Origin: Clostridiaceae bacterium
Lineage (GTDB): Bacteria > Cyanobacteriota > Vampirovibrionia > Gastranaerophilales > Gastranaerophilaceae
DNA length: 64,000 bases
Assembly: GCA_022641775.1 (NCBI GenBank)
Contig: JALCDS010000004.1
Location: 1 to 64,000 of the forward strand
Direction: 5' to 3'
Shown here: in pieces, positions 1 to 64,000 of the stretch
How the letters are laid out: each line of letters opens with the position of its first letter
Position numbering within the stretch: the stretch's first letter is position 1
Translations under genes and position numbers: made by a program
Notes under the pieces: model-generated
What the model saw: the letters and a program-made list of their open reading frames with translations, nothing else
What the model was told of the DNA's origin: nothing
Database searches by the model: none

Positions 1-709
1 CAAACCTGGTAACAGAATCAGAGTTTTTGTTTTGAACGTAAAAGAAACAACCAGATTACCTCAAGTAATCGTTTCTCATGCGCACTCTGAAATCGTAAGA
101 GAACTTTTTGAACTTGAAGTTCCTGAAATTGAAGACGGAATCGTTGAAATCAAATCAATTTCACGTGAAGCCGGATACAGAACAAAAATTGCAGTTTGGT
201 CAAATGATCCTGAAGTTGATTGCGTTGGGGCATGTATCGGACCTAGAGGTTCAAGAATTCAAACTATCGTTTCCGAATTAAAGAACGAAAAAATTGATAT
301 CGTAAGATACTCTGAAGATCCTGTTGAATACATTGTAAACGCTTTATCACCTGCAAGAGTTGTATCAGTTGACATATTGGCAGATGATGAATATTCTCAT
401 GAAGCAATGGTTGTTGTTCCTGACGATCAACTTTCTCTCGCTATCGGTCGTGAAGGTCAAAACGTAAGACTTGCACATAAATTGACAGGCTGGAAAATAG
501 ATATCAAATCTGTTTCTCAAATGGAAAAAGCAGAAGAAGAAAATGCTAAAAATTATACAGAAGAAGACTCTCAAGAAACTGAAGACAAGTTTGATTCAGA
601 AGAAATAAATGAAGAAATAGCAGAAGAAATGAATCAACAAGAATTGGATGAAGAAGATATCGAAAAAGAAGCTCCTTCTGAAGAATCCGAAGAATCTACA
701 GAAGAATAA
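1..709 (+). CDS. nusA: Transcription termination/antitermination factor NusA (3' part)
   Basis: The gene enters from the left edge in the frame starting at base 2, so the N-terminal domain and start codon are outside the window. The visible part holds the end of S1 and two KH domains. KH1 carries GACIGPRGSRIQ and KH2 carries SLAIGREGQNVRLA, both typical RNA-binding loops of NusA. The last 60 or so residues form an acidic Glu/Asp-rich tail instead of the AR repeats of E. coli NusA. NusA binds RNA polymerase and modulates pausing, termination and antitermination. In many bacteria infB follows nusA; here the next gene is tuf, which has its own promoter. Confidence 0.95.
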   Translation, partial: KPGNRIRVFVLNVKETTRLPQVIVSHAHSEIVRELFELEVPEIEDGIVEIKSISREAGYRTKIAVWSNDPEVDCVGACIGPRGSRIQTIVSELKNEKIDIVRYSEDPVEYIVNALSPARVVSVDILADDEYSHEAMVVVPDDQLSLAIGREGQNVRLAHKLTGWKIDIKSVSQMEKAEEENAKNYTEEDSQETEDKFDSEEINEEIAEEMNQQELDEEDIEKEAPSEESEESTEE

Positions 710-713
710 ATTG

Positions 714-783
714 AAGGTATAGATTGAATGTCAGAAAGCATAGATATTCTAAAGCTTTCGGACATTCAATCATCAATACCTTT
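714..783 (+). terminator. Long imperfect hairpin after nusA
   Basis: An arm at about 714-740 pairs with 753-783 over more than 20 positions with a few mismatches; the core pairs GATTGAATGTC with GACATTCAATC. The T-run after it is poor, so termination may be inefficient or factor-dependent, or this may be an RNA-processing site. Confidence 0.6.
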
Positions 784-796
784 ATCACATTTCTTC

Positions 797-825
797 TTGA
801 CAAACAATATTGAGTATCATAATAT
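797..825 (+). promoter_or_regulatory. Promoter of tuf
   Basis: Near-perfect sigma-70 promoter: TTGACA at 797-802, a 17-bp spacer, TAATAT at 820-825. The leader is about 55 nt and has an AAAGGAG ribosome-binding site at about 871-877. A strong promoter suits an abundant translation factor. Confidence 0.9.
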
Positions 826-887
826 AAAAAAGTATATGGCTTAAAACCAAAATAGTATGTAGTATAAAGAAAAAGGAGATTAATCTC

Positions 888-2096
888 ATGGCACGTGAAA
901 AGTACGAAAGAACCAAACCACACGTTAACGTAGGCACAATTGGCCACGTTGACCACGGTAAAACAACATTAACAGCAGCTATTACAGCAACATTGGCTGC
1001 AGCAGGACAAGCAGAATTGAAAAAATTTGATGAAATCGATGCTGCTCCTGAAGAAAAAGCAAGAGGTATTACTATCTCTACCGCTCACGTAGAATATCAA
1101 ACAGCAACAAGACACTATGCGCACGTTGACTGCCCGGGCCACGCTGACTATGTAAAGAACATGATTACAGGTGCAGCTCAAATGGACGGAGCAATCTTGG
1201 TAGTTGCAGCGACTGATGGTGCTATGCCTCAGACTCGTGAACACATTTTGTTAGCAAAACAGGTTGGTGTTCCAAATATCGTTGTATTCTTGAATAAATG
1301 CGATATGGTTGATGATGCTGAATTATTAGATTTAGTAGAAATGGAAGTTAGAGAATTATTAACTTCTTATGAATTTGATGGCGACAACATTCCGTTCATC
1401 AGAGGTTCAGCTTTGAAAGCTTTAGAAGCAGTTCAAGCTAACCCTTCAATCCAAAGAGGTCAAGACCAATGGGTTGATAAGATCTGGGATTTGATGGATG
1501 CAATCGATTCATACTTCCCTGAACCAAAACGTGATTTAGACAAACCATTCTTGATGCCAATTGAAGATATCTTCTCAATTACAGGTCGTGGTACTGTTGC
1601 TACAGGCCGTGTAGAACGTGGTATCGTTAAAGTTGGTGATGATGTTGAATTAGTTGGTTTAGGCGAAACTAAGAAAACTACAGTAACAGGTGTTGAAATG
1701 TTCAGAAAATCTCTTGACCAAGGTCAAGCAGGTGACAACATCGGTGCATTGCTTCGTGGTATTGATAAAACTGACATCGAACGTGGTCAAGTTTTAGCAA
1801 AACCTGGTTCAATTCATCCGCACACTAACTTCACAGCAAACGTTTACGTTTTGACTAAAGAAGAAGGTGGACGTCATACTCCATTCTTCCCTGGATACAG
1901 ACCTCAGTTCTACATCAGAACAACTGATGTAACTGGTTCAATTAAATTTGAAGGTCAAATGGTAATGCCTGGTGATAACGTTGTAATGGAAGTTGAACTT
2001 ATCGCACCGGTTGCTATTGAAGAAGGTATGAGATTCGCTATCAGAGAAGGTGGCCACACAGTTGGTGCCGGCGTTGTTGATAAAATTATCAAATAA
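888..2096 (+). CDS. tuf: Elongation factor Tu
   Basis: A 402-residue protein of normal EF-Tu length. It delivers aminoacyl-tRNA to the ribosomal A site in a GTP-dependent way in the cytoplasm. G1 ([10 protein letters not shown]), G3 (DCPGHADY) and G4 (NKCDMVD) are all present, followed by the two beta-barrel domains ending near [10 protein letters not shown]. The start is fixed by the AAAGGAG site 10 nt upstream. It is monocistronic, with its own strong promoter and a strong terminator, and is separated from the ribosomal protein cluster and from any rpsL-rpsG-fusA group. Confidence 0.98.
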
Positions 2097-2118
2097 CAAA
2101 AAACGAATTCACAAACTT

Positions 2119-2154
2119 AAAAAAAGCTTTGAAAGAAATTTCAAAGCTTTTTTG
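2119..2154 (+). terminator. Intrinsic terminator of tuf
   Basis: AAAGCTTTGAAA pairs with TTTCAAAGCTTT around a GAAA tetraloop (2135-2138), followed by a T-run. Confidence 0.9.
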
Positions 2155-2175
2155 TTGCAATAAAATTATTGGCAT

Positions 2176-2208
2176 TAAAAAAGAGACTTTTAAAAAGTCT
2201 CTTTTTTA
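2176..2208 (-). terminator. Bidirectional terminator hairpin
   Basis: AAAAAAGAGACTTTT pairs with AAAAGTCTCTTTTTT. T-runs on both strands allow it to end the minus-strand RHH operon and to back up the tuf terminator. Confidence 0.8.
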
Positions 2209-2282
2209 ATAACCAATTTTTCCCCAGATTTTTTAATTTTCCCTATTTTTTTACCAAATTTTGTACCTGATTGAGCCTTGAC

Positions 2283-2510
2283 CTATTCGTTTTCAGCTTT
2301 CTTTAACGAATCATATTTTGTTTCTTTTGTTTTTTGAAGATACTTAACAAGAGATTGTGCAATTAGTTTTGAGCGTTCTCTGTTTTCTTTATCTAATATA
2401 TCGAAGTATTCTTCAAGTGTTGACATTTGATAGTCTTCCATTTTTCCCCAGTCCTTTTCGTTTTCCCCAATTTTACCTTTGTTTGAAATCAACCTAGCCA
2501 AGCATTGCAT
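2283..2510 (-). CDS. Small RHH-like protein, second of a tandem pair
   Basis: Up to 75 residues. It overlaps the end of the upstream RHH gene by 17 nt if it starts at 2510; internal ATGs at 2441 and 2426 are also possible, and none has a strong ribosome-binding site. The segment KENRERSKLIAQSLVKYL closely parallels NENRTRSELIREALRTYM of the upstream RHH protein, so this looks like a second, degraded or diverged CopG/MetJ-type helix pair. After the TAG stop the same frame stays open for about 28 more codons, encoding a Lys/Gly-rich stretch, which may be a decayed C-terminus. No toxin gene is recognisable. Function unknown. Confidence 0.55.
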   Translation of the reverse strand: MQCLARLISNKGKIGENEKDWGKMEDYQMSTLEEYFDILDKENRERSKLIAQSLVKYLQKTKETKYDSLKKAENE

Positions 2511-2682
2511 CTATCAATTCGGCATTTTTAATAGCCTTTTGAGAGTTACGAACTTGATTTCTATACATATAAGTTCTTAATGCTTCTCTGATTAATTCTG
2601 ATCTTGTTCTGTTTTCATTCCCTGCAACTTGGTCGATTTCTGTTAAAAATCTTTCCGGCATTGAAATAAGTACTCTTGCCAT
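2494..2682 (-). CDS. Ribbon-helix-helix (CopG-family) DNA-binding protein
   Basis: A 62-residue RHH protein: a short strand (MARVLISMPERF), then helices with RTRSELIREALRTYM, the standard RHH dimer core seen in CopG regulators and MazE-type antitoxins. The start at 2682 is fixed by an AAAAGGAG site about 8 nt upstream; the frame stays open further upstream but that extension lacks coding character. It probably binds DNA as a dimer and may autoregulate the pair. It lies just downstream of the HEAT-like gene and overlaps a second RHH-like ORF. An antitoxin role is possible, but no MazF or RelE-like partner is visible. Confidence 0.8.
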   Translation of the reverse strand: MARVLISMPERFLTEIDQVAGNENRTRSELIREALRTYMYRNQVRNSQKAIKNAELIDAMLG

Positions 2683-2810
2683 TGTCGTATCTCCTTTTAA
2701 TTTCCCTGTTGAATTATCCCTTACATTTATATAAAGAAATTTAGGAATGAAAAATTGCGTACGGAGTATATATTTTTTATTAAAAGCTTTACAAAACTTT
2801 ATATAACTCT

Positions 2811-3527
2811 TCAAAACCTCCTTACATAGTAGTTCTTATCAAGTTTAAGTTTTTCTTTTAGGCTTTGTAAATCTGCATCTTGAAAATCTTTTGTAAGAAT
2901 TTTTGCAGCTTTCTCTCTTATTGTATAATCCTCAACCTTAATAACTCTCCGTAATATAGATTTTATATCACTTAATGAAATAAAGTCAACAAATTCATAC
3001 ATAACCTCTAACGCCCAGTATAGCTTGAATATTTCTTTATTGACCTTATATTTACCATCCTGTAGAACAAAAGTTTCAATCTTTTCAACAAGCGCATTTA
3101 TAACTGTAACAAGCTCTTGCGCCAAATTTATACAAAAGGCATGGCTACTTTTGAGATGACATATTGCAGAAATAGTATTTCTACATATATTTCCGTTTAT
3201 ATCCATTGAACTCATCAAAAATACATGTGAATTATTAGAATTTTGAAAATATTTTATGAACTGAGGATTTGCCATAAACTCATTCAATTTGAAAGAAACA
3301 GCTTCTCTAACTTTGCCATCCTGCCCTGTCAAATTATCGACAAGCAATTGAGCTTCACTTTCTGATTTAATCCCTTCAAGCTTCAAAACAGCAACCTGCT
3401 TATTCACCACAGAATTTGAACGAATCAATTCAATCAATTCTGTATGCTTTAAATCTTCATTATAAAGATTCAACGCTGTTTGAAAATTTTCTTCATCAAT
3501 TGTTTTTAAATTTGAATTAAAATTCAT
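2811..3527 (-). CDS. HEAT/armadillo-like helical repeat protein, unknown function
   Basis: A 238-residue protein built of alternating helices, with segments such as VNKQVAVLKLEGI, DGKVREAVSFKLNEFM and YTIREKAAKILTKDF that resemble degenerate HEAT repeats. It has no signal peptide, membrane helix or catalytic motif. It probably acts as a cytoplasmic protein-binding scaffold. It is the first gene of a minus-strand group with the RHH genes; its last codons contain AGGAGG. I do not recognise a named family. Confidence 0.65.
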   Translation of the reverse strand: MNFNSNLKTIDEENFQTALNLYNEDLKHTELIELIRSNSVVNKQVAVLKLEGIKSESEAQLLVDNLTGQDGKVREAVSFKLNEFMANPQFIKYFQNSNNSHVFLMSSMDINGNICRNTISAICHLKSSHAFCINLAQELVTVINALVEKIETFVLQDGKYKVNKEIFKLYWALEVMYEFVDFISLSDIKSILRRVIKVEDYTIREKAAKILTKDFQDADLQSLKEKLKLDKNYYVRRF

Positions 3528-3573
3528 CTGTTTAGTCCTTGTAATTCCAATATAGCATAAAGTATAATGATTT

Positions 3574-3601
3574 TTGAATTTTTAAGAATTTAATATATAA
3601 T
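3574..3601 (+). promoter_or_regulatory. Promoter of the 54-residue small ORF
   Basis: TTGAAT at 3574-3579, a 16-bp spacer, TATAAT at 3596-3601. It sits about 30 nt before the start of the small ORF at 3631. Confidence 0.65.
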
Positions 3602-3630
3602 ACAAGTGAACAAAAATTAAGGACGATATA

Positions 3631-3795
3631 ATGGACGAAATAATGACATTTTTCAAAGGCATATTTTCTACAGATTCATCAATGAAAGTAGGTTTATCCC
3701 AATTCAAAGAAGGTGCAGAAATACAAGCCCCTACCCACAACAAAAAAGAACGTAAAAAAGAAACTAAACTCTCCGATTTGATGAGAGGAATCTAG
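3631..3795 (+). CDS. Small 54-residue protein, unknown
   Basis: A short ORF starting MDEIMTFFKGIF and ending KLSDLMRGI, with a basic middle (NKKERKKETK). It is preceded by a good promoter and an AAGGA site; the context AGGACgATATAATGGACGA is almost the same as that before fixC at 9041. It is convergent with nrdG, and its TAG stop overlaps the nrdG stop in the shared bases CTAG. No family is recognised. The promoter and ribosome-binding site argue that it is real. Confidence 0.6.
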   Translation: MDEIMTFFKGIFSTDSSMKVGLSQFKEGAEIQAPTHNKKERKKETKLSDLMRGI

Positions 3796-4478
3796 CCCCT
3801 GACAAAAACATTTTTTATATATTTTTGAAGGATTTGTTTTATGCAACTGAATTCCTCGTCAGAATACGTATGCATATTAACAAACGATTTGTCATACGTT
3901 TTTGTCGGCAAAAAGCGTTGCAAATAGTAAGTATTGGCATCTTTTATAAGTTGCCCGATTTTTTCAAAATCCGCAATTTCTAGTTGTTCCTTCACAACGG
4001 TCGTTCTAAATTCATAACCAATTTTAGATTGCAAAATCAAGTTGATACTCTCGTGTATTTTTTTTGTATCAATATCAGAATTCGTTATAACCCTATATTT
4101 TTCAATCGGAGCTTTTATATCCATTGCGACATAATCAAGCAGATTATTTTTCAAAAGTTGTTCTAACATAATAGGATTAGTTCCGTTTGTATCAAGTTTT
4201 ACCAAGAATTTTAAATCTTTAATTTTTTTTATAAATTCAGGCAAATCTTTTTGTAGCGTAGGTTCCCCACCCGTAATTACAACTCCGTCAAGTTTCCCTA
4301 TTCTTGTTTGCAAAAACTCAAACAAAACCTCCTCAGAAATTGAAGAGGTTTCATTTGAAAAAAGCTCCGGATTATGACAGTACCCGCATTTGAAATTACA
4401 ACCTTTTGTAAAAACAATAGCACTGATTTTTTTAGGATAATCTAAAAGGGACGTCTTTTGTAATCCGCCTATTTGCAT
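3792..4478 (-). CDS. nrdG: Anaerobic ribonucleotide reductase activating protein
   Basis: A 228-residue radical SAM enzyme that uses a [4Fe-4S] cluster and S-adenosylmethionine to install the glycyl radical on NrdD. The cluster motif is GCNFKCGYCHN with Cys27, Cys31 and Cys34. The GGEPT motif follows (VVITGGEPTL). Its start overlaps the end of nrdD by 10 nt, so the two are translationally coupled and share the B12-responsive leader upstream of nrdD. It is longer than the E. coli protein (about 154 residues), in line with the longer NrdG form found in many anaerobes. Confidence 0.93.
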   Translation of the reverse strand: MQIGGLQKTSLLDYPKKISAIVFTKGCNFKCGYCHNPELFSNETSSISEEVLFEFLQTRIGKLDGVVITGGEPTLQKDLPEFIKKIKDLKFLVKLDTNGTNPIMLEQLLKNNLLDYVAMDIKAPIEKYRVITNSDIDTKKIHESINLILQSKIGYEFRTTVVKEQLEIADFEKIGQLIKDANTYYLQRFLPTKTYDKSFVNMHTYSDEEFSCIKQILQKYIKNVFVRG

Positions 4479-6322
4479 AAGTCAAAAGTTTTCCTTTCGG
4501 TGAATTCAACTTTTTTACCCTTATTCCACTGTGAAACAGGTCTGATATAGCCAACAACTCTTGAATATACTTCACAATCTTTGCCACATTTAGGACATTT
4601 AAAATGTTCACCTGCAACGTAACCATGCTCAGGGCATGTACTGAATGTCGGTGAAAAAGTAAAATACGGTAATTTATAGTTATTACAAATCTTTTTAACA
4701 AGATTTTTCATAGTATCAAGATCGTAGATTCTTTCACCTGCAAAAATGTGGACAACAGTTCCACCTGTATATTTTGTTTGTAAATCGTCTTGATGGTCAA
4801 GCACTTCAAAAATATCATCTGTATAATCAACAGGTAATTGTGTTGAATTTGTAAAATACGTATATTTTTTATTCTTATCCATTTTCGCAAGTCGATATGA
4901 TGTACCTTCACCGGGAGTAGCTTCCAAGTTATAATTATTTCCTGTTTCTTTTTGAAAATCGATGATTTTTGCTCTCATAAAGTCCATAACTTCAAGTGCA
5001 AATTGTTTGCCACGGAAACTACCGATATTATCACCTAAAAAGTTTATACAAGCTTCGTTCATTCCGATAAGTCCGATTGTGGAGAAATGATTTTTCCAAT
5101 ACACCCCAAATCTTGATTTGATATCTCTCAAATAGAATTTTGTATATGGGTATAAGTCTTGTTCTGTATATTTTTCGAGTAGTTTACGTTTAATTTCCAA
5201 ACTTTCTTTAGCAATTTCCATTTTTTCGGACAAAGCTTCAAAAAATTCGGCTTTTGTTTGTGCTCTATCTGCAATTTTCGGCAAATTGATTGTAACAACT
5301 CCAACAGAACCCGTCAGTGGATTTGAGCCAAACAACCCTCCGCCACGATACTCAAGTTCGCGGTTATCAATTCTAAGCCTGCAACACATGCTTCTGGCAT
5401 CCTCCGGTGACATATCAGAATTTATAAAGTTTGAAAAGTATGGGATACCGTATTTTGCAGTCATCTCCCAAAGCCCTTCAATATTTTTATTATCCCAATC
5501 AAAATCTTTTGTAATATTGTATGTTGGGATAGGGAAAGTGAACACTCTGCCAGAATTATCACCTTCCATCATAACTTCGAAAAATGCTTTGTTAATGATA
5601 TCAAGCTCATTTTGGAATTCACCGTAAGTTGCATCTTGAACGTCCCCGCCAATTATTACACCTAAATCTTTGTAATAGCTTGGAACAGTCAAGTCCATTG
5701 TGATATTTGTGAATGGAGTCTGAAAACCTACACGCGTCGGTACATTCATATTAAACACAAATTCTTGAAGGGCCTGTTTAACTTGCTTGAAATCCAATTT
5801 ATCATATCTGATAAACGGGGCAAGAAGCGTATCGAAGTTTGAAAAAGCTTGGGCTCCTGCAGCTTCACCCTGCATTGTGTACATGAAATTAACAATTTGT
5901 CCTAAAGCTGAACGAAAATGTTTTGCAGGTGCCGATTCAATTTTTCCTTTAACACCTTTAAATCCTTCCATCAAAAGGTCTTTCAAATCCCAACCGACAC
6001 AATACACAGATATAATATTCAAATCGTGGATATGAATATCACCGTTTACATGGGCATTTTTGATATTTACAGGGTAAATTTTGTTCAACCAGTAATTTTT
6101 ACTGATTTCTGATGCTATGTAATTATTCAACCCTTGAATTGAATAAGACATGTTTGAATTTTCATTAACCTTCCAATCAAGTTTTTTCAAATAATTATCA
6201 ACCAAATTGATATTTGCTTGAACACCAGAATCTTCAGGTTTTGTACCGTTAATTACCGACAACGGTAAAGTCATGCCAATTTTTGAAAGTTCTTCTTCTT
6301 TTTTTGTTAAAATACTATCCAT
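4469..6322 (-). CDS. nrdD: Anaerobic (class III) ribonucleoside-triphosphate reductase
   Basis: A 617-residue glycyl-radical enzyme that makes deoxyribonucleotides without oxygen and without B12. The C-terminus carries the radical site RVVGYIRP (Gly591) after a zinc-binding group Cys563, Cys576, Cys579 and Cys583. The HIHD motif (NGDIHIHDLN) is also typical. ATG at 6322 is chosen because AGGAG lies 7 nt upstream (6334-6330); the frame is open to 6367 but that part is the structured leader. It is the first gene of the nrdDG operon. Expression is predicted to be controlled by a cobalamin riboswitch in the leader. Confidence 0.96.
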   Translation of the reverse strand: MDSILTKKEEELSKIGMTLPLSVINGTKPEDSGVQANINLVDNYLKKLDWKVNENSNMSYSIQGLNNYIASEISKNYWLNKIYPVNIKNAHVNGDIHIHDLNIISVYCVGWDLKDLLMEGFKGVKGKIESAPAKHFRSALGQIVNFMYTMQGEAAGAQAFSNFDTLLAPFIRYDKLDFKQVKQALQEFVFNMNVPTRVGFQTPFTNITMDLTVPSYYKDLGVIIGGDVQDATYGEFQNELDIINKAFFEVMMEGDNSGRVFTFPIPTYNITKDFDWDNKNIEGLWEMTAKYGIPYFSNFINSDMSPEDARSMCCRLRIDNRELEYRGGGLFGSNPLTGSVGVVTINLPKIADRAQTKAEFFEALSEKMEIAKESLEIKRKLLEKYTEQDLYPYTKFYLRDIKSRFGVYWKNHFSTIGLIGMNEACINFLGDNIGSFRGKQFALEVMDFMRAKIIDFQKETGNNYNLEATPGEGTSYRLAKMDKNKKYTYFTNSTQLPVDYTDDIFEVLDHQDDLQTKYTGGTVVHIFAGERIYDLDTMKNLVKKICNNYKLPYFTFSPTFSTCPEHGYVAGEHFKCPKCGKDCEVYSRVVGYIRPVSQWNKGKKVEFTERKTFDLCK

Positions 6323-6329
6323 AAAAAAT

Positions 6330-6427
6330 CTCCTAGTCTCGTAAGTACTACCAACTAAATTAAGCATTCCGACTTTAACGGCTGCGGACCAGTGGGTGAT
6401 TTTCGCACCTCTTTCCTTAAATTAGTT
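6330..6427 (-). ncRNA. Putative class-II-type cobalamin riboswitch in the nrdDG leader
   Basis: Seen in sequence: a closing stem pairs 6427-6416 with 6364-6353 (11 of 12 pairs). Inside it lie GGAAA, a hairpin GGTG/CACC with loop CGAAAAT (6409-6395), then TCCG/CGGA (6388-6368) around CAGCCGTTAAAGT, followed by AATGC. Downstream a hairpin TAGT/ACTA (6350-6334) carries the loop ACTTACGAG, and its 3' arm runs directly into the AGGAG ribosome-binding site (6334-6330). From memory, this order, including the ACGAG loop and the GGAAA and AATGC elements, matches short class-II cobalamin riboswitches. Translational control is inferred. Confidence 0.8.
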
Positions 6428-6432
6428 CTATT

Positions 6433-6461
6433 ATTATAATTCTTATTTAAAATAAAATCAA
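6433..6461 (-). promoter_or_regulatory. Promoter of the riboswitch-nrdDG transcript
   Basis: Read on the minus strand: TTGATT at 6461-6456, a 17-bp spacer, TATAAT at 6438-6433. Transcription would start at about 6426, just where the first aptamer stem begins. Confidence 0.8.
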
Positions 6462-6483
6462 GTATGAAACATGGATTGAGATT

Positions 6484-7038
6484 TTAAACCTTTGGAATAT
6501 TGTGATATTTAAAGGTATTGTTTAGGTATTGAACATTCTTTGTTTCGTAAACTTTAAAATTTATCCTTTTCCCATTCCGCAAATACATTGAAACTTTCAT
6601 TCTTACAGCTGTAGGAAACTTAGCAAACACAATTATTAATGGATTGAAGCCGGTTGTATATGTTGCAATATCAGGATAATTGTACCTTTGATAGTTTATA
6701 CTAATATAATTTTCACAGATAACAACCTTGTCAGCACTAAAAAGCCTGAATGCAGCAGATGCCAATTCCTTTGTCAAAATCAAAATACAAAAGAGAGCTG
6801 CATACCCACACATAGAGCCTGAAAATAAAACCGAAAACTTCAATGCTATACACACAAAAGCCAACGCTATTAAAAACAAACAAGAAAACAGCTCTATACG
6901 ATAGACTTTGTTAAAATCAACTTCTTGCTTTACAAGATTTGGATTAAATTCAGTCCCCTTTTGCGGAGCATCACTTTGTTCCTCATACATTTTTGAAGAA
7001 TCAAAAGTTTTTACTCTTATTTGTTTATTTTCATCCAT
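6484..7038 (-). CDS. Two-TM membrane protein, unknown
   Basis: A 184-residue protein with a hydrophilic N-terminus, two close hydrophobic helices at about residues 48-68 and 72-90, and a cytoplasmic C-terminal beta-rich part (YISINYQRYNYPDIATYT) that resembles a small bacterial PH-like domain. Its ATG at 7038 follows the stop of the HD-GYP gene with no gap, so the two are cotranscribed and probably coupled. I do not recognise a named family. A membrane adaptor for the upstream signalling protein is a guess from context only. Confidence 0.6.
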   Translation of the reverse strand: MDENKQIRVKTFDSSKMYEEQSDAPQKGTEFNPNLVKQEVDFNKVYRIELFSCLFLIALAFVCIALKFSVLFSGSMCGYAALFCILILTKELASAAFRLFSADKVVICENYISINYQRYNYPDIATYTTGFNPLIIVFAKFPTAVRMKVSMYLRNGKRINFKVYETKNVQYLNNTFKYHNIPKV

Positions 7039-8313
7039 CTATATAGAATTTTCCAATGCCTGAATTACAGCGCCATCCCACTTTGAATTTATTTCTTCTT
7101 TCATAATAGAAATAGCTTTATCTTTGGCCATAGCTTTACGATAAGGTCTGTCTGAGGTCATGGCACAATATGAATCAGCTGCCGCAATAATCCTCGAACC
7201 CAACGGAATTGATTGGCCTTTTAGCCCTTCAGGTTTGCCGGTGCCATCATAACGTTCAGTTTTGTATGTAATATATGGAACAACTTCCGACAAGAAATTA
7301 ATATTCATCAATAATTGAACACCTAAATTTGATTGTTCTTGAATTTTTTTCAAATCTTCAGGTGAAAGTTTGCCATTAGTCGCAAACAATTTTTCAGGGA
7401 TTGCAATTTTACCGATATTCTGCAAAAGTCCTGCATAATAAATCAAATCTGTAGTTTTTTCATTCAAACCGAGAGTTTTACATATTTTTCTTGCAAGTTG
7501 GGCAGTATTCTTAGAATGTGAAACCTTATACTGACCTTTTGTATCAACAGCAAGAGCTAAATTCTCAACAAAATTCTGTTGGTAATCACACAAATCACCA
7601 ATTAAGGCTGTCAATTCTGCTCTTATATGTTGCAAATCGCTTGTATGTGAAAAATCTTCCACAATCAAAACATTAGCTTCATCAATGCGTTTTTGTAGCA
7701 TTATTGATGTTCCTAATAAATCTGCAATACTTTGTACGAGTTCAATAAATTCAGGTTGAATTTCTTTATCTGAAACAAGTTCAATTATTCCGGCTATTTG
7801 AATATTGCTGTGCATCGGAATTGCTGTAATACCCGAATCATATACAACCTCACGAGAATTAAATGCTTTGACTATAGGAGTATCTTCATCTAAATCCAAT
7901 GCTTTTTTCGCATTGTTATCAGTTGCCCCTGCAAGTATCAAATCGTTTTCCGTGTTTTCGTTATTTGTAAATTCATAAGAAAGATAAATTCTGCAATCAC
8001 TTACTTCTACCATCTGTGAAACAGCTTTTGTAATAGATGTATAAATCGCCTGTTCTTCCTTGGAATTAAACGTCAAAACACATAATGTATTATTCAACGA
8101 ATAAATTGAAATCAATTCTTTTAATTGTTGAATCAAGCTTTCTTTTTTATCCTTTTCGTTTTTCCCGATTTTTTGAGCCAAATCTTTTGAAATCAAATTT
8201 TCAGCTACAAAATCACCTAAATTTAATGCAAAAATCTCTTCTAACGGATCAGAGCCAATTAAGGAGTCAGACTGGGAAAATAATGAAACACCGTTTTTCT
8301 CTTCTTTTTTCAT
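7039..8313 (-). CDS. GAF plus degenerate HD-GYP domain protein
   Basis: A 424-residue protein: a helical N-terminus, a GAF-like sensor domain at about residues 60-205, and an HD-GYP domain from about 250 to 424. HD-GYP enzymes hydrolyse cyclic di-GMP using an HD metal site. Here His266 is kept, but the HD pair is Gln-Asn (LLQNIGK, 298-299), the following His is lost (IQEQS), the HH pair is Tyr-Lys, and GYP reads GKP (YDGTGKP). RPYR near residue 389 is kept. It is therefore probably not a phosphodiesterase and may bind ligand or partner proteins. AAGGATAG precedes the ATG. Confidence 0.85.
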   Translation of the reverse strand: MKKEEKNGVSLFSQSDSLIGSDPLEEIFALNLGDFVAENLISKDLAQKIGKNEKDKKESLIQQLKELISIYSLNNTLCVLTFNSKEEQAIYTSITKAVSQMVEVSDCRIYLSYEFTNNENTENDLILAGATDNNAKKALDLDEDTPIVKAFNSREVVYDSGITAIPMHSNIQIAGIIELVSDKEIQPEFIELVQSIADLLGTSIMLQKRIDEANVLIVEDFSHTSDLQHIRAELTALIGDLCDYQQNFVENLALAVDTKGQYKVSHSKNTAQLARKICKTLGLNEKTTDLIYYAGLLQNIGKIAIPEKLFATNGKLSPEDLKKIQEQSNLGVQLLMNINFLSEVVPYITYKTERYDGTGKPEGLKGQSIPLGSRIIAAADSYCAMTSDRPYRKAMAKDKAISIMKEEINSKWDGAVIQALENSI

Positions 8314-8429
8314 TCTAAAATTCTATCCTTCTATAACGTATATTATAATATTGATATCGGACATATTAGGAAAAACTTTAACGAAATTCAAAAAATCTTT
8401 ACAAAATCTCCTCTATTTGGAGGAGAAAA

Positions 8430-8948
8430 TCATTCTAAAATTAGAAATGAAACAAACTTTTTCCCGTATTTTTTTTGTTTAATCAATTTGTAACCTGTAA
8501 AATCCACATCTGTAACATGTTCCAATATAACAATTCCACCTGTTATATTTTTGATTGAATTCAAACTTTCTTCATAAACACCTGAAAAATACGGCGGATC
8601 AATATATATTACATTAAACTTTTTGTCCAGTTTTTTTACAAATCTGAGACTATCGGATTTGAATAATTTGGTATCCTCATTCATAAATTTTTTATAATTA
8701 TTTTTTAAAACAGAATAAACCTGACTATCATTTTCAATTTCAACAATACTTTCAAAACCTCTTGATAAAGCTTCCAATCCCATAATTCCGGAACCTGCAA
8801 ACATATCAAGAAAACTACCTTCAAAATCAATCATTGACTGCAACGTATTAAACACACTCATCCTGACTTGCGATAACGTCGGTCGAGTAGTTTTAGAATC
8901 CGGAGCTTCTACCTTTAAACCTTTAAATTTACCTGCTGTAATAATCAT
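8430..8948 (-). CDS. rsmD: 16S rRNA (guanine966-N2)-methyltransferase RsmD
   Basis: A 172-residue class I methyltransferase that methylates G966 of 16S rRNA. It starts MIITAGKFKGLKV, has the SAM loop LDMFAGSGIMGLEALSRG and the catalytic DPPY motif (IYIDPPYFSG), which together are typical of RsmD. TAAAAT at 8961-8956 lies 7 nt before the ATG and there is no Shine-Dalgarno sequence, so the mRNA may be leaderless. It stands alone, upstream of the HD-GYP operon and divergent from fixC. Confidence 0.92.
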   Translation of the reverse strand: MIITAGKFKGLKVEAPDSKTTRPTLSQVRMSVFNTLQSMIDFEGSFLDMFAGSGIMGLEALSRGFESIVEIENDSQVYSVLKNNYKKFMNEDTKLFKSDSLRFVKKLDKKFNVIYIDPPYFSGVYEESLNSIKNITGGIVILEHVTDVDFTGYKLIKQKKYGKKFVSFLILE

Positions 8949-9040
8949 ATAAACTATTTTACAATGAACAAAACATGTTGTATAATTTAATTATTAAAAT
9001 AGACAATAAACAGACATTGAGAACGATTTAGGACAATATA

Positions 9041-10369
9041 ATGGACGAGAACAAAGAAGAAAGTACAGAAGAAACGAATAAAACAGAAGTTATAGTTGTA
9101 GGCGGTGGACCTGCAGGAATAGCTTGTGCTATAACGCTTGCGCGCGCAGGAAAAGAAGTTGTATTGATTGAACGCGGCAAATTTTCAGGTGCAAAAAACA
9201 TGTTTGGTGGAGCTATTTACGCCGATACCACTCGCGAAATTTTTCCAAATTTTGAAACTGAAGCACCAATTGAAAGACGTAATATTAAACATAATTATAT
9301 GATTTTAGGTGAAGATGATTCAACAACAGTTTCATATAGAAGCAAACCTGATGATATTGTAAGCTATACCGTTATGCGTGGCAAATTTGACCGTTGGGCG
9401 GCAGATGAAGCAAAACATGCCGGTGTTATTGTTTTAGAAGAAACTGTAGTAACAGATTTAATCGTTGATTATGGTCAGGTAACAGGTGTAAAAACAGAGA
9501 TTGAAGATTATCATGCAAATCTTGTTATTTTAGCTGATGGTGTAAATTCTCTTTTGGCAAAAAAAGCAGGCTTACGCGCTGATTTAGCACCGGAAGACGT
9601 TGCTTTGAGCGTAAAAGAAGTTATCAAACTCGATAAAAATAAAATTAATGAAAGATTTAATTTAAATGATGAAGAGGGCTCAATTTCCACAATTTTTGGC
9701 GGTTCAATGCTCGGGATGTTGGGACTTGGGTTTATATATACAAACAAAGATTCTGTAAGTATAGGATTGGGTATTACATTGAGCGATTTAATTGAAAAAC
9801 AATTAAAACCTTATGAAGTATTAGATCAAATCAAAGAAAATCCTTCAATTGCGCCATTAATAAAAGATGGAGAATTAGTTGAATACTCAGCACATTTGAT
9901 TCCTGAAGGCGGTTACAAAAAAATACCTACATTATACGGAGCAGGTGTAATGGTTATAGGTGACGCTGCAATGTTTGTAAATAATCTGCATTGGGAAGGC
10001 ACAAACCTTGCAATGCAAAGTGGGAAATTGGCAGCAGAAACAGCGCTTTTATCTTTGGGCAAAAAAGATTTTTCAGAAAATTGCCTAATAAATTACCAAG
10101 AAAGATTAGAAAATTCATTCATTATGAAAGATTTGTACACATATAGAAACTTGATGGATGAAATGGCAGGACGTAATGAATCTTTCCTAAAATATTATCT
10201 TTTAAAAATTAATGGTTTCTTTAAAATGTTCACTTCAGCCGATGGAACACCAAAAAGAAAACTTTATTGGGATTTTATCAAAGCATTTTTCAAGGATAGA
10301 CCAATAAAAGAACTATTTAAAGATATCGGATGCATTATAAAACTTTTATGGAGCATACTTATAAAATGA
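9041..10369 (+). CDS. fixC: FixC-like electron-transfer flavoprotein:quinone oxidoreductase
   Basis: A 442-residue FAD protein. The dinucleotide fold is at residues 17-45 (VIVVGGGPAGIACAITLA), and the second FAD motif is near VMVIGDAAMFVNN. The family passes electrons between an electron-transfer flavoprotein and a quinone through the ferredoxin partner FixX, which follows and overlaps it by ATGA. The C-terminus holds an amphipathic or hydrophobic stretch (IGCIIKLLWSILIK) that may touch the membrane. FixA and FixB are not in this window, so the electron donor is unknown. AGGA lies before the start. Confidence 0.9.
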   Translation: MDENKEESTEETNKTEVIVVGGGPAGIACAITLARAGKEVVLIERGKFSGAKNMFGGAIYADTTREIFPNFETEAPIERRNIKHNYMILGEDDSTTVSYRSKPDDIVSYTVMRGKFDRWAADEAKHAGVIVLEETVVTDLIVDYGQVTGVKTEIEDYHANLVILADGVNSLLAKKAGLRADLAPEDVALSVKEVIKLDKNKINERFNLNDEEGSISTIFGGSMLGMLGLGFIYTNKDSVSIGLGITLSDLIEKQLKPYEVLDQIKENPSIAPLIKDGELVEYSAHLIPEGGYKKIPTLYGAGVMVIGDAAMFVNNLHWEGTNLAMQSGKLAAETALLSLGKKDFSENCLINYQERLENSFIMKDLYTYRNLMDEMAGRNESFLKYYLLKINGFFKMFTSADGTPKRKLYWDFIKAFFKDRPIKELFKDIGCIIKLLWSILIK

Positions 10370-10650
10370 AAAAAAATACATTAGAAGAAAAATTATATAC
10401 GCTAAAATTTGATTCGGATATATATTCGCACCTCAAACCTGATAATGAGATATGCAAGGATTGTCCTGAAAAAATTTGTACTACAATTTGTCCGGCTCAT
10501 GTTTATGAGTGGAATGAATCTGACAACAAATTAATCGTAAATTTTGAAAATTGTCTTGAATGTGGAGCATGCAGAATAGCATGCCCGTATAGAGCAATTG
10601 ATTGGAAATATCCTAAAGGTACATGTGGAGTAACATTCAAACAGAGTTAG
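10366..10650 (+). CDS. fixX: FixX-like ferredoxin
   Basis: A 94-residue iron-sulfur protein. The C-terminal half carries CKDCPEKICTTICPAHVYEW and CLECGACRIACPYRAIDW, of which the second is a full [4Fe-4S] ferredoxin motif and the first is the partly degenerate FixX site. The start is placed at 10366, where ATGA overlaps the fixC stop; in-frame ATGs at 10330 and 10348 also exist. It is the electron-transfer partner of FixC and is followed 21 nt later by a small repeat protein. Confidence 0.9.
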   Translation: MKKNTLEEKLYTLKFDSDIYSHLKPDNEICKDCPEKICTTICPAHVYEWNESDNKLIVNFENCLECGACRIACPYRAIDWKYPKGTCGVTFKQS

Positions 10651-10671
10651 TATTTAGATAAGGAGACAGAA

Positions 10672-11040
10672 ATGAAAGAGGAATACACAAACCATTACAG
10701 ACGTTGGTACGACAAAGATCCTGTTGTATCTCAGGCGGTACAAACATTAGAACATTCTGATGATGAAACTCAGATTAAAATTGCTCTTAATTTAATCAAA
10801 ATTATCATTGAACACAATATTGAAGATGAACAATTTGAAGCAGTTGAAGATATTATTAATGCTGTTGGTTCAGGAATTGATGAGAATCAGAAAGGTCGTT
10901 GGTACGACTTGGATTCTACATTACATACTGCAATGAGTATGCTACAAAATTGTCCTGCTGATACTCAAAAGATTATTGCAAAAGAAATGGCAAAAATGGT
11001 TGTTGATAAAATCAAAACAGATGATGATGATAAAGATTAA
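10672..11040 (+). CDS. Small two-repeat protein in the fixCX operon, unknown
   Basis: A 122-residue acidic protein built from two copies of a motif of about 40 residues. The first starts RRWYDKDPVVSQAVQTL and the second GRWYDLDSTLHTAMSML; each then has a Gln-rich turn and an amphipathic helix (IALNLIKIIIEHNI, IAKEMAKMVVDKI). The C-terminus is DDDDKD. A clear AAGGAG site precedes it and it is cotranscribed with fixCX, which suggests a link to that electron-transfer module. The TAA stop overlaps the stop of the convergent GH77 gene (TTAA). No known family is recognised. Confidence 0.75.
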   Translation: MKEEYTNHYRRWYDKDPVVSQAVQTLEHSDDETQIKIALNLIKIIIEHNIEDEQFEAVEDIINAVGSGIDENQKGRWYDLDSTLHTAMSMLQNCPADTQKIIAKEMAKMVVDKIKTDDDDKD

Positions 11041-13001
11041 TCCTTTTCTTTGAGAATTTCAGCATAAGTGTTAAGTTTGTCAACTAAACTTGAAGTTCTA
11101 TCAGCATTTTCTCTTCTAACAACAATGGCTTCCTGAGAACTCTTATCATTTGCTTTGGCAGCCATATAATCATTCTTTGCGATAATTGCCTTTTTCAATA
11201 TTTCAGGCATATTCAAAGCGTTGGAAGTTGGATCTTCTAATGCTTTATAGTAAGTATCTTCAAAGTCATTATTTAATCTTAATTTCCAATTATCGGCGCT
11301 TTCTGTCCCGCCCTTGTTATATGTCTTATTTATGCCGAAAAAGTCTGCAAAAGAAATTTGAAGATTTTTTGTACTTCTGAACAATTCGGTAAATTTTGCC
11401 TTCAAAAGATTCCCTTTATCTTCAAGACTATTTTCAAATGCATATCGTTGAGCATCATGCATAGGATCAGCATGTAAATATCCTGCTAAATATTTTCTGT
11501 TCCACGCCTCATTTCCCCAATAAGCCATCCTTATTGCAGGTTCATTGTCATGAGAACCGACAAGCGCCCAGTTAGAACGATTCTGGATATTTTCGGCTCT
11601 ATCCCAAGCTAACTGAGAAATTCCCGGTAAATGCAATTTGTCATAATAAATAGACCTGAAAGCATCCGAGTCACTTCCAAGGTTTTCCCATACTGATTCA
11701 TTATAATCTATTCCATGAGATTTTAATGTTGGTAAAACTATTTTTTCTAATGCACTATGGAACTTATGCTTAGGATCATATTGATTCAAATTATTTAAAA
11801 ATCCACACTCGTACTTGTTATCTTTATTGTATATAAACGGGTCAATCAACCCTATGGCATGATCAATTCTAACATTACTATATCCATCGATTGCCGCTTC
11901 TATTTTAGCTTTCAACAACTTGCCCGATGCACCAAGGGTACCATCATCATTAAACAATTTGTCAGGGTCAAGCACAGGAATATTCCAGTATTGAGGGCCA
12001 TTATTCTCTCCGCCGGAAGGACAACCTAATCTCATATTTTTCAAAAAAGCTTCCTTATTTGCCCAAACATCCGCATTAGAAAATCCTACAAGCAAATCAT
12101 TTATATACCCAAAATTATTCGGTGACAGATGCGCCCTATTCCAATCCTTTATCTGTTTGTCTGCAATAAATTGAATAAAACAACTTCTATCCATGTTTGG
12201 AGAATATTCTTTAACAAGTTCGCTATAACGTTTTAAAGCAGTTTCATCTCCTGCTTTCAACAACGGTATAAGATTTGCATCAACTTCATTCCATTTACTG
12301 CAATCATCTGTCCTATATACCTTTGTTAAAACATCAAACATTGCTTCATTGACTAAATTTGCCATTCTCTTGTTCTTAAATATTTCAAAATCCTTATTCA
12401 AATCAACAGCTTCAGGATTTCCAAGTCTTAATTTATTCACAAAATTAAAATACGCTTCAGTCATAGCTCTATCTATATTTTTAAAGGAATTTTCATAATT
12501 TGCCATGTTATAATTTGCATCCGGAATTTGACTGGATTGTACATATCTTTTTACACTGTCTTCAGGCAATATCTTTGCATAGTTGCTCATTGATAAATCA
12601 GGTAAATTGATAAACAATTCGTTTTTAGAAAAAACACCGCTTTTGTATGGTGAAATAAATTCTCGTGAAATTTGTCCGCCGGGTCCTAACTGACAAGAAT
12701 TAAAGCCATGCAACTTCAAAAAATTAATAAAATTATCTGCACCCATAGAATAAGGATTTCCAACCCCTATATCACCTTTGTAATTGGTAAGTTTATGCCA
12801 TCTTTTTAAATGCGTTTTGTCACAAAGTGAAGGGAAACTTGTGCCATGAATAATCATAGCAACATTATTTACGCCCAATTCTTTTTCTGCTTTTACAATC
12901 GTGTCATGATAATCCGGCTCTTCTTCAGGTCTTAAACGCCTTTGGAAAGACAGATTGTTACGTTTATAACTATAATTATTCCCTACCTTTTGTATATACA
13001 T
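11037..13001 (-). CDS. 4-alpha-glucanotransferase-like protein (GH77)
   Basis: A 654-residue GH77-type protein. The nucleophile region is VRIDHAIGLIDPF, the acid/base region is WENLGSDSDAF (family consensus has Glu-Asp-Leu-Gly), and SHDNEPAI matches the third conserved site. LLVGFSNADVWANKEAF also matches the MalQ pattern. GH77 enzymes transfer alpha-1,4-glucan segments in glycogen or maltodextrin metabolism. The N-terminus (MYIQKVGNNYSYKRNNLSF) is not typical and resembles the N-terminal pattern of other proteins in this window. Divergence from MalQ makes the exact substrate uncertain. No clear ribosome-binding site was found. Confidence 0.8.
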   Translation of the reverse strand: MYIQKVGNNYSYKRNNLSFQRRLRPEEEPDYHDTIVKAEKELGVNNVAMIIHGTSFPSLCDKTHLKRWHKLTNYKGDIGVGNPYSMGADNFINFLKLHGFNSCQLGPGGQISREFISPYKSGVFSKNELFINLPDLSMSNYAKILPEDSVKRYVQSSQIPDANYNMANYENSFKNIDRAMTEAYFNFVNKLRLGNPEAVDLNKDFEIFKNKRMANLVNEAMFDVLTKVYRTDDCSKWNEVDANLIPLLKAGDETALKRYSELVKEYSPNMDRSCFIQFIADKQIKDWNRAHLSPNNFGYINDLLVGFSNADVWANKEAFLKNMRLGCPSGGENNGPQYWNIPVLDPDKLFNDDGTLGASGKLLKAKIEAAIDGYSNVRIDHAIGLIDPFIYNKDNKYECGFLNNLNQYDPKHKFHSALEKIVLPTLKSHGIDYNESVWENLGSDSDAFRSIYYDKLHLPGISQLAWDRAENIQNRSNWALVGSHDNEPAIRMAYWGNEAWNRKYLAGYLHADPMHDAQRYAFENSLEDKGNLLKAKFTELFRSTKNLQISFADFFGINKTYNKGGTESADNWKLRLNNDFEDTYYKALEDPTSNALNMPEILKKAIIAKNDYMAAKANDKSSQEAIVVRRENADRTSSLVDKLNTYAEILKEKD

Positions 13002-13035
13002 GACATTTTTTAAAACCCTGTCAAAAATTTTTTTG

Positions 13036-14505
13036 CTATACCTCTGCTAAAACTTCAAATGAGAAATTACAGCCCAATTCTTCTCTTGCCAATACAACAA
13101 TATTATTAATATAATTTGACAATAAACTGAAGAAAAGTTGCCTAAATTCCATTGGAACAACAATTATAGGAATATCCATCTGACAAGAATTAGCCTTTTT
13201 AAAGACTTTATCTGAAAGTTTTTCTGCAAAATCAGCATCAACTCTGACTATTGCTTCCTCTTCTTCAAAACTTGGGACAATTTTATTAAAAGTTTTTTCT
13301 GAAATTTCAAGAACCGGGATAACGCCATCACTATTTATATATGGCTTACAAATATGTCTAGCCATAGAAAGTCTAATCTTATTTAGTAATTCGGACTTTG
13401 TAGAAGTTTCTGCAAAATCATTCAATTTTTCAAAAATAAATAAGATATCTTTAATTGAAACATTCTCTCTTAATAAACTAGTCAATATATATCTCAAATC
13501 AGCATAAGAAACCACTTCAGGAATTATATTTTCAACAAGGAATGGATTTTCAGCCTCAACGTATGAACAATATCTTTCAAGTTCATCATAACCTAAAATT
13601 TCATCAACATACTTTATTGAGACAAAATTCAAGGCCCTTGTAATAAACTGTGCGGCTTTCAGACCATTTGTCCAAAAATCTTTTGTTTTATCTTCATCTA
13701 TCCAAACTATTTTTCGTCCGGTAATAAAATCAACATCATAAATTGCACCCTTCATTTTTCTTGTCAAGTTCAAATCTTCAACAAAGAACATTTTATGATG
13801 CGGATAAGCAAAAGACTTCAACACTCCGGCTCCGCGAACATTTATCTCAAACTCATATGGTGCCAAGCCCACAGAGTCCAACATTTTTATTGCCGGAATA
13901 ACATATCCTAAATTATCTGCATTGTCATAACGCATTTTGATTATTTCAGGATACAGGTTCTCGGTTTCTTCACTATCTGTATCAGCTATCGGAACAAGTT
14001 CCTCACTCAAAATTAATTCAATCGCATTATTACCTAATCTTTGGTACATTTCTGAAGGATTTGTCATTTTAACAAGTTCTTTTTTCAAATCTTCAAATTC
14101 TTTTATACTTGAAGAAATTTTGTCATTGTATTTTTTGCGTTTGCCTGATGAGGCATCTTCACCATCAAGAGCTTCCTTAATTTCTGCAATCTTTTTCTTT
14201 TGGGCTTTTATTTTTGAAATAACTTCAAGACCTTTTTCATAAGGAGTCATCACCGGAGAAAGCATTTTTTCAATCGGATTTTTAACAGTTCCCCAACTCA
14301 TAATGTCGTCTGATTCATCTATTTTGGAAGAATCATCTTCCATCATAAATATGCAATTAAACATAATTTTTTCATCATTTTCGACCTCATTCATACTGTA
14401 TAATTCCCAGCCATTCATCGACATCTCATTTAACAGATTTTGAAGTTCCTGAGTATCATCAGCAGCACAACTTTTAATCACATATTTCATTTTTCTAATT
14501 GACAT
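13036..14505 (-). CDS. Soluble FlhA C-domain-like (FHIPEP) protein
   Basis: A 489-residue protein with no membrane segments. Residues 1-55 look like a small DUF4177-type domain (MNGWELYSM), residues 90-147 are a predicted coiled coil, and residues 155-489 match the cytosolic domain of FlhA/SctV. Key stretches are IIKMRYDNADNLGYVIPAIK, LAPYEFEINVRGAG, YADLRYILTSLLRENVSIKD and IRLSMARHIC. In flagellar and type III export machines this domain forms the nonameric docking ring for chaperone-cargo complexes, but it is normally attached to eight TM helices that are missing here. It overlaps udp by 1 nt (TAATG), so it is translationally coupled. Confidence 0.85.
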   Translation of the reverse strand: MSIRKMKYVIKSCAADDTQELQNLLNEMSMNGWELYSMNEVENDEKIMFNCIFMMEDDSSKIDESDDIMSWGTVKNPIEKMLSPVMTPYEKGLEVISKIKAQKKKIAEIKEALDGEDASSGKRKKYNDKISSSIKEFEDLKKELVKMTNPSEMYQRLGNNAIELILSEELVPIADTDSEETENLYPEIIKMRYDNADNLGYVIPAIKMLDSVGLAPYEFEINVRGAGVLKSFAYPHHKMFFVEDLNLTRKMKGAIYDVDFITGRKIVWIDEDKTKDFWTNGLKAAQFITRALNFVSIKYVDEILGYDELERYCSYVEAENPFLVENIIPEVVSYADLRYILTSLLRENVSIKDILFIFEKLNDFAETSTKSELLNKIRLSMARHICKPYINSDGVIPVLEISEKTFNKIVPSFEEEEAIVRVDADFAEKLSDKVFKKANSCQMDIPIIVVPMEFRQLFFSLLSNYINNIVVLAREELGCNFSFEVLAEV

Positions 14506-15272
14506 TAATTATCTTCCTTCATCAAATTTTTTATAGCTTGAATAGCAACTCTGATAGCTTTATCCGTATCAGATACAACAGGGTTATCCAACCCTTGTTT
14601 TTCTCGTTCCTGATTGGCTACAGCTAAAAATACCGAACCTGCTCTGACTTTTCTATAACTTGAAACAACAAACAACGCCGCAGATTCCATTTCAGAGGCG
14701 ATACAACCGAGTTTTTTCCAAGCTTCCCATTTGTTTTGCAATTCATAACTTACCGGCATTAATTCAGGACTATGTTGACCATAAAAGGAATCCTTACATT
14801 CTACAACCCCTGTAAAGCAATTACACTCCAAGTCTTTAGCTGCTTTTACAAGCGCATTTGTAATATCAAGATTTGCAATCGCAGGAAATTCAATAGGAGC
14901 ATATTCCTTTGTAGTGCCTTCCATTCTGATAGCACCGGTTGCAATAACAACATCGCCACCTTTTATATCAATATCCATAGCGCCGCATGTTCCGACTCTT
15001 ATAAAATTTTTGGCTCCAACATTTACCAATTCTTCAACTGCAATTGCAGCAGAAGGTCCACCTATACCGGTAGACGTCACACTTACTTTTTTACCATTTA
15101 AAAATCCGGTGTAAGTAACAAATTCGCGTCTATCAGCAATAAGTTTAGGCTCGTCAAAATATTGTGCTATTTTTTCACAACGTTTCGGATCCCCCGGTAA
15201 AATTACAAATTCCCCAATATCACCCGGTTTTAAACCGATGTGATATTGAGTACCATCTTGACTGTATTTCAT
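14505..15272 (-). CDS. udp: Uridine phosphorylase-type nucleoside phosphorylase
   Basis: A 255-residue PNP/UDP family enzyme that splits a nucleoside with phosphate to a free base and (deoxy)ribose-1-phosphate in salvage. Visible signatures: [12 protein letters not shown] (phosphate loop), [24 protein letters not shown], and EMESAALF, where the Glu binds ribose. The length and the QHSPELMP region favour uridine phosphorylase over purine enzymes, though substrate choice is not certain. It precedes and overlaps the FlhA_C-like gene and is 17 nt from skp. Confidence 0.88.
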
Positions 15273-15289
15273 TTTAAATCCTCTTTAAG

Positions 15290-15748
15290 CTAATTGCCTG
15301 CAGCTCTTAGTTTTTGGATAACTAAATCTGAAATATCAACGCCGCCAACAAAGATTACACGATAATCAACAATAGCATCAAGTTTTTGTTCTACAAGAAC
15401 TTGTTTTGCTGCTGCTTGAATTTTAGAATATATTTGCTCATCTTTTTGAGCTTTTAATTTTTCCAATGTATCTTGTTTTGCTTGAAATTCACGAGATGTC
15501 ATGTCCTCAAAATTTTGTTTTTTCAACGGAGTATCAAGTGCTTTGTACTGCTTTTCTTTATCAACCATATATTGTTGAAGAGATAGAGATTGAGCATCAA
15601 TTTCTTTTATTGCAGCTTGAGCGGCAGGATAATTTTCCTGAACCTTTGTATAATCAATATAACCAACACTTGCAGCATTTGCGCTTGCAGTTGAAAACAT
15701 CATTACACCAAGTGTAACTGCTACCATTCCTAATCCTAATTTTCTCAT
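15290..15748 (-). CDS. skp: Periplasmic chaperone of the Skp/OmpH family
   Basis: A 152-residue protein with a signal peptide (residues 1-25, cut after SANA), a first strand VGYIDYTKV, a long coiled coil (residues 40-120), and a C-terminal strand ending in the VDISDLVIQKL region. This is the Skp/OmpH layout: a trimeric holdase that carries unfolded outer-membrane proteins across the periplasm. It lies directly downstream of bamA, its functional partner; the gap is 23 nt with an AGGAGG site. Confidence 0.92.
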   Translation of the reverse strand: MRKLGLGMVAVTLGVMMFSTASANAASVGYIDYTKVQENYPAAQAAIKEIDAQSLSLQQYMVDKEKQYKALDTPLKKQNFEDMTSREFQAKQDTLEKLKAQKDEQIYSKIQAAAKQVLVEQKLDAIVDYRVIFVGGVDISDLVIQKLRAAGN

Positions 15749-15771
15749 ATTGCCTCCTGTTTTTATAACAT

Positions 15772-17811
15772 CTAGTACATTATATCGCCAACACCAAATG
15801 TGAAGTAACCATTTTTTGTACCATTTCTTCCTGAATTTGTAAGTGGAATACCGTAATCGATAGACAACGGACCCATTCCAGGAATATACAATTTGAATCC
15901 TGCACCGATTGCTACACCGTACATTGGTCTGTCGTAAATTGTATCGGAAACTGTTCCGTTAAATACTTTACCTGCATCAGCCCAAAGAGTAAATCTCAAA
16001 TTTTGTAAGAAATTTATTCTCGTTCTGTCTAAGAACGGTATTGGGGTTGCAAATTCTGCAGAACCCATTACAAAGCCATCACCTGTACCAACACCACTCA
16101 TCTTGAAGCCTCTTACAGTATAAGGACCACCTAATCTATATGCCATTACTTCAGGCATATCACCATGGATCTTGCCACCTGCTTTAGCTGTCAAAGAGAA
16201 CGATGACTTCTTTGCAATAGGGAAATAATGTTTAACCATACCGGTTAACTTTCCATGTGTTTTGTCAAATCCATCAAGTCCAAATTCTTCATCAAATCTG
16301 AAATTAGCCATTGTTCCTTTTCTGGTAACAGTAGCGCTATCTCTTGTATCATATATTAATGAAGGACTCAATGACAAGAACATACCACCTTGCAATTGCT
16401 TAGCACGTTCTGTTATTGGAATGTTATATTGAGAATATAATGATGAAATAGCTCCAAAATTACCTTCTGATACGTGAATATCTTCAACACCCAATGACAT
16501 AGTTGACGTTACATTTTTGTTATGTTTCATTCTGTGAGCCAGAGTAACTTCGCCACCAATTCTTCTTTCAATAGCTAGCGGAATCTGCCAAGAACCGAAA
16601 TCTCTGAAGAAAATCTTACTCATCAAAGAAGAATCCCTATTCAAGAAATAAGGTTGATAGAAACTTAATTCAGCTTGTAAATTCATTCTTCTTTGAATTG
16701 ATGCATCATTCAATATTACACCGGTACCAGCCAATCCGTTTAACGATAATCTCTGGTTAACACCTCTAAAGTTATTATCCGCAATACCTAAAGAACCAAA
16801 CACACCGGTTACGGTATCCAAACCACCACCAACAGAAATGCTTGCGGTTCTCTGTTCTTGAACTTTTATTGTAACATCATAAGCATCAGGAACATCCGCA
16901 CTCGGTTCAATATCACGAGTAACATCTTTAAAAGCCTGAGTAGCATACAATCTTACCAAATCTTCTTTTAAAACATTTTCGTTATAAACTGTTCCGGGTT
17001 CAGTCAAAATATTACGTTCAATAACATAATCTTTCGTCTTTTCATTACCCTGAATCATGATTTTATCGATTTTACCTTCTTTGATGGTTATATTAACAGT
17101 TCCATCCGGATCATCATTAACAGAATCTACTCTGGACAAAACATAGCCTCTGGAAGTGTACATATCTTGAATTTTTGCAATAGCGTCATTTAATTCGCCA
17201 ATATTCTGAGGTTTCCCCTTCATTGGCATCAAAACATTCATTATATCGCCAGTTGAAACAACCGTGTTACCTTCTACTGTAAAATCAGATATAGGAGCAT
17301 TTTCCTGCAGCATAATTTTTATAGTTACGGTTCCATCATCATTTGGAATAGGCATAGCTTTCATTTTATCGGTAAAAAAGCCGAGTTGATAAATAGCTTT
17401 CAAATCACTTTGTAACATATCACGGCTGTATGCACCACCTATCTGCAAATTAATTTTTTGCATGACAATTGAAGGATCAATTGTTGTAGTTCCTAAAATT
17501 TGAATATCTTTAATTTTTCTACTTTCAGGATTTACAGTTGAAGTCGTACTAACCGCAGGAACAGTATTGTCATCCGAAGAATTTACGTCTGTTCTTGAGG
17601 TATTAATTGTAGTTGCAGGAGTTGCAGGTGTACTTGTATTATTATAATCATACGAATCCGCACCATCAGATTGAGTCGCAGATGGAGATTCAATAGCATT
17701 ATCAAAATTTGTGTCATTGCTCCAAAGAGGAATCGCCATGACCTTGCACGGAACCAACACCATCATAAAAAGGGCTATTACACATATATATATCTTATTA
17801 AGCGAGTTCAA
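15772..17811 (-). CDS. bamA: Outer membrane assembly factor BamA/Omp85
   Basis: A 679-residue outer-membrane protein. It has a signal peptide (residues 1-26), a Ser/Thr/Pro-rich linker to about residue 95, three POTRA domains (about residues 97-330) and a 16-strand barrel ending FTFGVGDIMY. YRLGGPYTVRGF matches the conserved lid-lock region. Three POTRAs and a low-complexity N-terminal linker are features of cyanobacterial Omp85, fitting a Cyanobacteriota relative; the proteobacterial form has five POTRAs. It inserts outer-membrane proteins and is cotranscribed with skp. Confidence 0.95.
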   Translation of the reverse strand: MNSLNKIYICVIALFMMVLVPCKVMAIPLWSNDTNFDNAIESPSATQSDGADSYDYNNTSTPATPATTINTSRTDVNSSDDNTVPAVSTTSTVNPESRKIKDIQILGTTTIDPSIVMQKINLQIGGAYSRDMLQSDLKAIYQLGFFTDKMKAMPIPNDDGTVTIKIMLQENAPISDFTVEGNTVVSTGDIMNVLMPMKGKPQNIGELNDAIAKIQDMYTSRGYVLSRVDSVNDDPDGTVNITIKEGKIDKIMIQGNEKTKDYVIERNILTEPGTVYNENVLKEDLVRLYATQAFKDVTRDIEPSADVPDAYDVTIKVQEQRTASISVGGGLDTVTGVFGSLGIADNNFRGVNQRLSLNGLAGTGVILNDASIQRRMNLQAELSFYQPYFLNRDSSLMSKIFFRDFGSWQIPLAIERRIGGEVTLAHRMKHNKNVTSTMSLGVEDIHVSEGNFGAISSLYSQYNIPITERAKQLQGGMFLSLSPSLIYDTRDSATVTRKGTMANFRFDEEFGLDGFDKTHGKLTGMVKHYFPIAKKSSFSLTAKAGGKIHGDMPEVMAYRLGGPYTVRGFKMSGVGTGDGFVMGSAEFATPIPFLDRTRINFLQNLRFTLWADAGKVFNGTVSDTIYDRPMYGVAIGAGFKLYIPGMGPLSIDYGIPLTNSGRNGTKNGYFTFGVGDIMY

Positions 17812-17917
17812 GCAACTGTCCTTAATTTAAAATACTCTTCCGACTAATATTATATCATAAATTCAGAATTTTGTACTACATAACAAAAACTTAATATATT
17901 TTACTCAACAAAGCAAA

Positions 17918-18727
17918 TTAATCTAAAGATTTTTTATAAATTTCGTTTTTATTTACCCCATAAAGTGACGATAAAATTATCGAAATATCCTTTGCTCCAT
18001 AATTTTTATTTTTTAAAATTTTAATTTTATCGTCCATATCAACATTATCTGCAGAAGATTTTCTTCTATAAACCAATGCAACTATTTCACCTTTCAAAAT
18101 ATTTTTTTCAAAATATTTGATAACTTCGTCAACATTATCAATCACAACCTCTTCAAAAACTTTTGTCAGCTCCCTACCTACTGCAACCTTAGCCGTTGAA
18201 TCAAAATTTTTGATAACTTCTAAAGTATTCATAATCCGATTTGGAGAATCATAAAAAATCAAATCTGTATATTTGTAATAATCTAAAAGTTTTTCAATTT
18301 GTGTTTTTGTTTTAGGCAAAAATCCGACAAACGTAAAATCTTCACCCTCTCTTGGGACTTGGGATAAAAAGGTCGCAACAGCATTAGCTCCGGCAAGCGA
18401 AGTTACCTTATAGTTTCTCTTTTTCAATTCATCTACCAATACAACTCCAGGATCACAAAACAGTGGAGTTCCGGCATCAGAAACCAATGCCAGTTTCTTT
18501 CCTTCTTCTAAAATCTCCAAGATTTTTGATATACGTTCTTTTTCATTAAATTTGTGATAAGAAAAGCATTTCGTTTTGATATCATAGTGATTTAAAAGTT
18601 TTTGAGTAACTCTTGAATCTTCGCATGCAATCATGTCAACAGATTTTAGAACTTCTATTGCTCGAAGAGTTATATCCGACAAATTTCCAATCGGTGTCGG
18701 CACTACATATAAATCATATTCTTTCAT
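17918..18727 (-). CDS. rsmI: 16S rRNA (cytidine1402-2'-O)-methyltransferase RsmI
   Basis: A 269-residue tetrapyrrole-methylase-fold enzyme that 2'-O-methylates C1402 in the 16S rRNA decoding centre. Signatures are VVPTPIGNLSDITLRA at the start, ACEDSR, ALVSDAGTPLFCDPG, and FVGFLPK. It follows a small unknown gene by 11 nt on the same strand and stands upstream of the bamA group with about 100 nt between. Confidence 0.95.
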   Translation of the reverse strand: MKEYDLYVVPTPIGNLSDITLRAIEVLKSVDMIACEDSRVTQKLLNHYDIKTKCFSYHKFNEKERISKILEILEEGKKLALVSDAGTPLFCDPGVVLVDELKKRNYKVTSLAGANAVATFLSQVPREGEDFTFVGFLPKTKTQIEKLLDYYKYTDLIFYDSPNRIMNTLEVIKNFDSTAKVAVGRELTKVFEEVVIDNVDEVIKYFEKNILKGEIVALVYRRKSSADNVDMDDKIKILKNKNYGAKDISIILSSLYGVNKNEIYKKSLD

Positions 18728-18738
18728 TACTTCTCTTT

Positions 18739-19227
18739 TTAAAATCTTGCAACAGGGTATTTACTTATTTCGACAAAATAATTAGCTAAAACGCTGTAAC
18801 CTTGATTGATTTCACTAGAAACCACAGCATAACCTAACGAATCTAAAAATTTTAATTCTTTTGCTCTAATTCTTAAAATTGAATCAGAATCATTTTTTAA
18901 AGCTTCATTTTCAGATAATGACCAATTTCTTAATAATTCAAGTTCACGATACATATCTTCTTTTGTAGTGTATTCAAGTGTTTTAAAATTATATTTAGTT
19001 AAAATGGCTCTTTCAGAACTTGTAATACGCTGCATAACAGATTGGAACTTGTATATTTTCTTTATAATAATATAGTTATCAGCAATAGTTCTATGAGAAC
19101 CCGGCGTTTTGTGTCTTTCCAACATAGAGGCAAAAGAACATGACGAAAATGTCTCATTATCTTTTGAAAATGCACTCTTTGATGTGATACCAAAATCCGA
19201 TTTTCTATCTAAAATTGTAGTTTCCAA
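18739..19227 (-). CDS. Unknown 162-residue protein upstream of rsmI
   Basis: A soluble, mostly helical protein with no known motif. TTG at 19227 is chosen because AGGAG lies 8 nt upstream; the frame is open to 19293, but that stretch lacks a ribosome-binding site and reads as leader. The centre is helical (ITSSERAILTKYNFKTLEY, then EDMYRELELLRNWSLSE) and the C-terminus YFVEISKYPVARF is beta-like. It is cotranscribed with rsmI. No function can be assigned. Confidence 0.65.
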   Translation of the reverse strand: METTILDRKSDFGITSKSAFSKDNETFSSCSFASMLERHKTPGSHRTIADNYIIIKKIYKFQSVMQRITSSERAILTKYNFKTLEYTTKEDMYRELELLRNWSLSENEALKNDSDSILRIRAKELKFLDSLGYAVVSSEINQGYSVLANYFVEISKYPVARF

Positions 19228-19324
19228 TAGGGTAGCTCCTGTTTTTTTAATAATATAAACCGAAAATAAAATTTTTGTTACCCTTTTTGTCAATTTTTTT
19301 ACATGTGTTTACAAAATTTTAGAC

Positions 19325-19355
19325 AAAAAAAGTGAGAATCTTTTAAAATTCTCAC
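19325..19355 (-). terminator. Terminator of minCDE
   Basis: On the minus strand GTGAGAAT pairs with ATTCTCAC over a short AT loop and is followed by a run of seven T residues. It sits about 25 nt after minE. Confidence 0.88.
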
Positions 19356-19381
19356 ATACATTTTCCAATTATACATATATA

Positions 19382-20005
19382 TTATTTTTTGTTTTGTTTA
19401 TTCTTTGCTTTTTTCTTGTCTTCATTATCTGAAGTTTCATCTTCTGAGTCTTCTTCTACTTTATTATCAGAATCTTCATTCTCAGAATCATCTGAAGCTT
19501 CAGTATCCTCTTCATTGTCTTCATTATCAGATTGACTTCCTTCAGTTATTTCATCATCCGCATTGTCAGTTTCAGAGTCCTCATCTTCATCAGAATTTTC
19601 ATCGTCACCTTCATCTGTTTCAAAATCATCATCATCGTCATCTTCAGATGTTTTTTCAGCATCTTCTTTAGCCTTTTCAGCTTCTTGAGCTTTTATTGCA
19701 GCTTCAATTTCAGCCTCGTCTTTAGCTCTAATAACAGGGATTGACAATGCTAATGCCATTTGATCTCCATCTTGTTCCAGATTAAGCTCAAGCGCATCCT
19801 TATCCATTTCCAAATATTTTGATAACAAATCGATAAGTTCAGAACGCATTTTGTCTAATAATTCAGGTGTTAAATTTGTTCTATCTTGCATCAAAACTAC
19901 ACGTAATCTATTACATGCAATTTCTTTTGAATTTTCTTCTTCATTTTCAACCTTATGGAAAAAACCTACGACTTTGTTGTATAAATTAGTAAATAAATCG
20001 TTCAT
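19382..20005 (-). CDS. minE: MinE with a long acidic C-terminal tail
   Basis: Residues 1-92 are a normal MinE: an amphipathic membrane-targeting N-terminus (MNDLFTNLYNKVVGFF), the MinD-binding helix region (IACNRLRVVLMQDR) and the dimerisation domain (LELNLEQDGDQMALALSIPV). MinE releases MinD from the membrane by triggering its ATPase, so that FtsZ assembles at midcell. Residues 93-207 are an added tail of almost only Asp, Glu, Ser and Asn that ends in a short Lys-rich patch (KKKAKNKQNKK). MinE is usually about 90 residues. It is the third gene of minC-minD-minE, 1 nt after minD. Confidence 0.95.
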   Translation of the reverse strand: MNDLFTNLYNKVVGFFHKVENEEENSKEIACNRLRVVLMQDRTNLTPELLDKMRSELIDLLSKYLEMDKDALELNLEQDGDQMALALSIPVIRAKDEAEIEAAIKAQEAEKAKEDAEKTSEDDDDDDFETDEGDDENSDEDEDSETDNADDEITEGSQSDNEDNEEDTEASDDSENEDSDNKVEEDSEDETSDNEDKKKAKNKQNKK

Positions 20006-20006
20006 C

Positions 20007-20825
20007 TTATTTTTTCTCCTTTCCTACAAGGTGAGAGAAAAAACTTTTTACTTTTCCCATAAAACTGTTATCTTCTTCCAAATTCAAAAATGGAACTTCT
20101 TCGCCCATAATTCTTTTGGCAACATTCATATAAGCTTGTCCTGCAAGCGATTTTTCATCATTAACAATAGGTTCACCTTTGTTAGTTGATGTAATAATGC
20201 CTGTATCTTCAGGAATTATACCAATCAACTCTGCAGAAAGAATGTCTACTACTTCATCAACACTCATCATGTCGTTAGATTTGATAAGTTTTGGACGAAC
20301 TCTGTTCAATAATAAATGGTACGATTTAATTTCTTCTTTTGCTTCCAATAAACCGATAATTCTATCGGCATCACGGATTGCAGACATCTCAGGAGTAGTA
20401 ACAACTATTGCTTCACTTGCACCTGCAACTGCATTTTGAAATCCTTGCTCAATACCAGCCGGACAATCAACTAAAATAAAATCGAAATCTTTTTGAAGTC
20501 TTTCGCAAATATCTTTTAACTGTTCTTCTGTAACAGCTGTCTTATCTCTTGTTTGTGCTGCTGCAAGCAAACAAAGATTAGGGTTTTTCTTATCTTTTAC
20601 AAGTGCTTGTTTCAATTTGCATCGTTTCTCAACAACATCTACAATTGTGTAAACAATCCTATTTTCAAGTCCGAGAAGCAAATCAAGGTTTCTCAAACCT
20701 AAATCAGTATCAATCATAACAACTTTCTTACCGGCTTTTGCCAAAGCTGTTCCTATATTAGCGTTAGTGGTAGTTTTTCCAACCCCACCTTTGCCTGAAG
20801 TAATTACTATTACTCGACCGCTCAT
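20007..20825 (-). CDS. minD: Septum site-determining ATPase MinD
   Basis: A 272-residue ParA/MinD ATPase. It has the deviant Walker A SGKGGVGKTT, Walker A' and B (VMIDTDLGLRNLD, FILVDCPAGI), and a C-terminal amphipathic membrane helix (KVKSFFSHLVG). It binds the membrane in the ATP form and recruits MinC and MinE. A ribosome-binding site (AAGGAGAG) precedes the ATG. It is the second gene of the min operon. Confidence 0.97.
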   Translation of the reverse strand: MSGRVIVITSGKGGVGKTTTNANIGTALAKAGKKVVMIDTDLGLRNLDLLLGLENRIVYTIVDVVEKRCKLKQALVKDKKNPNLCLLAAAQTRDKTAVTEEQLKDICERLQKDFDFILVDCPAGIEQGFQNAVAGASEAIVVTTPEMSAIRDADRIIGLLEAKEEIKSYHLLLNRVRPKLIKSNDMMSVDEVVDILSAELIGIIPEDTGIITSTNKGEPIVNDEKSLAGQAYMNVAKRIMGEEVPFLNLEEDNSFMGKVKSFFSHLVGKEKK

Positions 20826-20857
20826 TAGTCTCTCCTTTATATTTCCTGTGTTAATCT

Positions 20858-21835
20858 TTAAACTTCATACAGTTTATGAATAACTATTTTTTTGTTACGC
20901 ATAACTGCTTCTTCCGGAACAAATGTATCCGTTTTTTGAACATACGGAATATTCGCAGTATCCGGTCTTCTTGCTAAAATATCGGCTATTCTCAACTGAA
21001 TAGGGTTCATTTTTAAAGCTCTTACTCTTGCATAAGTGTTTCCATCACAACCCGCGTGTGCAATTCCACCAAGGATTCCCCATACAGTTATGTCACCTGT
21101 TGCAATAATTTCAGAACCAGGGTTAACATCCCCAATTATTACAATGTTTCCTTCTGATTTCAAACTTTGTCCGGAACGCAATGTTCTTTGGATGTACAAT
21201 GTCGGAAGTTGTTCAGTTTCTTTTAAATGTTGTTTAATTTCCTCAGAAATTTCTTCCACACTGTCATCTTCTTTGATTTCAGATTCTATACTGTTAATAT
21301 CAATTTCAGCATCAATATTGTTGGCTTCTTCAATAACTTTATTGATTTCATCATGAGCTGCTTCCTGAGAAAAATCTTCATTCGCCTGAACAATTTTTTC
21401 TTCAGGTTCAATGACTTCTTTAGGTTCATTGATATCTTTATGCAAGTTAGAAATATCGGAAACGTCATCTCCGAAAATTTTATCTAAAGCAACTTCTAAT
21501 TCTTTATTAACTTCCGGTTTTACATTATCAAACGCAATAGTCGGAACTACATTTTCAATTTCAGCAGTATCAATACCCAATTCAGATGCCGATTGCAAAG
21601 TGAGTTTTGAAGAAGAACTTACTTTTTCAACATTTGAACCCATTGATTCTACCATAGCTTTTACACTCAATAGTTGAGTTCTATTCATTTCCAACGCACC
21701 TAGTTTCAAAAATACATCCTTACCTTGTGCATCAGGTAAATCTAAAATAGCGCTCAATTCACATATAACTTGAGAAGTCTTTTTTGCGTGGCTTACGTCA
21801 ACGATAAAGCCGTTCTCAACATATCCCTTTTCCAT
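20858..21835 (-). CDS. minC: Septum site-determining protein MinC
   Basis: A 325-residue inhibitor of FtsZ assembly. Residues 1-95 form the N-terminal domain (GFIVDVSHAKKTSQVICEL), residues 96-210 are a long acidic linker, and residues 212-325 form the C-terminal beta-helix that binds MinD (RSGQSLKSEGNIVIIGDVNP, ATGDITVWGILGGIAHAG). The start at 21835 follows AAAGGG; an upstream extension to 21901 covers the promoter region and is rejected. The linker is much longer than in E. coli MinC (231 residues in total). Confidence 0.95.
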   Translation of the reverse strand: MEKGYVENGFIVDVSHAKKTSQVICELSAILDLPDAQGKDVFLKLGALEMNRTQLLSVKAMVESMGSNVEKVSSSSKLTLQSASELGIDTAEIENVVPTIAFDNVKPEVNKELEVALDKIFGDDVSDISNLHKDINEPKEVIEPEEKIVQANEDFSQEAAHDEINKVIEEANNIDAEIDINSIESEIKEDDSVEEISEEIKQHLKETEQLPTLYIQRTLRSGQSLKSEGNIVIIGDVNPGSEIIATGDITVWGILGGIAHAGCDGNTYARVRALKMNPIQLRIADILARRPDTANIPYVQKTDTFVPEEAVMRNKKIVIHKLYEV

Positions 21836-21872
21836 GTTTCCCTTTCTGATATAAAAAGTCTGTAATATCATG

Positions 21873-21901
21873 ACCATACACAAAACATGCTTTTTCTTCA
21901 A
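21873..21901 (-). promoter_or_regulatory. Putative promoter of minCDE
   Basis: Minus strand: TTGAAG at 21901-21896, a 17-bp spacer, TATGGT at 21878-21873. It gives a leader of about 30 nt before minC. Confidence 0.55.
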
Positions 21902-21915
21902 TATTTTATTGAGAA

Positions 21916-21945
21916 TTGTAATATTTTAGAAATTTGTAGTAAAAT
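21916..21945 (+). promoter_or_regulatory. Promoter giving a leaderless GT9 transcript
   Basis: TTGTAA at 21916-21921, an 18-bp spacer, TAAAAT at 21940-21945; the ATG at 21952 is 6 nt further on, so transcription would start at the start codon. No Shine-Dalgarno sequence is present. Confidence 0.6.
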
Positions 21946-21951
21946 AATCTT

Positions 21952-22947
21952 ATGGAAAATTACAAAAACATTTTAGCAATAAATTTTGGAGGAATCGGAG
22001 ATGAAATCTTCTTTTTACCTTCTTTGATTTCCCTTAAAAAAGAATATCCGAATTCAAAGATAACTCTTGCACTTGAACCCAGAAGTAAAAGTGTAAAAGA
22101 TTTAACAGATATTATAGATGATTTATTTTTAATAGATATAAAAGGGGAAAATAAGTATTTTGAACTTTTAAAATTGATTCATTTAGCACAAAAAGGTCAT
22201 TTCGATTTAGTTATATCTTCAGGCGGGAACAAACTTATAAGTATGTTACTGTTTTTGACAGGTATCAAAGAACGTTACGGATATAACACCGGAATATTGA
22301 GTCAAAAGTTATTGACACAAGCTATAAAATTGAATAAAAATCAATACGCTTGTGCAATGTATCATGATTTGGTCACCCCAATAACTAAACACAAAACGGA
22401 ATTACCTGAAATTAATATTCCACAGCAAGAAAAGATACCGAATTCTGTACTTATCCATCCGGGCGTGAGCAAAATGAGTGTAAACAAAGGTATGACAAAA
22501 ACTGTCACTCCTGACATTTGGGCAGATACAGTAAAATTACTTCTTGAAAAAGGAAAACACGTAATTCTTGCAGGCGGCCCGGATGACAAAGAAGTTATTG
22601 AAAGTATCTTGAAAAAAGTTGATGGATTGGATAATTTTGAAAATTATTACGGTAAAACAAAGAGCTTAAAAGATTTAGGAATATTAATAGGTAAAGCAGA
22701 AAAATTTATTTGTTCTGATTCTGCACCATTACATGTTGGAATTGCAATGAAAACGCAAACCTACGCAATATTTGGACCAACAGATGATAAAAGACTTATT
22801 CCACAAAAACCTTTTGTAAAAGCCATAAAAGCAATGGACAAATGTCCGATTAAACCATGTTTATGGGAGCACAGACAAACCACTTGTGACACATTGGATT
22901 GCCTGAAAATTTCAGCACAAGACATCGTCAATTGTGTTCTTGGTTAA
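21952..22947 (+). CDS. Glycosyltransferase family 9 (heptosyltransferase-like)
   Basis: A 331-residue GT-B protein of the ADP-heptose:LPS heptosyltransferase group. Signatures: an N-terminal INFGGIGDEIFFLPSL, a middle LIHPG (SVLIHPGVSK), and the C-terminal nucleotide-sugar site CSDSAPLHVGIAM with YAIFGPTD. It would add a sugar to the lipid A core or another surface glycan at the inner membrane. The C-terminus has several Cys residues (MDKCPIKPCLW). It stands alone between the divergent min operon and the convergent ftsZ. Confidence 0.88.
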   Translation: MENYKNILAINFGGIGDEIFFLPSLISLKKEYPNSKITLALEPRSKSVKDLTDIIDDLFLIDIKGENKYFELLKLIHLAQKGHFDLVISSGGNKLISMLLFLTGIKERYGYNTGILSQKLLTQAIKLNKNQYACAMYHDLVTPITKHKTELPEINIPQQEKIPNSVLIHPGVSKMSVNKGMTKTVTPDIWADTVKLLLEKGKHVILAGGPDDKEVIESILKKVDGLDNFENYYGKTKSLKDLGILIGKAEKFICSDSAPLHVGIAMKTQTYAIFGPTDDKRLIPQKPFVKAIKAMDKCPIKPCLWEHRQTTCDTLDCLKISAQDIVNCVLG

Positions 22948-22969
22948 ATAAAGTAATAAAATTAGAAAA

Positions 22970-23000
22970 TAAAAAAGACGTCATTTCTGACGTCTTTTAA
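22970..23000. terminator. Bidirectional terminator between GT9 and ftsZ
   Basis: AAAAGACGTCA (22973-22983) pairs with TGACGTCTTTT (22988-22998) around a TTTC loop, with A- and T-runs on both flanks. It serves the plus-strand GT9 gene and the minus-strand ftsZ. Confidence 0.9.
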
Positions 23001-23075
23001 TCTTTTTCCAGCTTTCTTGTTATTTATTGCAAAACTTCGCGCTTCTTACTCGTTCGCGCTCTACGAGATTTCACA

Positions 23076-24320
23076 TTATTTCTTCAAGAAATCAGGTATT
23101 TCAATATTTGTAAAGTTTGTGCTTGTTAACCCCGGAACTTCTGATTTTGGAGCTTCTGGAGTTTGTGCAGGAGAAATTGTCTTATTTACTTCAGGAGCAG
23201 GAGCTGATGAAGAATTATTTCCGAATGTTCCTGCAAAGAAATCAGCAGCATTTAATTGTTTTGTATCTGTTAGTTTCTTTGAAGCAAGCGTACCTTCACT
23301 TTTCATTTCAAAACCTGTTGCAATAACAGTAACTTGAATTTCACCTTGAATATTTTCATTAACAGCTGTACCGATAATAACAGTAGCATCATCAAGAACT
23401 GCATCGTGAATAATATTTGCAGCATCTGTAATTTCATGAAGTGTCATATCAGCACCACCTGTAATATTAACAATTACACCGGATGCACCATTAATTGATG
23501 TTTCAAGCAATTGAGAGTTGATTGCGAATTGAGCAGCTTTAACAGCTCTGCCTTCACCTTGAGCTCTGCCGATACCCATCAAGGCTGAACCTGATGACAT
23601 CATAACGTTCTTAACATCGGCAAAGTCAACATTTATCAATCCGGGAACTGTAATGATATCAGATATACCTTGAACACCTCTGAATAAAACTTCATCTACA
23701 ATAATGAATGATTCAGCAAGAGATACTTGTCTATCAACAACTTGAAGAAGTTTGTCGTTTGGAACAACGATAATTGCATCAACGGCTTCTTTCAATTTAT
23801 CAAGACCTTGAGAAGCTTGGTTCATTCTCTTCTTACCTTCAAAAGAGAACGGCTTTGTAACAACTGCAATTGTTAAAATGCCAAGTTCTTTAGCAATTTT
23901 TGCAATAACAGGAGCAGCACCGGTACCTGTACCACCACCCATTCCGGCAGTAATAAATACCATATCAGCGCCATCTAAAGCTTCTGTAATTTCTTGTTGA
24001 GCTTCTTCTGCAGCCTTTTCACCAACTGTAGGATCTCCGCCGGCACCAAGACCAGCTGTAGATTTTGAACCTAATTGAATTTTGTTATCAGTTTGACCAA
24101 AGTTTAAAACTTGTAAATCTGTGTTCATCAACCAGAATTCAACACCTGATAAACCTGATTTAATCATTCGATTAACGGCATTTCCACCGCCACCGCCTAC
24201 ACCGATTACCTTAATCTTTGTAGGACTTACCGGAGCTCTATAGCTTGAATCCGAAGTTGCTGAATTACTTGTTGTCGTTTCATCTTTCTTTGAGAAGATA
24301 TCTGATACAAAATTTTCCAC
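23076..24320 (-). CDS. ftsZ: Cell division protein FtsZ
   Basis: A 414-residue tubulin-like GTPase that builds the cytokinetic ring. After a 32-residue N-terminal extension comes [16 protein letters not shown], then the tubulin signature [13 protein letters not shown] and the T7 loop [12 protein letters not shown]. The C-terminal linker is Ser/Pro/Ala-rich, and the conserved tail ends IEIPDFLKK, which docks FtsA/SepF/MinC-type partners. It starts with GTG, preceded by AGAGGT. It is monocistronic with its own promoter. Confidence 0.98.
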
Positions 24321-24390
24321 TTTTTTACCTCTTTATACTTATATTTTACTTATTTTAGAGCCAGTTCGTTCATTAACCCAACTGTATAGC

Positions 24391-24419
24391 TTTATAATAT
24401 ACTAACATACTATTTGAAA
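24391..24419 (-). promoter_or_regulatory. Putative promoter of ftsZ
   Basis: Minus strand: TTTCAA at 24419-24414, a 17-bp spacer, TATAAA at 24396-24391, giving a leader of about 65 nt that can form a small CAGTT/AACTG hairpin. Confidence 0.6.
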
Positions 24420-24506
24420 TAGGAAAAAAGTACAAGAAATTATTTAATAATTATGAACAAATATTAATAATATTATACTTTAATTTTCATTATAGCTTTA
24501 ATAAAG

Positions 24507-24535
24507 AAATGCACTTCCAATTGGAAAGTGCATTT
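24507..24535 (-). terminator. Terminator hairpin after the 24559-25464 gene
   Basis: AAATGCACTT pairs with AAGTGCATTT around CCAATTGG with one bulged A, and a T-rich stretch follows on the minus strand. Confidence 0.75.
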
Positions 24536-24558
24536 CAACTTTTAAACTGTAATATTTA

Positions 24559-25464
24559 CTATTTAGAAGCTTCAGCAATACCATCCGCGCTGACAGTTGC
24601 AACCGGTTTAGCAATTGGTTCACCTTTTTTACGGCCTAACATTCCCTTTAAAGATTCCATTACACTATCTAAAACTTCGCCCATTTTGCCTTTCATATCG
24701 CCGGTTTTACCCAAAGTTTCATCTAAAAGGGCCAACACATTTTCCCTTACACCTGAAGTTTTATCCATAAGTGCACTTACAAATGCTTTACATTTTTCGT
24801 CATCTTTCAAAATATTTATAAATCTATCAACATGTTGATCAGCTTTATCTAGTTCAGGACTAACTTTTTCAGAAATTTTATCAAAAGTTTCAAGAATTTT
24901 ACCTCCAAAAACTGAATATTTATCTGTCAATTGAGCAACAAATTCTTTTAATTTGGCATCATCTTTAAGCGTTCCTAAAATTCTATCTACATATTCATTA
25001 ACATTTTTTATTTCGGGTTTAACTTTACCGGCAATATCACTAACAGAAGATTCAATAGAAGTAACAACCGGCGCAATTCTTTGTGCAAATTCTTTTATTT
25101 TCAATTTGTCATTAACGTCACTGACTGTGTCAACAATACCTTTGATTTTGGGCATAAGCTCTTTGGCTTCCTTTGTAATACCGTTTACTTTATGTAAGGC
25201 AATCCCAGAAGCTGCTAATGCAGCAATACCAGTAGCGCCGGCAACAATGCCTGCTGTTTTTGCTGTTTTAGAATTATTTTCTATTCTATCCAATTGAGAA
25301 GAAGAACTTGCTGTTGCAACATCTTTAGTTTCCGGTTTTGATTCTTCTTTTACGGGTTCCGGTTTTACTTCTTGAACTTGGTTTTGACCATAACTTTGAG
25401 GTTTAGTCAAAATATTATTATCTCCTGAAAAATTAACCATTGGTCTTATTGCTGAAATTGCCAT
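24559..25464 (-). CDS. Single-TM helical repeat protein with NFSG N-terminus, unknown
   Basis: A 301-residue protein that starts MAISAIRPMVNFSGD, followed by a Pro/Glu/Lys-rich spacer, one hydrophobic segment (AGIVAGATGIAALAASGIAL, about residues 70-90) and a long helical region. Two copies of a unit are visible: VKPEIKNVNEYVDRILGTLK with KEFVAQLTDK, and VSPELDKADQHVDRFINILK with KAFVSALMDK, about 55 residues apart. The end is GRKKGEPIAKPV. It may be an apolipoprotein- or spacer-like helical protein anchored in a membrane. Family unknown. An AAAGG site precedes the ATG. Confidence 0.65.
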   Translation of the reverse strand: MAISAIRPMVNFSGDNNILTKPQSYGQNQVQEVKPEPVKEESKPETKDVATASSSSQLDRIENNSKTAKTAGIVAGATGIAALAASGIALHKVNGITKEAKELMPKIKGIVDTVSDVNDKLKIKEFAQRIAPVVTSIESSVSDIAGKVKPEIKNVNEYVDRILGTLKDDAKLKEFVAQLTDKYSVFGGKILETFDKISEKVSPELDKADQHVDRFINILKDDEKCKAFVSALMDKTSGVRENVLALLDETLGKTGDMKGKMGEVLDSVMESLKGMLGRKKGEPIAKPVATVSADGIAEASK

Positions 25465-25567
25465 ATTAATAAATACCTTTCTACATTTCTACACAATTTT
25501 ATTAAGAAAAAAGGCTTTAATAAATTGACCAAATTACAGTATTCATTTACAAAACTTAATAATAATA

Positions 25568-26368
25568 TTATTTTTCACAGACAGGAGAAACACTCCAATG
25601 GAGCTTGTTTCTCAAAACATTATAAAATCCGCCATCTTTTAACAAAGCAAGTCTTGCAACATACTCTGATTTATTTATATGAATTTCATTTTCAAATTCA
25701 TAAAAAGATTGACCATCACAAGATGCAACATATTTAGCTTCCGCAGAGCAAGCACAAATTGTAAGCTCTTCACTATCAGGAATCACAAGAGGTCTGGCTG
25801 AAAGAGTATGCGGACAAATAGGAATAATTACAAATGCATTCAAATTCGGAGATAAAATAGGTCCTCCTGCAGAAAGCCCGTATGCCGTAGAACCTGTTGG
25901 GGTTGAAACAATTATGCCGTCTGCCAAATAATTACAAATGAATTCTCCATTTATTTTTAACGCAAATTTTGAAGTTCTGCCAGTCATTGTACCCTTAATT
26001 ACAATATCATTAAGTGCCAAAAATTTTCCGCTCTGAAGCATAATTCTATTCTGTACTTCATAATCTTCTGCTAAAACTTTATCAACAGATTTTTCTATAT
26101 CTTCTTTTGATGATTGAGAAAGAAACCCCAATCGACCCAAATTTATTCCAAAAATTACAGTTTCACCTTTTGAATAAAACCTGGCAGCCTTTAAAATAGT
26201 ACCATCTCCGCCAATTACAAAAACAAAATCAAAACCCTTTTTCATATTATCAATATCAATAACTTCAAAATCCACAGCTTTTTTTTCAAGAATTGATTTT
26301 AAATTATTCTTGACATCATTAGAATTTTCAATTGTTTTGTTATAACAAATTGCAAATTTTTTACTCAT
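25568..26368 (-). CDS. nadK: NAD kinase
   Basis: A 266-residue enzyme that phosphorylates NAD to NADP. Motifs: FVIGGDGTILKAAR, GINLGRLGFLSQ, STPTGSTAYGLSAGGPILSP and PICPHTLSARPLV. ATG at 26368 is chosen; TATATT lies 6 nt upstream and no Shine-Dalgarno is seen, so it may be leaderless. It lies right after the terminator of the ribosomal cluster and has its own -10 box. Confidence 0.95.
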   Translation of the reverse strand: MSKKFAICYNKTIENSNDVKNNLKSILEKKAVDFEVIDIDNMKKGFDFVFVIGGDGTILKAARFYSKGETVIFGINLGRLGFLSQSSKEDIEKSVDKVLAEDYEVQNRIMLQSGKFLALNDIVIKGTMTGRTSKFALKINGEFICNYLADGIIVSTPTGSTAYGLSAGGPILSPNLNAFVIIPICPHTLSARPLVIPDSEELTICACSAEAKYVASCDGQSFYEFENEIHINKSEYVARLALLKDGGFYNVLRNKLHWSVSPVCEK

Positions 26369-26385
26369 AAAGCAAATATACCACA

Positions 26386-26422
26386 AAAAAATGAGACTGA
26401 TAAAATACCAATCTCATTTTTA
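26386..26422 (-). terminator. Terminator of the ribosomal protein cluster
   Basis: On the minus strand AAAAATGAGA pairs with TCTCATTTTT and is followed by a run of seven T residues, about 25 nt after rplR. It directly abuts the -10 box of nadK (26380-26375). Confidence 0.85.
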
Positions 26423-26444
26423 AATAAATTGTTCTGGTTTTGAA

Positions 26445-26813
26445 CTAGAATTGAAGACCTGCTTCACGAGCTGCATCAGCCAAAGCTTGAACACGACCGT
26501 GATACAAGAATCCTCCTCTGTCAAATACAACACATTCAACACCTGCTTTTTTAGCTTTTTGAGCAATTGTTGTTCCAACAAGTTTTGCAGCTTCAATATT
26601 ACCACCATGTGACAATTTTTCTCTCAAATCCTTGTCATTTGATGATGATGATGCGATTGTAACTTTGTTTACATCATCAATCAATTGAGCATAAATGTGT
26701 TTTGTACTTCTATAAACTGCCAATCTTGGAAATTCAGCTGTTCCTGACAACTTTACTCTCAAAGATTGATGTCTTTTTTGTACTTTTGGTTTTCTGATTT
26801 CTTGTTTAATCAT
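26445..26813 (-). CDS. rplR: 50S ribosomal protein L18
   Basis: A 122-residue 5S rRNA-binding protein. [18 protein letters not shown] and the C-terminal [24 protein letters not shown] are diagnostic. The start at 26813 follows AAAGGA. It is the last gene of the cluster: rpsE, rpmD, rplO and secY, which normally follow, are absent and a terminator comes instead. Confidence 0.97.
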
Positions 26814-26930
26814 TTTGATTTTCCTTTCTTTACCCAAACTTGCTTGATACCACTCAAGAGTTTATACGGGCTTTTTTGTTTTGCTATTTATATGGTAATT
26901 TTCATTTACAAACCGACAACGGTTTACGCA

Positions 26931-27470
26931 TTATTTTTTACCAGCTTTACCAGCTTTACGTCTGATGTATTCACCTTGATATCTTACACCCTTACCTTTA
27001 TATACTTCAGGTAAACGTTTTGCTCTGATTGCAGCGGCTACATCACCAACGGTTTGTTTGTTTGTACCTTTTACTGTAATTTCTACGTTCTTTTCAACTG
27101 AAATAGATATTCCTTCAGGTGGAGTAACCAAAACAGGGTGAGAATAACCTAACAATAAGTTTAAGTTCTTTCCTTCCATGTTTGCTCTGTAACCTACACC
27201 TTGGATTTCCAATTTCTTTTCAAATCCTTTTGTAACACCAATTACAGCGTTATGAATTAAAGTTCTTGTCAAACCGTGTAATGAACGAGATTGACGAGAA
27301 TCGTCAATTCTTGAAACAACGATATGACCGTTTTCATCTTTCAATGAAATTTCAGGTCTTACGTGTACAGATTCAGAACCCAAAGGTCCTTTTACAGTAA
27401 TATCGTGTTCTGATACTTTAAATTCAACTCCTTGCGGAATTTCAATAGGCATTCTACCAATTCTTGACAT
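26931..27470 (-). CDS. rplF: 50S ribosomal protein L6
   Basis: A 179-residue protein near the factor-binding site of the large subunit. It starts MSRIGRMPIEIPQGV and ends with the conserved RLPEVYKGKGVRYQGEYIRR region. It has AAAGGAG upstream. It begins a separate transcription segment because a terminator and an unrelated gene lie between rpsH and rplF; an AT-rich stretch with TATAAT near 27600 could be its promoter. Confidence 0.98.
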   Translation of the reverse strand: MSRIGRMPIEIPQGVEFKVSEHDITVKGPLGSESVHVRPEISLKDENGHIVVSRIDDSRQSRSLHGLTRTLIHNAVIGVTKGFEKKLEIQGVGYRANMEGKNLNLLLGYSHPVLVTPPEGISISVEKNVEITVKGTNKQTVGDVAAAIRAKRLPEVYKGKGVRYQGEYIRRKAGKAGKK

Positions 27471-27509
27471 TTTTCTTTTCTCCTTTTGGTATTAATAGTA
27501 ATTGAGGAT

Positions 27510-27600
27510 TTGCTATTTAAAATTATTCGTTTGGGTTATACGGCTAACATTAAATTCCCTTTCGGGTACCCTCGAGCCTTTCTACCAATTACGCTCTGAA
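27510..27600 (-). promoter_or_regulatory. Structured leader upstream of rplF
   Basis: The 200-nt spacer before rplF holds a compound hairpin on the minus strand: TTGG...CCAA and GGCT...AGCC arms enclose GAGGGTACCCG and AAAGGG. It lies between a possible TATAAT box and the ribosome-binding site. It could be a ribosomal-protein binding site for autoregulation; this is inference only. Confidence 0.4.
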
Positions 27601-27669
27601 ATTATATTAACTCAAATATTTTTTATAGTAAAGAGTTTTGATACAATTTGTTTACAATTATTTGTTTAA

Positions 27670-28356
27670 TTACTCTTTTATCAAAAAAACACTTTTTTCT
27701 TCAGGATTACCTTTTAGTAATTTTGAAAACATCAATTTTAATGGATTTTTACTGTATTCATTAATCTTTTTTAGATCTTTTATGTTCGCCTCTCCTATCT
27801 TCTCAAATTTATCTATAGATATTTCTTCCGGATAAACATATTCAATAGATTTTTTGTTTTGTTTGAGAAGTGGCGCTTTTGATGCAGACACTCCAGACAA
27901 ATATTTATATGAGCTTTTTAAAAAATTTTTGCAATATTTATCTAAATCCTCTATGTTTTCATAATTTATATTTTTTTCTTTTAGGTTTTCTTTTACCAAA
28001 TGCGTCATTTTGAATAAATCTTCTTGAGTTCTTACCTTTAATTTTGACTTATCTATATTTTGAGTTGAAAGTCTCAAAATAACAATATAATCAGATTTAT
28101 TGTTTATTTTTTCCAATAATTGAAGTTTTACATTTCTATTTTTGCAAAATTTTACAGAATTCCAATGCTTAAAAAAATTCATCAAATCAAACATAAAAAC
28201 GCCGGGTGCAAATTCCTTTTTTGTAATTTTGACTGCCCCATCTTTTAACATGGATTCGTATGCATCTTTACTTGTCAAATGGTAGAGATATCTTGGAATT
28301 ATATGTTTCCCCACAGAAACATAATTTATATTATTAATCGGACTTATTTTTAACAC
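27670..28356 (-). CDS. ADP-ribosyltransferase-like protein inserted in the spc operon
   Basis: A 228-residue protein starting at a GTG. After an N-terminus of the MLKISPINNINY type comes YLYHLTSKDAYESMLKDGAV, which resembles the first motif (H-T/S, then an Ile/Met-x3-Gly turn) of DarT/KptA/PARP-like ADP-ribosyltransferase folds. Near the end KSIEYVYPEEISIDKFEKIG looks like the last conserved strand with a Glu and the Ile-pattern of that fold. The match is by eye and weak. It lies between rpsH and rplF on the same strand, with a terminator upstream, so it is a separate unit and probably an insertion. There is no strong ribosome-binding site. Confidence 0.5.
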   Translation of the reverse strand: MLKISPINNINYVSVGKHIIPRYLYHLTSKDAYESMLKDGAVKITKKEFAPGVFMFDLMNFFKHWNSVKFCKNRNVKLQLLEKINNKSDYIVILRLSTQNIDKSKLKVRTQEDLFKMTHLVKENLKEKNINYENIEDLDKYCKNFLKSSYKYLSGVSASKAPLLKQNKKSIEYVYPEEISIDKFEKIGEANIKDLKKINEYSKNPLKLMFSKLLKGNPEEKSVFLIKE

Positions 28357-28424
28357 AGAATTTTAATACTTCACTTTCCTCATTAATTATAAAACAAAAT
28401 AAAGTTCTGCACTATTTATACATA

Positions 28425-28458
28425 AAAAAATAGCGAGTGAATACTCGCTATTTTTTGT
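28425..28458 (-). terminator. Intrinsic terminator directly after rpsH
   Basis: TAGCGAGT (28431-28438) pairs with ACTCGCTA (28443-28450), with A/T runs on both flanks (T7 on the minus strand). It splits the spc operon between rpsH and rplF. Confidence 0.9.
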
Positions 28459-28480
28459 TTTATATATTTAATTTAAGAAA

Positions 28481-28876
28481 CTACCAAACGTAGCAAAGTA
28501 CTTCGCCACCAATGTTTTCTTTTCTTGCTTTTCTATCGGTTAACAAACCTTTACTTGTTGAAACAATTGCAATACCAAGACCACCCAATACTTTAGGCAA
28601 GTTCTTTGATTTACAATAGCTTCTCAAACCAGGTTTAGAAACTCTTTGCATTTTTGTAATGATAGGTTGTTTCTTTTCATCATATTTCAATGTTATAACT
28701 AATAGCTTAAATTTACCTTCTTCTTTAACTTCATAGTCAGTTATAAAACCTTCATCTTTCAAAAGTTTTGCTAATTCAACTTTCAATTTTGAAGATGGCA
28801 TTTCAACTGTTTCATGAGAAACTGTGTTTGCATTTCTAATTCTTGTTAGCATATCTGCTATCGGATCTGTGTTCAT
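28481..28876 (-). CDS. rpsH: 30S ribosomal protein S8
   Basis: A 131-residue 16S rRNA-binding protein and, in many bacteria, repressor of the spc operon. It starts [17 protein letters not shown] and ends with [26 protein letters not shown]. The order rplE-rpsN-rpsH is canonical, but the gene after it is not rplF; a terminator follows at once. Confidence 0.98.
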
Positions 28877-29025
28877 CTTATTTTCCTTTTCAATTGCTAC
28901 TTATCTGAAGACCTCAGACAGTATAGTACATATAAATTGGGCGAGTTATTATCGTTTTCGCATCAAAATCGGAGCGTACAGCCACAACATTCCCAATAAT
29001 AGGATATTCCGATTTTTTGTTTAAA

Positions 29026-29232
29026 CTACCAACTTGCTTTTGTAACACCCGGAAGTAAACCTTCGTGTGCCATTTTTCTTAAACAAATTCTGCAAAGACC
29101 GAAATCTCTGTGATATCCATGTGGTCTACCACAAATGCTGCATCTGTTGTGCAATCTTACAGATGGATATTTTCCTGCTGCTGCAAGTGCTTCACGTCTT
29201 TGTTCTTTGTTTATCATCGCTTTTTTAGCCAT
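29026..29232 (-). CDS. rpsN: 30S ribosomal protein S14 (zinc-binding type)
   Basis: A 68-residue protein with CSIC and CRIC pairs (Cys31, Cys34, Cys47, Cys50) that bind zinc, followed by [18 protein letters not shown]. It is shorter than the zinc-free S14 and slightly longer than the usual 61-residue form. A gap of about 150 nt with possible hairpins separates it from rpsH. Confidence 0.97.
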
Positions 29233-29309
29233 GAATTTCTCCTTTTGTTATTTTTGTTTTTTTCTATTTGTTATTTATCTTGTTCATTCAAGCTTATTAC
29301 TTGTTCGCG

Positions 29310-29861
29310 TTATCTAGCTTTGAATGGCATTCCTAACAACTTCAACAATTCTCTTGCTTCATCGTCAGTATTTGCAGTTGTAATGATTGAAACGTTCATA
29401 CCTTTTACCAAATCAACTTCTTCAAAAGTGATTTCAGGGAAAAGAGCTTGTTCTTTCAATCCTAATGTATAGTTTCCACGACCGTCAAATGAACGAGGGC
29501 TGATACCACGGAAGTCACGGATTCTTGGCAAAACTACACAAATTAGTTTTTGCAAGAAATCATACATTCTTTCGCCACGTAATGTTGCCATTGCACCAAC
29601 CGGCATACCTTCTCTTAATTTGTATGAAGCGATTGATTTTTTAGCTTTTGTAACGATACATTTTTGACCTGCAATTTTAGTCATTTGTTCTTCTATAGTT
29701 TCAGCTACTTTTGAGCTGTGAGATGCCTCACCAACACCCATATTCAAAACGATTTTATTCAATTTTGGAACTTGGTGAATGTTTGTATATCCAAACTTTT
29801 CTTTCAAAGCTGGAATAGCATCTTCTACATATAGGTCTTTTAAGTTTTTTGTTTTTGTCAT
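29310..29861 (-). CDS. rplE: 50S ribosomal protein L5
   Basis: A 183-residue 5S rRNA-binding protein. Diagnostic segments: [34 protein letters not shown] and [20 protein letters not shown]. It lies between rplX and rpsN in the usual spc order. Confidence 0.98.
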
Positions 29862-29895
29862 TTTTGTTTTTCCTTAACTTTTTGGATACCGAAAA

Positions 29896-30237
29896 CTATT
29901 CGGCATCTAATTGTTCACCACATTTTTTACAAACACGTACTTTTTTACCGTTTTTTACTTCGTGTTTGATCCTTGTCGGTTTTTCACAAGCCGGGCATAC
30001 AATCATAACGTTAGAAGCATCAATAGCTGCTTCAACTTTGATTAGACCGCCTTGAACGCCTGCCATCGGTTGAGGTTTTTGAGCTTTTGTAACCATATTG
30101 AAGCCTTCTACAAATACTTTGCCTTCAGATGGTACAGCTTTTTTAACGTTTCCGATTTTTCCTTTGTCTTTACCTGCTGTAATAACGACTCTGTCGCCAT
30201 TTTTTACATGTAAAGATTTTTTATTGTTGTCTGTCAT
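29896..30237 (-). CDS. rplX: 50S ribosomal protein L24
   Basis: A 113-residue assembly-initiator protein. The KOW motif is at residues 12-40 (GDRVVITAGKDKGKIGNVKK). The C-terminus has two Cys pairs (CPAC, CKKC) that suggest a zinc site, as in some bacterial L24 proteins. A 146-nt spacer separates it from rplN. Confidence 0.97.
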   Translation of the reverse strand: MTDNNKKSLHVKNGDRVVITAGKDKGKIGNVKKAVPSEGKVFVEGFNMVTKAQKPQPMAGVQGGLIKVEAAIDASNVMIVCPACEKPTRIKHEVKNGKKVRVCKKCGEQLDAE

Positions 30238-30383
30238 CTTTTGTTTTCCTTTATTGTTTTGTTTCTTGTTGTTAAAATTGAGTTAAATCATTTTAACTCG
30301 CTCGCCTTAAACGTGCCTTCGGTTGTCTGCTTCATAAACTTCGTTTATTTCGCACCCAAGCCTTCGCACTCGGCTCGCTCGCG

Positions 30384-30752
30384 CTAAATAACTTCCGGAG
30401 CTAGAGAAACGATCTTCATATAACCTTTATCTCTAAGTTCACGGGCAACCGGTCCAAATACACGAGTTCCTCTAGGGTTTCCATCCTTGTTGATAATTAC
30501 TGCAGCATTTTCATCAAATCTGATAACTGAACCGTCTTCACGTTTAATATCAGCTTTAGTTCTAACAACAACAGCTCTTACAACTTCAGACTTCTTAACA
30601 GCCATATTCGGAGTTGCATCTTTTACTGTAGCAACGATTTCATCGCCTACTGCAGCAAACTTTTTATTTGAGCTACCCATAACACGGATACAAAGTAATT
30701 CTTTTGCACCTGTATTATCTGCTACTTCTAGTCTTGTTTCTTGTTGTATCAT
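30384..30752 (-). CDS. rplN: 50S ribosomal protein L14
   Basis: A 122-residue protein at the subunit interface. It starts [19 protein letters not shown] and contains [20 protein letters not shown], both diagnostic. It is the first gene of a classic spc operon; here it follows rpsQ after 88 nt and no terminator is seen before it. Confidence 0.98.
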
Positions 30753-30840
30753 TTTGTTATTCCTTTATCTTACTTTTAAGGCCTCTCATTACTCATAAAT
30801 GATAATGTTGCCTACCTGTTAAGGACTAAATACCCATAGG

Positions 30841-31086
30841 TTATTTAGCTTTTTCAACTACTTCAGACAACACCCAACGTTTGTCACCTGAAATTGGTTT
30901 TGATTCTACAATTCTAACGATATCACCTTCGTTACAAACGTTCTTTTCGTCATGAGCTTTGTAGTTTCTGTTTGATTCTATAATCTTTTTGTATTTTGGA
31001 TGAGCTTCGTAGTCTGCAACTTTTACGACTATCGTCTTATCCATTTTGTTACTGATTACAGTTCCTTGTTTTTCTTTCTTAGGCAT
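30841..31086 (-). CDS. rpsQ: 30S ribosomal protein S17
   Basis: An 81-residue 16S rRNA-binding protein: GTVISNKMDKTIVVKVADY and NEGDIVRIVESKPISGDKRW are typical. It overlaps rpmC by 8 nt, so the two are translationally coupled. Confidence 0.97.
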   Translation of the reverse strand: MPKKEKQGTVISNKMDKTIVVKVADYEAHPKYKKIIESNRNYKAHDEKNVCNEGDIVRIVESKPISGDKRWVLSEVVEKAK

Positions 31087-31276
31087 TTGTTACCTCTTTT
31101 TCTTTTATAACGGTTTTTGCTTGAGCTATGAATGCTTTAGTTTTAGAGATTAGAGCTGTATTTTCAAGCTTGTGAGTTGCTAATTGCACTTTGTAATTAA
31201 ACAAATCCTTTTTCCAATCTAAAATTGCACTCTGAAGTTCTTCAACCGTTTTTTCGCGCATTTCATTTAATTTCAT
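31079..31276 (-). CDS. rpmC: 50S ribosomal protein L29
   Basis: A 65-residue two-helix protein near the exit tunnel. It starts MKLNEMREKTVEELQSAI and has LFNYKVQLATHKLENTALI. It overlaps rpsQ and follows rplP by 11 nt. Confidence 0.96.
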   Translation of the reverse strand: MKLNEMREKTVEELQSAILDWKKDLFNYKVQLATHKLENTALISKTKAFIAQAKTVIKEKEVTNA

Positions 31277-31287
31277 TTTATTATTCC

Positions 31288-31704
31288 TTACTTAGCTTGT
31301 TCCTTTTCAATAACTTTAACTTTGATTGGCAATTTTTGAGCTGCTAATTCTAAAGCGTGTCTAGCAACTGAACCATCAAAATAATCAAGTTCGAAAAGTA
31401 TTCTGTTAGGTTTTACTACTGCTACCCAGTATTCCACATTACCCTTACCTGAACCCATACGAGTTTCAGCAGGTTTTGCTGTAATCGGTTTATCCGGGAA
31501 TATTTTAATCCAAACGTTACCGCCACGTTTGATTTCACGAGTCATAGCACGACGTGCTGCCTCTATTTGTCGGCTGGTAATCCAACCAGGTTCTACGGCT
31601 TTTAGTGCATATCCACCAAATTCAAAATCACATCCTCTGGTTTCTGTGCCTTTCATTCTGCCTTTCATCATTTTGCGGTATTTAGTTTTTTTAGGCTGTA
31701 ACAT
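31288..31704 (-). CDS. rplP: 50S ribosomal protein L16
   Basis: A 138-residue protein near the A site. It starts [39 protein letters not shown] is the conserved L16 loop. It is followed by rpmC in the canonical order. Confidence 0.98.
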
Positions 31705-31784
31705 TTTATTTTGCTCCTGTTATATTTTTTCTTATACCTTTTAGTTTTCTATTTCTTTAGCTCACAAGCCTTAAACTTTAAAGC

Positions 31785-32519
31785 TTACTCGCCTTTTTCA
31801 GCAGATTCTGCCGGTCTTGGTCTTCTAGGACGTCTTTGTCCTTTTTCAGACTTGTCGCCTTTTGCTTTGATGTTTGCATCTGCTTTTTCACCTGGCATCA
31901 AACTGCCCTTGAAAATCCAAACTTTAACACCGATTTTACCCATTATTGTATCAGCTTCGGTAAAACCATAATCAACATCAGCTCTAAGAGTTTGAAGAGG
32001 AATTCTTCCTTCTTTTGCCCATTCAGAACGTGCAATTTCAGCTCCGCCTAAACGACCAGATACCATAACTTTGATACCTTGTGCTCCTGCTCTCATTGTT
32101 CTTTGCATAGCCTGCTTCATAGCACGACGGAATGCAATACGTTTTTCAAGTTGTTGAGCAATTGATTCTGCTACTAATTGAGCATCAACATCTGTTCTTG
32201 CAACTTCTACAACATTGATAATTACTGGCTTACCTATATGTTTTGAAACTGAAGATTTCAATTCATCGATACCTTGCCCGCCTCTGCCGACTACGATACC
32301 TGGTTTTGCTGTAACTACTGTAACTGTTGTACTTTGAGCTTTTCTATCAATTAAAATTTTGGAAACACCGGCTGCGTACAATTTTTTCTTTACGAATTTT
32401 CTGATTTTTGCATCTTCTGCAATAAATTCTTTGTAATCTTTTACCTTAGCAAACCATGTACTAACCCAAGGTTTAATTATGCCAAGTCTAAATCCGGTTG
32501 GATGTGTTTTTTGTCCCAT
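31785..32519 (-). CDS. rpsC: 30S ribosomal protein S3
   Basis: A 244-residue protein at the mRNA entry site. It starts [14 protein letters not shown]; the KH-type loop is [18 protein letters not shown]. The C-terminus adds a short basic/acidic tail ([18 protein letters not shown]). Confidence 0.98.
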
Positions 32520-32546
32520 TTTTATTACCTTTTTTTATTTTACTAC

Positions 32547-32882
32547 CTAGTTATTATCACTAACTTTTAAAGTCAAGTGTGATGTGCGTTTCATTCTGGA
32601 GTACATACGACCTTGTGCTCTTGTTCTGGCTCTTTTGTATGTAACGCTTTCGTCAGCAAAGATTTCAGAAATCTTCAAAGACTCAGCTGCAACGCCATAT
32701 TTTTCTCTTGCATTAGCAACAGCGGCATTCAAATTCTTTTCTACCACTTTTGCTGCAAAATAAGGCATAAAACGCAATACTTGTTGAGCTTCAACAACAG
32801 CTTTGCCTCTTACGGCATCAATTACTCTGCGTAATTTTCTTGCTGTCATTTTTATGTCTGTTTGTTTTGCTTTAGCTTCCAT
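32547..32882 (-). CDS. rplV: 50S ribosomal protein L22
   Basis: A 111-residue protein lining the exit tunnel. KMTARKLRRVIDAVRGKAVV and the tip region RARGRAQGR-like sequence (RARTRAQGRMYSRMKRTSH) are diagnostic. It lies 27 nt before rpsC. Confidence 0.97.
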   Translation of the reverse strand: MEAKAKQTDIKMTARKLRRVIDAVRGKAVVEAQQVLRFMPYFAAKVVEKNLNAAVANAREKYGVAAESLKISEIFADESVTYKRARTRAQGRMYSRMKRTSHLTLKVSDNN

Positions 32883-32965
32883 TTTTTATTTTCCTTATGT
32901 TTTAAAGTTTTGTATTTAACATTTTAAACATTTGCATATTTAATATGCGTTAAGCTTGTTTCAAG

Positions 32966-33280
32966 CTATTGTTGAACAGCATCAGGTTTTTTAACAACTG
33001 CTGCTTTATCTGCTGAGCCAGAATGTCCTTTGAACAATCTGGTTGGTGCAAATTCACCAAGTTTGTGTCCGATCATTTGTTCTGTAACATAAACCGGAAC
33101 GTGAGTTTTTCCGTTATATACAGCTATTGTATGACCCAACATATTTGGTTCTGTAGGAGTAATCATTGAGGCTCTTGACCAAGTCTTGACTACTTTCTTT
33201 TCAGAATTTGCATTCATTTTATCTATTTTTTTACGTAAAGCTTCTTCTACGTATGGTCCTTTTTTTAATGAACGTGCCAT
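32966..33280 (-). CDS. rpsS: 30S ribosomal protein S19
   Basis: A 104-residue head protein of the small subunit. It starts [39 protein letters not shown] and [18 protein letters not shown] are diagnostic. It is slightly longer than E. coli S19 at the C-terminus. Confidence 0.98.
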
Positions 33281-33353
33281 TATTTTTACCTTTCTTATTT
33301 TTTTGGTTTATTTGTCTTTGTTGTTTTCAAGTCTTTCACTTGACCAGCTTGCG

Positions 33354-34181
33354 CTATTTCTTACGTCTGTTTACGATTAATTTATTAGACGCTTTATTAG
33401 ATTTTCTTGTCTTATATCCAAGAGCCGGTTTACCCCAAGGAGTCTTAGGATTTCCACCAGGTCCTGTCTTACCTTCACCACCACCGTGTGGGTGATCGCA
33501 AGGGTTCATTGTAACACCACGTACCGTAGGTCTTACACCCATGTAACGTTTTCTGCCGGCTTTACCGATTGAAATGTTTTTGAATTCTGAATTACCAAGA
33601 ACACCAATTGTTGCCATACATTCTTTTCTTATCATTCTCATTTCGCCTGACGGAAGTTTTACTGTAACATAGTTACCTTCTTTCGCCATAACCTGAGCTG
33701 CATTACCTGCTGCTCTAACAAGAATTCCGCCACGACCAGGTTCAAGTTCAATATTGTGAACCATAGTACCTAGAGGAATCAATTCCAATGGAAGAGCATT
33801 ACCTGTTTGAATAGGAGCTTCCGGTCCTGATACGATAACGTCACCTACATTTAAAGCATCCGGAGTTAAAATATATCTTTTTTCACCATCTGCATAAAAT
33901 ACTAATGAAATTCTTACATTTCTGTTTGGATCGTATTCAATAGTTTTAACTGTTGCAGGAATACCAAACTTTTCACGTTTGAAATCTATCATACGATAAG
34001 CTTTCTTCACGCCGCCACCTTTATGACGACATGTAATTCTACCTGTATTGTTTCTACCTGCTGTTTTTCTTAGATCCTTTAACAAAGATTTTTCAGGTTT
34101 TGATGTTGTAATTTCCTGATAATCACTCTTTGTCATTCCCCTTTGTCCCGGAGATGTCGGATTTATTTTTCTAATTGCCAT
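33354..34181 (-). CDS. rplB: 50S ribosomal protein L2
   Basis: A 275-residue core protein next to the peptidyl-transferase centre. [20 protein letters not shown] is present, and the conserved C-terminal [19 protein letters not shown] includes the functional His. It is in canonical position between rplW and rpsS. Confidence 0.98.
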
Positions 34182-34306
34182 TTTGTTTCTCCTGTTTGGC
34201 TTTGGTCTTACTTGTTCAGGGCATGTTCCCTTATTGCCTCGACCTATTTGTACTTATACTTGTTATTTTGTTTGCAATCAAGCCTTTGCTCTCGGCTTAC
34301 TCTCAA

Positions 34307-34615
34307 CTAAGCTCCGATTAATTCTTCAATCGGATCGCCTTCGATTGTTACGATTGCTTTTTTAGAAGAATCTGTTCTTCCAAATTTCATTCCCATTCTT
34401 TTTGAATGAGATGGCATGTAAACTGTGTTTACTTTTTTAACTTTTCTTCCTGGAAAAGCTAATTCGATAGCTTGTGCAATTTCAGTTTTTGTAGCATCTT
34501 GTGATACTTCAAATGTGTATTTGCTGCTGCTTGTAGCTCCTACTGATTTTTCAGTAATAACAGGTCTTTTAACTAAATCGAATAACTTTTCTTTATTTGT
34601 ATTTGATGTACTCAT
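34307..34615 (-). CDS. rplW: 50S ribosomal protein L23
   Basis: A 102-residue exit-site protein that docks trigger factor and SRP. VKRPVITEKSVGATSSSKYT and EIAQAIELAFPGRKVKKVNT are typical. ATG at 34615 is chosen because AAGGA lies about 8 nt upstream. Confidence 0.97.
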   Translation of the reverse strand: MSTSNTNKEKLFDLVKRPVITEKSVGATSSSKYTFEVSQDATKTEIAQAIELAFPGRKVKKVNTVYMPSHSKRMGMKFGRTDSSKKAIVTIEGDPIEELIGA

Positions 34616-34641
34616 TTTAATTTTCCTTTTCAAATTTTCGA

Positions 34642-35268
34642 TTAACTTAACATATCAGTTATAACTTTAACTGCTGATTCAGTAATCACTACACTATCTG
34701 CGTCCAAAATATCTTTTACATTCAAGTTTGTAGGTAAAAGAAGTTTTACTGACGGAATATTTCTTGCTGCTAATTCAAGATAATTGTTTTCAGCAGCTTT
34801 TGTATCAGCAATAACTAAAATTTTGCCTGATACTTTCAATGACTTCAAAGCTTGAGCCATTAATTTTGTTTTTGGTTCAGTTATGGCAGAAAAATCTTTA
34901 ACTACAATAACTTGAGCTTCTTTAGCAGACAATGCTGATTTCAATGCTAATTGTCTTGCTTTTTGAGGCATGCTGAATGCATAGCTTCTAGGTTTTGGCC
35001 CAAAGATTACACCACCACCTGCAAATAAAGGTGATCTTAATGAACCTGCACGAGCTCTACCTGTACCTTTTTGTTTCCAAGGTTTTTTACCACCGCCTGA
35101 TACTTCAGCTCTTGTTTTTGCACAAGCTGAACCTTGTCTTGCATTATTCAATTGTCTTCTTACAGCCAAGTGCATAATGTGTAAGTTTGGTTCAACACCG
35201 AAAACACTCTTTTCTAAAGTGATTTCGCCAAGTTTTTCTCCGTTTGAACTTAATATTTCTTTTGACAT
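34642..35268 (-). CDS. rplD: 50S ribosomal protein L4
   Basis: A 208-residue tunnel protein; in E. coli it is also the S10-operon autoregulator. The rRNA-binding loop is KPWKQKGTGRARAGSLRSPL, followed by GGGVIFGPKPRSYAF. It follows rplC by 112 nt. Confidence 0.98.
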   Translation of the reverse strand: MSKEILSSNGEKLGEITLEKSVFGVEPNLHIMHLAVRRQLNNARQGSACAKTRAEVSGGGKKPWKQKGTGRARAGSLRSPLFAGGGVIFGPKPRSYAFSMPQKARQLALKSALSAKEAQVIVVKDFSAITEPKTKLMAQALKSLKVSGKILVIADTKAAENNYLELAARNIPSVKLLLPTNLNVKDILDADSVVITESAVKVITDMLS

Positions 35269-35380
35269 TTTTATTTTCCTTTATTACTACCGTTAAACCG
35301 CTTTCGTTTCCGTTTTATATGGCCTAATGGGATTTTTAAAACTTTACTGTTTTTAGTGTCTTACATTTTTAAATTGTTAA

Positions 35381-36016
35381 TTAATTCCATTTTGTTCTTG
35401 TTGGAACGATTGTTACCAATCTACCGTCAGAACCAGGAACTGAACCTTTAATTAAAACTAATCTGTTATCAGCATCAACTTTAACAAGTTTCAATTTTGT
35501 AATTGTAACTCTTTCGTTACCCATGTTACCGGCCATTCTCTTACCTTTGATAACACGTGAAGGAGTTGTACCAGCACCAATTGAACCAGGTTCTCTGTGG
35601 TTTTTTGAACCGTGACCCATAGGTCCTCTTGAGAAGTTGTGTCTCTTTACTGTACCTTGGAATCCTTTACCAATTGAAGTACCAGTTACATCAACTTTTT
35701 CAACGCTATCAAGAACTGAAAGAGCAACTTCATCCCCTACTTTGTAATTTTCAGGATTTTCTACTCTGAATTCTTGTAAGTGTCTGTAATTTTCTAAATT
35801 ATTTTTCTTAAAATGACCAATTTCAGCCTTTGTCAAATGTTTTTCTTTTGCTGCAATTGTTCCAACCTGTATAGCATTGTATCCGTCTTTTGCAACAGTT
35901 TTAACTTGAGTTACAACCATCTTGTCAACTTTTACAACGGTAACAGGGATTGCCAAACCTTGTTCATCAAAGATTTGTGTCATTCCTAGTTTCTTTCCTA
36001 TTACACCTAGTGTCAT
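35381..36016 (-). CDS. rplC: 50S ribosomal protein L3
   Basis: A 211-residue early assembly protein near the peptidyl-transferase centre. It starts MTLGVIGKKLGMTQIFDEQG and contains FQGTVKRHNFSRGPMGHGSK. ATG at 36016 has AAAGG about 8 nt upstream; an upstream in-frame extension to 36055 is not supported. The 211-nt spacer before it carries three hairpins. Confidence 0.98.
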   Translation of the reverse strand: MTLGVIGKKLGMTQIFDEQGLAIPVTVVKVDKMVVTQVKTVAKDGYNAIQVGTIAAKEKHLTKAEIGHFKKNNLENYRHLQEFRVENPENYKVGDEVALSVLDSVEKVDVTGTSIGKGFQGTVKRHNFSRGPMGHGSKNHREPGSIGAGTTPSRVIKGKRMAGNMGNERVTITKLKLVKVDADNRLVLIKGSVPGSDGRLVTIVPTRTKWN

Positions 36017-36130
36017 ATTTTTACCTTTCTTGCTCGTCATACTTGATACAGACAATAGTCTGTCCCATTTCTGATCTGCATCTTTCTCTTGCGAGCGCTA
36101 CTTTTACTTAGCTTGTTTCCTTACCTATCA

Positions 36131-36183
36131 GGGATTTACACCCTCGACCTTCCGGTCGTACTTTCAAAACTATGTTTTGAAAG
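36131..36183 (-). promoter_or_regulatory. Three consecutive hairpins in the rpsJ-rplC spacer
   Basis: Inverted repeats at 36131-36143 (GGG/CCC), 36145-36158 (CGACC/GGTCG) and 36161-36183 (CTTTCAAAAC/GTTTTGAAAG). They lie back to back on the transcript between rpsJ and rplC. No long T-run follows, so they look like regulatory or processing structures rather than a terminator. Confidence 0.55.
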
Positions 36184-36227
36184 GCGTAGTTCACATTATT
36201 ATGCATAATGCTATTAGATTTTCAAAA

Positions 36228-36539
36228 TTAGAGTTTTACCTCAATATCTACACCTGCTGGTAGATCTAATCTTGTCAACTCTTCAGTTGTTTGTTGAGTT
36301 GCATCATAAATATCGATAATGCGCTTATGAGTTCTCATTTCAAAGTGTTCACGAGATTTTTTATCAACGTGTGGTGAACGCAATACACAATAAATACGTC
36401 TTTTTGTAGGTAAAGGAATCGGACCGGCTACTTTAGCGTCAGTTCTTTTTGCTGTTTCAACGATTTTGTCTGAAGACACGTCAATAAGTTTGTGGTCATA
36501 TGCTTTCAAACAAACTCTGATTCTTTGTTTTGTTGCCAT
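36228..36539 (-). CDS. rpsJ: 30S ribosomal protein S10
   Basis: A 103-residue protein, also the NusE antitermination factor. It starts [40 protein letters not shown] is diagnostic. The ATG at 36539 follows AAGGAA. It heads the S10-spc cluster, in the order rpsJ-rplC-rplD-rplW-rplB-rpsS-rplV-rpsC-rplP-rpmC-rpsQ-rplN-rplX-rplE-rpsN-rpsH. Confidence 0.98.
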
Positions 36540-36646
36540 TTCTATTCCTTTTTTGTTTTGTTTTGTACACACTAAAACCGCTATTTAACGGCTTTTGGGG
36601 TCTTGCCTCTTTGAAAATTTTGGCTATTTGTAAACCCAGTGTATCC

Positions 36647-36675
36647 ATCGTAAAACAAACAAAAATCACTGTCAA
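36647..36675 (-). promoter_or_regulatory. Promoter of the S10 ribosomal cluster
   Basis: Minus strand: TTGACA at 36675-36670, a 17-bp spacer, TACGAT at 36652-36647. It gives a leader of about 100 nt before rpsJ. Confidence 0.85.
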
Positions 36676-36801
36676 CAAATGTTTTTTAAAAATATTTATA
36701 ATTTGTAACAATTTTTAAACAACTAAATTCCGACAAAAAATTACATAAAATTTTCTATTTAAAAATTTTTATGCTAAATTTTATATTTTTTTAAGAAATA
36801 A

Positions 36802-37257
36802 TTAATCTTCAAATTGCTGCATTATTTCAAACGGTTTTTCAGCAACTTTAAGAGTATCTTCATCTATGATTCCTCTTTTTAATTCTGTAAAAGTTGCTTT
36901 CTTTGAATTAAATTTCTTTTTCAAAAATTCATAAGAAACTTTCGGATCACATTTGTCTCCGCATGTGAACAAATCAACCGCAGCATATCCCAATTCAGGC
37001 CAAGTATGAATAGCTAAATGACTTTCTGAAATTATAACAACACCCGAGACACCGTACGGATTAAACATATGAAAACATTTTTGAACAACCGTTGCGCCAC
37101 ATTCCAAAGCCGCGTCAACCATATATTTTTCTACTTTATCCAAACAATTTAATGTATTTGGATCACACTCGAAAAACTCTGCTAAAACATGTTGTCCAAG
37201 GTGAATTTCTTTTTTTCCGTCTTCTCTGATTGCCTTAAAGGGTGATGTTATTGCCAA
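36802..37257 (-). CDS. speD: S-adenosylmethionine decarboxylase proenzyme
   Basis: A 151-residue pyruvoyl enzyme that makes decarboxylated SAM for spermidine synthesis. The self-cleavage site is Glu78-Ser79 in VIISESHLAIHTWPE, and Cys61 and His63 (QKCFHMF) are near the active site. It starts with TTG at 37257, which has AGGAGG 8 nt upstream. An ATG 5 nt upstream is in another frame and ends after four codons. The protein is about 20 residues longer than the usual short SpeD. No speE is seen nearby. Confidence 0.93.
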   Translation of the reverse strand: MAITSPFKAIREDGKKEIHLGQHVLAEFFECDPNTLNCLDKVEKYMVDAALECGATVVQKCFHMFNPYGVSGVVIISESHLAIHTWPELGYAAVDLFTCGDKCDPKVSYEFLKKKFNSKKATFTELKRGIIDEDTLKVAEKPFEIMQQFED

Positions 37258-37428
37258 TTCATGTGCCTCCTATAAATGTATATTTTACATTTTATTTTTT
37301 ACGCATTAACATATTACAATAAAAATTTATTTTTTTGTATTTTTTGATATGTAAATTTTTTATAACTTCAATTTGTACCTTTGTAAATAGTTGATATGGC
37401 TTATTTTTAGGCACTTTTTTGATGGTAT

Positions 37429-37482
37429 TTTTATTAAGTTTTATTAAAAATAATTTATTATCGGCTTTGTTGTGTATAAAAT
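37429..37482 (+). promoter_or_regulatory. Direct repeats and -10 region before the response regulator
   Basis: Two abutting 10-bp direct repeats, TTTTATTAAG (37429-37438) and TTTTATTAAA (37439-37448), lie just upstream of where a -35 would fall for the TATAAA at 37475-37480. This spacing fits an OmpR-type dimer site, possibly for autoregulation. The ATG is only 8 nt past the -10 box. Confidence 0.4.
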
Positions 37483-37488
37483 ACAGGT

Positions 37489-38187
37489 ATGAACAAGATT
37501 TTGGTTATAGACGATGACAACGCAATAAATGAGCTTATCAAGGTTAACCTTGAATTATTGGGGTACACCGTAATTCAAGCCTATGATGGGATAAAGGGCT
37601 TTGCGTTGTGTAAACAGGAGATCCCCGCATTAGTCATCTTGGATGTTATGATGCCGGAAGTTGACGGATTTACTGTAGCTCAAAGAATTCGACAAAATGA
37701 CACAACAAAAGATATCCCCATTTTAATGCTAACAGCACTGTCTCAATTACAAGACAAAGTCAACGGTTTCAATATCGGTGTAGATGATTATTTGGTAAAG
37801 CCTTTTGAGATGGAAGAATTGGGAGTAAGAGTCCGTGCACTTTTAAAAAGAGTCAATAAAATACCTCAATCAGCATCAACAAGAGAATTATTGACATTGG
37901 GAGATATAACACTTTTACCGGAAACTTATTCGGTTAAAATTAAAGAGAAAACAGCGAAATTAACCCCTATTGAATTTGATATTTTTAATTTATTGTTCCA
38001 AAATCACGGAAATATGGTAAAACTGGCACAATTATTGAAAGATATTTGGGGATATTCACCTGATGATGATATTGAAACAATCAGAGTCCATATTAAACAT
38101 TTACGTTCAAAATTAGATAAAATTTCAGATGGCAAAAAATACATTGAAACCATTTATGGTGGCGGATATAAATTAAACGTTGAATAA
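37489..38187 (+). CDS. OmpR/PhoB-family response regulator
   Basis: A 232-residue two-domain regulator. The receiver domain has the acidic pocket (VIDDDN), the phosphorylation site Asp52 (LVILDVMMPEVDG), and the conserved Thr and Lys (MLTALS, DDYLVKPFE). The C-terminal winged helix ends IRVHIKHLRSKLDK...TIYGGGYKL. It resembles cyanobacterial RpaB/RpaA-type regulators in layout. It is an orphan here; no kinase is next to it, though a REC-HK lies 10 kb away. It is convergent and directly abuts rnhA. Confidence 0.93.
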   Translation: MNKILVIDDDNAINELIKVNLELLGYTVIQAYDGIKGFALCKQEIPALVILDVMMPEVDGFTVAQRIRQNDTTKDIPILMLTALSQLQDKVNGFNIGVDDYLVKPFEMEELGVRVRALLKRVNKIPQSASTRELLTLGDITLLPETYSVKIKEKTAKLTPIEFDIFNLLFQNHGNMVKLAQLLKDIWGYSPDDDIETIRVHIKHLRSKLDKISDGKKYIETIYGGGYKLNVE

Positions 38188-38679
38188 TTATTTTGCTATA
38201 ACGTCATCAAGCAAATGTTCCAAATCATCCGCTGCATCTGTTGCAAGTTTGTCACAACGTTCATTGAACGGATGACCGGCGTGTCCTTTTATCCACACGA
38301 ATTTTACATTATGGATTTCTTTAGCTTTTAACAAACGTTTCCACAAATCAATATTTTTAACAGGATTTTTGGTATTCAATTTCCAGTTTTTTGAAACCCA
38401 ACCTTCTATCCATTTTTGGTTAAATGCATCAACAAGATATTTTGAATCTGATTGTAATTCAACTTCACACGGCTTTTTAAGATTTTCCAGTCCGACAATT
38501 GCACCCAAAAGTTCCATTCTGTTGTTCGTTGTAACTTTATAACCACACGAAAATTCTTTTTCATGTATTTGACCGGATTTATCTTTAAAAACCAAAATTG
38601 CGCCATAACCTCCGGGACCCGGATTACCGCGTGATGCTCCATCTGTATATAAATTAACAAATATTTTTTCTTCTGTCAT
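38188..38679 (-). CDS. rnhA: Ribonuclease HI
   Basis: A 163-residue enzyme that cuts RNA in RNA-DNA hybrids. The metal-binding carboxylates are in YTDGASRGNPGPGG, NNRMELLGAI and LQSDSKYLVDAF, with the conserved His region (IKGHAGHPFNERCD). TATAAT lies 6 nt before the ATG and no Shine-Dalgarno sequence is present, so it may be leaderless. Its stop directly abuts the response-regulator stop. Confidence 0.96.
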   Translation of the reverse strand: MTEEKIFVNLYTDGASRGNPGPGGYGAILVFKDKSGQIHEKEFSCGYKVTTNNRMELLGAIVGLENLKKPCEVELQSDSKYLVDAFNQKWIEGWVSKNWKLNTKNPVKNIDLWKRLLKAKEIHNVKFVWIKGHAGHPFNERCDKLATDAADDLEHLLDDVIAK

Positions 38680-38704
38680 AAATTAATTATACCGAAAACA
38701 AAAA

Positions 38705-38740
38705 GAAAAGGCCTCTGAATTTTTCAGAGGCTTTTTTTCA
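38705..38740 (-). terminator. Terminator after the 38810-40450 gene
   Basis: GCCTCTGAA (38711-38719) pairs with TTCAGAGGC (38723-38731); T-rich stretches flank it on both strands. It separates the large unknown gene from the rnhA promoter. Confidence 0.85.
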
Positions 38741-38809
38741 CATTCACCTAACCTACTTTAGCTCCTCTTTGCCTTTTATCATAACATGAGGAATCATATA
38801 AGATTTTAA

Positions 38810-40450
38810 TTAAGCTGCTGCTTTTTCCGGTTCTTTTTTCTTTTTAGCTTCATCGGCAGCATCTTTTGCAGTGCTTGTTGAATCTGTTTTTTCTGTAGAT
38901 TCTTGAGGTGCTGTAGATGCTTCTTCAGTATCTTGAGCTTTATCAGCCATAATTGCTTCGTGCAATTCTCTGTAACTTTCAGCTGTATAATCTTTACCCT
39001 TAATTCTTACAGTAAACATTACTTTATCATTTTCTACTTTTACAGTTACATTTGCTGGGAAGCCTTTAAGCTGTCTACCGGTAATTGCTTTTACATCTTT
39101 TATAAATTGAGTTTTTGCATCAGAAATTAATTTATTTTGTTTTTGTTGTGCAATGATTTGTTCATGTTGTTTTTTACGAGTTTCTTGTGCTTCTTTTTGT
39201 GCTTTTTGGTTAGCGATTTGAACTCTTTGAGCACTTTCACTGGTTTTCAATCTTTTTATCAAACTGTTAACAGCATCACAGATTTTGTCATCATCACGCC
39301 ATCCAATCCAGTTAGATTTCAATGCTACTTTTGCTAAAGCAACTTCATTACTTACATCAATACCATCTTTTTCAGCTCTTGCAGCAAGTAAATCAATAAT
39401 TCCAGAAGCTATTTCTTCTTTTTGATCTCCTTCGCATTCATCCATCAATGATTCAATGAAGCCTTTTTTATCATCTTTATAGTCACCTGTCTTGCCAACT
39501 GTAGAATTCCATTTGTCAACAAGTTCTAAGATATTATCTTCAGTTACATTATTTCTGTCAGCAAGGGTAGCTTTCATTGCATCATAATCAGTACCCATTC
39601 CGTCCATTGCTTTATCTAATGCATTACAAACTGCAACCAATTGATAATTCATAGCTGCTTGTTGAGCTTTAGTTAAATTTCTTGTTGCAGGAGTATTTCC
39701 GCCGTCAGCTGCTCCATCAGGATTTGTTGCTCCTGAGTCAGAACTTCCATCAGAAGCTGAACTACCATCAGATTTTTTACTACCATCTGATTTACCATCA
39801 TTTTGATGAGCATCTACAATTGATTTTGCTAAAGTATTAACATCATTTGAAGCTTTTGTAAAATCTTGAGTTAATTTGTTTACTGTATCAGTTGCAGCGT
39901 TAACATCTTGTTTATCAATATTATTAATTGCATCTTGAACTTTTGATTTCATTGCTTCTAATTCAGCTTTTTTTGCCTCAAGTTTAGTTTTTTCTGCAGC
40001 TGTTAATTTTCCACCTTTCAATGCTCCATCAATTTGAGATATAAGACTATCAATTTGTGAAACAATAGGTTCTAATTTCAATTTTAACAAGCCTTTTGTT
40101 GTTGCTTCACCTGTTTGTTTGGCGAAACTGTCAACATTTGATTGCATTTGAGCCTGAGTCATACCTGTACCGTTTTGACCGGCTAAACCTTGAAGTGTAT
40201 TACAAATATATGGAACATTTTTTGTATCAATTAAATTTGAAACATAAGCAGCATTTGATGAATAACTGTGATCCATTGTTGTTAATTGAGTGCCTCCACC
40301 CCAATGGTTTACACCAGTCCAAGGAAATAATGAAGCCCAAACAGTAGCATTACCAGAATTTGAACTTATCGGTCCTGTATAAAGTTGGTTACCACCATAT
40401 AAACCAGACCCCAAAATATTTTCGTAGTTAAATGGAATATTTCCAGACAT
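38810..40450 (-). CDS. Large unknown protein with annexin-like repeat and coiled coils
   Basis: A 546-residue protein with no Sec signal peptide. Residues 1-75 are Gly/Asn/Ser/Trp-rich (NILGSGLYGGNQLYTG). Residues 120-212 form coiled coil, and 216-255 are a Ser/Asp/Gly linker. Residues 273-355 contain ALDKAMDGMGTDYDAMKATL and ESLMDECEGD, which recall an annexin repeat (GxGTD type-II calcium loop, with an acidic cap residue about 50 instead of 38 residues later). Residues 402-445 are a charged helix, then a small beta domain (VTVKVENDKVMFTVRIKGKD), and an acidic/Lys-rich tail. The annexin match is by eye. Function unknown; export by a non-Sec route is possible. Confidence 0.6.
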   Translation of the reverse strand: MSGNIPFNYENILGSGLYGGNQLYTGPISSNSGNATVWASLFPWTGVNHWGGGTQLTTMDHSYSSNAAYVSNLIDTKNVPYICNTLQGLAGQNGTGMTQAQMQSNVDSFAKQTGEATTKGLLKLKLEPIVSQIDSLISQIDGALKGGKLTAAEKTKLEAKKAELEAMKSKVQDAINNIDKQDVNAATDTVNKLTQDFTKASNDVNTLAKSIVDAHQNDGKSDGSKKSDGSSASDGSSDSGATNPDGAADGGNTPATRNLTKAQQAAMNYQLVAVCNALDKAMDGMGTDYDAMKATLADRNNVTEDNILELVDKWNSTVGKTGDYKDDKKGFIESLMDECEGDQKEEIASGIIDLLAARAEKDGIDVSNEVALAKVALKSNWIGWRDDDKICDAVNSLIKRLKTSESAQRVQIANQKAQKEAQETRKKQHEQIIAQQKQNKLISDAKTQFIKDVKAITGRQLKGFPANVTVKVENDKVMFTVRIKGKDYTAESYRELHEAIMADKAQDTEEASTAPQESTEKTDSTSTAKDAADEAKKKKEPEKAAA

Positions 40451-40609
40451 TTCTTTATCCCCTTAAATTTTTATTCCCCGTACATATATAAAAAATTTTA
40501 CGCATGAAAAATTGCATGCCAGACATCATGTTCAGACAAGATTATACGTGCAAATGCACGCAAATAAAGCTTCTCAGTCTTTGTTACAAAACTTAATACT
40601 AGCGAAATA

Positions 40610-41257
40610 CTACAATATCAAGGTATTTACAACATCCTCAAATGTTATTGACGGGTTGATTTCTCTTATCGAAGTTATTGAACTTGTATCAACTTCTTCT
40701 TTAAAAATTTCCTCCAAAAGCGTTCTGTTATAATCATATAATATTGAACCATGTTGTAAGATATAACCGTCTTTTCTGAATTGTGCAGAGCCAATGAGTT
40801 TTTTGCCACAATAAGTCAAATCTGCACCGGTAGAAATAAGCATACAATAATCGAATTTTGTATGAACTCCGCTTGAACCGCCGAACGAAAGTTCAATGCC
40901 AAGATTTGCCAATTTATCTATCAAAATTTGAGAGATTTCTTTATAAGATTCTGTAACATTGTCTCCATTTTTTAATGCCTCAAACGGACAAACGAAACTA
41001 TACGTAAGTTCATTATCATGCAAAAGAGCACGTCCGCCGGTTAATCTTCTTACAACATCAATGTTTTTCGATTTCAAGAATTTATAATCAATAAAATTAT
41101 CTTTTTGGTTTCTGCCTAAAGATACACAAGCCGGTGACCAACCATACAATCTGAATACAGGTTCTTTGCTATTATTCTTGATTGCATTTTCAAGGATATC
41201 CGAATCTATCTGCATATTTTCTTTGCCTGTATAAACTTTATATGGAACAAATTTCAA
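40610..41257 (-). CDS. Lipoate-protein ligase A-like enzyme
   Basis: A 215-residue BPL/LplA-type protein. Visible signatures: VSLGRNQK, VVRRLTGGRALLHDNELTYS and GKKLIGSAQFRKDGYILQHGS, which form the lipoyl-AMP binding site. It attaches lipoate or octanoate to carrier domains. It lacks the extra C-terminal domain of E. coli LplA, so it may be a LipM-like octanoyltransferase or a two-part ligase. It starts with TTG, with GGAG overlapping the stop of the upstream gene 2 nt away. Confidence 0.82.
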   Translation of the reverse strand: MKFVPYKVYTGKENMQIDSDILENAIKNNSKEPVFRLYGWSPACVSLGRNQKDNFIDYKFLKSKNIDVVRRLTGGRALLHDNELTYSFVCPFEALKNGDNVTESYKEISQILIDKLANLGIELSFGGSSGVHTKFDYCMLISTGADLTYCGKKLIGSAQFRKDGYILQHGSILYDYNRTLLEEIFKEEVDTSSITSIREINPSITFEDVVNTLIL

Positions 41258-41259
41258 CT

Positions 41260-42153
41260 TTACTCTCCGGTATCTCTTGCTTTAAGCTCATCCTCGAATT
41301 TGACAAACATATCATGCCCGACAAATTGTTCTAGGGCTGCTCTTTGCGCATAAAAATCAGCACGGGCTTTTGCTTGTTCATCAAGAGCCGTTCTGTAATA
41401 TGCATCAGAAATTACAATCACATCCTTAGTAAAAGTTTGGGCTTTATCATAGTTCTTTTTTCTTGCAATAACAATATCATCCATCATTTTTAGTTTTTTG
41501 TATGAAGTCATATAATTGTAATACAAGTCAACTGTTTTTTGCTGTAAATCCTCAATTTTCCTTACCAAAATAATCATATCCGCATCGGTAACTTTTGAAT
41601 ACTTATAGTTCAAAGCTTTTGTATCTTGAGACATAATACCCAAAACATTTCCACCGATGAGTGAACCTGCTGCCATTAGAGGGTTACCCATCCCAGCACC
41701 TACCATTGTTGACATACTTGCAATAGTTGCCAAGACTTTTTTAACAGATTTCTCATCAGGTTTGTCAGCATCAGGATTTGCGAGTTTGTACAATGCAAAA
41801 TTTATTGTATCACTTTGAGAAGCAGCTCCCTGCCATAACATTGATAAATCACCCAACATTTCTTTTTCATTAATTGATAAATTTTGGGAAATTTCTTTTG
41901 AAATTTGTTTTATACTCAAATCAGCATATGTCAATTCGTTTATATCGGATTGAGTATTATCCTTGGTTAGTAGAGTTTCTTCAACATTTTTTTCAACATT
42001 TCCTGTTTTAGCTTCAACGTACTCTTTCTCCGGTTCTTCAGACAAACCAACACGATAAGATGGAGGCATCGGCGTTATTACATCGGACAAATCCGTTGCA
42101 TAAACTTGTGTCGTTAAAGCTAATAATAAAGCTGTAAGAATTAACTTTTTCAT
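41260..42153 (-). CDS. Secreted TolC-like helical protein, paralogue 1
   Basis: A 297-residue protein with a signal peptide (residues 1-19, ending VYA). A middle Gly/Ala/Met-rich hydrophobic stretch (MVGAGMGNPLMAAGSLIGG) is followed by a long helical hairpin (IEDLQQKTVDLYYNYMTSYK; ALDEQAKARADFYAQRAALE, then FVG) that recalls the second half of TolC-type outer-membrane efflux proteins. It is a diverged tandem copy of the upstream gene and overlaps it by ATGA. It could sit in the periplasm or outer membrane. No family is assigned. Confidence 0.6.
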   Translation of the reverse strand: MKKLILTALLLALTTQVYATDLSDVITPMPPSYRVGLSEEPEKEYVEAKTGNVEKNVEETLLTKDNTQSDINELTYADLSIKQISKEISQNLSINEKEMLGDLSMLWQGAASQSDTINFALYKLANPDADKPDEKSVKKVLATIASMSTMVGAGMGNPLMAAGSLIGGNVLGIMSQDTKALNYKYSKVTDADMIILVRKIEDLQQKTVDLYYNYMTSYKKLKMMDDIVIARKKNYDKAQTFTKDVIVISDAYYRTALDEQAKARADFYAQRAALEQFVGHDMFVKFEDELKARDTGE

Positions 42154-42977
42154 TTTGACACCGCCTTATTATTAACAAGAGTAGAGTTGTAATTGTACTG
42201 ATATAAATTCAAACTATCAACAGTTTTTTTACCGGCAAGTCTTTGTAATTCAAGATGATATTTCTCTGCCATTTGGAAATAATATTCTTCTTCCATCCGC
42301 ATATTGTCATACATAGCAGAAGAAATTGTAATCTCCAATATATCTTCATCATCCATAGCTTTGGCATAGTTTTTGTTGTACAAAATTAATCTTGCACGAG
42401 ATTCTTTAAGTTGCGAGAGTGCACTTTTATAATTGTAATAGGCATTTATAATTCTATCTTGCAAACTTTCTACCAGAGATGCCAATTCAATAACTTCAGT
42501 ATCCGTCAACGGAATCTCTTGTGGCATAGTTTTTCTTACAATCAAATTTTGTGCTAATCTGCCGACTGCTAAACCAGCCATCTGCGTTGTGTAATTTGAA
42601 CCTATCGTGTAAGGGACAAGTGATGACCCTGCAACAAGAGCTGACAATGTTTTTGCCATAAGCGAAGAATGAATTCTACGTTGACTTTCTGGAGTAGATA
42701 GTTTTTTAATTGCAAAGGCTATAACCTGATCGTTTGAAACAGTACCTTTCCACAACTTTTCTATATCATCCAAATCTTTTTCTTTTTGAAGCCTTACAAG
42801 TTCTGCAATAACAGCTTCATCGTTAACAACCAAGGTATCGGTCTTTTTTACTTCCGGTTTTGGAATAACAAGTTTTGGTTTGTCTACGTCAGACAAAGTA
42901 ACATCTTCTTCCGCAAACGCAGGCAATAAAGATGTTATACAACCTATTATTAACAACCCTGATAATAATTTTTTCAT
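42150..42977 (-). CDS. Secreted TolC-like helical protein, paralogue 2
   Basis: A 275-residue protein with a signal peptide (MKKLLSGLLIIGCITSLLPAF, cut near AFA-EE). It shares with the next gene the block LW(K/Q)G followed by NFAL/AFAI-type and K(L)ST/KLAN segments, a central Gly/Ala hydrophobic region (VAGSSLVPYTIGSN), and a helical hairpin with SLVESLQDRIINAYYNYKSA. TATATT is 6 nt before the ATG with an extended TG motif and there is no Shine-Dalgarno sequence, so it may be leaderless. It is the first gene of a three-gene operon ending with the lipoate ligase. Confidence 0.6.
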   Translation of the reverse strand: MKKLLSGLLIIGCITSLLPAFAEEDVTLSDVDKPKLVIPKPEVKKTDTLVVNDEAVIAELVRLQKEKDLDDIEKLWKGTVSNDQVIAFAIKKLSTPESQRRIHSSLMAKTLSALVAGSSLVPYTIGSNYTTQMAGLAVGRLAQNLIVRKTMPQEIPLTDTEVIELASLVESLQDRIINAYYNYKSALSQLKESRARLILYNKNYAKAMDDEDILEITISSAMYDNMRMEEEYYFQMAEKYHLELQRLAGKKTVDSLNLYQYNYNSTLVNNKAVSK

Positions 42978-43149
42978 AACAAAAATATACCACATCAAAA
43001 TAATAAATCCAATGATTGACTAACATATACATCAAATAATGGTTAAGCTATTTCAAAAAAAAAGTAATAATAATATAGAAGACATGAGGGTAGGAGATTA
43101 CGCTATTTTTTTAATAGCAATTTTCTTTTCTAAAAATAAAGGATAACAG

Positions 43150-43881
43150 ATGCAAACTACAACCAATCCTATAAAAATAAATAAACAAAAGAAAAGTTAT
43201 ATTGATAAAGCAGATGCGCTTAGGAATAATAACGAATTTCAAGATGCAATAAGCTTTTACCTCAATGCTATTTTGATTGATAGAGAGAACCCAAAATCCT
43301 TTTACGGTCTTGGAATTTGCTATAAAAATATAGGAAATTATGACAAAGCCATAAAATATTTTCAAAAGGCATCAGAACTCGACAAATACTATTTTGAAGC
43401 GTTTTATGAAACAGGCATTTGTAACCTTTTGAGAGGATATCCCGGAGAATCAATCAGAAATTTTGTTCAGGCAATTCAAATCAATCCGGACAGTCCGGAA
43501 GCAATATTACAACTGGGCATGTCACATGAATTATGCGATGAGCCGGAAATGTCTTTAATGATTTACCAAAAACTCATTGAAAATACTCCAAGTTTTACAA
43601 AGGCTTATGAACATAAATCTTCACTTTTGATGAAAATGGACATGTTTAAAGAAGCATCTATAGTATTAAATCAGCTATTAAAAGTAGATCCTGAGTATGC
43701 AAACGCTTTTGCCGGAATAGGAATTTGTTTTGATAAATTAGGCAAAACTGCAGAAGCTCAGAGATATTACAGAAAGTTTTTAGCATCACAACCTTTTTCA
43801 AAACAAGCAACATTTATAAAAACCAGACTGGATAAGCTTAAAAATAAAAAGCTACAAAACAGTAATCTAAGTTTAGTATAG
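43150..43881 (+). CDS. Tetratricopeptide repeat protein
   Basis: A 243-residue protein made of about six TPR units, e.g. PKSFYGLGICYKNIGNYDKA, YFEAFYETGICNLLRGYPGE and YANAFAGIGICFDKLGKTAE. It has no signal peptide, so it is probably a cytoplasmic protein-protein scaffold. AAAGGA lies before the ATG. It is convergent with rpoD, with a shared terminator between them. Confidence 0.9.
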   Translation: MQTTTNPIKINKQKKSYIDKADALRNNNEFQDAISFYLNAILIDRENPKSFYGLGICYKNIGNYDKAIKYFQKASELDKYYFEAFYETGICNLLRGYPGESIRNFVQAIQINPDSPEAILQLGMSHELCDEPEMSLMIYQKLIENTPSFTKAYEHKSSLLMKMDMFKEASIVLNQLLKVDPEYANAFAGIGICFDKLGKTAEAQRYYRKFLASQPFSKQATFIKTRLDKLKNKKLQNSNLSLV

Positions 43882-43894
43882 ACCCCGAAAATAT

Positions 43895-43932
43895 AAAAAA
43901 AGAGGTTCGATTTAAAAATCAAACCTCTTTTC
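43895..43932. terminator. Bidirectional terminator between the TPR gene and rpoD
   Basis: AAAGAGGTT/AACCTCTTT with a second inner pair GATTT/AAATC, flanked by A- and T-runs. Confidence 0.88.
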
Positions 43933-43934
43933 TT

Positions 43935-45026
43935 TTATGATTCTACATACTCTCTTAAACGTTTACTTCTATTTGGATGACGAAGTTTTCTTAACGCCTT
44001 AGCCTCAATCTGCCTGATACGTTCACGAGTAACACCAAACAATTGTCCAACTTCTTCCAAAGTTCTCTGGCGACCATCATCCATACCAAAACGCAATCTT
44101 AATACATCACGTTCACGTGGAGACAATGTACAAAGGACTTCTGCCAAATCTTCTCTTAAAAGTTCAGAAGCAACCGTTTTAATAGGTGCATCGGCTTCTT
44201 TATCTTCAATAAAATCGCCAAGACGGGAATCTTCTTCTTTTCCGATTGGAGTTTCAAGTGACAAAGGTTCTTGGGCAATCTTAATAATTTCACGAAGTTT
44301 AGGAATTGAAACATTCATTTCAATAGCCAATTCATCTTCGGTCGGCTTTCTTGAAAGTTCTTGAGCTAAACGTCTTGTAACTTTTTTAAGTTTATTAATT
44401 GTTTCAACCATATGAACAGGGATTCTGATTGTACGAGCCTGATCGGCAATAGCACGAGTAATAGCTTGTCTAATCCACCATGTTGCATAAGTTGAGAACT
44501 TGAATCCTCTTTCATGGTCAAATTTTTCTGCTGCTCTGATAAGTCCCAAATTACCTTCTTGAATCAAATCCAAGAAAAGCATTCCACGACCAACATATTT
44601 TTTGGCAATACTAACAACTAAACGAAGGTTTGCTTGAACGAGTTTACGTTTTGCAATAGCTCCAGGAGTACCGCCTTCAAGTATTTTTCTTGCAAGTTCA
44701 ATTTCTTCACCTGCTGAAAGAAGTTTTATTCTTCCGATTTCTCTTAAATATAATCTTACAGGGTCATCAACTGCAACACCTTTTGGGGCTTCTAATTCTG
44801 CAGGTTCTTGATTATTCATCATGTAAACTTCATCTACGTTTACTTTTTGACCTATTTTGCTTGTTACAATATCTTCTATATTATCTGTACTGATATCCAT
44901 ATTCATATAATTTACGGAATCAGTTGATCCTTCCATACTTACATCTTCTACACCCGGCATTGTGATGTTTTCGTCTTCTTCCATTATGCTTACTACTGAA
45001 GATCCAGCTTGTCTTTTTTTAGTCAT
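43935..45026 (-). CDS. rpoD: RNA polymerase primary sigma factor
   Basis: A 363-residue group 1 sigma-70 factor. An acidic N-terminus replaces a full region 1.1, region 1.2 has [16 protein letters not shown], and region 2 has [20 protein letters not shown] and [20 protein letters not shown]. Region 4 has [19 protein letters not shown] and the [20 protein letters not shown] helix. It directs transcription from -10/-35 promoters. Its ATG overlaps the dnaG stop (TAATG), giving the dnaG-rpoD order of the macromolecular synthesis operon. Confidence 0.97.
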
Positions 45027-46906
45027 TAATTAATCTCCGATTTATATTTATTTTTCAATTTATCTCTTAATTGCATCTGAATTTTCAGCGCTTCGCTGTC
45101 ATCATCTGCATTTTTATATAAATTTCTAAAGTTTTCTTTTTCTTTATCCCGTCTACACTGATTTATTTTTAAAATATTTTCTGAAATCAAACTTTTAAAT
45201 TCATCAGCATCAAGATTTTGGAATGTATCCGAAATACTCATCATCTCTGTCAAAAGTCTTTGTATTTCAGGGTCTTGAACGAATTTTGTAAACAAATGTT
45301 CTGTCAATTCTTTCACATTATTTACGGTACATATTAATTTGTCAATTGTAGATTTTACATTTATTAACGTTTCGTTGGAAAACTTTGTGTCACCTATCAT
45401 TTCTTTGATTTCTTGAAACTTTAGAGGACAGTCGTTTACAAGAAACACGCTCAATAAATTTTTTTGCGCTTTTTCATAAACAGGTACATTTTTCTTAACA
45501 ATTCTTTCAACTCTTATTGGTTCAGGAACTTGTGAACTAACCAATTTTTTTATCTCCAAATATAGCGCGTCTTCTTTTATATCAAGCTCATTGGATATCA
45601 TTCTGACATATTCTGATTGAATAATTTCATTTTTTATTTCTTTTAAAATTGGAACAAGTCGCATTACCAATTTAGTTTTTTCAACAGGAGTTTTACATTC
45701 ATCTTTCTGTTTCAAAATACTATGGAGCTCAAAATCCAAATAAAGAGGAGCTTTTTCCATATATTTTTTATAACTTTCCGCCCCTGTAGTACGAATAAAT
45801 TCATCGGGGTCTTTGCCTTCAGGAGGTGCAATAACCCTTATTTCGCAAGCATATTTTTCATCATTTGTAGATAAATAACTTTCGTCAAACTGTTTTATAT
45901 TGCCCAATCCTTCAAAAGCCTCTTTAATAAGTCCGGCATTACGTTCAGTAGCCTTTTGTCCGGCGGAATCCGTATCAAATGATAAATAAATTCTTCTGGA
46001 TTGTGTATAACGGGACAAAAGTTTTATATGATCAGGTGTCAAAGATGTTCCGCATGATGCAACGGCATTTTTTATCCCGTTTGCTTGTGCAGAAATTACA
46101 TCAAAATACCCTTCCATCAAAATTACGCAATCATCTTCTTTTATTGAATCTTTTGCATAATAAAGTCCATATAGTAACCTGCTTTTATTATAAATCAATG
46201 AATCAGCAGAATTAAGATACTTGGGAGCTTGTTCCTTTTCAACGGCACGTGCACCAAAGGCTACTACATCACCAAACTCGTTTAATATAGGAATAATTAC
46301 ACGGTTTCTAAATCTGTCAATATAATTCCCTTCCTTGCTTTTCAAGATAAGTCCGGCTTTCTCCATAACTTCAGGTGAAAATTCATCTTTAAACTTGTCA
46401 TAAAAAGTTGTGTAAGACTTTGGCGCTACACCAAGCATATAAGTATCAATTACATCTTTTGTAATTCCGCGTTTTTCCAAATATTTGTTAACCGCAATGG
46501 TTTCTCGAGAAGTATCTTTTTTCAAACGCAAATTATAAAATTCGGCAGCCTTGGTACATGCTCTTATCATCTCCTCTTTGATTCCTTTTGAAGTATGTTC
46601 TGCATTCAAATTTTTAGGCATTTCAAGATGATATTTTTCAGCCAAATCTTTTATGACATCCATAAACTCTCTATTTTGAGTTTTCATGATAAAAGATATC
46701 GCGTCTCCGCCTTCCCCGCAGCCAAAGCATTTAAAAATTCCGCGTTCGGGATTTACAGAAAAAGAAGGTGTTTTTTCTTTATGAAACGGACACAAACCCC
46801 AATAGTGAGCGCCTTTTTTCTTCAAAATCACCTGTTCGGATACAACGTCTACAATATCCAATTTATCTTTTATTTGAGTTATTAATTCTTCCAGAGTATC
46901 AACCAT
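45026..46906 (-). CDS. dnaG: DNA primase
   Basis: A 626-residue primase that makes RNA primers at the replication fork. The zinc-binding domain is at the start ([31 protein letters not shown]), then the TOPRIM core ([35 protein letters not shown]), and a C-terminal helicase-binding region. ATG at 46906 has TAAACT with an extended TG 6 nt upstream and no ribosome-binding site, so it may be leaderless. It is coupled to rpoD. Confidence 0.96.
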
Positions 46907-47025
46907 ACCCACAGTTTAACATGACAAAAAATTTAAGCAAAGATATTTTATCCATTAAACAAATGATTTTAAAAAATGCCTGAGTGGCTAGTATTCAAAT
47001 CTTCAAAAAATGTTACCATAAGTTT

Positions 47026-48435
47026 ATGCAGTGTTTATTTGAAGACCTAAAAAGTGAAAAAGTTGTTTTGGTAAACGATTTTAAAGCTTTAAAAAGCGTT
47101 AAAGATTTAAGCACCAAAAAATTATGTATAATTAAAACCGATTTTAGAAATTTAAAAAAGATAAAAATATTTTTCAAAAAATACCCAAACATGACAGTCT
47201 GGCTAACTTCAAATGAAATTTCAAGAAAAAACATTCTTGCTGCAAACATAAACGGATTTGAAAATGTAGTCCAGTATCCAATAGATCCTCAACTTGTAAG
47301 AAATTTTTTTGCAGAAAAAACGTCAACGGAAATGAAAGAACCTGACATTCATATTTCAACAGAAATAAAATCTGCCAAGGTTATGATAGTTGATGACAAC
47401 CCGATGAACATAGATTTGCTTACTGAAACATTAGCTTGTCCACAAATCAATTTGGTATCTTTTACAAAACCTATAGATAGTTTCAAAGCAATTGAATCAG
47501 AAGCTTTTGATTTATTTTTACTTGACGTTATGATGCCTGATATTTCAGGATTTGATTTGGCAAAAGTTATAAAAAAATCAAAACTTAATGCAAATACTCC
47601 GATAATGTTTATTTCAGCCCTTTCAGATTCACAAAATAAAATTAAAGGATACAATTTGGGTTCTTGTGCATATATTGAAAAGCCTTTTGATATAAATGTT
47701 TTGCGTTCACAAGTGTTTAATCTTTTAAAAACCAAAAGTCTACAGGATGCACTTTTCGACAAAAAAGAAACTTTCTTTGCAATGGTGACTCATGACTTAA
47801 AATCTCCTGTTAATGCAGAGATTACCGCCTTAGAATTTTTGCTTGAAAATCACAAAAATACAATGAACACTTTTCAAAATGAAATTATCGGAGATATTTT
47901 AGAAGCTGCAAAATATATGAAAAGTTTAGTTGATAATATTTTAAATAAATACAAATGCGACAACGGAGTTTTGAAAATTCATCCTCAAAAATTTTCACTT
48001 AATAATATAGTTATTCAATGTATTGAAGAAATGAAATATATTTTTGAAGACAGAGACCAAAATATCAAATATACCTGTGCTGTTCCAGATAGCAGCACAA
48101 TGATAGATTATATAGAGATGAAACGTGTAATTCATAACCTTATGGTAAACGCTTCAGAATATGCCACAAAAAGTTCTGAAATAGAAATAAAACTTGAAAA
48201 GGATAATCAAAATCTTGTTTTTTCAATAAAAAACAACGGAATGGGAATAAATTTAAAAAATCCGAATGAAATCTTTGAAAAATATGTAAGTTATGCACAA
48301 AAATACAAAAAAATCGGTACAGGATTGGGTTTGTACATTGCAAAACGGATAATTGAAGCCCATCAAGGCAAAATTTTTGTTGAAAGTAAAGTGAATGTCT
48401 TTACAAAAATCAGCTTCTCTCTTAAAAAATTTTAG
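47026..48435 (+). CDS. Receiver-histidine kinase hybrid protein
   Basis: A 469-residue protein. The N-terminal 100 residues look like a degenerate receiver (pseudo-REC). A true receiver follows (MIVDDNPMNIDLL, LFLLDVMMPDISGFD, YIEKPFD), then a HisKA helix with the phosphorylatable His in AMVTHDLKSPVNAE, and an HATPase domain with N, G1 and G2 boxes (NLMVNASEYA, IKNNGMGI, GTGLGLYIAKRIIEAHQG). It has no membrane segment, so it is a cytosolic kinase. ATG at 47026 has a TGTTACCAT box 6 nt upstream and no Shine-Dalgarno sequence. Its stop overlaps the fliI stop. Confidence 0.88.
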   Translation: MQCLFEDLKSEKVVLVNDFKALKSVKDLSTKKLCIIKTDFRNLKKIKIFFKKYPNMTVWLTSNEISRKNILAANINGFENVVQYPIDPQLVRNFFAEKTSTEMKEPDIHISTEIKSAKVMIVDDNPMNIDLLTETLACPQINLVSFTKPIDSFKAIESEAFDLFLLDVMMPDISGFDLAKVIKKSKLNANTPIMFISALSDSQNKIKGYNLGSCAYIEKPFDINVLRSQVFNLLKTKSLQDALFDKKETFFAMVTHDLKSPVNAEITALEFLLENHKNTMNTFQNEIIGDILEAAKYMKSLVDNILNKYKCDNGVLKIHPQKFSLNNIVIQCIEEMKYIFEDRDQNIKYTCAVPDSSTMIDYIEMKRVIHNLMVNASEYATKSSEIEIKLEKDNQNLVFSIKNNGMGINLKNPNEIFEKYVSYAQKYKKIGTGLGLYIAKRIIEAHQGKIFVESKVNVFTKISFSLKKF

Positions 48436-49778
48436 ATATCAACATCTTTCATCATATCAACAAGTGTTTGGATAGTAGTTTCCATACTTACACTATCAGA
48501 TGTGCGTTGCTGTAAAAATGCATTTACCTGAGGCATCATCTGGATTGCAATATCCAATTTCGGATTTGAACCCTGCTGATACATACCTACATCAATCAAA
48601 TCCTTATTTTCTCGATATAATGCCATAATTTTTCTCATCTTAGCCGCAGCTTCTTTATGTTCGGGAGTTGCAATAGCACTCATCAACCTGGAAATACTCC
48701 CCAACACATCAATTGCCGGATAATGGTTTGCTTCCGCAACCTTTCTTGATAAGAAAATGTGACCGTCTACAATACCACGAACTGTATCAACAATAGGGTC
48801 AGATATATCATCACCTTCCATCAAAACCGTATATAAAGCAGTAATTGAACCTTTTGGGCTATTTCCGGCACGTTCGAGAGCCTTTTGTAACCAAGAGAAT
48901 ATTGATGGAGGATAACCTTTCATCGTAGGCGGTTCACCGATTGACAAACCAACCTCACGACCTGCCATCGCACAACGAGTAATTGTATCTGTCATTAAGA
49001 AAACTTTTTTACCTTGATCTCTAAAATATTCGCAAACCGAAGTAGCTGTCAAAAGTGCTTTTTGACGTATCAATGGAGGTTTATCTCCCGTTGAACAAAC
49101 CAAAACAGAACGTTTCATACCTTCTTCACCAAGCGAATCTTCAACGAACTCTTTAACTTCTCTGCCACGTTCTCCAATCAATGCCATAACGTTTACATCT
49201 GCATCAGAATTTCTAGCAATCATACCTAATAGTGTACTTTTACCAACACCCGAACCGGCAAAAAGTCCCATACGCTGTCCGCAACCCAATGTCATACAAG
49301 CATCAATTGCCCTTACACCTGTTGAAAATTGCTCGGTAATAATAGGTCTTTCAAAAGGACCGGGCGGAGGTCCTTCAATCTGTCTCCATGTTGCACCTGT
49401 CGTATCAAGAGGTCTGTCATCAATAGGCTGCCCCATCGGATCTATCAATCTACCAAGCAAAAAATCACCAACAGGAATAGTAATCGGACGATAGGAAGTC
49501 GTTACAAGAGAACCTTGTCCAATACCTTCACCATCCAACAATAGCAACAATTGAGCAGCATCGCCTTTAAATGCAACAACTTCTGCAGGCTTTTGTTCTC
49601 CTGTATAAGTTTCTATGTAGCATAAATCCCCGATTTTCAAACCCGGCAATTTTACTTCAACCGTCAAACCTAATAATTTTGATACAGTACCTTTAAACTG
49701 AGTCAATTGAGTTTCGGCGAGTTTTTGTTTGATATTTGCCCTTATATAATCTAATTTTGAAGTATCCAAATCTTCCAT
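48432..49778 (-). CDS. fliI: FliI/SctN-type export ATPase
   Basis: A 448-residue ATPase of the flagellar/type III secretion family. Walker A is GSGVGKST (residues 175-182), and ALIGERGREVKEFVEDSLGE and the Walker B region VFLMTDTITRCAMAGREVGL follow. GEPPTMKGYPPSIFSWLQKA and the C-terminal helical domain separate it from F1-ATPase beta. It unfolds and delivers export substrates. No fliH, fliJ, flhB or other flagellar genes lie near it; only the FlhA_C-like gene 34 kb away is related. FliI and SctN cannot be told apart here. Confidence 0.92.
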   Translation of the reverse strand: MEDLDTSKLDYIRANIKQKLAETQLTQFKGTVSKLLGLTVEVKLPGLKIGDLCYIETYTGEQKPAEVVAFKGDAAQLLLLLDGEGIGQGSLVTTSYRPITIPVGDFLLGRLIDPMGQPIDDRPLDTTGATWRQIEGPPPGPFERPIITEQFSTGVRAIDACMTLGCGQRMGLFAGSGVGKSTLLGMIARNSDADVNVMALIGERGREVKEFVEDSLGEEGMKRSVLVCSTGDKPPLIRQKALLTATSVCEYFRDQGKKVFLMTDTITRCAMAGREVGLSIGEPPTMKGYPPSIFSWLQKALERAGNSPKGSITALYTVLMEGDDISDPIVDTVRGIVDGHIFLSRKVAEANHYPAIDVLGSISRLMSAIATPEHKEAAAKMRKIMALYRENKDLIDVGMYQQGSNPKLDIAIQMMPQVNAFLQQRTSDSVSMETTIQTLVDMMKDVDI

Positions 49779-49829
49779 AATTTTATTATAATTCCTTTTA
49801 AATTATTAGCAAAAATGTTAAGGCTAAAA

Positions 49830-50372
49830 TTACACAATATTTTTTACTGCAAGTCCGACCAAAATAATTCCGCCGGCAATTTCTAAATATTTCGACGGCA
49901 ATTTTTTAAATGAATTGCCTAACCAAAAGCCCGTTAAAGACATCAAAAAAGAAGCTATCCCAATCATAACGGCAGGCATTAATAATGTAGTTCCTGCAAA
50001 ACTCAAACTTCCGCCGGCAACAAGTGCATCTATACTCGTTGCAAACCCCATTGCCATAAGGCATCTAAAACCTATACAACAGATTTCTTCTTTTTCTTTT
50101 TCCGCAATTGCTTCAAATATAAATTTCAAACCTAAAATCAAAAATATCGTAAAAACAATCCATTTACTAAACGGAGCAAGATATGTTTTTATAGAATCTG
50201 CACCAACATAACCTATACAAGGCATTATCCCCTGAAACAAACCCATGGTAAGAGCAAGGGAAAGCGAATTTTTAACTCTCTGTTTATCAAAAATCAAACC
50301 TTGTGAAAATGATACGACAAGACAATCAATACCCATTGCTATACTCAAAAATATCAGTTCAACTAAGCTCAA
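49830..50372 (-). CDS. mntP: Manganese efflux pump MntP
   Basis: A 180-residue inner-membrane protein with six hydrophobic helices and the two family Asp motifs: AMGIDCLVVS (Asp16) in TM1 and GFATSIDALVAGGSLSF later. It exports Mn(II). It starts with TTG inside the end of the DUF4127 gene (14-nt overlap), so it is coupled to it. No yybP-ykoY manganese riboswitch is visible before the operon. Confidence 0.92.
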   Translation of the reverse strand: MSLVELIFLSIAMGIDCLVVSFSQGLIFDKQRVKNSLSLALTMGLFQGIMPCIGYVGADSIKTYLAPFSKWIVFTIFLILGLKFIFEAIAEKEKEEICCIGFRCLMAMGFATSIDALVAGGSLSFAGTTLLMPAVMIGIASFLMSLTGFWLGNSFKKLPSKYLEIAGGIILVGLAVKNIV

Positions 50373-51765
50373 CTTCTACCTCAAACAATCTTTTCCATGG
50401 AAATTTGTAACCGATGTTCATTTTATCACAACCAAGTTTTTTTTCAAAAGATTTCATCTTACTTTTGAGTTCGTTAATATCAGGATTTTTCAATTGTTGT
50501 CTTACGTTTGCCTGATATGCCCAATCATCTAAAAATCTTGTTAAAATGAGTTTTTCAAATGCTATTTTATTATAATTTTCAATAGAAAACTTAGCAATAG
50601 CACCTGCAATAAGACTTCCAAGAGTGTTGGCCGAAGTATTCCACGCCGAATAGCCTAAAAAATCAGGTAAATTAAATAGCTGTTCAGGCAAAAGCGCTTC
50701 AAACAAATTTTTAACAAAACTATTATCAGAGCCGTTAGCAAATCTTACATCTGCAATAATAAAAGGCTTTTGAGGGAGTTTTAAATTACCGTTATAACTT
50801 TCAGTATTTACCTTCATAACAATTTCGCCTTGATTTTTCTTAAAATTGTTCACTAACAAAATTATATCCGCATCAACTTCATCACTGACTTTACAACCTG
50901 CAAGTTCAATTTGACCTTTTACAGACTCTTCTATTGAAATATCCTCATAGTTTGAAATCAAATTTTTATATTCGGGTTCTAAAAATATAGGACATATTTT
51001 TATAGAGGTATTGGTAACATCTCCAATAGGAAGTTGTCTCCCTTTTGAAAGCAGTTGGGGAACAAGTGCATTTGACATTGCACGAGATAAAAGACTCAAC
51101 GGAATTTCATCTGCGCCTGTTTTCACAAAACCTCCCATTTGAGAGAGTGCTCGAGCTTCTTCAACGTTAAATCCGAATTCAGCACAATCATCTTTTGAAA
51201 ACACTAATGTATCAAAAATACCTGCTTTTTGCCATTTTAAATAAACTTTGTTGATTTCAAAATTACGTTTTCTTGTATCGATATAATCTTCTAAAATTTG
51301 AGGCGGAATATCAGTTTGAGGTGCAATTTTGTTTTTATCCGAAAGATAAGAATATTCAAAAATCTTTTTTCCGTATTTGTCCCAATATTGTTTTTCTTCC
51401 TGATTTACATTATTGTTAGAAATTCGCATAATACTTGAAAATGCATATATCTTGCAGCGTTTTTTTTCAAGCATTTCTTTTAACTTTTCAAGTTGAGGAT
51501 AAATTTCATCTAAAGTTTTTGTACTTCTACGAGAAGGAATAAGCCCGCCAAAAATTAGCGTATCCAGTGAAATAATCAAGGCATCAAGATTTTCCCAACT
51601 TTTTAAACAATCAAATAATGCATTTATATCCGCAATATTTTCTAAATCACCCAATAATTTTCTTTCTGGGATTAAAAGTTCAATATCCGGATTAATTTCT
51701 GATATTAATTTTGGAAGAGTATAACAGACAGGTCTGTTATCAATTGGTATAAATCCTATTCTCAT
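50359..51765 (-). CDS. DUF4127 family protein
   Basis: A 468-residue soluble protein. The N-terminus FIPIDNRPVCYTLPKLI, the middle LDALIISLDTLIFGGLIPSR and the region TGADEIPLSLLSR match DUF4127. The family has no known function; it looks enzyme-like with conserved Asp/Arg residues. TATAAT (51778-51773) lies 7 nt before the ATG with no Shine-Dalgarno sequence, so it may be leaderless. It is divergent from the menG-like gene and coupled to mntP. Confidence 0.82.
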   Translation of the reverse strand: MRIGFIPIDNRPVCYTLPKLISEINPDIELLIPERKLLGDLENIADINALFDCLKSWENLDALIISLDTLIFGGLIPSRRSTKTLDEIYPQLEKLKEMLEKKRCKIYAFSSIMRISNNNVNQEEKQYWDKYGKKIFEYSYLSDKNKIAPQTDIPPQILEDYIDTRKRNFEINKVYLKWQKAGIFDTLVFSKDDCAEFGFNVEEARALSQMGGFVKTGADEIPLSLLSRAMSNALVPQLLSKGRQLPIGDVTNTSIKICPIFLEPEYKNLISNYEDISIEESVKGQIELAGCKVSDEVDADIILLVNNFKKNQGEIVMKVNTESYNGNLKLPQKPFIIADVRFANGSDNSFVKNLFEALLPEQLFNLPDFLGYSAWNTSANTLGSLIAGAIAKFSIENYNKIAFEKLILTRFLDDWAYQANVRQQLKNPDINELKSKMKSFEKKLGCDKMNIGYKFPWKRLFEVEVELS

Positions 51766-51811
51766 AATTTATATTATATGTTATTATAAATTAAAGGCAA
51801 GATGTTATAAA

Positions 51812-52477
51812 ATGATAGATAAAAATCCTTTAAAAATCCGAAAAATGTTCGATGAAATTTCATCAAAATACAATTTTATGAATAATCTTATTTCCCTCGG
51901 GCTTCATAGAGTTATAAAACGGTGCGCAATCAATGAATTAGAAATCCCATACGGAGTTAAAATACTTGACTGCTGTACCGGAACCGGTGATATTCCTAAA
52001 CTTATAAAAGAGAAAAAACCGGAAGCTAAAATTACTGCAATAGACTTTTCTCCCAAAATGCTAAAAATTGCGAGAAAAAATGTAAAAGATGTTGAATTTA
52101 TTCAATCTGATTGCACATTTTTACCGTTTTATGATTCTGAATTCAGCATCATAACAATATTTTTTGGGCTAAGAAATATTGAAAAAAGACAGTCCGCAAT
52201 AGTAGAAATGAAACGAGTCTTAAAAACCGATGGCCAACTTTTACATCTGGATTTTGGTAAAAACAAAATCCCCGATTGCGTTTTCACGTTTGTTGTTTGG
52301 TTATGGGCAAAAATATTTATGAAAAATACTGATGCCTACGAATATTTACTAAATTCAAAAGAAGAATTTTTATCATCAGTAGATTTAATTAAAGAATTTG
52401 AACACAACGGTTTTAGATTAAAAAAAGAAAAGAAATTTTTATTTGGCACAATTGCAATGCAAATTTTTACAAAATAA
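51812..52477 (+). CDS. menG: UbiE/MenG-type C-methyltransferase
   Basis: A 221-residue class I methyltransferase. The start KIRKMFDEISSKYNFMNNLI matches the UbiE/MenG signature (FDxIAxxYDxMN), then ILDCCTGTGDIPKLI is the SAM loop and FFGLRNIEKRQSAI is the second UbiE motif. UbiE/MenG methylates demethylmenaquinone or demethoxyubiquinone. No other quinone genes are in the window, so the substrate is not proven. The ATG is preceded by AAAGG at a distance. Confidence 0.85.
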   Translation: MIDKNPLKIRKMFDEISSKYNFMNNLISLGLHRVIKRCAINELEIPYGVKILDCCTGTGDIPKLIKEKKPEAKITAIDFSPKMLKIARKNVKDVEFIQSDCTFLPFYDSEFSIITIFFGLRNIEKRQSAIVEMKRVLKTDGQLLHLDFGKNKIPDCVFTFVVWLWAKIFMKNTDAYEYLLNSKEEFLSSVDLIKEFEHNGFRLKKEKKFLFGTIAMQIFTK

Positions 52478-52564
52478 ACTTTGCCCAAAGAAATATTAAT
52501 ATATATGGTAATGAAAAATTTTATCAAAACGTTTATCTTTTGACATGAAGAAAGGAGTATCAAT

Positions 52565-53047
52565 ATGTCAACAGATTTAATGTTACGGGAGCCTGAATTG
52601 TATTTTGACAGTATTCATCAAGAATTGAACAACTTTTTAAGGGATACGTTTTTAACACAAGCATTTGCGAACCCTCTAAATATCAAAAAAATGGCAACAT
52701 GGCGTCCTGCAGTAGAAATCAAACAAAATGATAAAAATTACAAGGTAAAAGTTCAACTTCCGGGAGTCAAACCTGAGGATATAAATGTCGAAATGGATAA
52801 TGATTTCATGACGATAACCGCAGAAATTCAGGAAGAAACCGAAAAAAAATCGGAAGAAGAAACAAATGAAAAATACAACACATCAGAATTTCGATATGGC
52901 AAATATCAACGAACAATTTCGTTTGATAAACCGATAAAAACAGATGAGGCAAAAGCAACTTATAAAAACGGCCTTTTAACCATAATTATTCCAAAACAAA
53001 AATTTGAGAATAAAAAACATCATCAAATCGAAATAAAATCAGAATAA
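52565..53047 (+). CDS. Small heat shock protein (Hsp20)
   Basis: A 160-residue alpha-crystallin domain protein: WRPAVEIKQNDKNYKVKVQL, PGVKPEDINVEMDND and the C-terminal ATYKNGLLTIIIPKQK, which contains the GxLxxxxP motif. It is a holdase that binds unfolded proteins under stress. AAAGGAG precedes the ATG. It is monocistronic with a strong terminator. No CIRCE-type repeat was seen upstream. Confidence 0.95.
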   Translation: MSTDLMLREPELYFDSIHQELNNFLRDTFLTQAFANPLNIKKMATWRPAVEIKQNDKNYKVKVQLPGVKPEDINVEMDNDFMTITAEIQEETEKKSEEETNEKYNTSEFRYGKYQRTISFDKPIKTDEAKATYKNGLLTIIIPKQKFENKKHHQIEIKSE

Positions 53048-53084
53048 AAAAGAGGCGAATGCAAAATGCATTCGCCTCTTTTCA
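53046..53084. terminator. Bidirectional terminator hsp20 / DUF805
   Basis: AAAAGAGGCGAATGCA pairs with TGCATTCGCCTCTTTT around AAA; perfect 16-bp stem with A/T flanks on both strands. Confidence 0.92.
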
Positions 53085-53094
53085 AAACTATTTA

Positions 53095-53499
53095 TTAATA
53101 TAGTGGAGATGCAGGACCGAATTTGTTATCTTCATCTGTTCCAGGGAGACAACCAAACATAATAAATCCTACAATTGCAACAATTACATTTATTAGCGGA
53201 ATAAAATTACCTACAATAAATGCTACAAGATACCAACCGCTGATATTCAAATCATGCAATCTTCTTGCACTAAGACTTAACTGTGTCGGTAAAAATAAAA
53301 GCATTAATATAAAACTGATAACAGGACCTACTGTCATTGCATTCATATTACTTACCGCGCCGCCAATCATAGTAATCATTACGCCAAGGAATCCTGTCAA
53401 AAGCCCAACTGTAACACAGAAAATCCAAATTTCTTTTCTACAAGCTCTGCCTGTATAATTAAATGTGTTCTTAAATTCATGTCTCAATACATCAAACAT
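53095..53499 (-). CDS. DUF805 family membrane protein
   Basis: A 134-residue protein with about four hydrophobic helices. NTFNYTGRACRKEIWIFCV at the start, SLSARRLHDLNISGWYL in the middle and CLPGTDEDNKFGP at the end match DUF805, a common inner-membrane family of unknown function. ATG at 53499 follows AAAGGAG. Confidence 0.9.
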   Translation of the reverse strand: MFDVLRHEFKNTFNYTGRACRKEIWIFCVTVGLLTGFLGVMITMIGGAVSNMNAMTVGPVISFILMLLFLPTQLSLSARRLHDLNISGWYLVAFIVGNFIPLINVIVAIVGFIMFGCLPGTDEDNKFGPASPLY

Positions 53500-53568
53500 A
53501 TAATCTCCTTTCAAATAATAACTTTTTTAGTATAACACTTTTTTTTTATTTCCTATCATTATTTTGGA

Positions 53569-53608
53569 TGAAAAAAAGACTGTTTAAATATAAACAGTCT
53601 TTTTTTGA
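53569..53608. terminator. Terminator between DUF805 and rpsP
   Basis: AAAAAAAGACTGTTTA pairs with TAAACAGTCTTTTTTT; T-runs on both strands. On the minus strand it ends rpsP. Confidence 0.9.
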
Positions 53609-53628
53609 TTAAATTATGAAATTTTATC

Positions 53629-54003
53629 TTATTCAGCTTTTGCTTCTTCAGCAGGTGCTTCTTCAGCAGGAGCTTCAGCAGCTTGAGCTTTAGCTTCTTC
53701 TGCAGCTTTAGCTTTTGCTTGAGCTTTCTTTGAAAGTTTTACTGATTCAGGTTTTTTGTAGTTCAAAGAACCGTCTTCATTAGCGTTAGCAATTAAGAAT
53801 GCAACCATCTTAGTCGGTTGAGCACCTTTCTTAATCCAAGCCTTAGCACTTTCAACATCAAGTTTCATTGCTTTAGTTTTCGGATTGTAGTGACCTAATT
53901 CTTCAATAGGTTTGCCATCACGTTTTGAAGTTGAATTTACAACAACTACTCTGTATACAGGTTCTTTTTTAGCACCTAATCTTGTCAATCTTACTTTTAA
54001 CAT
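53629..54003 (-). CDS. rpsP: 30S ribosomal protein S16 with Ala/Glu/Lys tail
   Basis: A 124-residue protein; residues 1-85 are normal S16 (MLKVRLTRLGAKKEPVYRVV, IEELGHYNPKTK, KKGAQPTKMVAFLI). Residues 90-124 are a low-complexity Ala/Lys then Ala/Glu/Pro tail with an APAEE repeat. ATG at 54003 follows AAGGAAA. It is alone; rimM, trmD and rplS, which often follow rpsP, are not here. Confidence 0.97.
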   Translation of the reverse strand: MLKVRLTRLGAKKEPVYRVVVVNSTSKRDGKPIEELGHYNPKTKAMKLDVESAKAWIKKGAQPTKMVAFLIANANEDGSLNYKKPESVKLSKKAQAKAKAAEEAKAQAAEAPAEEAPAEEAKAE

Positions 54004-54210
54004 TTTTAATTTCCTTCTTTTAGTTTCTAACTTATCGAAATCCAAGCGCCGCTTCTCAAATTTCTGAACTTTAGGTTGAGGAAAACCTTAGTCCATCCAT
54101 ATAAAACCATAAATAAGCATAATAATCAAGCTAAACATTAAAAAAAATTACATTAATAATTTATATGTTTTTTCTGCTATAATATCCTTCGTATCTTAGG
54201 AAGTAATTTT

Positions 54211-54687
54211 ATGAAAGTAGAGGGACTTACCCCAAATATAAACCAATACATGCCAAAATCTGTCCGTTTTTTCTCGAAATATAGAAAAATGATGGGAGAG
54301 AGGCAAGATATCATCCTGAACGCAGTAGGGACAGGTGTTGTTGCGCCAATTTTTATAAATTATAACTCTCTTTCAAAATCAGATAAAAATACAAAAACAT
54401 ATTCCGCACTCCGTCAAACAGCAATGGCAATAATCGCTGTAGTTGTGCAAGCCGGAATTACAATTCCTATAGACAAATACATAGATAAAATGATTAAAAA
54501 AGGTCAATTGGGCGACAAATTCACTTTACAAAATCCTGAAAATATAAAAGCTTTCAGAAGAATCCTCCCGCTTGGCGTTGCCCTATTTACGATACCATTT
54601 TCTTGTTGGATTCTAAACAAAACTTATCCAAAATTTATGGACAAATTTTTTCCCAAAATATCAAATAATAAGGAGATTAAAAAATGA
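54211..54687 (+). CDS. Small membrane protein, unknown
   Basis: A 158-residue protein with three likely hydrophobic helices (NAVGTGVVAPIFINYNSL, AMAIIAVVVQAGITIPI, ILPLGVALFTIPFSCWIL) and basic ends. A TATAAT box about 30 nt upstream and AGGAAG precede the ATG. It overlaps the next gene by ATGA. The pattern is like the following protein (helix, then DK-rich loop, then helix), so they may be distant relatives. No family recognised. Confidence 0.7.
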   Translation: MKVEGLTPNINQYMPKSVRFFSKYRKMMGERQDIILNAVGTGVVAPIFINYNSLSKSDKNTKTYSALRQTAMAIIAVVVQAGITIPIDKYIDKMIKKGQLGDKFTLQNPENIKAFRRILPLGVALFTIPFSCWILNKTYPKFMDKFFPKISNNKEIKK

Positions 54688-55271
54688 AAATCTCCAAAAT
54701 AACTGATATTTGTATTAACAAACCTCTAAAGAAATTCGCAAATTCAAAATCTATGGAATTTGTTTGTAAAAAATACAGGGAAAATAATTCTAAATTTATA
54801 ACGGCACTTTCCGTGGGTTCAATAGTTGCAAAAGACAGTTATGGCTGCTTTATTTATGTATGGCAAAACGAACATAACAAAGATATTCCGAAAGATAAGA
54901 AAAAATTTATATCAGGACTAGATATTGCAAACGGAAGTTTGATGATTTTGGCGCAAATACTTGCATATATGACAATTTCTAAAAAAGCCGTACAGGCAAA
55001 ACTTTTTGACAAAGTTTTGGGCAAATATTTTAAAATAGAAAATTTTCAAAAAATTCAAAAAAACATGAAAAATATTAATGCAGAAGAATTTCAAAAAAGT
55101 TTCGACAAAAATAAAGAAGATATAGAGGTGGCATTTACTCATTTTGCAACACTTTTGACCACAACTATATTAGCAAAAAGAGTTATCGTTCCATATATCG
55201 CAACACCGCTTGCAGATTTTTACAAAAAAACTGTTGATAAAAAACACTCCAAACCCTCTCATAATGCTTAA
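54684..55271 (+). CDS. Membrane protein, unknown
   Basis: A 195-residue protein that starts MKISKITDICINKPLKKF. Hydrophobic segments are near FITALSVGSIVAKDSYGCF, IANGSLMILAQILAYMTI and FATLLTTTILAKRVIVPYIA, with a charged helical stretch (residues 105-155) between the last two. It overlaps the previous gene by 4 nt. No family recognised; probably specific to this lineage. Confidence 0.7.
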   Translation: MKISKITDICINKPLKKFANSKSMEFVCKKYRENNSKFITALSVGSIVAKDSYGCFIYVWQNEHNKDIPKDKKKFISGLDIANGSLMILAQILAYMTISKKAVQAKLFDKVLGKYFKIENFQKIQKNMKNINAEEFQKSFDKNKEDIEVAFTHFATLLTTTILAKRVIVPYIATPLADFYKKTVDKKHSKPSHNA

Positions 55272-55349
55272 CTTTTCTTTACAAAAAGAGCAATTTTCAA
55301 AAAGAAAAATACTTTATATAAATATAATATTAAGAGAAAAGGATATGTT

Positions 55350-55910
55350 ATGACATCAACAAATCAATCAGTAAATCTTAATTTAGTTTCATCAGATAAG
55401 TTCAATACCAATAGCACACTAAAAAACATCTACGGAACTTATGCTAATTACATTCAAAAACAATTAGCAACTTATTCAATTTATACTGCAGATTTGTCAA
55501 AATTCCAATTCAGCTCAAATCCAAACGAAGTATTATCTCAAATGCTTTCAGGTTCAAAGAAAGATATGATTATAAACAATCATATGGCAAGACTTGATAA
55601 ACACAATGCTTACGTTGACGGTTTGATTGATAATTACAAAAATAAAGAAAAAGTTCTTGAAGCAACTAAACAAGCTGCACATGATCAATCAAAAGCTATA
55701 TTTTCAAAATATAATGTAGGCAATTCATCACAATTATATAAATTAAATAATTTAAGCGCTAACGAAAAGAAAGCTCAAAATCTTCCTTTTGTAAGCAACT
55801 CTGATTTGAGCACTGTTCAATCTTCAGAAAAAGCTGTATCTGAAGCAGATATGGACTTCACATCTGCATTACAAACAGCTAATGAAGAATCACACCGCAT
55901 CGTATCTTAA
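55350..55910 (+). CDS. Helical, signal-less protein, unknown
   Basis: A 186-residue polar, helical protein rich in Ser, Asn, Lys and Ala, with no signal peptide or membrane segment. It starts MTSTNQSVNLNLVSSDKF. The Ser/Asn-rich disordered N-terminus followed by coiled-coil helices is like type III secretion substrates or flagellar rod/filament proteins in general style, but no motif proves this. AAAAGGA precedes the ATG. It lies 78 nt after the membrane protein pair and is followed by rpsO. Confidence 0.6.
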   Translation: MTSTNQSVNLNLVSSDKFNTNSTLKNIYGTYANYIQKQLATYSIYTADLSKFQFSSNPNEVLSQMLSGSKKDMIINNHMARLDKHNAYVDGLIDNYKNKEKVLEATKQAAHDQSKAIFSKYNVGNSSQLYKLNNLSANEKKAQNLPFVSNSDLSTVQSSEKAVSEADMDFTSALQTANEESHRIVS

Positions 55911-56022
55911 TTATTTTTAATATTGAGCTTTTACATGTATTGATTTTTTTCTTTGACCATATTATTATGGGCTTTGTAGAGTGCTTACGCCAATAATCAC
56001 TCAACAAAATAAAGGAAAAATT

Positions 56023-56292
56023 ATGTCAATTAATTTGAAAAACAAACAAGAACTCGTTAAAAAATTCGGCTCAAATGACAAAGATACAGGTTCAACTTCA
56101 GTTCAAGTAGCTATGTTAAGCCAAAAAATTAACGAATTAACCGAACACTTAAAATCTAATCAAAAAGATTTCGCCACAAAAAGAGGTCTTTTGATGATGG
56201 TAGGTAAAAGAAAAAGATTACTTTCTTACTTGAAGTCTCAAAATATTGAAGAATACAGAAGCTTGGTTAAGAAATTAAACTTAAGAGGTTAA
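56023..56292 (+). CDS. rpsO: 30S ribosomal protein S15
   Basis: An 89-residue 16S rRNA-binding protein: TGSTSVQVAMLSQKINELTE, KDFATKRGLLMMVGKRKRLL and YLKSQNIEEYRSLVKKLNLR. ATG at 56023 follows AAAGGA. The leader holds a hairpin GAGTG/CACTC (about 55979-56001) that could be an autoregulatory S15 site. No pnp follows. Confidence 0.97.
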   Translation: MSINLKNKQELVKKFGSNDKDTGSTSVQVAMLSQKINELTEHLKSNQKDFATKRGLLMMVGKRKRLLSYLKSQNIEEYRSLVKKLNLRG

Positions 56293-56303
56293 TTAAAACA
56301 TTC

Positions 56304-56338
56304 AAAAGACCACTCTTTTTAAAGAGTGGTCTTTTTTT
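56304..56338 (+). terminator. Terminator of rpsO
   Basis: AAAGACCACTCTTT pairs with AAAGAGTGGTCTTT, followed by a T-run. Confidence 0.92.
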
Positions 56339-56362
56339 ATTAAATAAGAAAAGAGCGCATTT

Positions 56363-57532
56363 ATGAAAACATTAAAATCTAACAGGTTACATATCGGAAT
56401 TTTTGGGAAAACAAATGTCGGAAAATCTTCTATCTTAAATAGAATTACAAACCAAGATGTTTCTATAGTTTCTGAAATAGCAGGTACAACAACCGATGTT
56501 GTTGAAAAGTCTATGGAACTTTTACCTATAGGACCTGTAAATTTTTTAGATACAGCAGGTATCAACGACAAAACGGCTCTTTCTAAAGAAAGAATTGAAA
56601 AAACTTTAAAAATAATAAATCGTTGTGATGTAGCTGTAATAGTTACAGAACCAGATAAAAATGATGAATATGAAGAAAAACTTATCGAAAAATTTAAAGA
56701 GCTTGAAATTCCATATTTAATTGTCATAAACAAATGTGATGATTTGAATTTTCAAGACAAAGAAAACGAACTTTATACATCAGCACTCAATGACAAAGAT
56801 CTGACATTCAGATTTAAAAAAGCTTTGGTAAAACTTTTGCCTGACGATTTCATCAATACGCCAAAAATCGCAGGAGATTTAATTCCCCCAAAAAGTACCG
56901 TGGTTCTTGTAATTCCTGTTGATAAAGAAGCTCCAAAGGGGAGAATAATTCTTCCTCAAGTCCAAACTATGAGAGATTTACTGGATAGTGATGTTTTGAG
57001 TTATGTCGTAAAGGAAACCGAATTAAAAGAAGCTTTGGATAATTTAAAAGTTCCGCCATCACTTGTCGTAACCGATTCTCAAGCGTTCAAATTTGTAAGT
57101 GAAATTGTACCTGAAAGTGTACCGCTTACTTCTTTTTCAATGCTTTTTGCAAGATTAAAAGGGGACTTAGATGAATTTGTCAAAGGTGCAAAAGCTATTG
57201 ATAAATTAAAAGACGGCGACAAAGTTTTAATTTTGGAAAGCTGCACACACCACGCAATAGAAGATGACATCGGACGAGTAAAGATTCCGAAATGGTTGAA
57301 GGCTAAGACAGGTAAAAATTTAGAAATAGAAAATTATGCAGGACATGATTTTCCTGATATCACAAAATACGCTCTTGTAATACATTGCGGAGCTTGTATG
57401 ACAAATCGCCGTGAAGTTTTATCGAGAATTTTGATAGCAAACAAGGCAAATATTCCGATAACAAATTACGGAGTTACAATTTCATATTGTCTGGGAATCT
57501 TACCAAGAGCTTTGAAAATATTTAAAAAATAA
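56363..57532 (+). CDS. hydF: [FeFe]-hydrogenase maturation GTPase HydF
   Basis: A 389-residue protein with an N-terminal GTPase (GKTNVGKSS, G3 LDTAGIND, NKCD), a middle dimerisation domain, and a C-terminal [4Fe-4S] domain with LESCTHHAIEDDIGRVKIP and VIHCGACMTNRREVL. HydF is the scaffold that carries the 2Fe subcluster made by HydE and HydG to HydA. This implies an [FeFe]-hydrogenase elsewhere in the genome and H2 metabolism. hydE and hydG are not in the window. Only a weak ribosome-binding site is seen. Confidence 0.95.
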   Translation: MKTLKSNRLHIGIFGKTNVGKSSILNRITNQDVSIVSEIAGTTTDVVEKSMELLPIGPVNFLDTAGINDKTALSKERIEKTLKIINRCDVAVIVTEPDKNDEYEEKLIEKFKELEIPYLIVINKCDDLNFQDKENELYTSALNDKDLTFRFKKALVKLLPDDFINTPKIAGDLIPPKSTVVLVIPVDKEAPKGRIILPQVQTMRDLLDSDVLSYVVKETELKEALDNLKVPPSLVVTDSQAFKFVSEIVPESVPLTSFSMLFARLKGDLDEFVKGAKAIDKLKDGDKVLILESCTHHAIEDDIGRVKIPKWLKAKTGKNLEIENYAGHDFPDITKYALVIHCGACMTNRREVLSRILIANKANIPITNYGVTISYCLGILPRALKIFKK

Positions 57533-57535
57533 AAC

Positions 57536-58213
57536 TTAAAACGTTAGCCCTTGCATATCTACATAACCGCTATACCCGTAGTCTGCCAAATCTTGAAGAG
57601 AGTATACACGTTCAATTACGCCATCATCGTGATTAACTTCTTGAAAATCACCTATTGCTTGATTCCCGTTTTGACCATCTTTATCGTTATGAACAAGTAA
57701 ATATTCGCCGTTTTTATCTTTTTTACGAATATTTGCGTTCCCTTCAATAGTTATAACTTTACCACCTTTAACTTCTTTTATGATTCCGGTATGACTTGCA
57801 TGACGTGTAACCATTTTACCATCTGAAGTTTTAACAGTATATGGAGCTTTAAAAATTATAATATCTCCTGTTTGAAACGTATCAAAATGTGGAGCAGTTT
57901 CATTTTGGTATTTGGATTCGTGGTAGCGTCCATGAAAAAGTGCCCAATTCTTTAAACCGGAAACATTTGGGTATAAATATTCTCCATTATTTTTAATCCC
58001 AAAAGGATTAAATCCCAGTGCCATTTGATAAACATAATTTACAGTATCCGCGCACCATTGTTCTTCCCGTCCTTGAGTAATTTTCAAATATTCATTGCTA
58101 TCTGCCGTAACATGGTTTCGCACCAACATTTCAGCTTCGGAAACGACTTTCGCTTTATTATCCTTTCGCCAAGGAATATTTTGATATGACATTATACTGT
58201 TATTTACAGACAT
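57536..58213 (-). CDS. CHAP-domain amidase/peptidase-like protein
   Basis: A 225-residue protein with a CHAP fold. The catalytic Cys54 lies in EQWCADTVNYVYQ, the His in TRHASHTGIIKEV and the third polar residue in ITIEGNA. CHAP enzymes cut peptidoglycan stem peptides or cross-bridges. There is no signal peptide, so export would need another route, or it acts in the cytoplasm. GGGGT is close to the ATG. It is convergent with hydF, 3 nt apart. Confidence 0.85.
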   Translation of the reverse strand: MSVNNSIMSYQNIPWRKDNKAKVVSEAEMLVRNHVTADSNEYLKITQGREEQWCADTVNYVYQMALGFNPFGIKNNGEYLYPNVSGLKNWALFHGRYHESKYQNETAPHFDTFQTGDIIIFKAPYTVKTSDGKMVTRHASHTGIIKEVKGGKVITIEGNANIRKKDKNGEYLLVHNDKDGQNGNQAIGDFQEVNHDDGVIERVYSLQDLADYGYSGYVDMQGLTF

Positions 58214-58331
58214 AATTTACCCCGTGGATTTCCCTTATCTATATAAAGTCTTTTTCGACACAAAAATTGCCTCAAAACAGCTAACAAATTTTATTTTTAT
58301 GGTATTTATAATATCAGGGGAGAAAGTTTGT

Positions 58332-59267
58332 ATGCGAATATCTGCAATAAGTTCACCATATATAATTCCAAAAAATCCGATAAGAAGAGTTGACACTAAC
58401 CGACAAAATTCTTATTGCAATAATAGTGTTCAAACTCCAACTATTAATTTTACCGGTATTCCAATAAAAAATCTTTACATTAAATTTTTGGAAAACAGAT
58501 GTGTAAAACATGCAATTCTGGGTTCCAAAAGGCCTTACTTACCTCTGGATAATGATTTGGCAGAAATCACAAAACCAATTAAACTCAAAGTAGGAAAAAA
58601 AGAAAAAATAAACGGTTTTGACATAAATCCAAATAATTCAGATAAATATGTAATATTTTTACATGGATTTTCTCAAAATATAACTAATAACCAACCTTTA
58701 TACAGACAACTTGCAAAATCGAAGTTTGGGATTTTAACCATTGATTATAGAGGCTATGGCAAAAATAGATCTTCAAAAAATACCTCTGAAAATAATATAA
58801 TGGAAGATATTCAATCTGCGGTAAATTATTTGAAAGCAAAAGGCGTAAAACGAATAGGTTTAATAGGTCACAGCTTTGGCGGATACTTGGCTGCAAAAAC
58901 ATCTTCCGTTAACAATTATGATTTTCAAATTCTTGTATCACCAGTAACCTCAATGGAATTTTGGAAAAATAATGTTATGAAACATCCTAAAAAATATCCT
59001 ATTGAAATGGCACTAATAAGATATTTGCCAAAATTTAAAGCGCAATATGCAAAAATATATTCTATTGACAAATACATAAAAAATAATACTACACCGACAT
59101 ATGTTATTCATTCTAAAAATGACAGATATATATCTTCAAGAAGTATCCGTAGATTTATTGATATTATTAAAAATAACAAGCATATTTTAATGCTGCAAAG
59201 TGGCGGACATAGTATGCAGGAAATTAAAATTAAAAAAATTAGTGATATTTTAAATAACGAGTTATAA
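58332..59267 (+). CDS. Alpha/beta hydrolase with NFTG-type N-terminus
   Basis: A 311-residue serine hydrolase fold. The oxyanion region is FLHGFSQN, the nucleophile elbow is IGLIGHSFGGYLA, the acid is near HSKNDRYIS and the His is in SGGHSMQE. The N-terminal 50 residues (MRISAISSPY ... INFTGIP) are an unusual extension shared in style with other proteins here. ATG at 58332 is chosen because GGGGAG lies upstream; the frame is open to 58224. The substrate is unknown. Confidence 0.85.
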   Translation: MRISAISSPYIIPKNPIRRVDTNRQNSYCNNSVQTPTINFTGIPIKNLYIKFLENRCVKHAILGSKRPYLPLDNDLAEITKPIKLKVGKKEKINGFDINPNNSDKYVIFLHGFSQNITNNQPLYRQLAKSKFGILTIDYRGYGKNRSSKNTSENNIMEDIQSAVNYLKAKGVKRIGLIGHSFGGYLAAKTSSVNNYDFQILVSPVTSMEFWKNNVMKHPKKYPIEMALIRYLPKFKAQYAKIYSIDKYIKNNTTPTYVIHSKNDRYISSRSIRRFIDIIKNNKHILMLQSGGHSMQEIKIKKISDILNNEL

Positions 59268-59277
59268 TATAACTACT

Positions 59278-59622
59278 ATGACAACAGATATTTTAGAAAA
59301 ACTGGCAAAATCAAAATTCAGAAGCAAATTCAAATTAAACGAAAAAGATAAAGACTACATAAAATCTAAAGGCTTGGAAACAATAGAACGCCACGCGAAA
59401 GATTTTATTTCAAAACGAATTGCACCTGCAAATCCGACAAATGACGGAAAACAAACTCCGATGAAATGGCATCCCGTTTTCAAAGCTCAACATGCAACAG
59501 CCACATGTTGCCGTAATTGCATTTTTAAATGGCATCATTTTGATAAAGATATTGATTTAACTTCATCACAACAAGATTATCTTGTCTCAATCATAATGGA
59601 ATGGATAAAAAATCAATTATAA
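59278..59622 (+). CDS. DUF4186 family protein
   Basis: A 114-residue protein matching DUF4186: LAKSKFRSKFKL, NDGKQTPMKWHPVFKAQHAT, ATCCRNCIFKWH. The conserved His/Cys residues suggest metal binding. Function unknown. TATAAT (59263-59268) lies 9 nt before the ATG and there is no Shine-Dalgarno sequence, so the mRNA may be nearly leaderless. Confidence 0.85.
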   Translation: MTTDILEKLAKSKFRSKFKLNEKDKDYIKSKGLETIERHAKDFISKRIAPANPTNDGKQTPMKWHPVFKAQHATATCCRNCIFKWHHFDKDIDLTSSQQDYLVSIIMEWIKNQL

Positions 59623-59627
59623 TAAAA

Positions 59628-60968
59628 TTATTTTATATATTCACAATAAAATCTGTATGCAACAAATGTTTTTGAAAAATGATTTTTAGGGAGTCCGGCT
59701 TTGACTTTTAATGAATTCAAAAAATCTTTTTTGTCAGGCAACTGTTCCCAAACAGATGGCAAATAAACCGCCTGATATTCTCCGTCATTAATTATTAACC
59801 CGTCTTTGTTTGGCACAAGTTGAGATAACAAATCATCTTCATCCTCAAATGTCATTTCAACAGGCATTGACAAAATCGATACAGCTATCGATAAATCCTT
59901 ATATTCAACCCTACAAACAGGATTAAATCGAGGGTCAGAAAAAGCTGCATTTTGCGCATTATGAATTAAATCATCAATAAATATTCTATGTGCAATAATA
60001 GAACCTATGCATCCGCGAAGATTTCCTTCTTCTTCTAAGGTAACAAAACAAGCTCCGCTTTCATAAAAAACAGCAGGAATATTTTCTGCCTTGTAATGAA
60101 TATGTTCAAGTCCCGCAAAAATTGCATTTTTACAAATTTCAAGGATTTTGTCGGAATAATATTTTTTCAAAAATTCATTTCTATTACCTTCATATAACAT
60201 CCAAGTTCCGTAACCGACTACATTTGACTTGTCACCTGTTACAAATGATGAATTTCTCAAACCGATTCTGATAAGGGAAAAGCCTTCTTTTTCTGCAAAA
60301 TTCAAAAGCCCTAAAATGCCGTAATAGCCACATGCCTGACCTTGTTGAAAGTTATGAATTTCATTTGATTCAATCATTTGAGCAGTAACAGAATCTATTT
60401 TTTCGGCTTCTTCACACTTATAAAAATGGCTCAAATCAGATGAAATAACAAATCCGACATTTTTATTAGACCAATAATTATTTATAATTCCTGTAATATC
60501 TTCATACTTTGCACGACCAACAAGAATTGGAACAATTTTTATATCTTTGTATAAGGTTTGTATTGCAGGCAATTGAACTTCAATTGAATGTTCAGTTTCA
60601 AAAGCTTCATCATTATATTCAACTCTAAAATTTTTATTTAACTCATTATTTATATCTTTATCAATTTTAATTTTTCCAAAAGGAGTTTCCCACGCATCAT
60701 ACGAAGACAAGACCAGCCCATCAAATGCTACATGATGAGACGGAGCAAAAATTATAAGTGTTTTTAAACCTTTGTCTAAAGATTGCAATCCGGAATATGC
60801 TAACTCTCCCGAATAAACCAATCCCGCATGAGGGACAATAACTGCACGAGACTTGTACTCATATTGATTTATTGAAGAGCCTTTAAAATATTCCAATTGT
60901 TTTTCTAATTCATCCTTATTTGCAGTATAAAAACTACCTGCAACAGATGGTGATTTTATTTTATTCAT
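59628..60968 (-). CDS. MEMO1-AMMECR1 fusion (AmmeMemoRadiSam proteins B and A)
   Basis: A 446-residue fusion. Residues 1-265 are MEMO-like (SVAGSFYTANKDELEKQL, VIVPHAGLVYSG, APSHHVAFDG, SSDLSHF); His residues of these motifs form a metal site related to class II dioxygenases. Residues 275-446 are AMMECR1-like, with the LRGCIGSI motif and NAAFSDPRFNP. Both parts are usually encoded next to a radical SAM gene, as here (divergent, 21 nt apart). The chemistry of this three-part module is not settled. The start at 60968 lies 6 nt from a palindromic -10 box. Confidence 0.92.
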   Translation of the reverse strand: MNKIKSPSVAGSFYTANKDELEKQLEYFKGSSINQYEYKSRAVIVPHAGLVYSGELAYSGLQSLDKGLKTLIIFAPSHHVAFDGLVLSSYDAWETPFGKIKIDKDINNELNKNFRVEYNDEAFETEHSIEVQLPAIQTLYKDIKIVPILVGRAKYEDITGIINNYWSNKNVGFVISSDLSHFYKCEEAEKIDSVTAQMIESNEIHNFQQGQACGYYGILGLLNFAEKEGFSLIRIGLRNSSFVTGDKSNVVGYGTWMLYEGNRNEFLKKYYSDKILEICKNAIFAGLEHIHYKAENIPAVFYESGACFVTLEEEGNLRGCIGSIIAHRIFIDDLIHNAQNAAFSDPRFNPVCRVEYKDLSIAVSILSMPVEMTFEDEDDLLSQLVPNKDGLIINDGEYQAVYLPSVWEQLPDKKDFLNSLKVKAGLPKNHFSKTFVAYRFYCEYIK

Positions 60969-60970
60969 AG

Positions 60971-60986
60971 ATGTATTATAATACAT
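60971..60986. promoter_or_regulatory. Perfect palindrome: bidirectional -10 between AmmeMemoRadiSam genes
   Basis: ATGTATTATAATACAT is a perfect 16-bp inverted repeat in the 21-nt divergent gap. TATAAT is readable on both strands (60977-60982 plus; 60980-60975 minus). Each is 6-7 nt from its start codon, so both mRNAs would be leaderless. Confidence 0.65.
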
Positions 60987-60989
60987 TTT

Positions 60990-61991
60990 ATGAAATATCA
61001 AAACACTCTTTCAGATAATAGAATAGAATGTAGTATTTGCCCGAGAAAATGCAAACTATCAGACGGTCAAAGCGGATTTTGTTTTGTACGAGAAAATAAT
61101 AACGGCGAAATAAAACTTAAAACTTACGGGATTAATACAGGACTTGCAATAGATCCTGTGGAAAAGAAACCCCTTTATCATTTTTATCCGACAAGTAATG
61201 TATTATCGTTCGGGACAAACGGCTGTATTATGGGCTGTCAATTTTGTCAAAACGACAATATTACAAAAGTCAGACCTATGTACGATTTCTTAAACAAAAC
61301 TTCCCCGGAAGAAATTGTAAATCTTGCTATAAAAAATGATTGCCAAGCTATAGCTTTTACTTACAATGACCCAATTGCATTTTTTGAATATGCAGTTGAT
61401 ACGGCAAAAATCGCACGAAAAAACAATATAAAAACAATTGCCGTAACTTCCGGATATCTAAACCCTGAGCCATGCAAGGAATTTTTTGAATATATGGATG
61501 CTACCAATATTGATTTGAAAGGATTTAGTGAAAAGTTTTATAAAAAAAATTGTCTTGCGCATCTTCAACCGGTCCTTGATACCATAAAATATGTCAAAAA
61601 TAATACCAATTGTTGGCTTGAACTTACGACTCTATTGATTGAAGGTGAAAATACTTCCGACCAAATAATTGAAAATGAATGTGATTGGATTATAAATAAT
61701 TTGGGCAAAGATGTTCCGCTACACTTTAGCGCATTTTTCCCCAGATATAAATTCAAAAATCATAAACCTACAACACTTGAAATTCTACAAAATGCTTATA
61801 ATATAGCAACACGAAAAGGTCTGAATTATATTTATACAGGCAATATTTCTGATATTCAAACCTCAACCACATATTGCAAAAATTGTGGCAAACCTTTAAT
61901 TATAAGAGAAGGGTATTCTCTTTTAGAAAATAACTTAACAGGTGATAAATGTAAGTTTTGCGGAACAAAACTCGACGGAATATTTGATTAA
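60990..61991 (+). CDS. amrS: AmmeMemoRadiSam system radical SAM enzyme
   Basis: A 333-residue radical SAM protein. The cluster motif is GCIMGCQFCQN (Cys79, Cys83, Cys86), with an extra N-terminal Cys group (CSICPRKCKLSDGQSGFC) and a C-terminal zinc-ribbon-like set (CKNCGK, CKFCG). These are typical of AmrS, the partner of AMMECR1 and MEMO1. It starts right at the divergent gap with the fusion protein. The substrate is unknown. Confidence 0.92.
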   Translation: MKYQNTLSDNRIECSICPRKCKLSDGQSGFCFVRENNNGEIKLKTYGINTGLAIDPVEKKPLYHFYPTSNVLSFGTNGCIMGCQFCQNDNITKVRPMYDFLNKTSPEEIVNLAIKNDCQAIAFTYNDPIAFFEYAVDTAKIARKNNIKTIAVTSGYLNPEPCKEFFEYMDATNIDLKGFSEKFYKKNCLAHLQPVLDTIKYVKNNTNCWLELTTLLIEGENTSDQIIENECDWIINNLGKDVPLHFSAFFPRYKFKNHKPTTLEILQNAYNIATRKGLNYIYTGNISDIQTSTTYCKNCGKPLIIREGYSLLENNLTGDKCKFCGTKLDGIFD

Positions 61992-61992
61992 A

Positions 61993-62700
61993 TTATTTTT
62001 GGATTGTTTTAAAAGCCAATTCTTGAGTATAGCCCTTTTCATTTATGCCGATATTTCCCCAACCTGCAAGTAAACATTTTAGGTTTTTAATCTCTTTACA
62101 TGGATAGAGGTTATGAGAATTATCATCTATAAAATAGGCTTTATCAACTTTATTTTGAACCATATACTGCTGAATAAACTCAGCTTTATTTTTAAATTTT
62201 AATAATTCCTCTTTTGCGACAACTTTTATGCCCTTAATGTTTTCTTTTTCAAGTTTTCTGGTAATTTCAAAATTGTTGTTTCTGGAAATTATTATTATAT
62301 CCAATTTATCTTTTAAGGACATCAACATATCAAAAAACGGGAATTTTTCTTCTAACTTGTCAATGAAATATGAATGATTTTTTATTAAATCTTTTCTTAA
62401 CTTCAAATACTTTTCTTCAAATTCTTTTTCTTCTCTAAAATCTCTGGTTTTCAACATATAAGCATAATTTCTGGCAAAATCCTCGTCTGTTTTGACATGT
62501 TTATCTGAAAGTATTTTCATCAAATATAAATATTGCCAAGAATTAAATACCAAAAATTTGTATCTTTCAAATTTTTTAAAAACGTTCTTTTCAATAGCTT
62601 TTGAGGTATCTATTCCATAAAATATATTACGGCACAATACATAAGCTTCTTTTAAAGTATCAAACAATACACCATCAAAATCTGTGAAAACTGTAACCAT
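61993..62700 (-). CDS. HAD-superfamily hydrolase
   Basis: A 235-residue HAD fold: motif I FTDFDGVLFDT, motif II IIISRNN, Lys in KFKNKAEF, and motif IV FIDDNSHN. The long cap (residues 20-125) is helical. It is probably a phosphatase on a small metabolite. AGGTG lies before the ATG. It is convergent with amrS (1 nt apart) and last of a minus-strand group. Confidence 0.85.
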   Translation of the reverse strand: MVTVFTDFDGVLFDTLKEAYVLCRNIFYGIDTSKAIEKNVFKKFERYKFLVFNSWQYLYLMKILSDKHVKTDEDFARNYAYMLKTRDFREEKEFEEKYLKLRKDLIKNHSYFIDKLEEKFPFFDMLMSLKDKLDIIIISRNNNFEITRKLEKENIKGIKVVAKEELLKFKNKAEFIQQYMVQNKVDKAYFIDDNSHNLYPCKEIKNLKCLLAGWGNIGINEKGYTQELAFKTIQK

Positions 62701-62707
62701 TTTTCAC

Positions 62708-63046
62708 CTATATACAATTTATAACAAATATAACACTTGCTATTGCTGTTATAATTTGAATTACAGTAAATACATTTTCTTTTTCATAAGTCGCCAAATT
62801 GCCAATAATAAAAGGAGACAAACCAAACATTAACATCAACATTTTATCAATTAAATTCGGTGCAAAGATTATTAAAGAAATTGCAGAAATAGCATATAAA
62901 AAGAATCCGCCAGCAATTGATGCCGTATAATTTGAAACCAAAATATTATCTTTCAACTTAAATACAAATAACTTTCCGCAAGTTATCAAAATTGCTAAAA
63001 GGCTACCTATTGCTATGAACAAATATTTTAGAACAATTAACAACAT
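62708..63046 (-). CDS. Small four-TM membrane protein, unknown
   Basis: A 112-residue very hydrophobic protein with about four helices (VLKYLFIAIGSLLAILITCG, ASIAGGFFLYAISAISLIIF, LMLMFGLSPFIIGNLA, TVIQIITAIASVIFVI). It overlaps the upstream hydrolase gene by 10 nt, so it is coupled to it. No family recognised. Confidence 0.7.
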   Translation of the reverse strand: MLLIVLKYLFIAIGSLLAILITCGKLFVFKLKDNILVSNYTASIAGGFFLYAISAISLIIFAPNLIDKMLMLMFGLSPFIIGNLATYEKENVFTVIQIITAIASVIFVINCI

Positions 63047-63873
63047 GCAGCTCTTGCCTCTCCTTCACTTTCAATCTCACTATGATTATCCAAGAATGAA
63101 AGTGCTTTTTCATATACAAATTCTTTTTCATTATCATACAAAACCATATGATAACTATCTTTCAAGATTATCATTTCTTTATCCGTAGAAGATATTTTAC
63201 TATTTACAAGTTTTGCTGATTTTGTACTTGTAAGATCATCCTCTTGGGAATGAATAATTAGAATAGGTTGAGTTACTTCTTGAATATTTTTTCTAACGAA
63301 TTTTGACAACTTAAGCATTTCAAAAATAGATGTCATAGGAAAATCGTTCATACCAACATTACCTTGTTGTAAAAGGCGTTTGATAACATTTCTAACTTTC
63401 AAATTTTTGATTCCATGCGGTTCACATTCAGGATAATTATAATAAAATCTAACCATTGTAGAAAGTGCAATCGGCATCAAGAAGCTGAACCAAGGCAATC
63501 TCCAACCATCCAAAAACAATGTTGTTGATAATGAAACAATACCTTTAACTTCATCTTTGTATTTAATTGCAACGGCGAGCGCCAAAACTGCACCCAAACA
63601 CAATCCGGAGACAAATACTTCATCGTATTTTTTATTTAAGTCTTCAAATCTTTTGTATGCAAATTCCAGCCAATCTGTATATTTAACGGTATAGATTTCT
63701 TCAACCTTGTCTCCATGTCCCGGTAGACAATCGGCATAGACATCATAACCGTTTTTATACAGAAATTGCCCATATTTTTTTAGCTCAAAAGGACTGCCCG
63801 TAAGCCCGTGAAAAAGTAGGACTGCCTTTCTACACTCACTCTTCTCATTTATTAATTCAAAGTCTAAAGTCAC
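63037..63873 (-). CDS. Carboxylesterase-like alpha/beta hydrolase with Cys nucleophile
   Basis: A 278-residue alpha/beta hydrolase of the carboxylesterase/lysophospholipase type: LLFHGLTGSPFELKKYG (oxyanion), LPGHGD, nucleophile elbow VSGLCLGAVLAL with Cys92 in place of Ser, acid near HSQEDDLTS and His in KDSYHMVLYD. Cys at this position occurs in dienelactone hydrolase-like enzymes. It starts with GTG that overlaps the upstream stop (TAGTG). The tail ends AACC. Confidence 0.82.
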   Translation of the reverse strand: MTLDFELINEKSECRKAVLLFHGLTGSPFELKKYGQFLYKNGYDVYADCLPGHGDKVEEIYTVKYTDWLEFAYKRFEDLNKKYDEVFVSGLCLGAVLALAVAIKYKDEVKGIVSLSTTLFLDGWRLPWFSFLMPIALSTMVRFYYNYPECEPHGIKNLKVRNVIKRLLQQGNVGMNDFPMTSIFEMLKLSKFVRKNIQEVTQPILIIHSQEDDLTSTKSAKLVNSKISSTDKEMIILKDSYHMVLYDNEKEFVYEKALSFLDNHSEIESEGEARAACC

Positions 63874-64000
63874 TACTTCGTTAACCTACCTAATAGTTGA
63901 TCAAGTAATTCAATTGCCATATCAATTTCTTCATTAGAAATATACAATTGAGGAACTAAAGTAATAACATTCTTATAGAAACCGCCGTTGTTCAAAACGA
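63873..64000 (-). CDS. Aminotransferase C-terminus (partial)
   Basis: The last 41 codons of a minus-strand gene that leaves the right edge. The peptide includes NGGFYKNVITLVPQLYIS followed by NEEIDMAIELLDQLL, which fits the C-terminal end of class III (4-aminobutyrate/acetylornithine type) PLP aminotransferases. The stop TAG overlaps the GTG of the hydrolase. The rest, with the Lys site, is outside the window, so the call is tentative. Confidence 0.6.
   Translation of the reverse strand, partial: VLNNGGFYKNVITLVPQLYISNEEIDMAIELLDQLLGRLTK

What the first reader, a model, noticed from the sequence alone, without database searches (positions are those of the whole stretch)
6320..6461. Compact cobalamin riboswitch likely controls class III ribonucleotide reductase nrdDG
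The 100-nt leader can be folded by eye into a short aptamer. A 12-position closing stem (11 pairs) holds GGAAA, a GGTG/CACC hairpin, a TCCG/CGGA stem and AATGC. A downstream hairpin with an ACGAG loop has a 3' arm that touches the AGGAG ribosome-binding site. The order of elements matches class-II cobalamin riboswitches as I recall them. NrdD needs no B12, so shutting it off when B12 is present makes sense if a B12-dependent class II enzyme (NrdJ) exists. B12 control of B12-independent reductases is known for Streptomyces nrdABS; in this lineage and gene it may be new.
Basis: partly seen in the sequence, partly recalled or inferred. Interest (0 to 1): 0.8.

Follow-up and report, generated by a model that had tools for sequence, protein, structure and literature searches.

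The report
Vitamin B12 switch on nrdD gene
In a gut bacterium of the non-photosynthetic cyanobacterial group Gastranaerophilales, a small RNA sensor for vitamin B12 very probably shuts off a DNA-precursor enzyme that does not need B12 when B12 is available; this is a known kind of control in a lineage where we found no report of it.

Summary
Window 6354-6432 (minus) scores 47.5 bits against Rfam AdoCbl-II (RF01689; cut-off 36.5), the only Rfam family over its cut-off in 64 kb. It lies 31 nt ahead of nrdD, followed by nrdG2. It is a compact class-II cobalamin riboswitch.

Relatives show the likely mechanism. The five bases of loop L5 (GUCCG) can pair with a downstream loop (CG-A-GAC) around a one-base bulge, and that hairpin's 3' arm overlaps the Shine-Dalgarno. 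The loop pairing is kept in 72 of 78 distinct leaders of the family (4.7 in shuffles). B12 binding should stop translation of nrdD.

Across 107 nrdD-bearing genomes of the family, the switch goes with nrdJ, the B12-dependent reductase gene: 56 have both, 41 neither, 5 only the switch, 5 only nrdJ. The window's own assembly (93.7% complete) is one of the five switch-only exceptions. It lacks nrdJ but keeps two corrinoid adenosyltransferase genes, which 97 of 98 nrdJ genomes and only 7 of 48 others have. An assembly gap is likelier than loss.

B12 elements on nrdDG are in print for delta-proteobacteria, Propionibacterium acnes and Chlorobium. Lineage and detail are new; the kind is not. Ligand binding is untested.

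The parts
6433..6461 (-). sigma-70-like promoter TTGATT-17-TATAAT; transcript would start at about the first base of the aptamer's closing stem
   Evidence: 10 of 12 matches; 2 promoter-like sites found, 1.3 +- 1.3 in shuffles, so position is the argument
6354..6432 (-). class-II cobalamin riboswitch aptamer (Rfam AdoCbl-II)
   Evidence: 47.5 bits, gathering 36.5, E 2.3e-8
6385..6389 (-). loop L5, GUCCG, aptamer side of the kissing loop
   Evidence: co-varies with the downstream loop in relatives
6332..6345 (-). expression-platform hairpin P13 (CUUA-CGAGAC-UAGG); loop 6341-6336 is complementary to L5, leaving A6339 as a bulge; 3' arm overlaps the Shine-Dalgarno
6330..6334 (-). Shine-Dalgarno AGGAG of nrdD
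   Evidence: sequence
4469..6322 (-). nrdD, class III (anaerobic) ribonucleoside-triphosphate reductase, no ATP-cone domain found; start chosen behind the Shine-Dalgarno
   Evidence: TIGR02487 5.6e-174; PF13597 only
3792..4478 (-). nrdG2, radical-SAM activase of NrdD, overlaps the end of nrdD
   Evidence: TIGR02495 5.4e-67

Best explanation
It is a translational OFF riboswitch of the class-II cobalamin type that represses nrdDG when a corrinoid is present, so that the cell uses the B12-dependent reductase NrdJ instead. Shown by sequence: aptamer, kissing-loop complementarity, a hairpin whose 3' arm overlaps the Shine-Dalgarno, the genes, and the co-occurrence with nrdJ in relatives. Inferred: that the aptamer binds a corrinoid, that binding stabilises the L5-L13 contact and thus the P13 hairpin, that translation of nrdD then stops, and that the window's organism carries nrdJ in the part missing from its assembly.
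For: Rfam match above the curated cut-off. With a model built from 29 of the family's own aptamers, the switch is found on the same strand ahead of nrdD in 66 of 80 related loci and in 64 of 121 nrdD 5' ends of the family (the window is one of the 121, and one of the 64 is a weak 19.5-bit hit). L5 (its last five bases where it has six) is Watson-Crick complementary, with a 0-3 nt bulge, to its own downstream sequence in 72 of 78 distinct leaders (54 nrdD, 24 CPHG), against 4.7 +- 1.9 with shuffled downstream sequence and 83 of 624 when L5 is swapped for another class's. Pair 39-107 of alignment A5 changes on both sides in 15 of 52 rows, and pair 40-106 in one; covariation score 0.105 against 0.033 +- 0.008, reached by 0 of 500 shuffles. 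A 3-5 bp hairpin overlapping the Shine-Dalgarno scores 5 or more in 39 of 46 distinct leaders, against 21.8 +- 3.2 in shuffles. Switch on nrdD versus nrdJ, per genome: 56 both, 41 neither, 5 switch only, 5 nrdJ only; Fisher p 1.9e-18. By genus: 25 both, 9 neither, 3 switch only, p 1.8e-6; by genus majority 22 both, 10 neither, 3 switch only, 2 nrdJ only, p 4.4e-5. Corrinoid adenosyltransferase is present in 5 of 5 switch-only genomes, G000 included, and absent from all 41 'neither' genomes.
Against: No nrdJ, and no other reductase of that fold, in the window's own assembly; if that is real, repressing the only reductase would make no sense. The same assembly also lacks the CPHG gene, found in both genus mates. 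Five nrdJ genomes have nrdD without a detectable switch; G012 has switch and nrdJ but no adenosyltransferase. Pair 40-106 is unpaired in 17 of 52 rows of A5, and two of the five measures do not exceed shuffles (pairs with a change on both sides: 224 of 500 shuffles reach it; further pair types: 141 of 500). The Shine-Dalgarno hairpin is common in shuffles too (about 22 of 46). Genomes are related, so p-values overstate independence. No ligand data. Minimum-energy folding does not single the leader out.
Confidence: 0.9

Rival explanations
1. The species has really lost nrdJ (and the CPHG gene), and the riboswitch is a relic, or B12 merely tunes nrdD rather than shutting it off.
For: nrdJ and the CPHG gene are both absent from an assembly 93.67% complete; G072 (99% complete) and G143 (97%) show the same switch-without-nrdJ state.
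Against: The window's leader is intact: 47.5 bits with Rfam, and 79 bits, second only to 79.7, in the survey with the family model (both top sequences were used to build that model). In nrdJ genomes without a detectable switch on nrdD, the leader holds at most what look by eye like decayed remnants (a weak case). Two adenosyltransferase genes are retained, while 41 of 42 genomes without that gene also lack nrdJ.
Confidence: 0.15
2. The element regulates by transcription termination, not translation.
For: Cobalamin riboswitches of both types are known (PMC10653944 passages).
Against: No terminator-like site on the minus strand in 6300-6560; the hairpin's 3' arm overlaps the Shine-Dalgarno itself, in most relatives too.
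Confidence: 0.07
3. The match is a chance or decayed RNA without regulatory role.
For: Folding energy is not better than shuffles.
Against: E 2.3e-8 over the whole window, full model length; conserved position and co-varying kissing loop in dozens of relatives.
Confidence: 0.02

Closest known systems
B12 elements on nrdDG in Desulfovibrio vulgaris and Desulfuromonas (PMC545781) and on nrdDG and nrdAB in Propionibacterium acnes (PMC3848588)
   Same: Cobalamin riboswitch (predicted or annotated) ahead of a B12-independent reductase in genomes that also encode NrdJ; the same proposed logic.
   Different: Unrelated lineages; the passages read name B12 elements or cobalamin riboswitches without mention of the compact class II; here the coupling to nrdJ is counted over 107 genomes.
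env8 hydroxocobalamin riboswitch (translational; PMC10907184, PMC10653944; class II as recalled)
   Same: Kissing loop L5-L13 with a bulge, occlusion of the ribosome-binding site on ligand binding.
   Different: The review describes the RBS in the P13 loop of env8; here it overlaps the 3' arm of P13. Ligand unknown here.
Rfam RF01689 AdoCbl-II ('AdoCbl-variant', listed as Marine in PMC2864571)
   Same: Structure and sequence match above the cut-off.
   Different: Gut lineage and nrdD target. Six relatives' nrdD leaders carry inserts of about 40-65 nt in L6; two of these score below the Rfam cut-off (28.8 and 27.6 bits) and four are not matched at E 0.01.
Streptomyces nrdABS riboswitch
   Same: B12 repression of a B12-independent reductase.
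   Different: Class Ia genes, other lineage.

Membership tests
Rfam AdoCbl-II (RF01689) | score at or above the curated gathering score | tested here: met
   47.5 vs 36.5 bits
class-II cobalamin riboswitch | core without the P8-P12 extension of class I | tested here: met
   79-nt aptamer, 7-nt loop on P6; definition from PMC11260477 passages
class-II cobalamin riboswitch | L5-L13 kissing loop between aptamer and expression platform | tested here: met
   complementarity in 72 of 78 distinct leaders, window included; the contact itself is not shown
class-II cobalamin riboswitch | binds a cobalamin | not testable with these tools
   needs in-line probing or ITC
subclass IIb (AdoCbl-selective) | UCU motif in J6/3 opposite GGAA in J3/4 | tested here: not met
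   GGAAA present, but J6/3 reads AAUG (6368-6365), no UCU; definition from PMC11260477 passages, which also describe an exception without UCU
subclass IIa (Me/HyCbl-preferring) | ligand preference | not testable with these tools
   no binding data
B12-repressed alternative reductase system | B12-independent reductase genes downstream | tested here: met
   NrdD and NrdG2 by NCBIfam
B12-repressed alternative reductase system | B12-dependent reductase NrdJ in the same genome | tested here: inconclusive
   absent from this 93.67% complete assembly but present in both genus mates and in 56 of 61 family genomes with the switch on nrdD

The most novel reading that the evidence does not exclude
The leader lacks the UCU signature of AdoCbl-selective class IIb, so it may sense methyl- or hydroxocobalamin rather than the adenosylcobalamin that NrdJ uses. 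The same aptamer family also sits ahead of an undescribed ~230-aa 'CPHG' protein family. Gastranaerophilales would then have a small B12-repressed regulon (nrdDG plus an unknown, perhaps B12-related, function) read out through corrinoid supply rather than through the coenzyme form.
Probability: 0.2. Interest if true: 0.5.

Novelty: new member of a known kind. Interest (0 to 1): 0.35.

Why it matters
It predicts the reductase choice, and so part of the B12 economy, of a gut lineage known here mainly from metagenome assemblies. It also gives a natural series of 78 distinct leaders with compensatory kissing-loop changes that could be used to test how a bulged loop-loop contact makes regulation ligand-dependent. 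The principle itself is known.

Tried and rejected
Folding energy as evidence: rejected, the leader folds no better than shuffles. Consensus promoter scan: kept as weak, 2 sites found and 1.3 expected in shuffles. Finding an empty nrdJ site by synteny: tried with flanks of nrdJ from both genus mates; gene order differs too much between G027 and G062 to decide between loss and assembly gap. MetH as the B12 user: 6 of 8 genomes gave partial hits below the cut-off (7.3e-22 in G000, with stops inside), so no MetH was identified. Identity of the CPHG protein: no Pfam family above its cut-off, no relatives in viral contigs; left open, no structure predicted.

Rows dropped or borderline. Two short hits of the home-made model in the window (17.0 and 16.1 bits at 19306 and 48365) and one in L220 (16.1 bits at 865-973) were treated as chance. 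Five nrdD fragments that lack their start were left out. The weak 19.5-bit hit L234 was counted and removed (55 both, 41 neither, 5 switch only, 6 nrdJ only; p 1.7e-17). For NrdJ only matches over the curated cut-off were counted (98 genomes; 106 have a match at E 0.001); G083, counted as lacking it, has sub-cut-off pieces. One search used 46 distinct leaders of 64; two more were skipped because no Shine-Dalgarno or no L5 was recognised. One search left out one leader without a recognisable L5 (G007).

Full report
What is there. On the minus strand, a promoter-like site (6461-6433) is followed by a 79-nt aptamer (6432-6354), a short hairpin (6345-6332), the Shine-Dalgarno AGGAG (6334-6330) and the start codon of nrdD (6322-6320); nrdG2 overlaps the end of nrdD. 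Rfam's AdoCbl-II model fits the aptamer from first to last position at 47.5 bits (cut-off 36.5), and it is the only family that reaches its cut-off in 64 kb. A permissive search of the leader gave five other hits, all at E 3.8 or worse. NrdD and NrdG2 are identified by curated models (TIGR02487, TIGR02495).

Where it comes from. Of 80 related NrdD loci (up to 87% identity), 48 bear the name Gastranaerophilales or Melainabacteria; most of the rest are unnamed 'bacterium' records and a few carry other names. It has 1.71 Mb in 41 contigs and is 93.67% complete.

Relatives. Of 146 genomes of the family, 133 have an RF01689 match and 113 have one above the cut-off. I looked at what follows the 30 loci given for (window included): 24 lead into an undescribed protein with a CPHG...CPxC motif, 5 into nrdD (4 by BLAST, L097 from the place of nrdD) and 1 into another gene. 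I then fetched the 5' region of 120 nrdD genes from the same genomes and searched them, with the window, using a model built from 29 of the family's aptamers (the window's aptamer is one of the 29, so its score with this model is no independent evidence). 64 of 121 carry the switch on the strand of nrdD, one of them weakly. Among the 80 loci, 66 carry it on the strand of nrdD; at least one of the others (L062) begins inside the gene and could not show it.

Mechanism. In alignment A5 (52 nrdD leaders) the P6 pairs never vary, so they say nothing. The informative pairs are between L5 and the loop of the downstream hairpin: pair 39-107 is U-A in 36 rows, A-U in 14, G-U in 1 and unpaired in 1; pair 40-106 is C-G in 34, U-A in 1 and unpaired in 17. 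The covariation score (0.105) is reached by none of 500 shuffles, but the number of pairs with two-sided change (2) is reached by 224 of 500, the number of pairs being small. The unpaired rows are explained by a bulge whose place differs. Allowing a 0-3 nt bulge after the second or third pair, the five L5 bases (the last five where the loop has six) find Watson-Crick partners in 72 of 78 distinct leaders (54 nrdD and 24 CPHG leaders), with shuffles at 4.7 +- 1.9 and foreign L5 loops at 83 of 624; the six misses are listed there. In the window this is GUCCG (6389-6385) with CG-A-GAC (6341-6336), A6339 bulged. Of 39 leaders with the same L5, the bulged base after CG is A in 31, C in 4 and U in 3, and one bulges one base later. 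[quoted passage not shown] The hairpin's 3' arm overlaps the Shine-Dalgarno: 39 of 46 distinct leaders have such a hairpin with score 5 or more, shuffles 21.8 +- 3.2, at most 30 in 200 runs. No terminator-like site lies on this strand in 6300-6560. Hence a translational OFF switch is the best reading.

The B12-dependent partner. NrdJ (TIGR02504 over its cut-off) occurs in 98 of 146 genomes. Among the 107 genomes with nrdD: 56 have switch and nrdJ, 41 neither, 5 switch only (G000, G023, G039, G072, G143), 5 nrdJ only; Fisher p 1.9e-18. Without the weak hit the counts, in the same order, are 55/41/5/6, and among genomes at least 90% complete 48/36/3/5. By genus, 25 both, 9 neither, 3 switch only; by majority within the genus, 22 both, 10 neither, 3 switch only, 2 nrdJ only. 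The upstream regions of the five nrdJ-only genomes contain no aptamer that the model accepts; by eye some hold decayed remnants (inference). The window's own genome has no NrdJ and no other reductase of that fold, although both genus mates have NrdJ. Corrinoid adenosyltransferase (PF02572) is present in 97 of 98 nrdJ genomes (not in G012) and in 7 of the 48 others. These 7 are the five switch-only genomes plus G055 and G083. G000 has two matches; the one on contig 22 was checked as an intact open frame. The simplest reading is that nrdJ is in the unassembled part; true loss cannot be excluded, and synteny could not decide it.

Comparison with the known. Control of nrdDG by B12 elements with NrdJ in the same genome was proposed in 2004 for delta-proteobacteria (PMC545781, passages); a cobalamin riboswitch is reported as annotated ahead of nrdDG in Propionibacterium acnes (PMC3848588, passages) and found ahead of nrdD in a Chlorobium (PMC8620254, passages). 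RF01689 appears as 'AdoCbl-variant, Marine' in PMC2864571 (passages). The listing (3 papers) holds one general cyanobacteria review with the words Melainabacteria and riboswitch (PMC8066212, listing only); otherwise nothing on this lineage and riboswitches was seen there or (15 listed of 59). That library lacks most subscription papers. J6/3 here reads AAUG and lacks the UCU given as a mark of class IIb (PMC11260477, passages), so the preferred cobalamin form is open.

Verdict. A real, ordinary-in-kind cobalamin riboswitch on a class III reductase operon, in a lineage where it seems unreported, with a mechanism well supported by comparison and no binding data.

Noticed in passing
L082-L088, L090-L096, L100-L103, L105-L110 (downstream of the aptamer); L254, L255: An undescribed protein of about 215-275 aa as called, with an N-terminal CPHG...CPxC motif, follows the AdoCbl-II switch in 24 of 30 loci; no Pfam family above cut-off for the one scanned. 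Absent from the window's assembly, present in both genus mates.
   Followed up: partly
L104: An AdoCbl-II switch precedes a third, apparently exported, open frame of at least 469 aa, of unknown function.
   Followed up: no
L135, L151, L156, L183, L239, L240: nrdD leaders with an insert of about 40-65 nt in the loop of P6; two score below the Rfam cut-off and four are not matched at E 0.01. Both genus mates of the window have this form, on another nrdD subtype. L165 and L182 have inserts in the loop of P4 instead.
   Followed up: partly
window 4469-6322 (-) versus L098: The window's NrdD shows no N-terminal ATP-cone (PF03477), which a relative under the same switch has, so allosteric control by dATP may be lost (inference).
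   Followed up: partly
L234 (G007); L198, L199, L201 (G112, G138, G034): Apparently decayed aptamers ahead of nrdD in nrdJ genomes (19.5 bits in L234; others by eye): perhaps recent loss of B12 control.
   Followed up: no
family genomes, e.g. G109, G102, G018: Two nrdD subtypes (profile ends 580 and 581; about 1.7 and 1.8 kb) coexist in some genomes. Of 51 unswitched nrdD 5' ends in genomes without nrdJ, 38 are of the second subtype.
   Followed up: no

What the first reader, a model, noticed from the sequence alone, without database searches (positions are those of the whole stretch)
27471..28480. spc ribosomal operon interrupted by a terminator and an ADP-ribosyltransferase-like gene
Between rpsH and rplF, almost always adjacent in bacteria, there is a strong terminator at 28425-28458, a 228-residue unrelated gene, and a structured leader. 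The inserted protein has a YHLTS...MLKDG pattern and a late Ile/Glu strand reminiscent of DarT/KptA-like ADP-ribosyltransferase folds, plus the MLKIS-type N-terminus seen in other lineage proteins.
Basis: partly seen in the sequence, partly recalled or inferred. Interest (0 to 1): 0.6.

Follow-up and report, generated by a model that had tools for sequence, protein, structure and literature searches.

The report
Accessory enzyme gene beside new L6 leader
A stray gene, probably an ADP-ribosyltransferase-fold enzyme found only patchily in this family of gut bacteria, sits between two ribosomal-protein genes that are normally neighbours, and the "structured leader" after it is a previously unlisted regulatory RNA that belongs to the ribosomal gene rplF (protein L6), not to the insert.

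Summary
In detail: rpsH, a 14-bp-stem terminator, an unrelated 228-aa ORF, then a structured leader and rplF. The three parts have separate histories.

(1) The ORF belongs to an undescribed protein family (80 of 288 genomes of this bacterial family, 0-3 copies, scattered, no conserved neighbour). Evidence converges on an ADP-ribosyltransferase (ART) fold: confident AlphaFold model, PDB matches mostly ARTs (but E>=0.095), sub-threshold Pfam hits to Tox-ART-HYD1, DarT, KptA and PARP, conserved H26/E172.

(2) The insertion is one of several unrelated ones. In this family rpsN-rpsH and rpsH-rplF are recurrent breakpoints. The terminator goes with insertions: 5/5 genomes with >700 bp inserts, 4/49 without.

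(3) The leader is ancestral and belongs to rplF: a covarying hairpin with loop AAUUGGUAGAAA whose GGUA can pair with UACC just before the Shine-Dalgarno site. A covariance model finds about one copy per genome in 165 of 288 genomes; all 30 best hits lie directly upstream of rplF. None is found outside the family; Rfam has no match.

Best reading: a leader for autogenous control of L6, one of several gene-by-gene leaders, making rplF portable and the junction tolerant of cargo such as the ART gene. Ligand and ART activity are untested.

The parts
28481..28876 (-). rpsH (ribosomal protein S8)
   Evidence: ORF listing; homologues in 53 of 59 genomes searched, own included
28897..28926 (-). core of a conserved rpsH leader: CUAUACUG-stem-AAGUAG (family form [CUA/GGA/GAA]UACUGC-stem-GUAAGU[AG/CC/UC])
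   Evidence: upstream sequences of rpsH in relatives; consensus fold beats 15/15 column shuffles (script later crashed)
28425..28456 (-). intrinsic terminator after rpsH (palindromic, could act on both strands)
   Evidence: comparable terminators in 5/5 genomes with inserts >700 bp, 4/49 without
28386..28391 (-). TATAAT, candidate -10 box for the inserted gene (no good -35 seen)
   Evidence: sequence inspection; inference
27670..28356 (-). 228-aa ART-fold protein gene, GTG start; H26, T28, Y33, R109, E172 conserved
27601..27606 (-). TATAAT, candidate -10 box directly 5' of the rplF leader hairpin
   Evidence: sequence; detached rplF in G027 and G062 has TTGACA..TATAAA/TATATT at the same place
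27569..27601 (-). rplF leader hairpin, loop GTAATTGGTAGAAAG
   Evidence: alignments and covariation; model R1 hit at 36.8 bits
27583..27586 (-). loop GGUA, 5' side of the proposed pseudoknot
   Evidence: GGUA loops have UACY before the SD in 40/40, GGCA/GACA loops in 0/8; position
27480..27491 (-). UACCAA (27486-27491, 3' side of the proposed pseudoknot) abutting Shine-Dalgarno AAGGAG (27480-27485)
26931..27470 (-). rplF (ribosomal protein L6)
26832..26871 (-). separate conserved rplR (L18) leader, GCCC..AAACY..CUUGA-loop-UCAAG..RGUUU-GGGU
   Evidence: covariation score 0.232 against 0.135 shuffled, 0/500; 96.6% of cells paired
26445..26813 (-). rplR (L18), from the likely ATG; followed by nadK, not rpsE

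Best explanation
In this family of Gastranaerophilales-type gut bacteria several genes of the S10-spc cluster carry their own structured RNA leaders, so genes such as rplF can be expressed and regulated on their own. The element before rplF is a cis-regulatory leader: a hairpin of about 7 bp with a fixed 15-nt loop containing AAUUGGUAGAAA, whose GGUA can pair with UACC just 5' of the Shine-Dalgarno site, forming a pseudoknot that would block ribosome loading. Most likely excess L6 binds the hairpin and stabilises the pseudoknot, repressing its own translation. Because rplF brings its own promoter and leader wherever it goes, the rpsH-rplF junction tolerates insertions. In this species an accessory ART-fold enzyme gene landed there, preceded by a terminator that ends rpsH transcription. 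Shown: the conserved hairpin, its covariation, its specificity for rplF, its family-wide spread, the recurrent insertions and the patchy ART-like family. Inferred: pseudoknot formation, repression, L6 as ligand, promoter, ART catalysis, and the causal link between leaders and insertion tolerance.
For: Leader: covariation 0/500 shuffles on 20 and on 40 sequences; covariance model finds about one site per genome in 165/288 family genomes; 30/30 best hits lie 26-77 nt upstream of rplF on its strand, as do the weaker hits checked, apart from two in other sequence at E>0.005; no hit outside the family in order- and phylum-wide samples; loop GGUA co-occurs with UACY before the SD, 40/40 against 0/8; no Rfam leader match in the window or 120 kb of relatives. 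Portability: the leader stays with rplF when rplF is detached from rpsH (G027, G062, G179, G113) or separated by unrelated genes (G029, G078, G065, G104, G096). ART: pLDDT 87, pTM 0.82; PDB hits led by KptA/Tpt1, DarT, NAD glycohydrolase, DUF952; ART Pfam families hit by several homologues; conserved H26, R109, E172.
Against: No expression, binding or transcript data. L6 as ligand is inferred only from 'the gene directly downstream'; similarity to the L6 site in 23S rRNA could not be tested because 23S is cut off or missing in the assemblies tried. About 40% of family genomes give no hit at E<=0.1. The GGCA-loop variants lack the pseudoknot partner. Foldseek E-values for the ART assignment are weak (>=0.095), TM-scores about 0.3, and the window protein itself has no ART Pfam hit. 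Insertions also occur at rpsN-rpsH and rplF-rplR, so leaders are a permissive condition at most.
Confidence: 0.6

Rival explanations
1. The rplF leader is real but senses something other than L6: another ribosomal protein, a small molecule, or a trans-acting RNA.
For: A hairpin plus pseudoknot next to the SD is also how small riboswitches work; the loop is very invariant.
Against: Strict and exclusive association with rplF; the rplR gene downstream has its own leader, leaving rplF as the only constant target.
Confidence: 0.25
2. Terminator, ART gene and leader are one mobile package that inserted together.
For: They lie together between rpsH and rplF in the window, and a similar terminator accompanies other inserts.
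Against: The leader is present before rplF in 165/288 genomes, mostly with no insert. ART homologues elsewhere lie beside unrelated genes, and no flanking repeats typical of an element stood out.
Confidence: 0.02
3. The inserted protein is not an active ART: either a degenerate ART fold used for binding, or an unrelated fold.
For: Foldseek E>=0.095 and TM about 0.3; no ART Pfam hit for the window protein.
Against: The best PDB matches are mostly ARTs; Tox-ART-HYD1 (best 2.4e-4), DarT, KptA and PARP are hit by homologues; H26, R109 and E172 are near-invariant.
Confidence: 0.2
4. The arrangement in this genome is an assembly error (a chimeric join in a draft genome).
For: Only one genome of this species was available; it is a 41-contig draft.
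Against: The junction is inside a 98-kb contig, the rplF leader is intact directly after the insert, and other genomes show independent inserts at the same junction.
Confidence: 0.05

Closest known systems
Ribosomal leaders (r-leaders) of bacteria, e.g. the 20 of Eckert and Weinberg 2020 (PMC7247131)
   Same: Conserved covarying structure always upstream of an r-protein gene, near the SD; several known r-leaders are single hairpins restricted to one lineage.
   Different: None of that paper's 20 new leaders is for L6/rplF, and its main text has no L6 or S8 r-leader entry (the supplementary list of earlier leaders was not read). This one carries a proposed pseudoknot to the SD-proximal UACC and was found only in this family.
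E. coli spc operon control by S8
   Same: Translational feedback within the same gene cluster; the rpsH leader here (GGAUACUGC..GUAAGUCC) recalls the S8 site (recalled from memory, a lead only).
   Different: In E. coli one S8 site controls the operon (general knowledge); here rpsH, rplF and rplR each have a separate leader.
Tox-ART-HYD1 (PF15633), polymorphic-toxin ART
   Same: Most frequent Pfam match of the homologues (6 of 24 members, best 2.4e-4).
   Different: The window protein has no hit, no delivery domain, and homologues have no conserved immunity-like neighbour.
DarT (PF14487) and KptA/Tpt1 (PF01885)
   Same: Among the top structural matches and weak Pfam hits.
   Different: No DarG-like macrodomain neighbour or any other conserved neighbour; an extra helical insertion, residues about 111-166.

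Membership tests
Ribosomal leader (r-leader) | RNA structure supported by covariation | tested here: met
   0/500 shuffles reach the score; 95% of cells paired; slid controls collapse
Ribosomal leader (r-leader) | Consistently upstream of r-protein genes | tested here: met
   30/30 best model hits are upstream of rplF; about one per genome
Ribosomal leader (r-leader) | Transcribed with the gene and binds the encoded r-protein | not testable with these tools
   no transcript or binding data
Ribosomal leader (r-leader) | Mimicry of the rRNA site of the ligand (not obligatory) | not tested
   23S rRNA cut off or absent in the genomes tried
ADP-ribosyltransferase superfamily | H..(Y)..E catalytic pattern on strands in the expected order | tested here: met
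   YH26xT, GVF..[DE]L.NF, IE172Y: H26 and E172 near-invariant; strands 23-29, 52-56 and 171-175
ADP-ribosyltransferase superfamily | ART fold by structure comparison | tested here: inconclusive
   Best PDB matches mostly ARTs but E>=0.095, TM about 0.3
ADP-ribosyltransferase superfamily | NAD-dependent transferase activity | not testable with these tools
   needs an assay
DarT toxin of DarTG | Adjacent DarG macrodomain antitoxin | tested here: not met
   no conserved neighbour in 22 loci; window neighbours are ribosomal genes
DarT toxin of DarTG | Pfam DarT match | tested here: not met
   window protein none; 1-3 homologues at E about 0.04
Tox-ART-HYD1 | Pfam PF15633 match | tested here: inconclusive
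   6/24 homologues, best 2.4e-4; window protein none
KptA/Tpt1 RNA 2'-phosphotransferase | Tpt1 active-site residues and phosphotransferase activity | not tested
   only weak fold and Pfam similarity seen

The most novel reading that the evidence does not exclude
In one family of non-photosynthetic relatives of cyanobacteria, operon-level control of the S10-spc ribosomal cluster has been replaced by gene-by-gene RNA leaders (at least rpsH, rplF and rplR, probably rplN), including a first leader dedicated to L6 with an SD-proximal pseudoknot. This modularity would have released one of the most conserved gene orders in bacteria, turning junctions such as rpsH-rplF into recurrent insertion sites for accessory genes, here a new ART family.
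Probability: 0.45. Interest if true: 0.7.

Novelty: new variant of a known kind. Interest (0 to 1): 0.52.

Why it matters
A leader for L6, if confirmed, adds a new ligand to ribosomal autoregulation and gives a compact hairpin-pseudoknot system to study. More broadly, gene-by-gene leaders would explain how a near-universal gene order can come apart without losing control of protein amounts, a question that can be tested by comparing families with and without the leaders. The ART gene adds an unannotated, family-restricted enzyme group in common gut bacteria.

Tried and rejected
I first assumed that the terminator after rpsH was ancestral like the leader; counting showed it goes with insertions. 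A tRNA or known Rfam element in the leader was rejected. The whole leader as a dispersed genomic repeat was rejected: no significant second copy in the genome, and the loop motif occurs once. Viral-contig homologues of the ART protein: none found, with strict patterns only. A TA or defence pair: no conserved neighbour, no convincing PADLOC match. A lineage-wide N-terminal '[VILP]xFxG' signature was not clearly enriched in the genes at hand (58 of 788 proteins in the first 30-residue bin, other bins 26-60), so it is not claimed. Consensus-fold scans of all intergenic regions timed out or crashed; only rplF and rpsH gave usable results there, and rplR was then done by hand. The alignment of 24 homologues was too diverse for pattern scans; seven close ones worked. 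Looking for a relative of the L6 site of 23S rRNA failed for lack of 23S sequence.

Full report
What is there. On the minus strand the window reads rpsJ...rplE-rpsN-rpsH, a terminator (28425-28456), a GTG-start ORF of 228 aa (27670-28356), 199 nt of spacer, rplF, rplR and then nadK. The terminator scan by itself is not above chance (one found, 1.1 expected), but the stem is 14 pairs long with a T run and directly follows rpsH. The leader folded alone is unremarkable (z = -1.35), so comparative evidence was needed.

The protein. No Pfam or NCBIfam family matches it convincingly. It is single-copy in its own genome, yet related proteins occur in 80 of 288 genomes of the same taxonomic family and 23 of 41 genera, often 1-3 copies, most at roughly 25-50% identity. 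Many of the records found in GTDB are named Candidatus Gastranaerophilales. The alignment shows YH.T....Y..ML..G, GVF...[DE]L.NF.K.W, [IV]V.L[RK]IPT..L....L..R, and IEYIY...I....KIG; T28, R109 and E172 are invariant and H26, Y33 nearly so in one alignment of 24. AlphaFold on an alignment of 22 gives pLDDT 87.3 and pTM 0.82. The PDB matches are led by KptA/Tpt1, streptococcal NAD glycohydrolase, DarT, cholera toxin A and a DUF952 protein, all ADP-ribosyltransferase-type folds as far as I know them, but with E-values of 0.095 and above and TM-scores near 0.3. Homologues hit Tox-ART-HYD1 (6 of 24, best 2.4e-4), DarT (3), KptA (2) and PARP (1) weakly. Each signal is weak; together they favour an ART fold. 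There is no conserved partner gene in 22 neighbourhoods, so a DarTG-like toxin-antitoxin pair is not supported. No relative was found in viral contigs with the strict patterns used.

The junction. In sampled genomes of the family, the stretch rpsJ to rpsN is essentially unbroken, while rpsN-rpsH, rpsH-rplF and rplF-rplR are often broken. Of 30 informative family genomes, 26 keep rpsH-rplF within 450 nt. The exceptions are the window (ART gene), G029 (a methyltransferase-like ORF), and G027 and G062, the two other genomes of the same genus, in which rplF lies beside unrelated genes. Further inserts or detachments appear in G078 (an XRE-type regulator and a small ORF), G065 (a transposase-like ORF), G104, G096, G179 and G113. 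The ART gene itself was seen at this junction only in the window. A terminator right after rpsH is present in 5/5 genomes with inserts over 700 bp and in 4/49 without. It therefore goes with insertion and is not ancestral.

The leader. Directly upstream of rplF most family genomes carry a hairpin with an almost invariant 15-nt loop containing AAUUGGUAGAAA and a stem that changes sequence but keeps pairing. On 20 sequences the covariation score is 0.919 against 0.398 in shuffles (0/500), and sliding one strand by one column drops it to about 0.3. Forty sequences give the same picture, though the count of pairs with double changes alone is not exceptional there. A covariance model found a match in 165 of 288 family genomes, almost always one per genome of about 2 Mb. 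All 30 of the best hits lie 26-77 nt upstream of rplF on the same strand. Four further sites checked (G017 second site, G048 C13, G195, G217) are also upstream of rplF; two with E above 0.005 are not, and are taken as chance. No member of another family was hit in an order-wide and a phylum-wide sample. In the window's own genome the loop motif occurs once. Rfam has no match to these leaders in the window or in 120 kb of relatives.

The proposed pseudoknot. Among 48 distinct leaders, all 40 with loop GGUA have UACC or UACU just before the Shine-Dalgarno site, and none of the 8 with GGCA or GACA does. In the window these are GGUA 27583-27586 and UACCAA 27486-27491, next to AAGGAG 27480-27485. 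The sequences are related, so the counts are not independent, and the pairing is inferred.

How it probably works. Detached rplF genes keep the leader and have promoter-like boxes just upstream of it, and the window has TATAAT immediately 5' of the stem. The simplest model is a transcript that starts near the hairpin; L6 binds it, the pseudoknot forms over the ribosome-binding site and translation falls. L6 is the best guess because rplR downstream has a different covarying leader of its own (0/500 shuffles) and rplF is the only constant target. Similarity to the L6 site on 23S rRNA could not be tested since 23S is cut off or missing in the genomes tried. A conserved core upstream of rpsH recalls an S8 site; that is a lead only.

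Comparison with the literature. The survey of Eckert and Weinberg (PMC7247131) describes 20 r-leaders, none for L6, and its main text mentions no L6 or S8 r-leader; its supplementary list of earlier leaders was not available to me. Searches of the open library for riboswitches or leaders in this lineage found nothing relevant.

Verdict. The more interesting part is the 'structured leader': a new, lineage-restricted regulatory RNA specific to rplF, and probably one of a set that makes this ribosomal cluster modular. What is demonstrated is the conserved structure and its location; ligand, mechanism and the ART activity remain to be tested.

Noticed in passing
window 26832-26871 (-): A second covarying leader, directly upstream of rplR (L18), GCCC..AAACY..CUUGA-loop-UCAAG..RGUUU-GGGU; also in many relatives and without an Rfam match.
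   Followed up: partly
window 28897-28926 (-); L073, L077, L082, L156 upstream of rpsH: rpsH leader with an outer helix that seems to covary (CUA/UAG, GGA/UCC, GAA/UUC) around UACUGC...GUAAGU; may mimic the S8 site of 16S rRNA.
   Followed up: partly
window, roughly the 100 nt upstream of rplN (start 30752, -) and of rplC (start near 36010, -): Conserved motifs upstream of rplN (ACAUUAYC..GAGUAAUGAGAGG) and rplC (GUAGCGCUCGCAAGAGAAAAUGC) in several relatives, probably further leaders.
   Followed up: no
window 6354-6432 (-): AdoCbl-II (cobalamin) riboswitch, 47.5 bits, above the Rfam cut-off.
   Followed up: no
L083, L091, L170 (gaps next to rpsH): Small XRE-type regulator genes recur at ribosomal-cluster breakpoints in different genomes, as if a small mobile module favoured these sites.
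   Followed up: no
L037, L049, L050, between rplF and rplR: In three genomes a roughly 100-aa ORF with a similar start (..VSFGx / NVTFSG) lies between rplF and rplR.
   Followed up: no
window 24559-25464 (-), 11037-13001 (-); L112-L123 neighbours: Many lineage proteins share an N-terminal [VILP]xFxG-like motif; enrichment was not clear in the genes at hand.
   Followed up: partly
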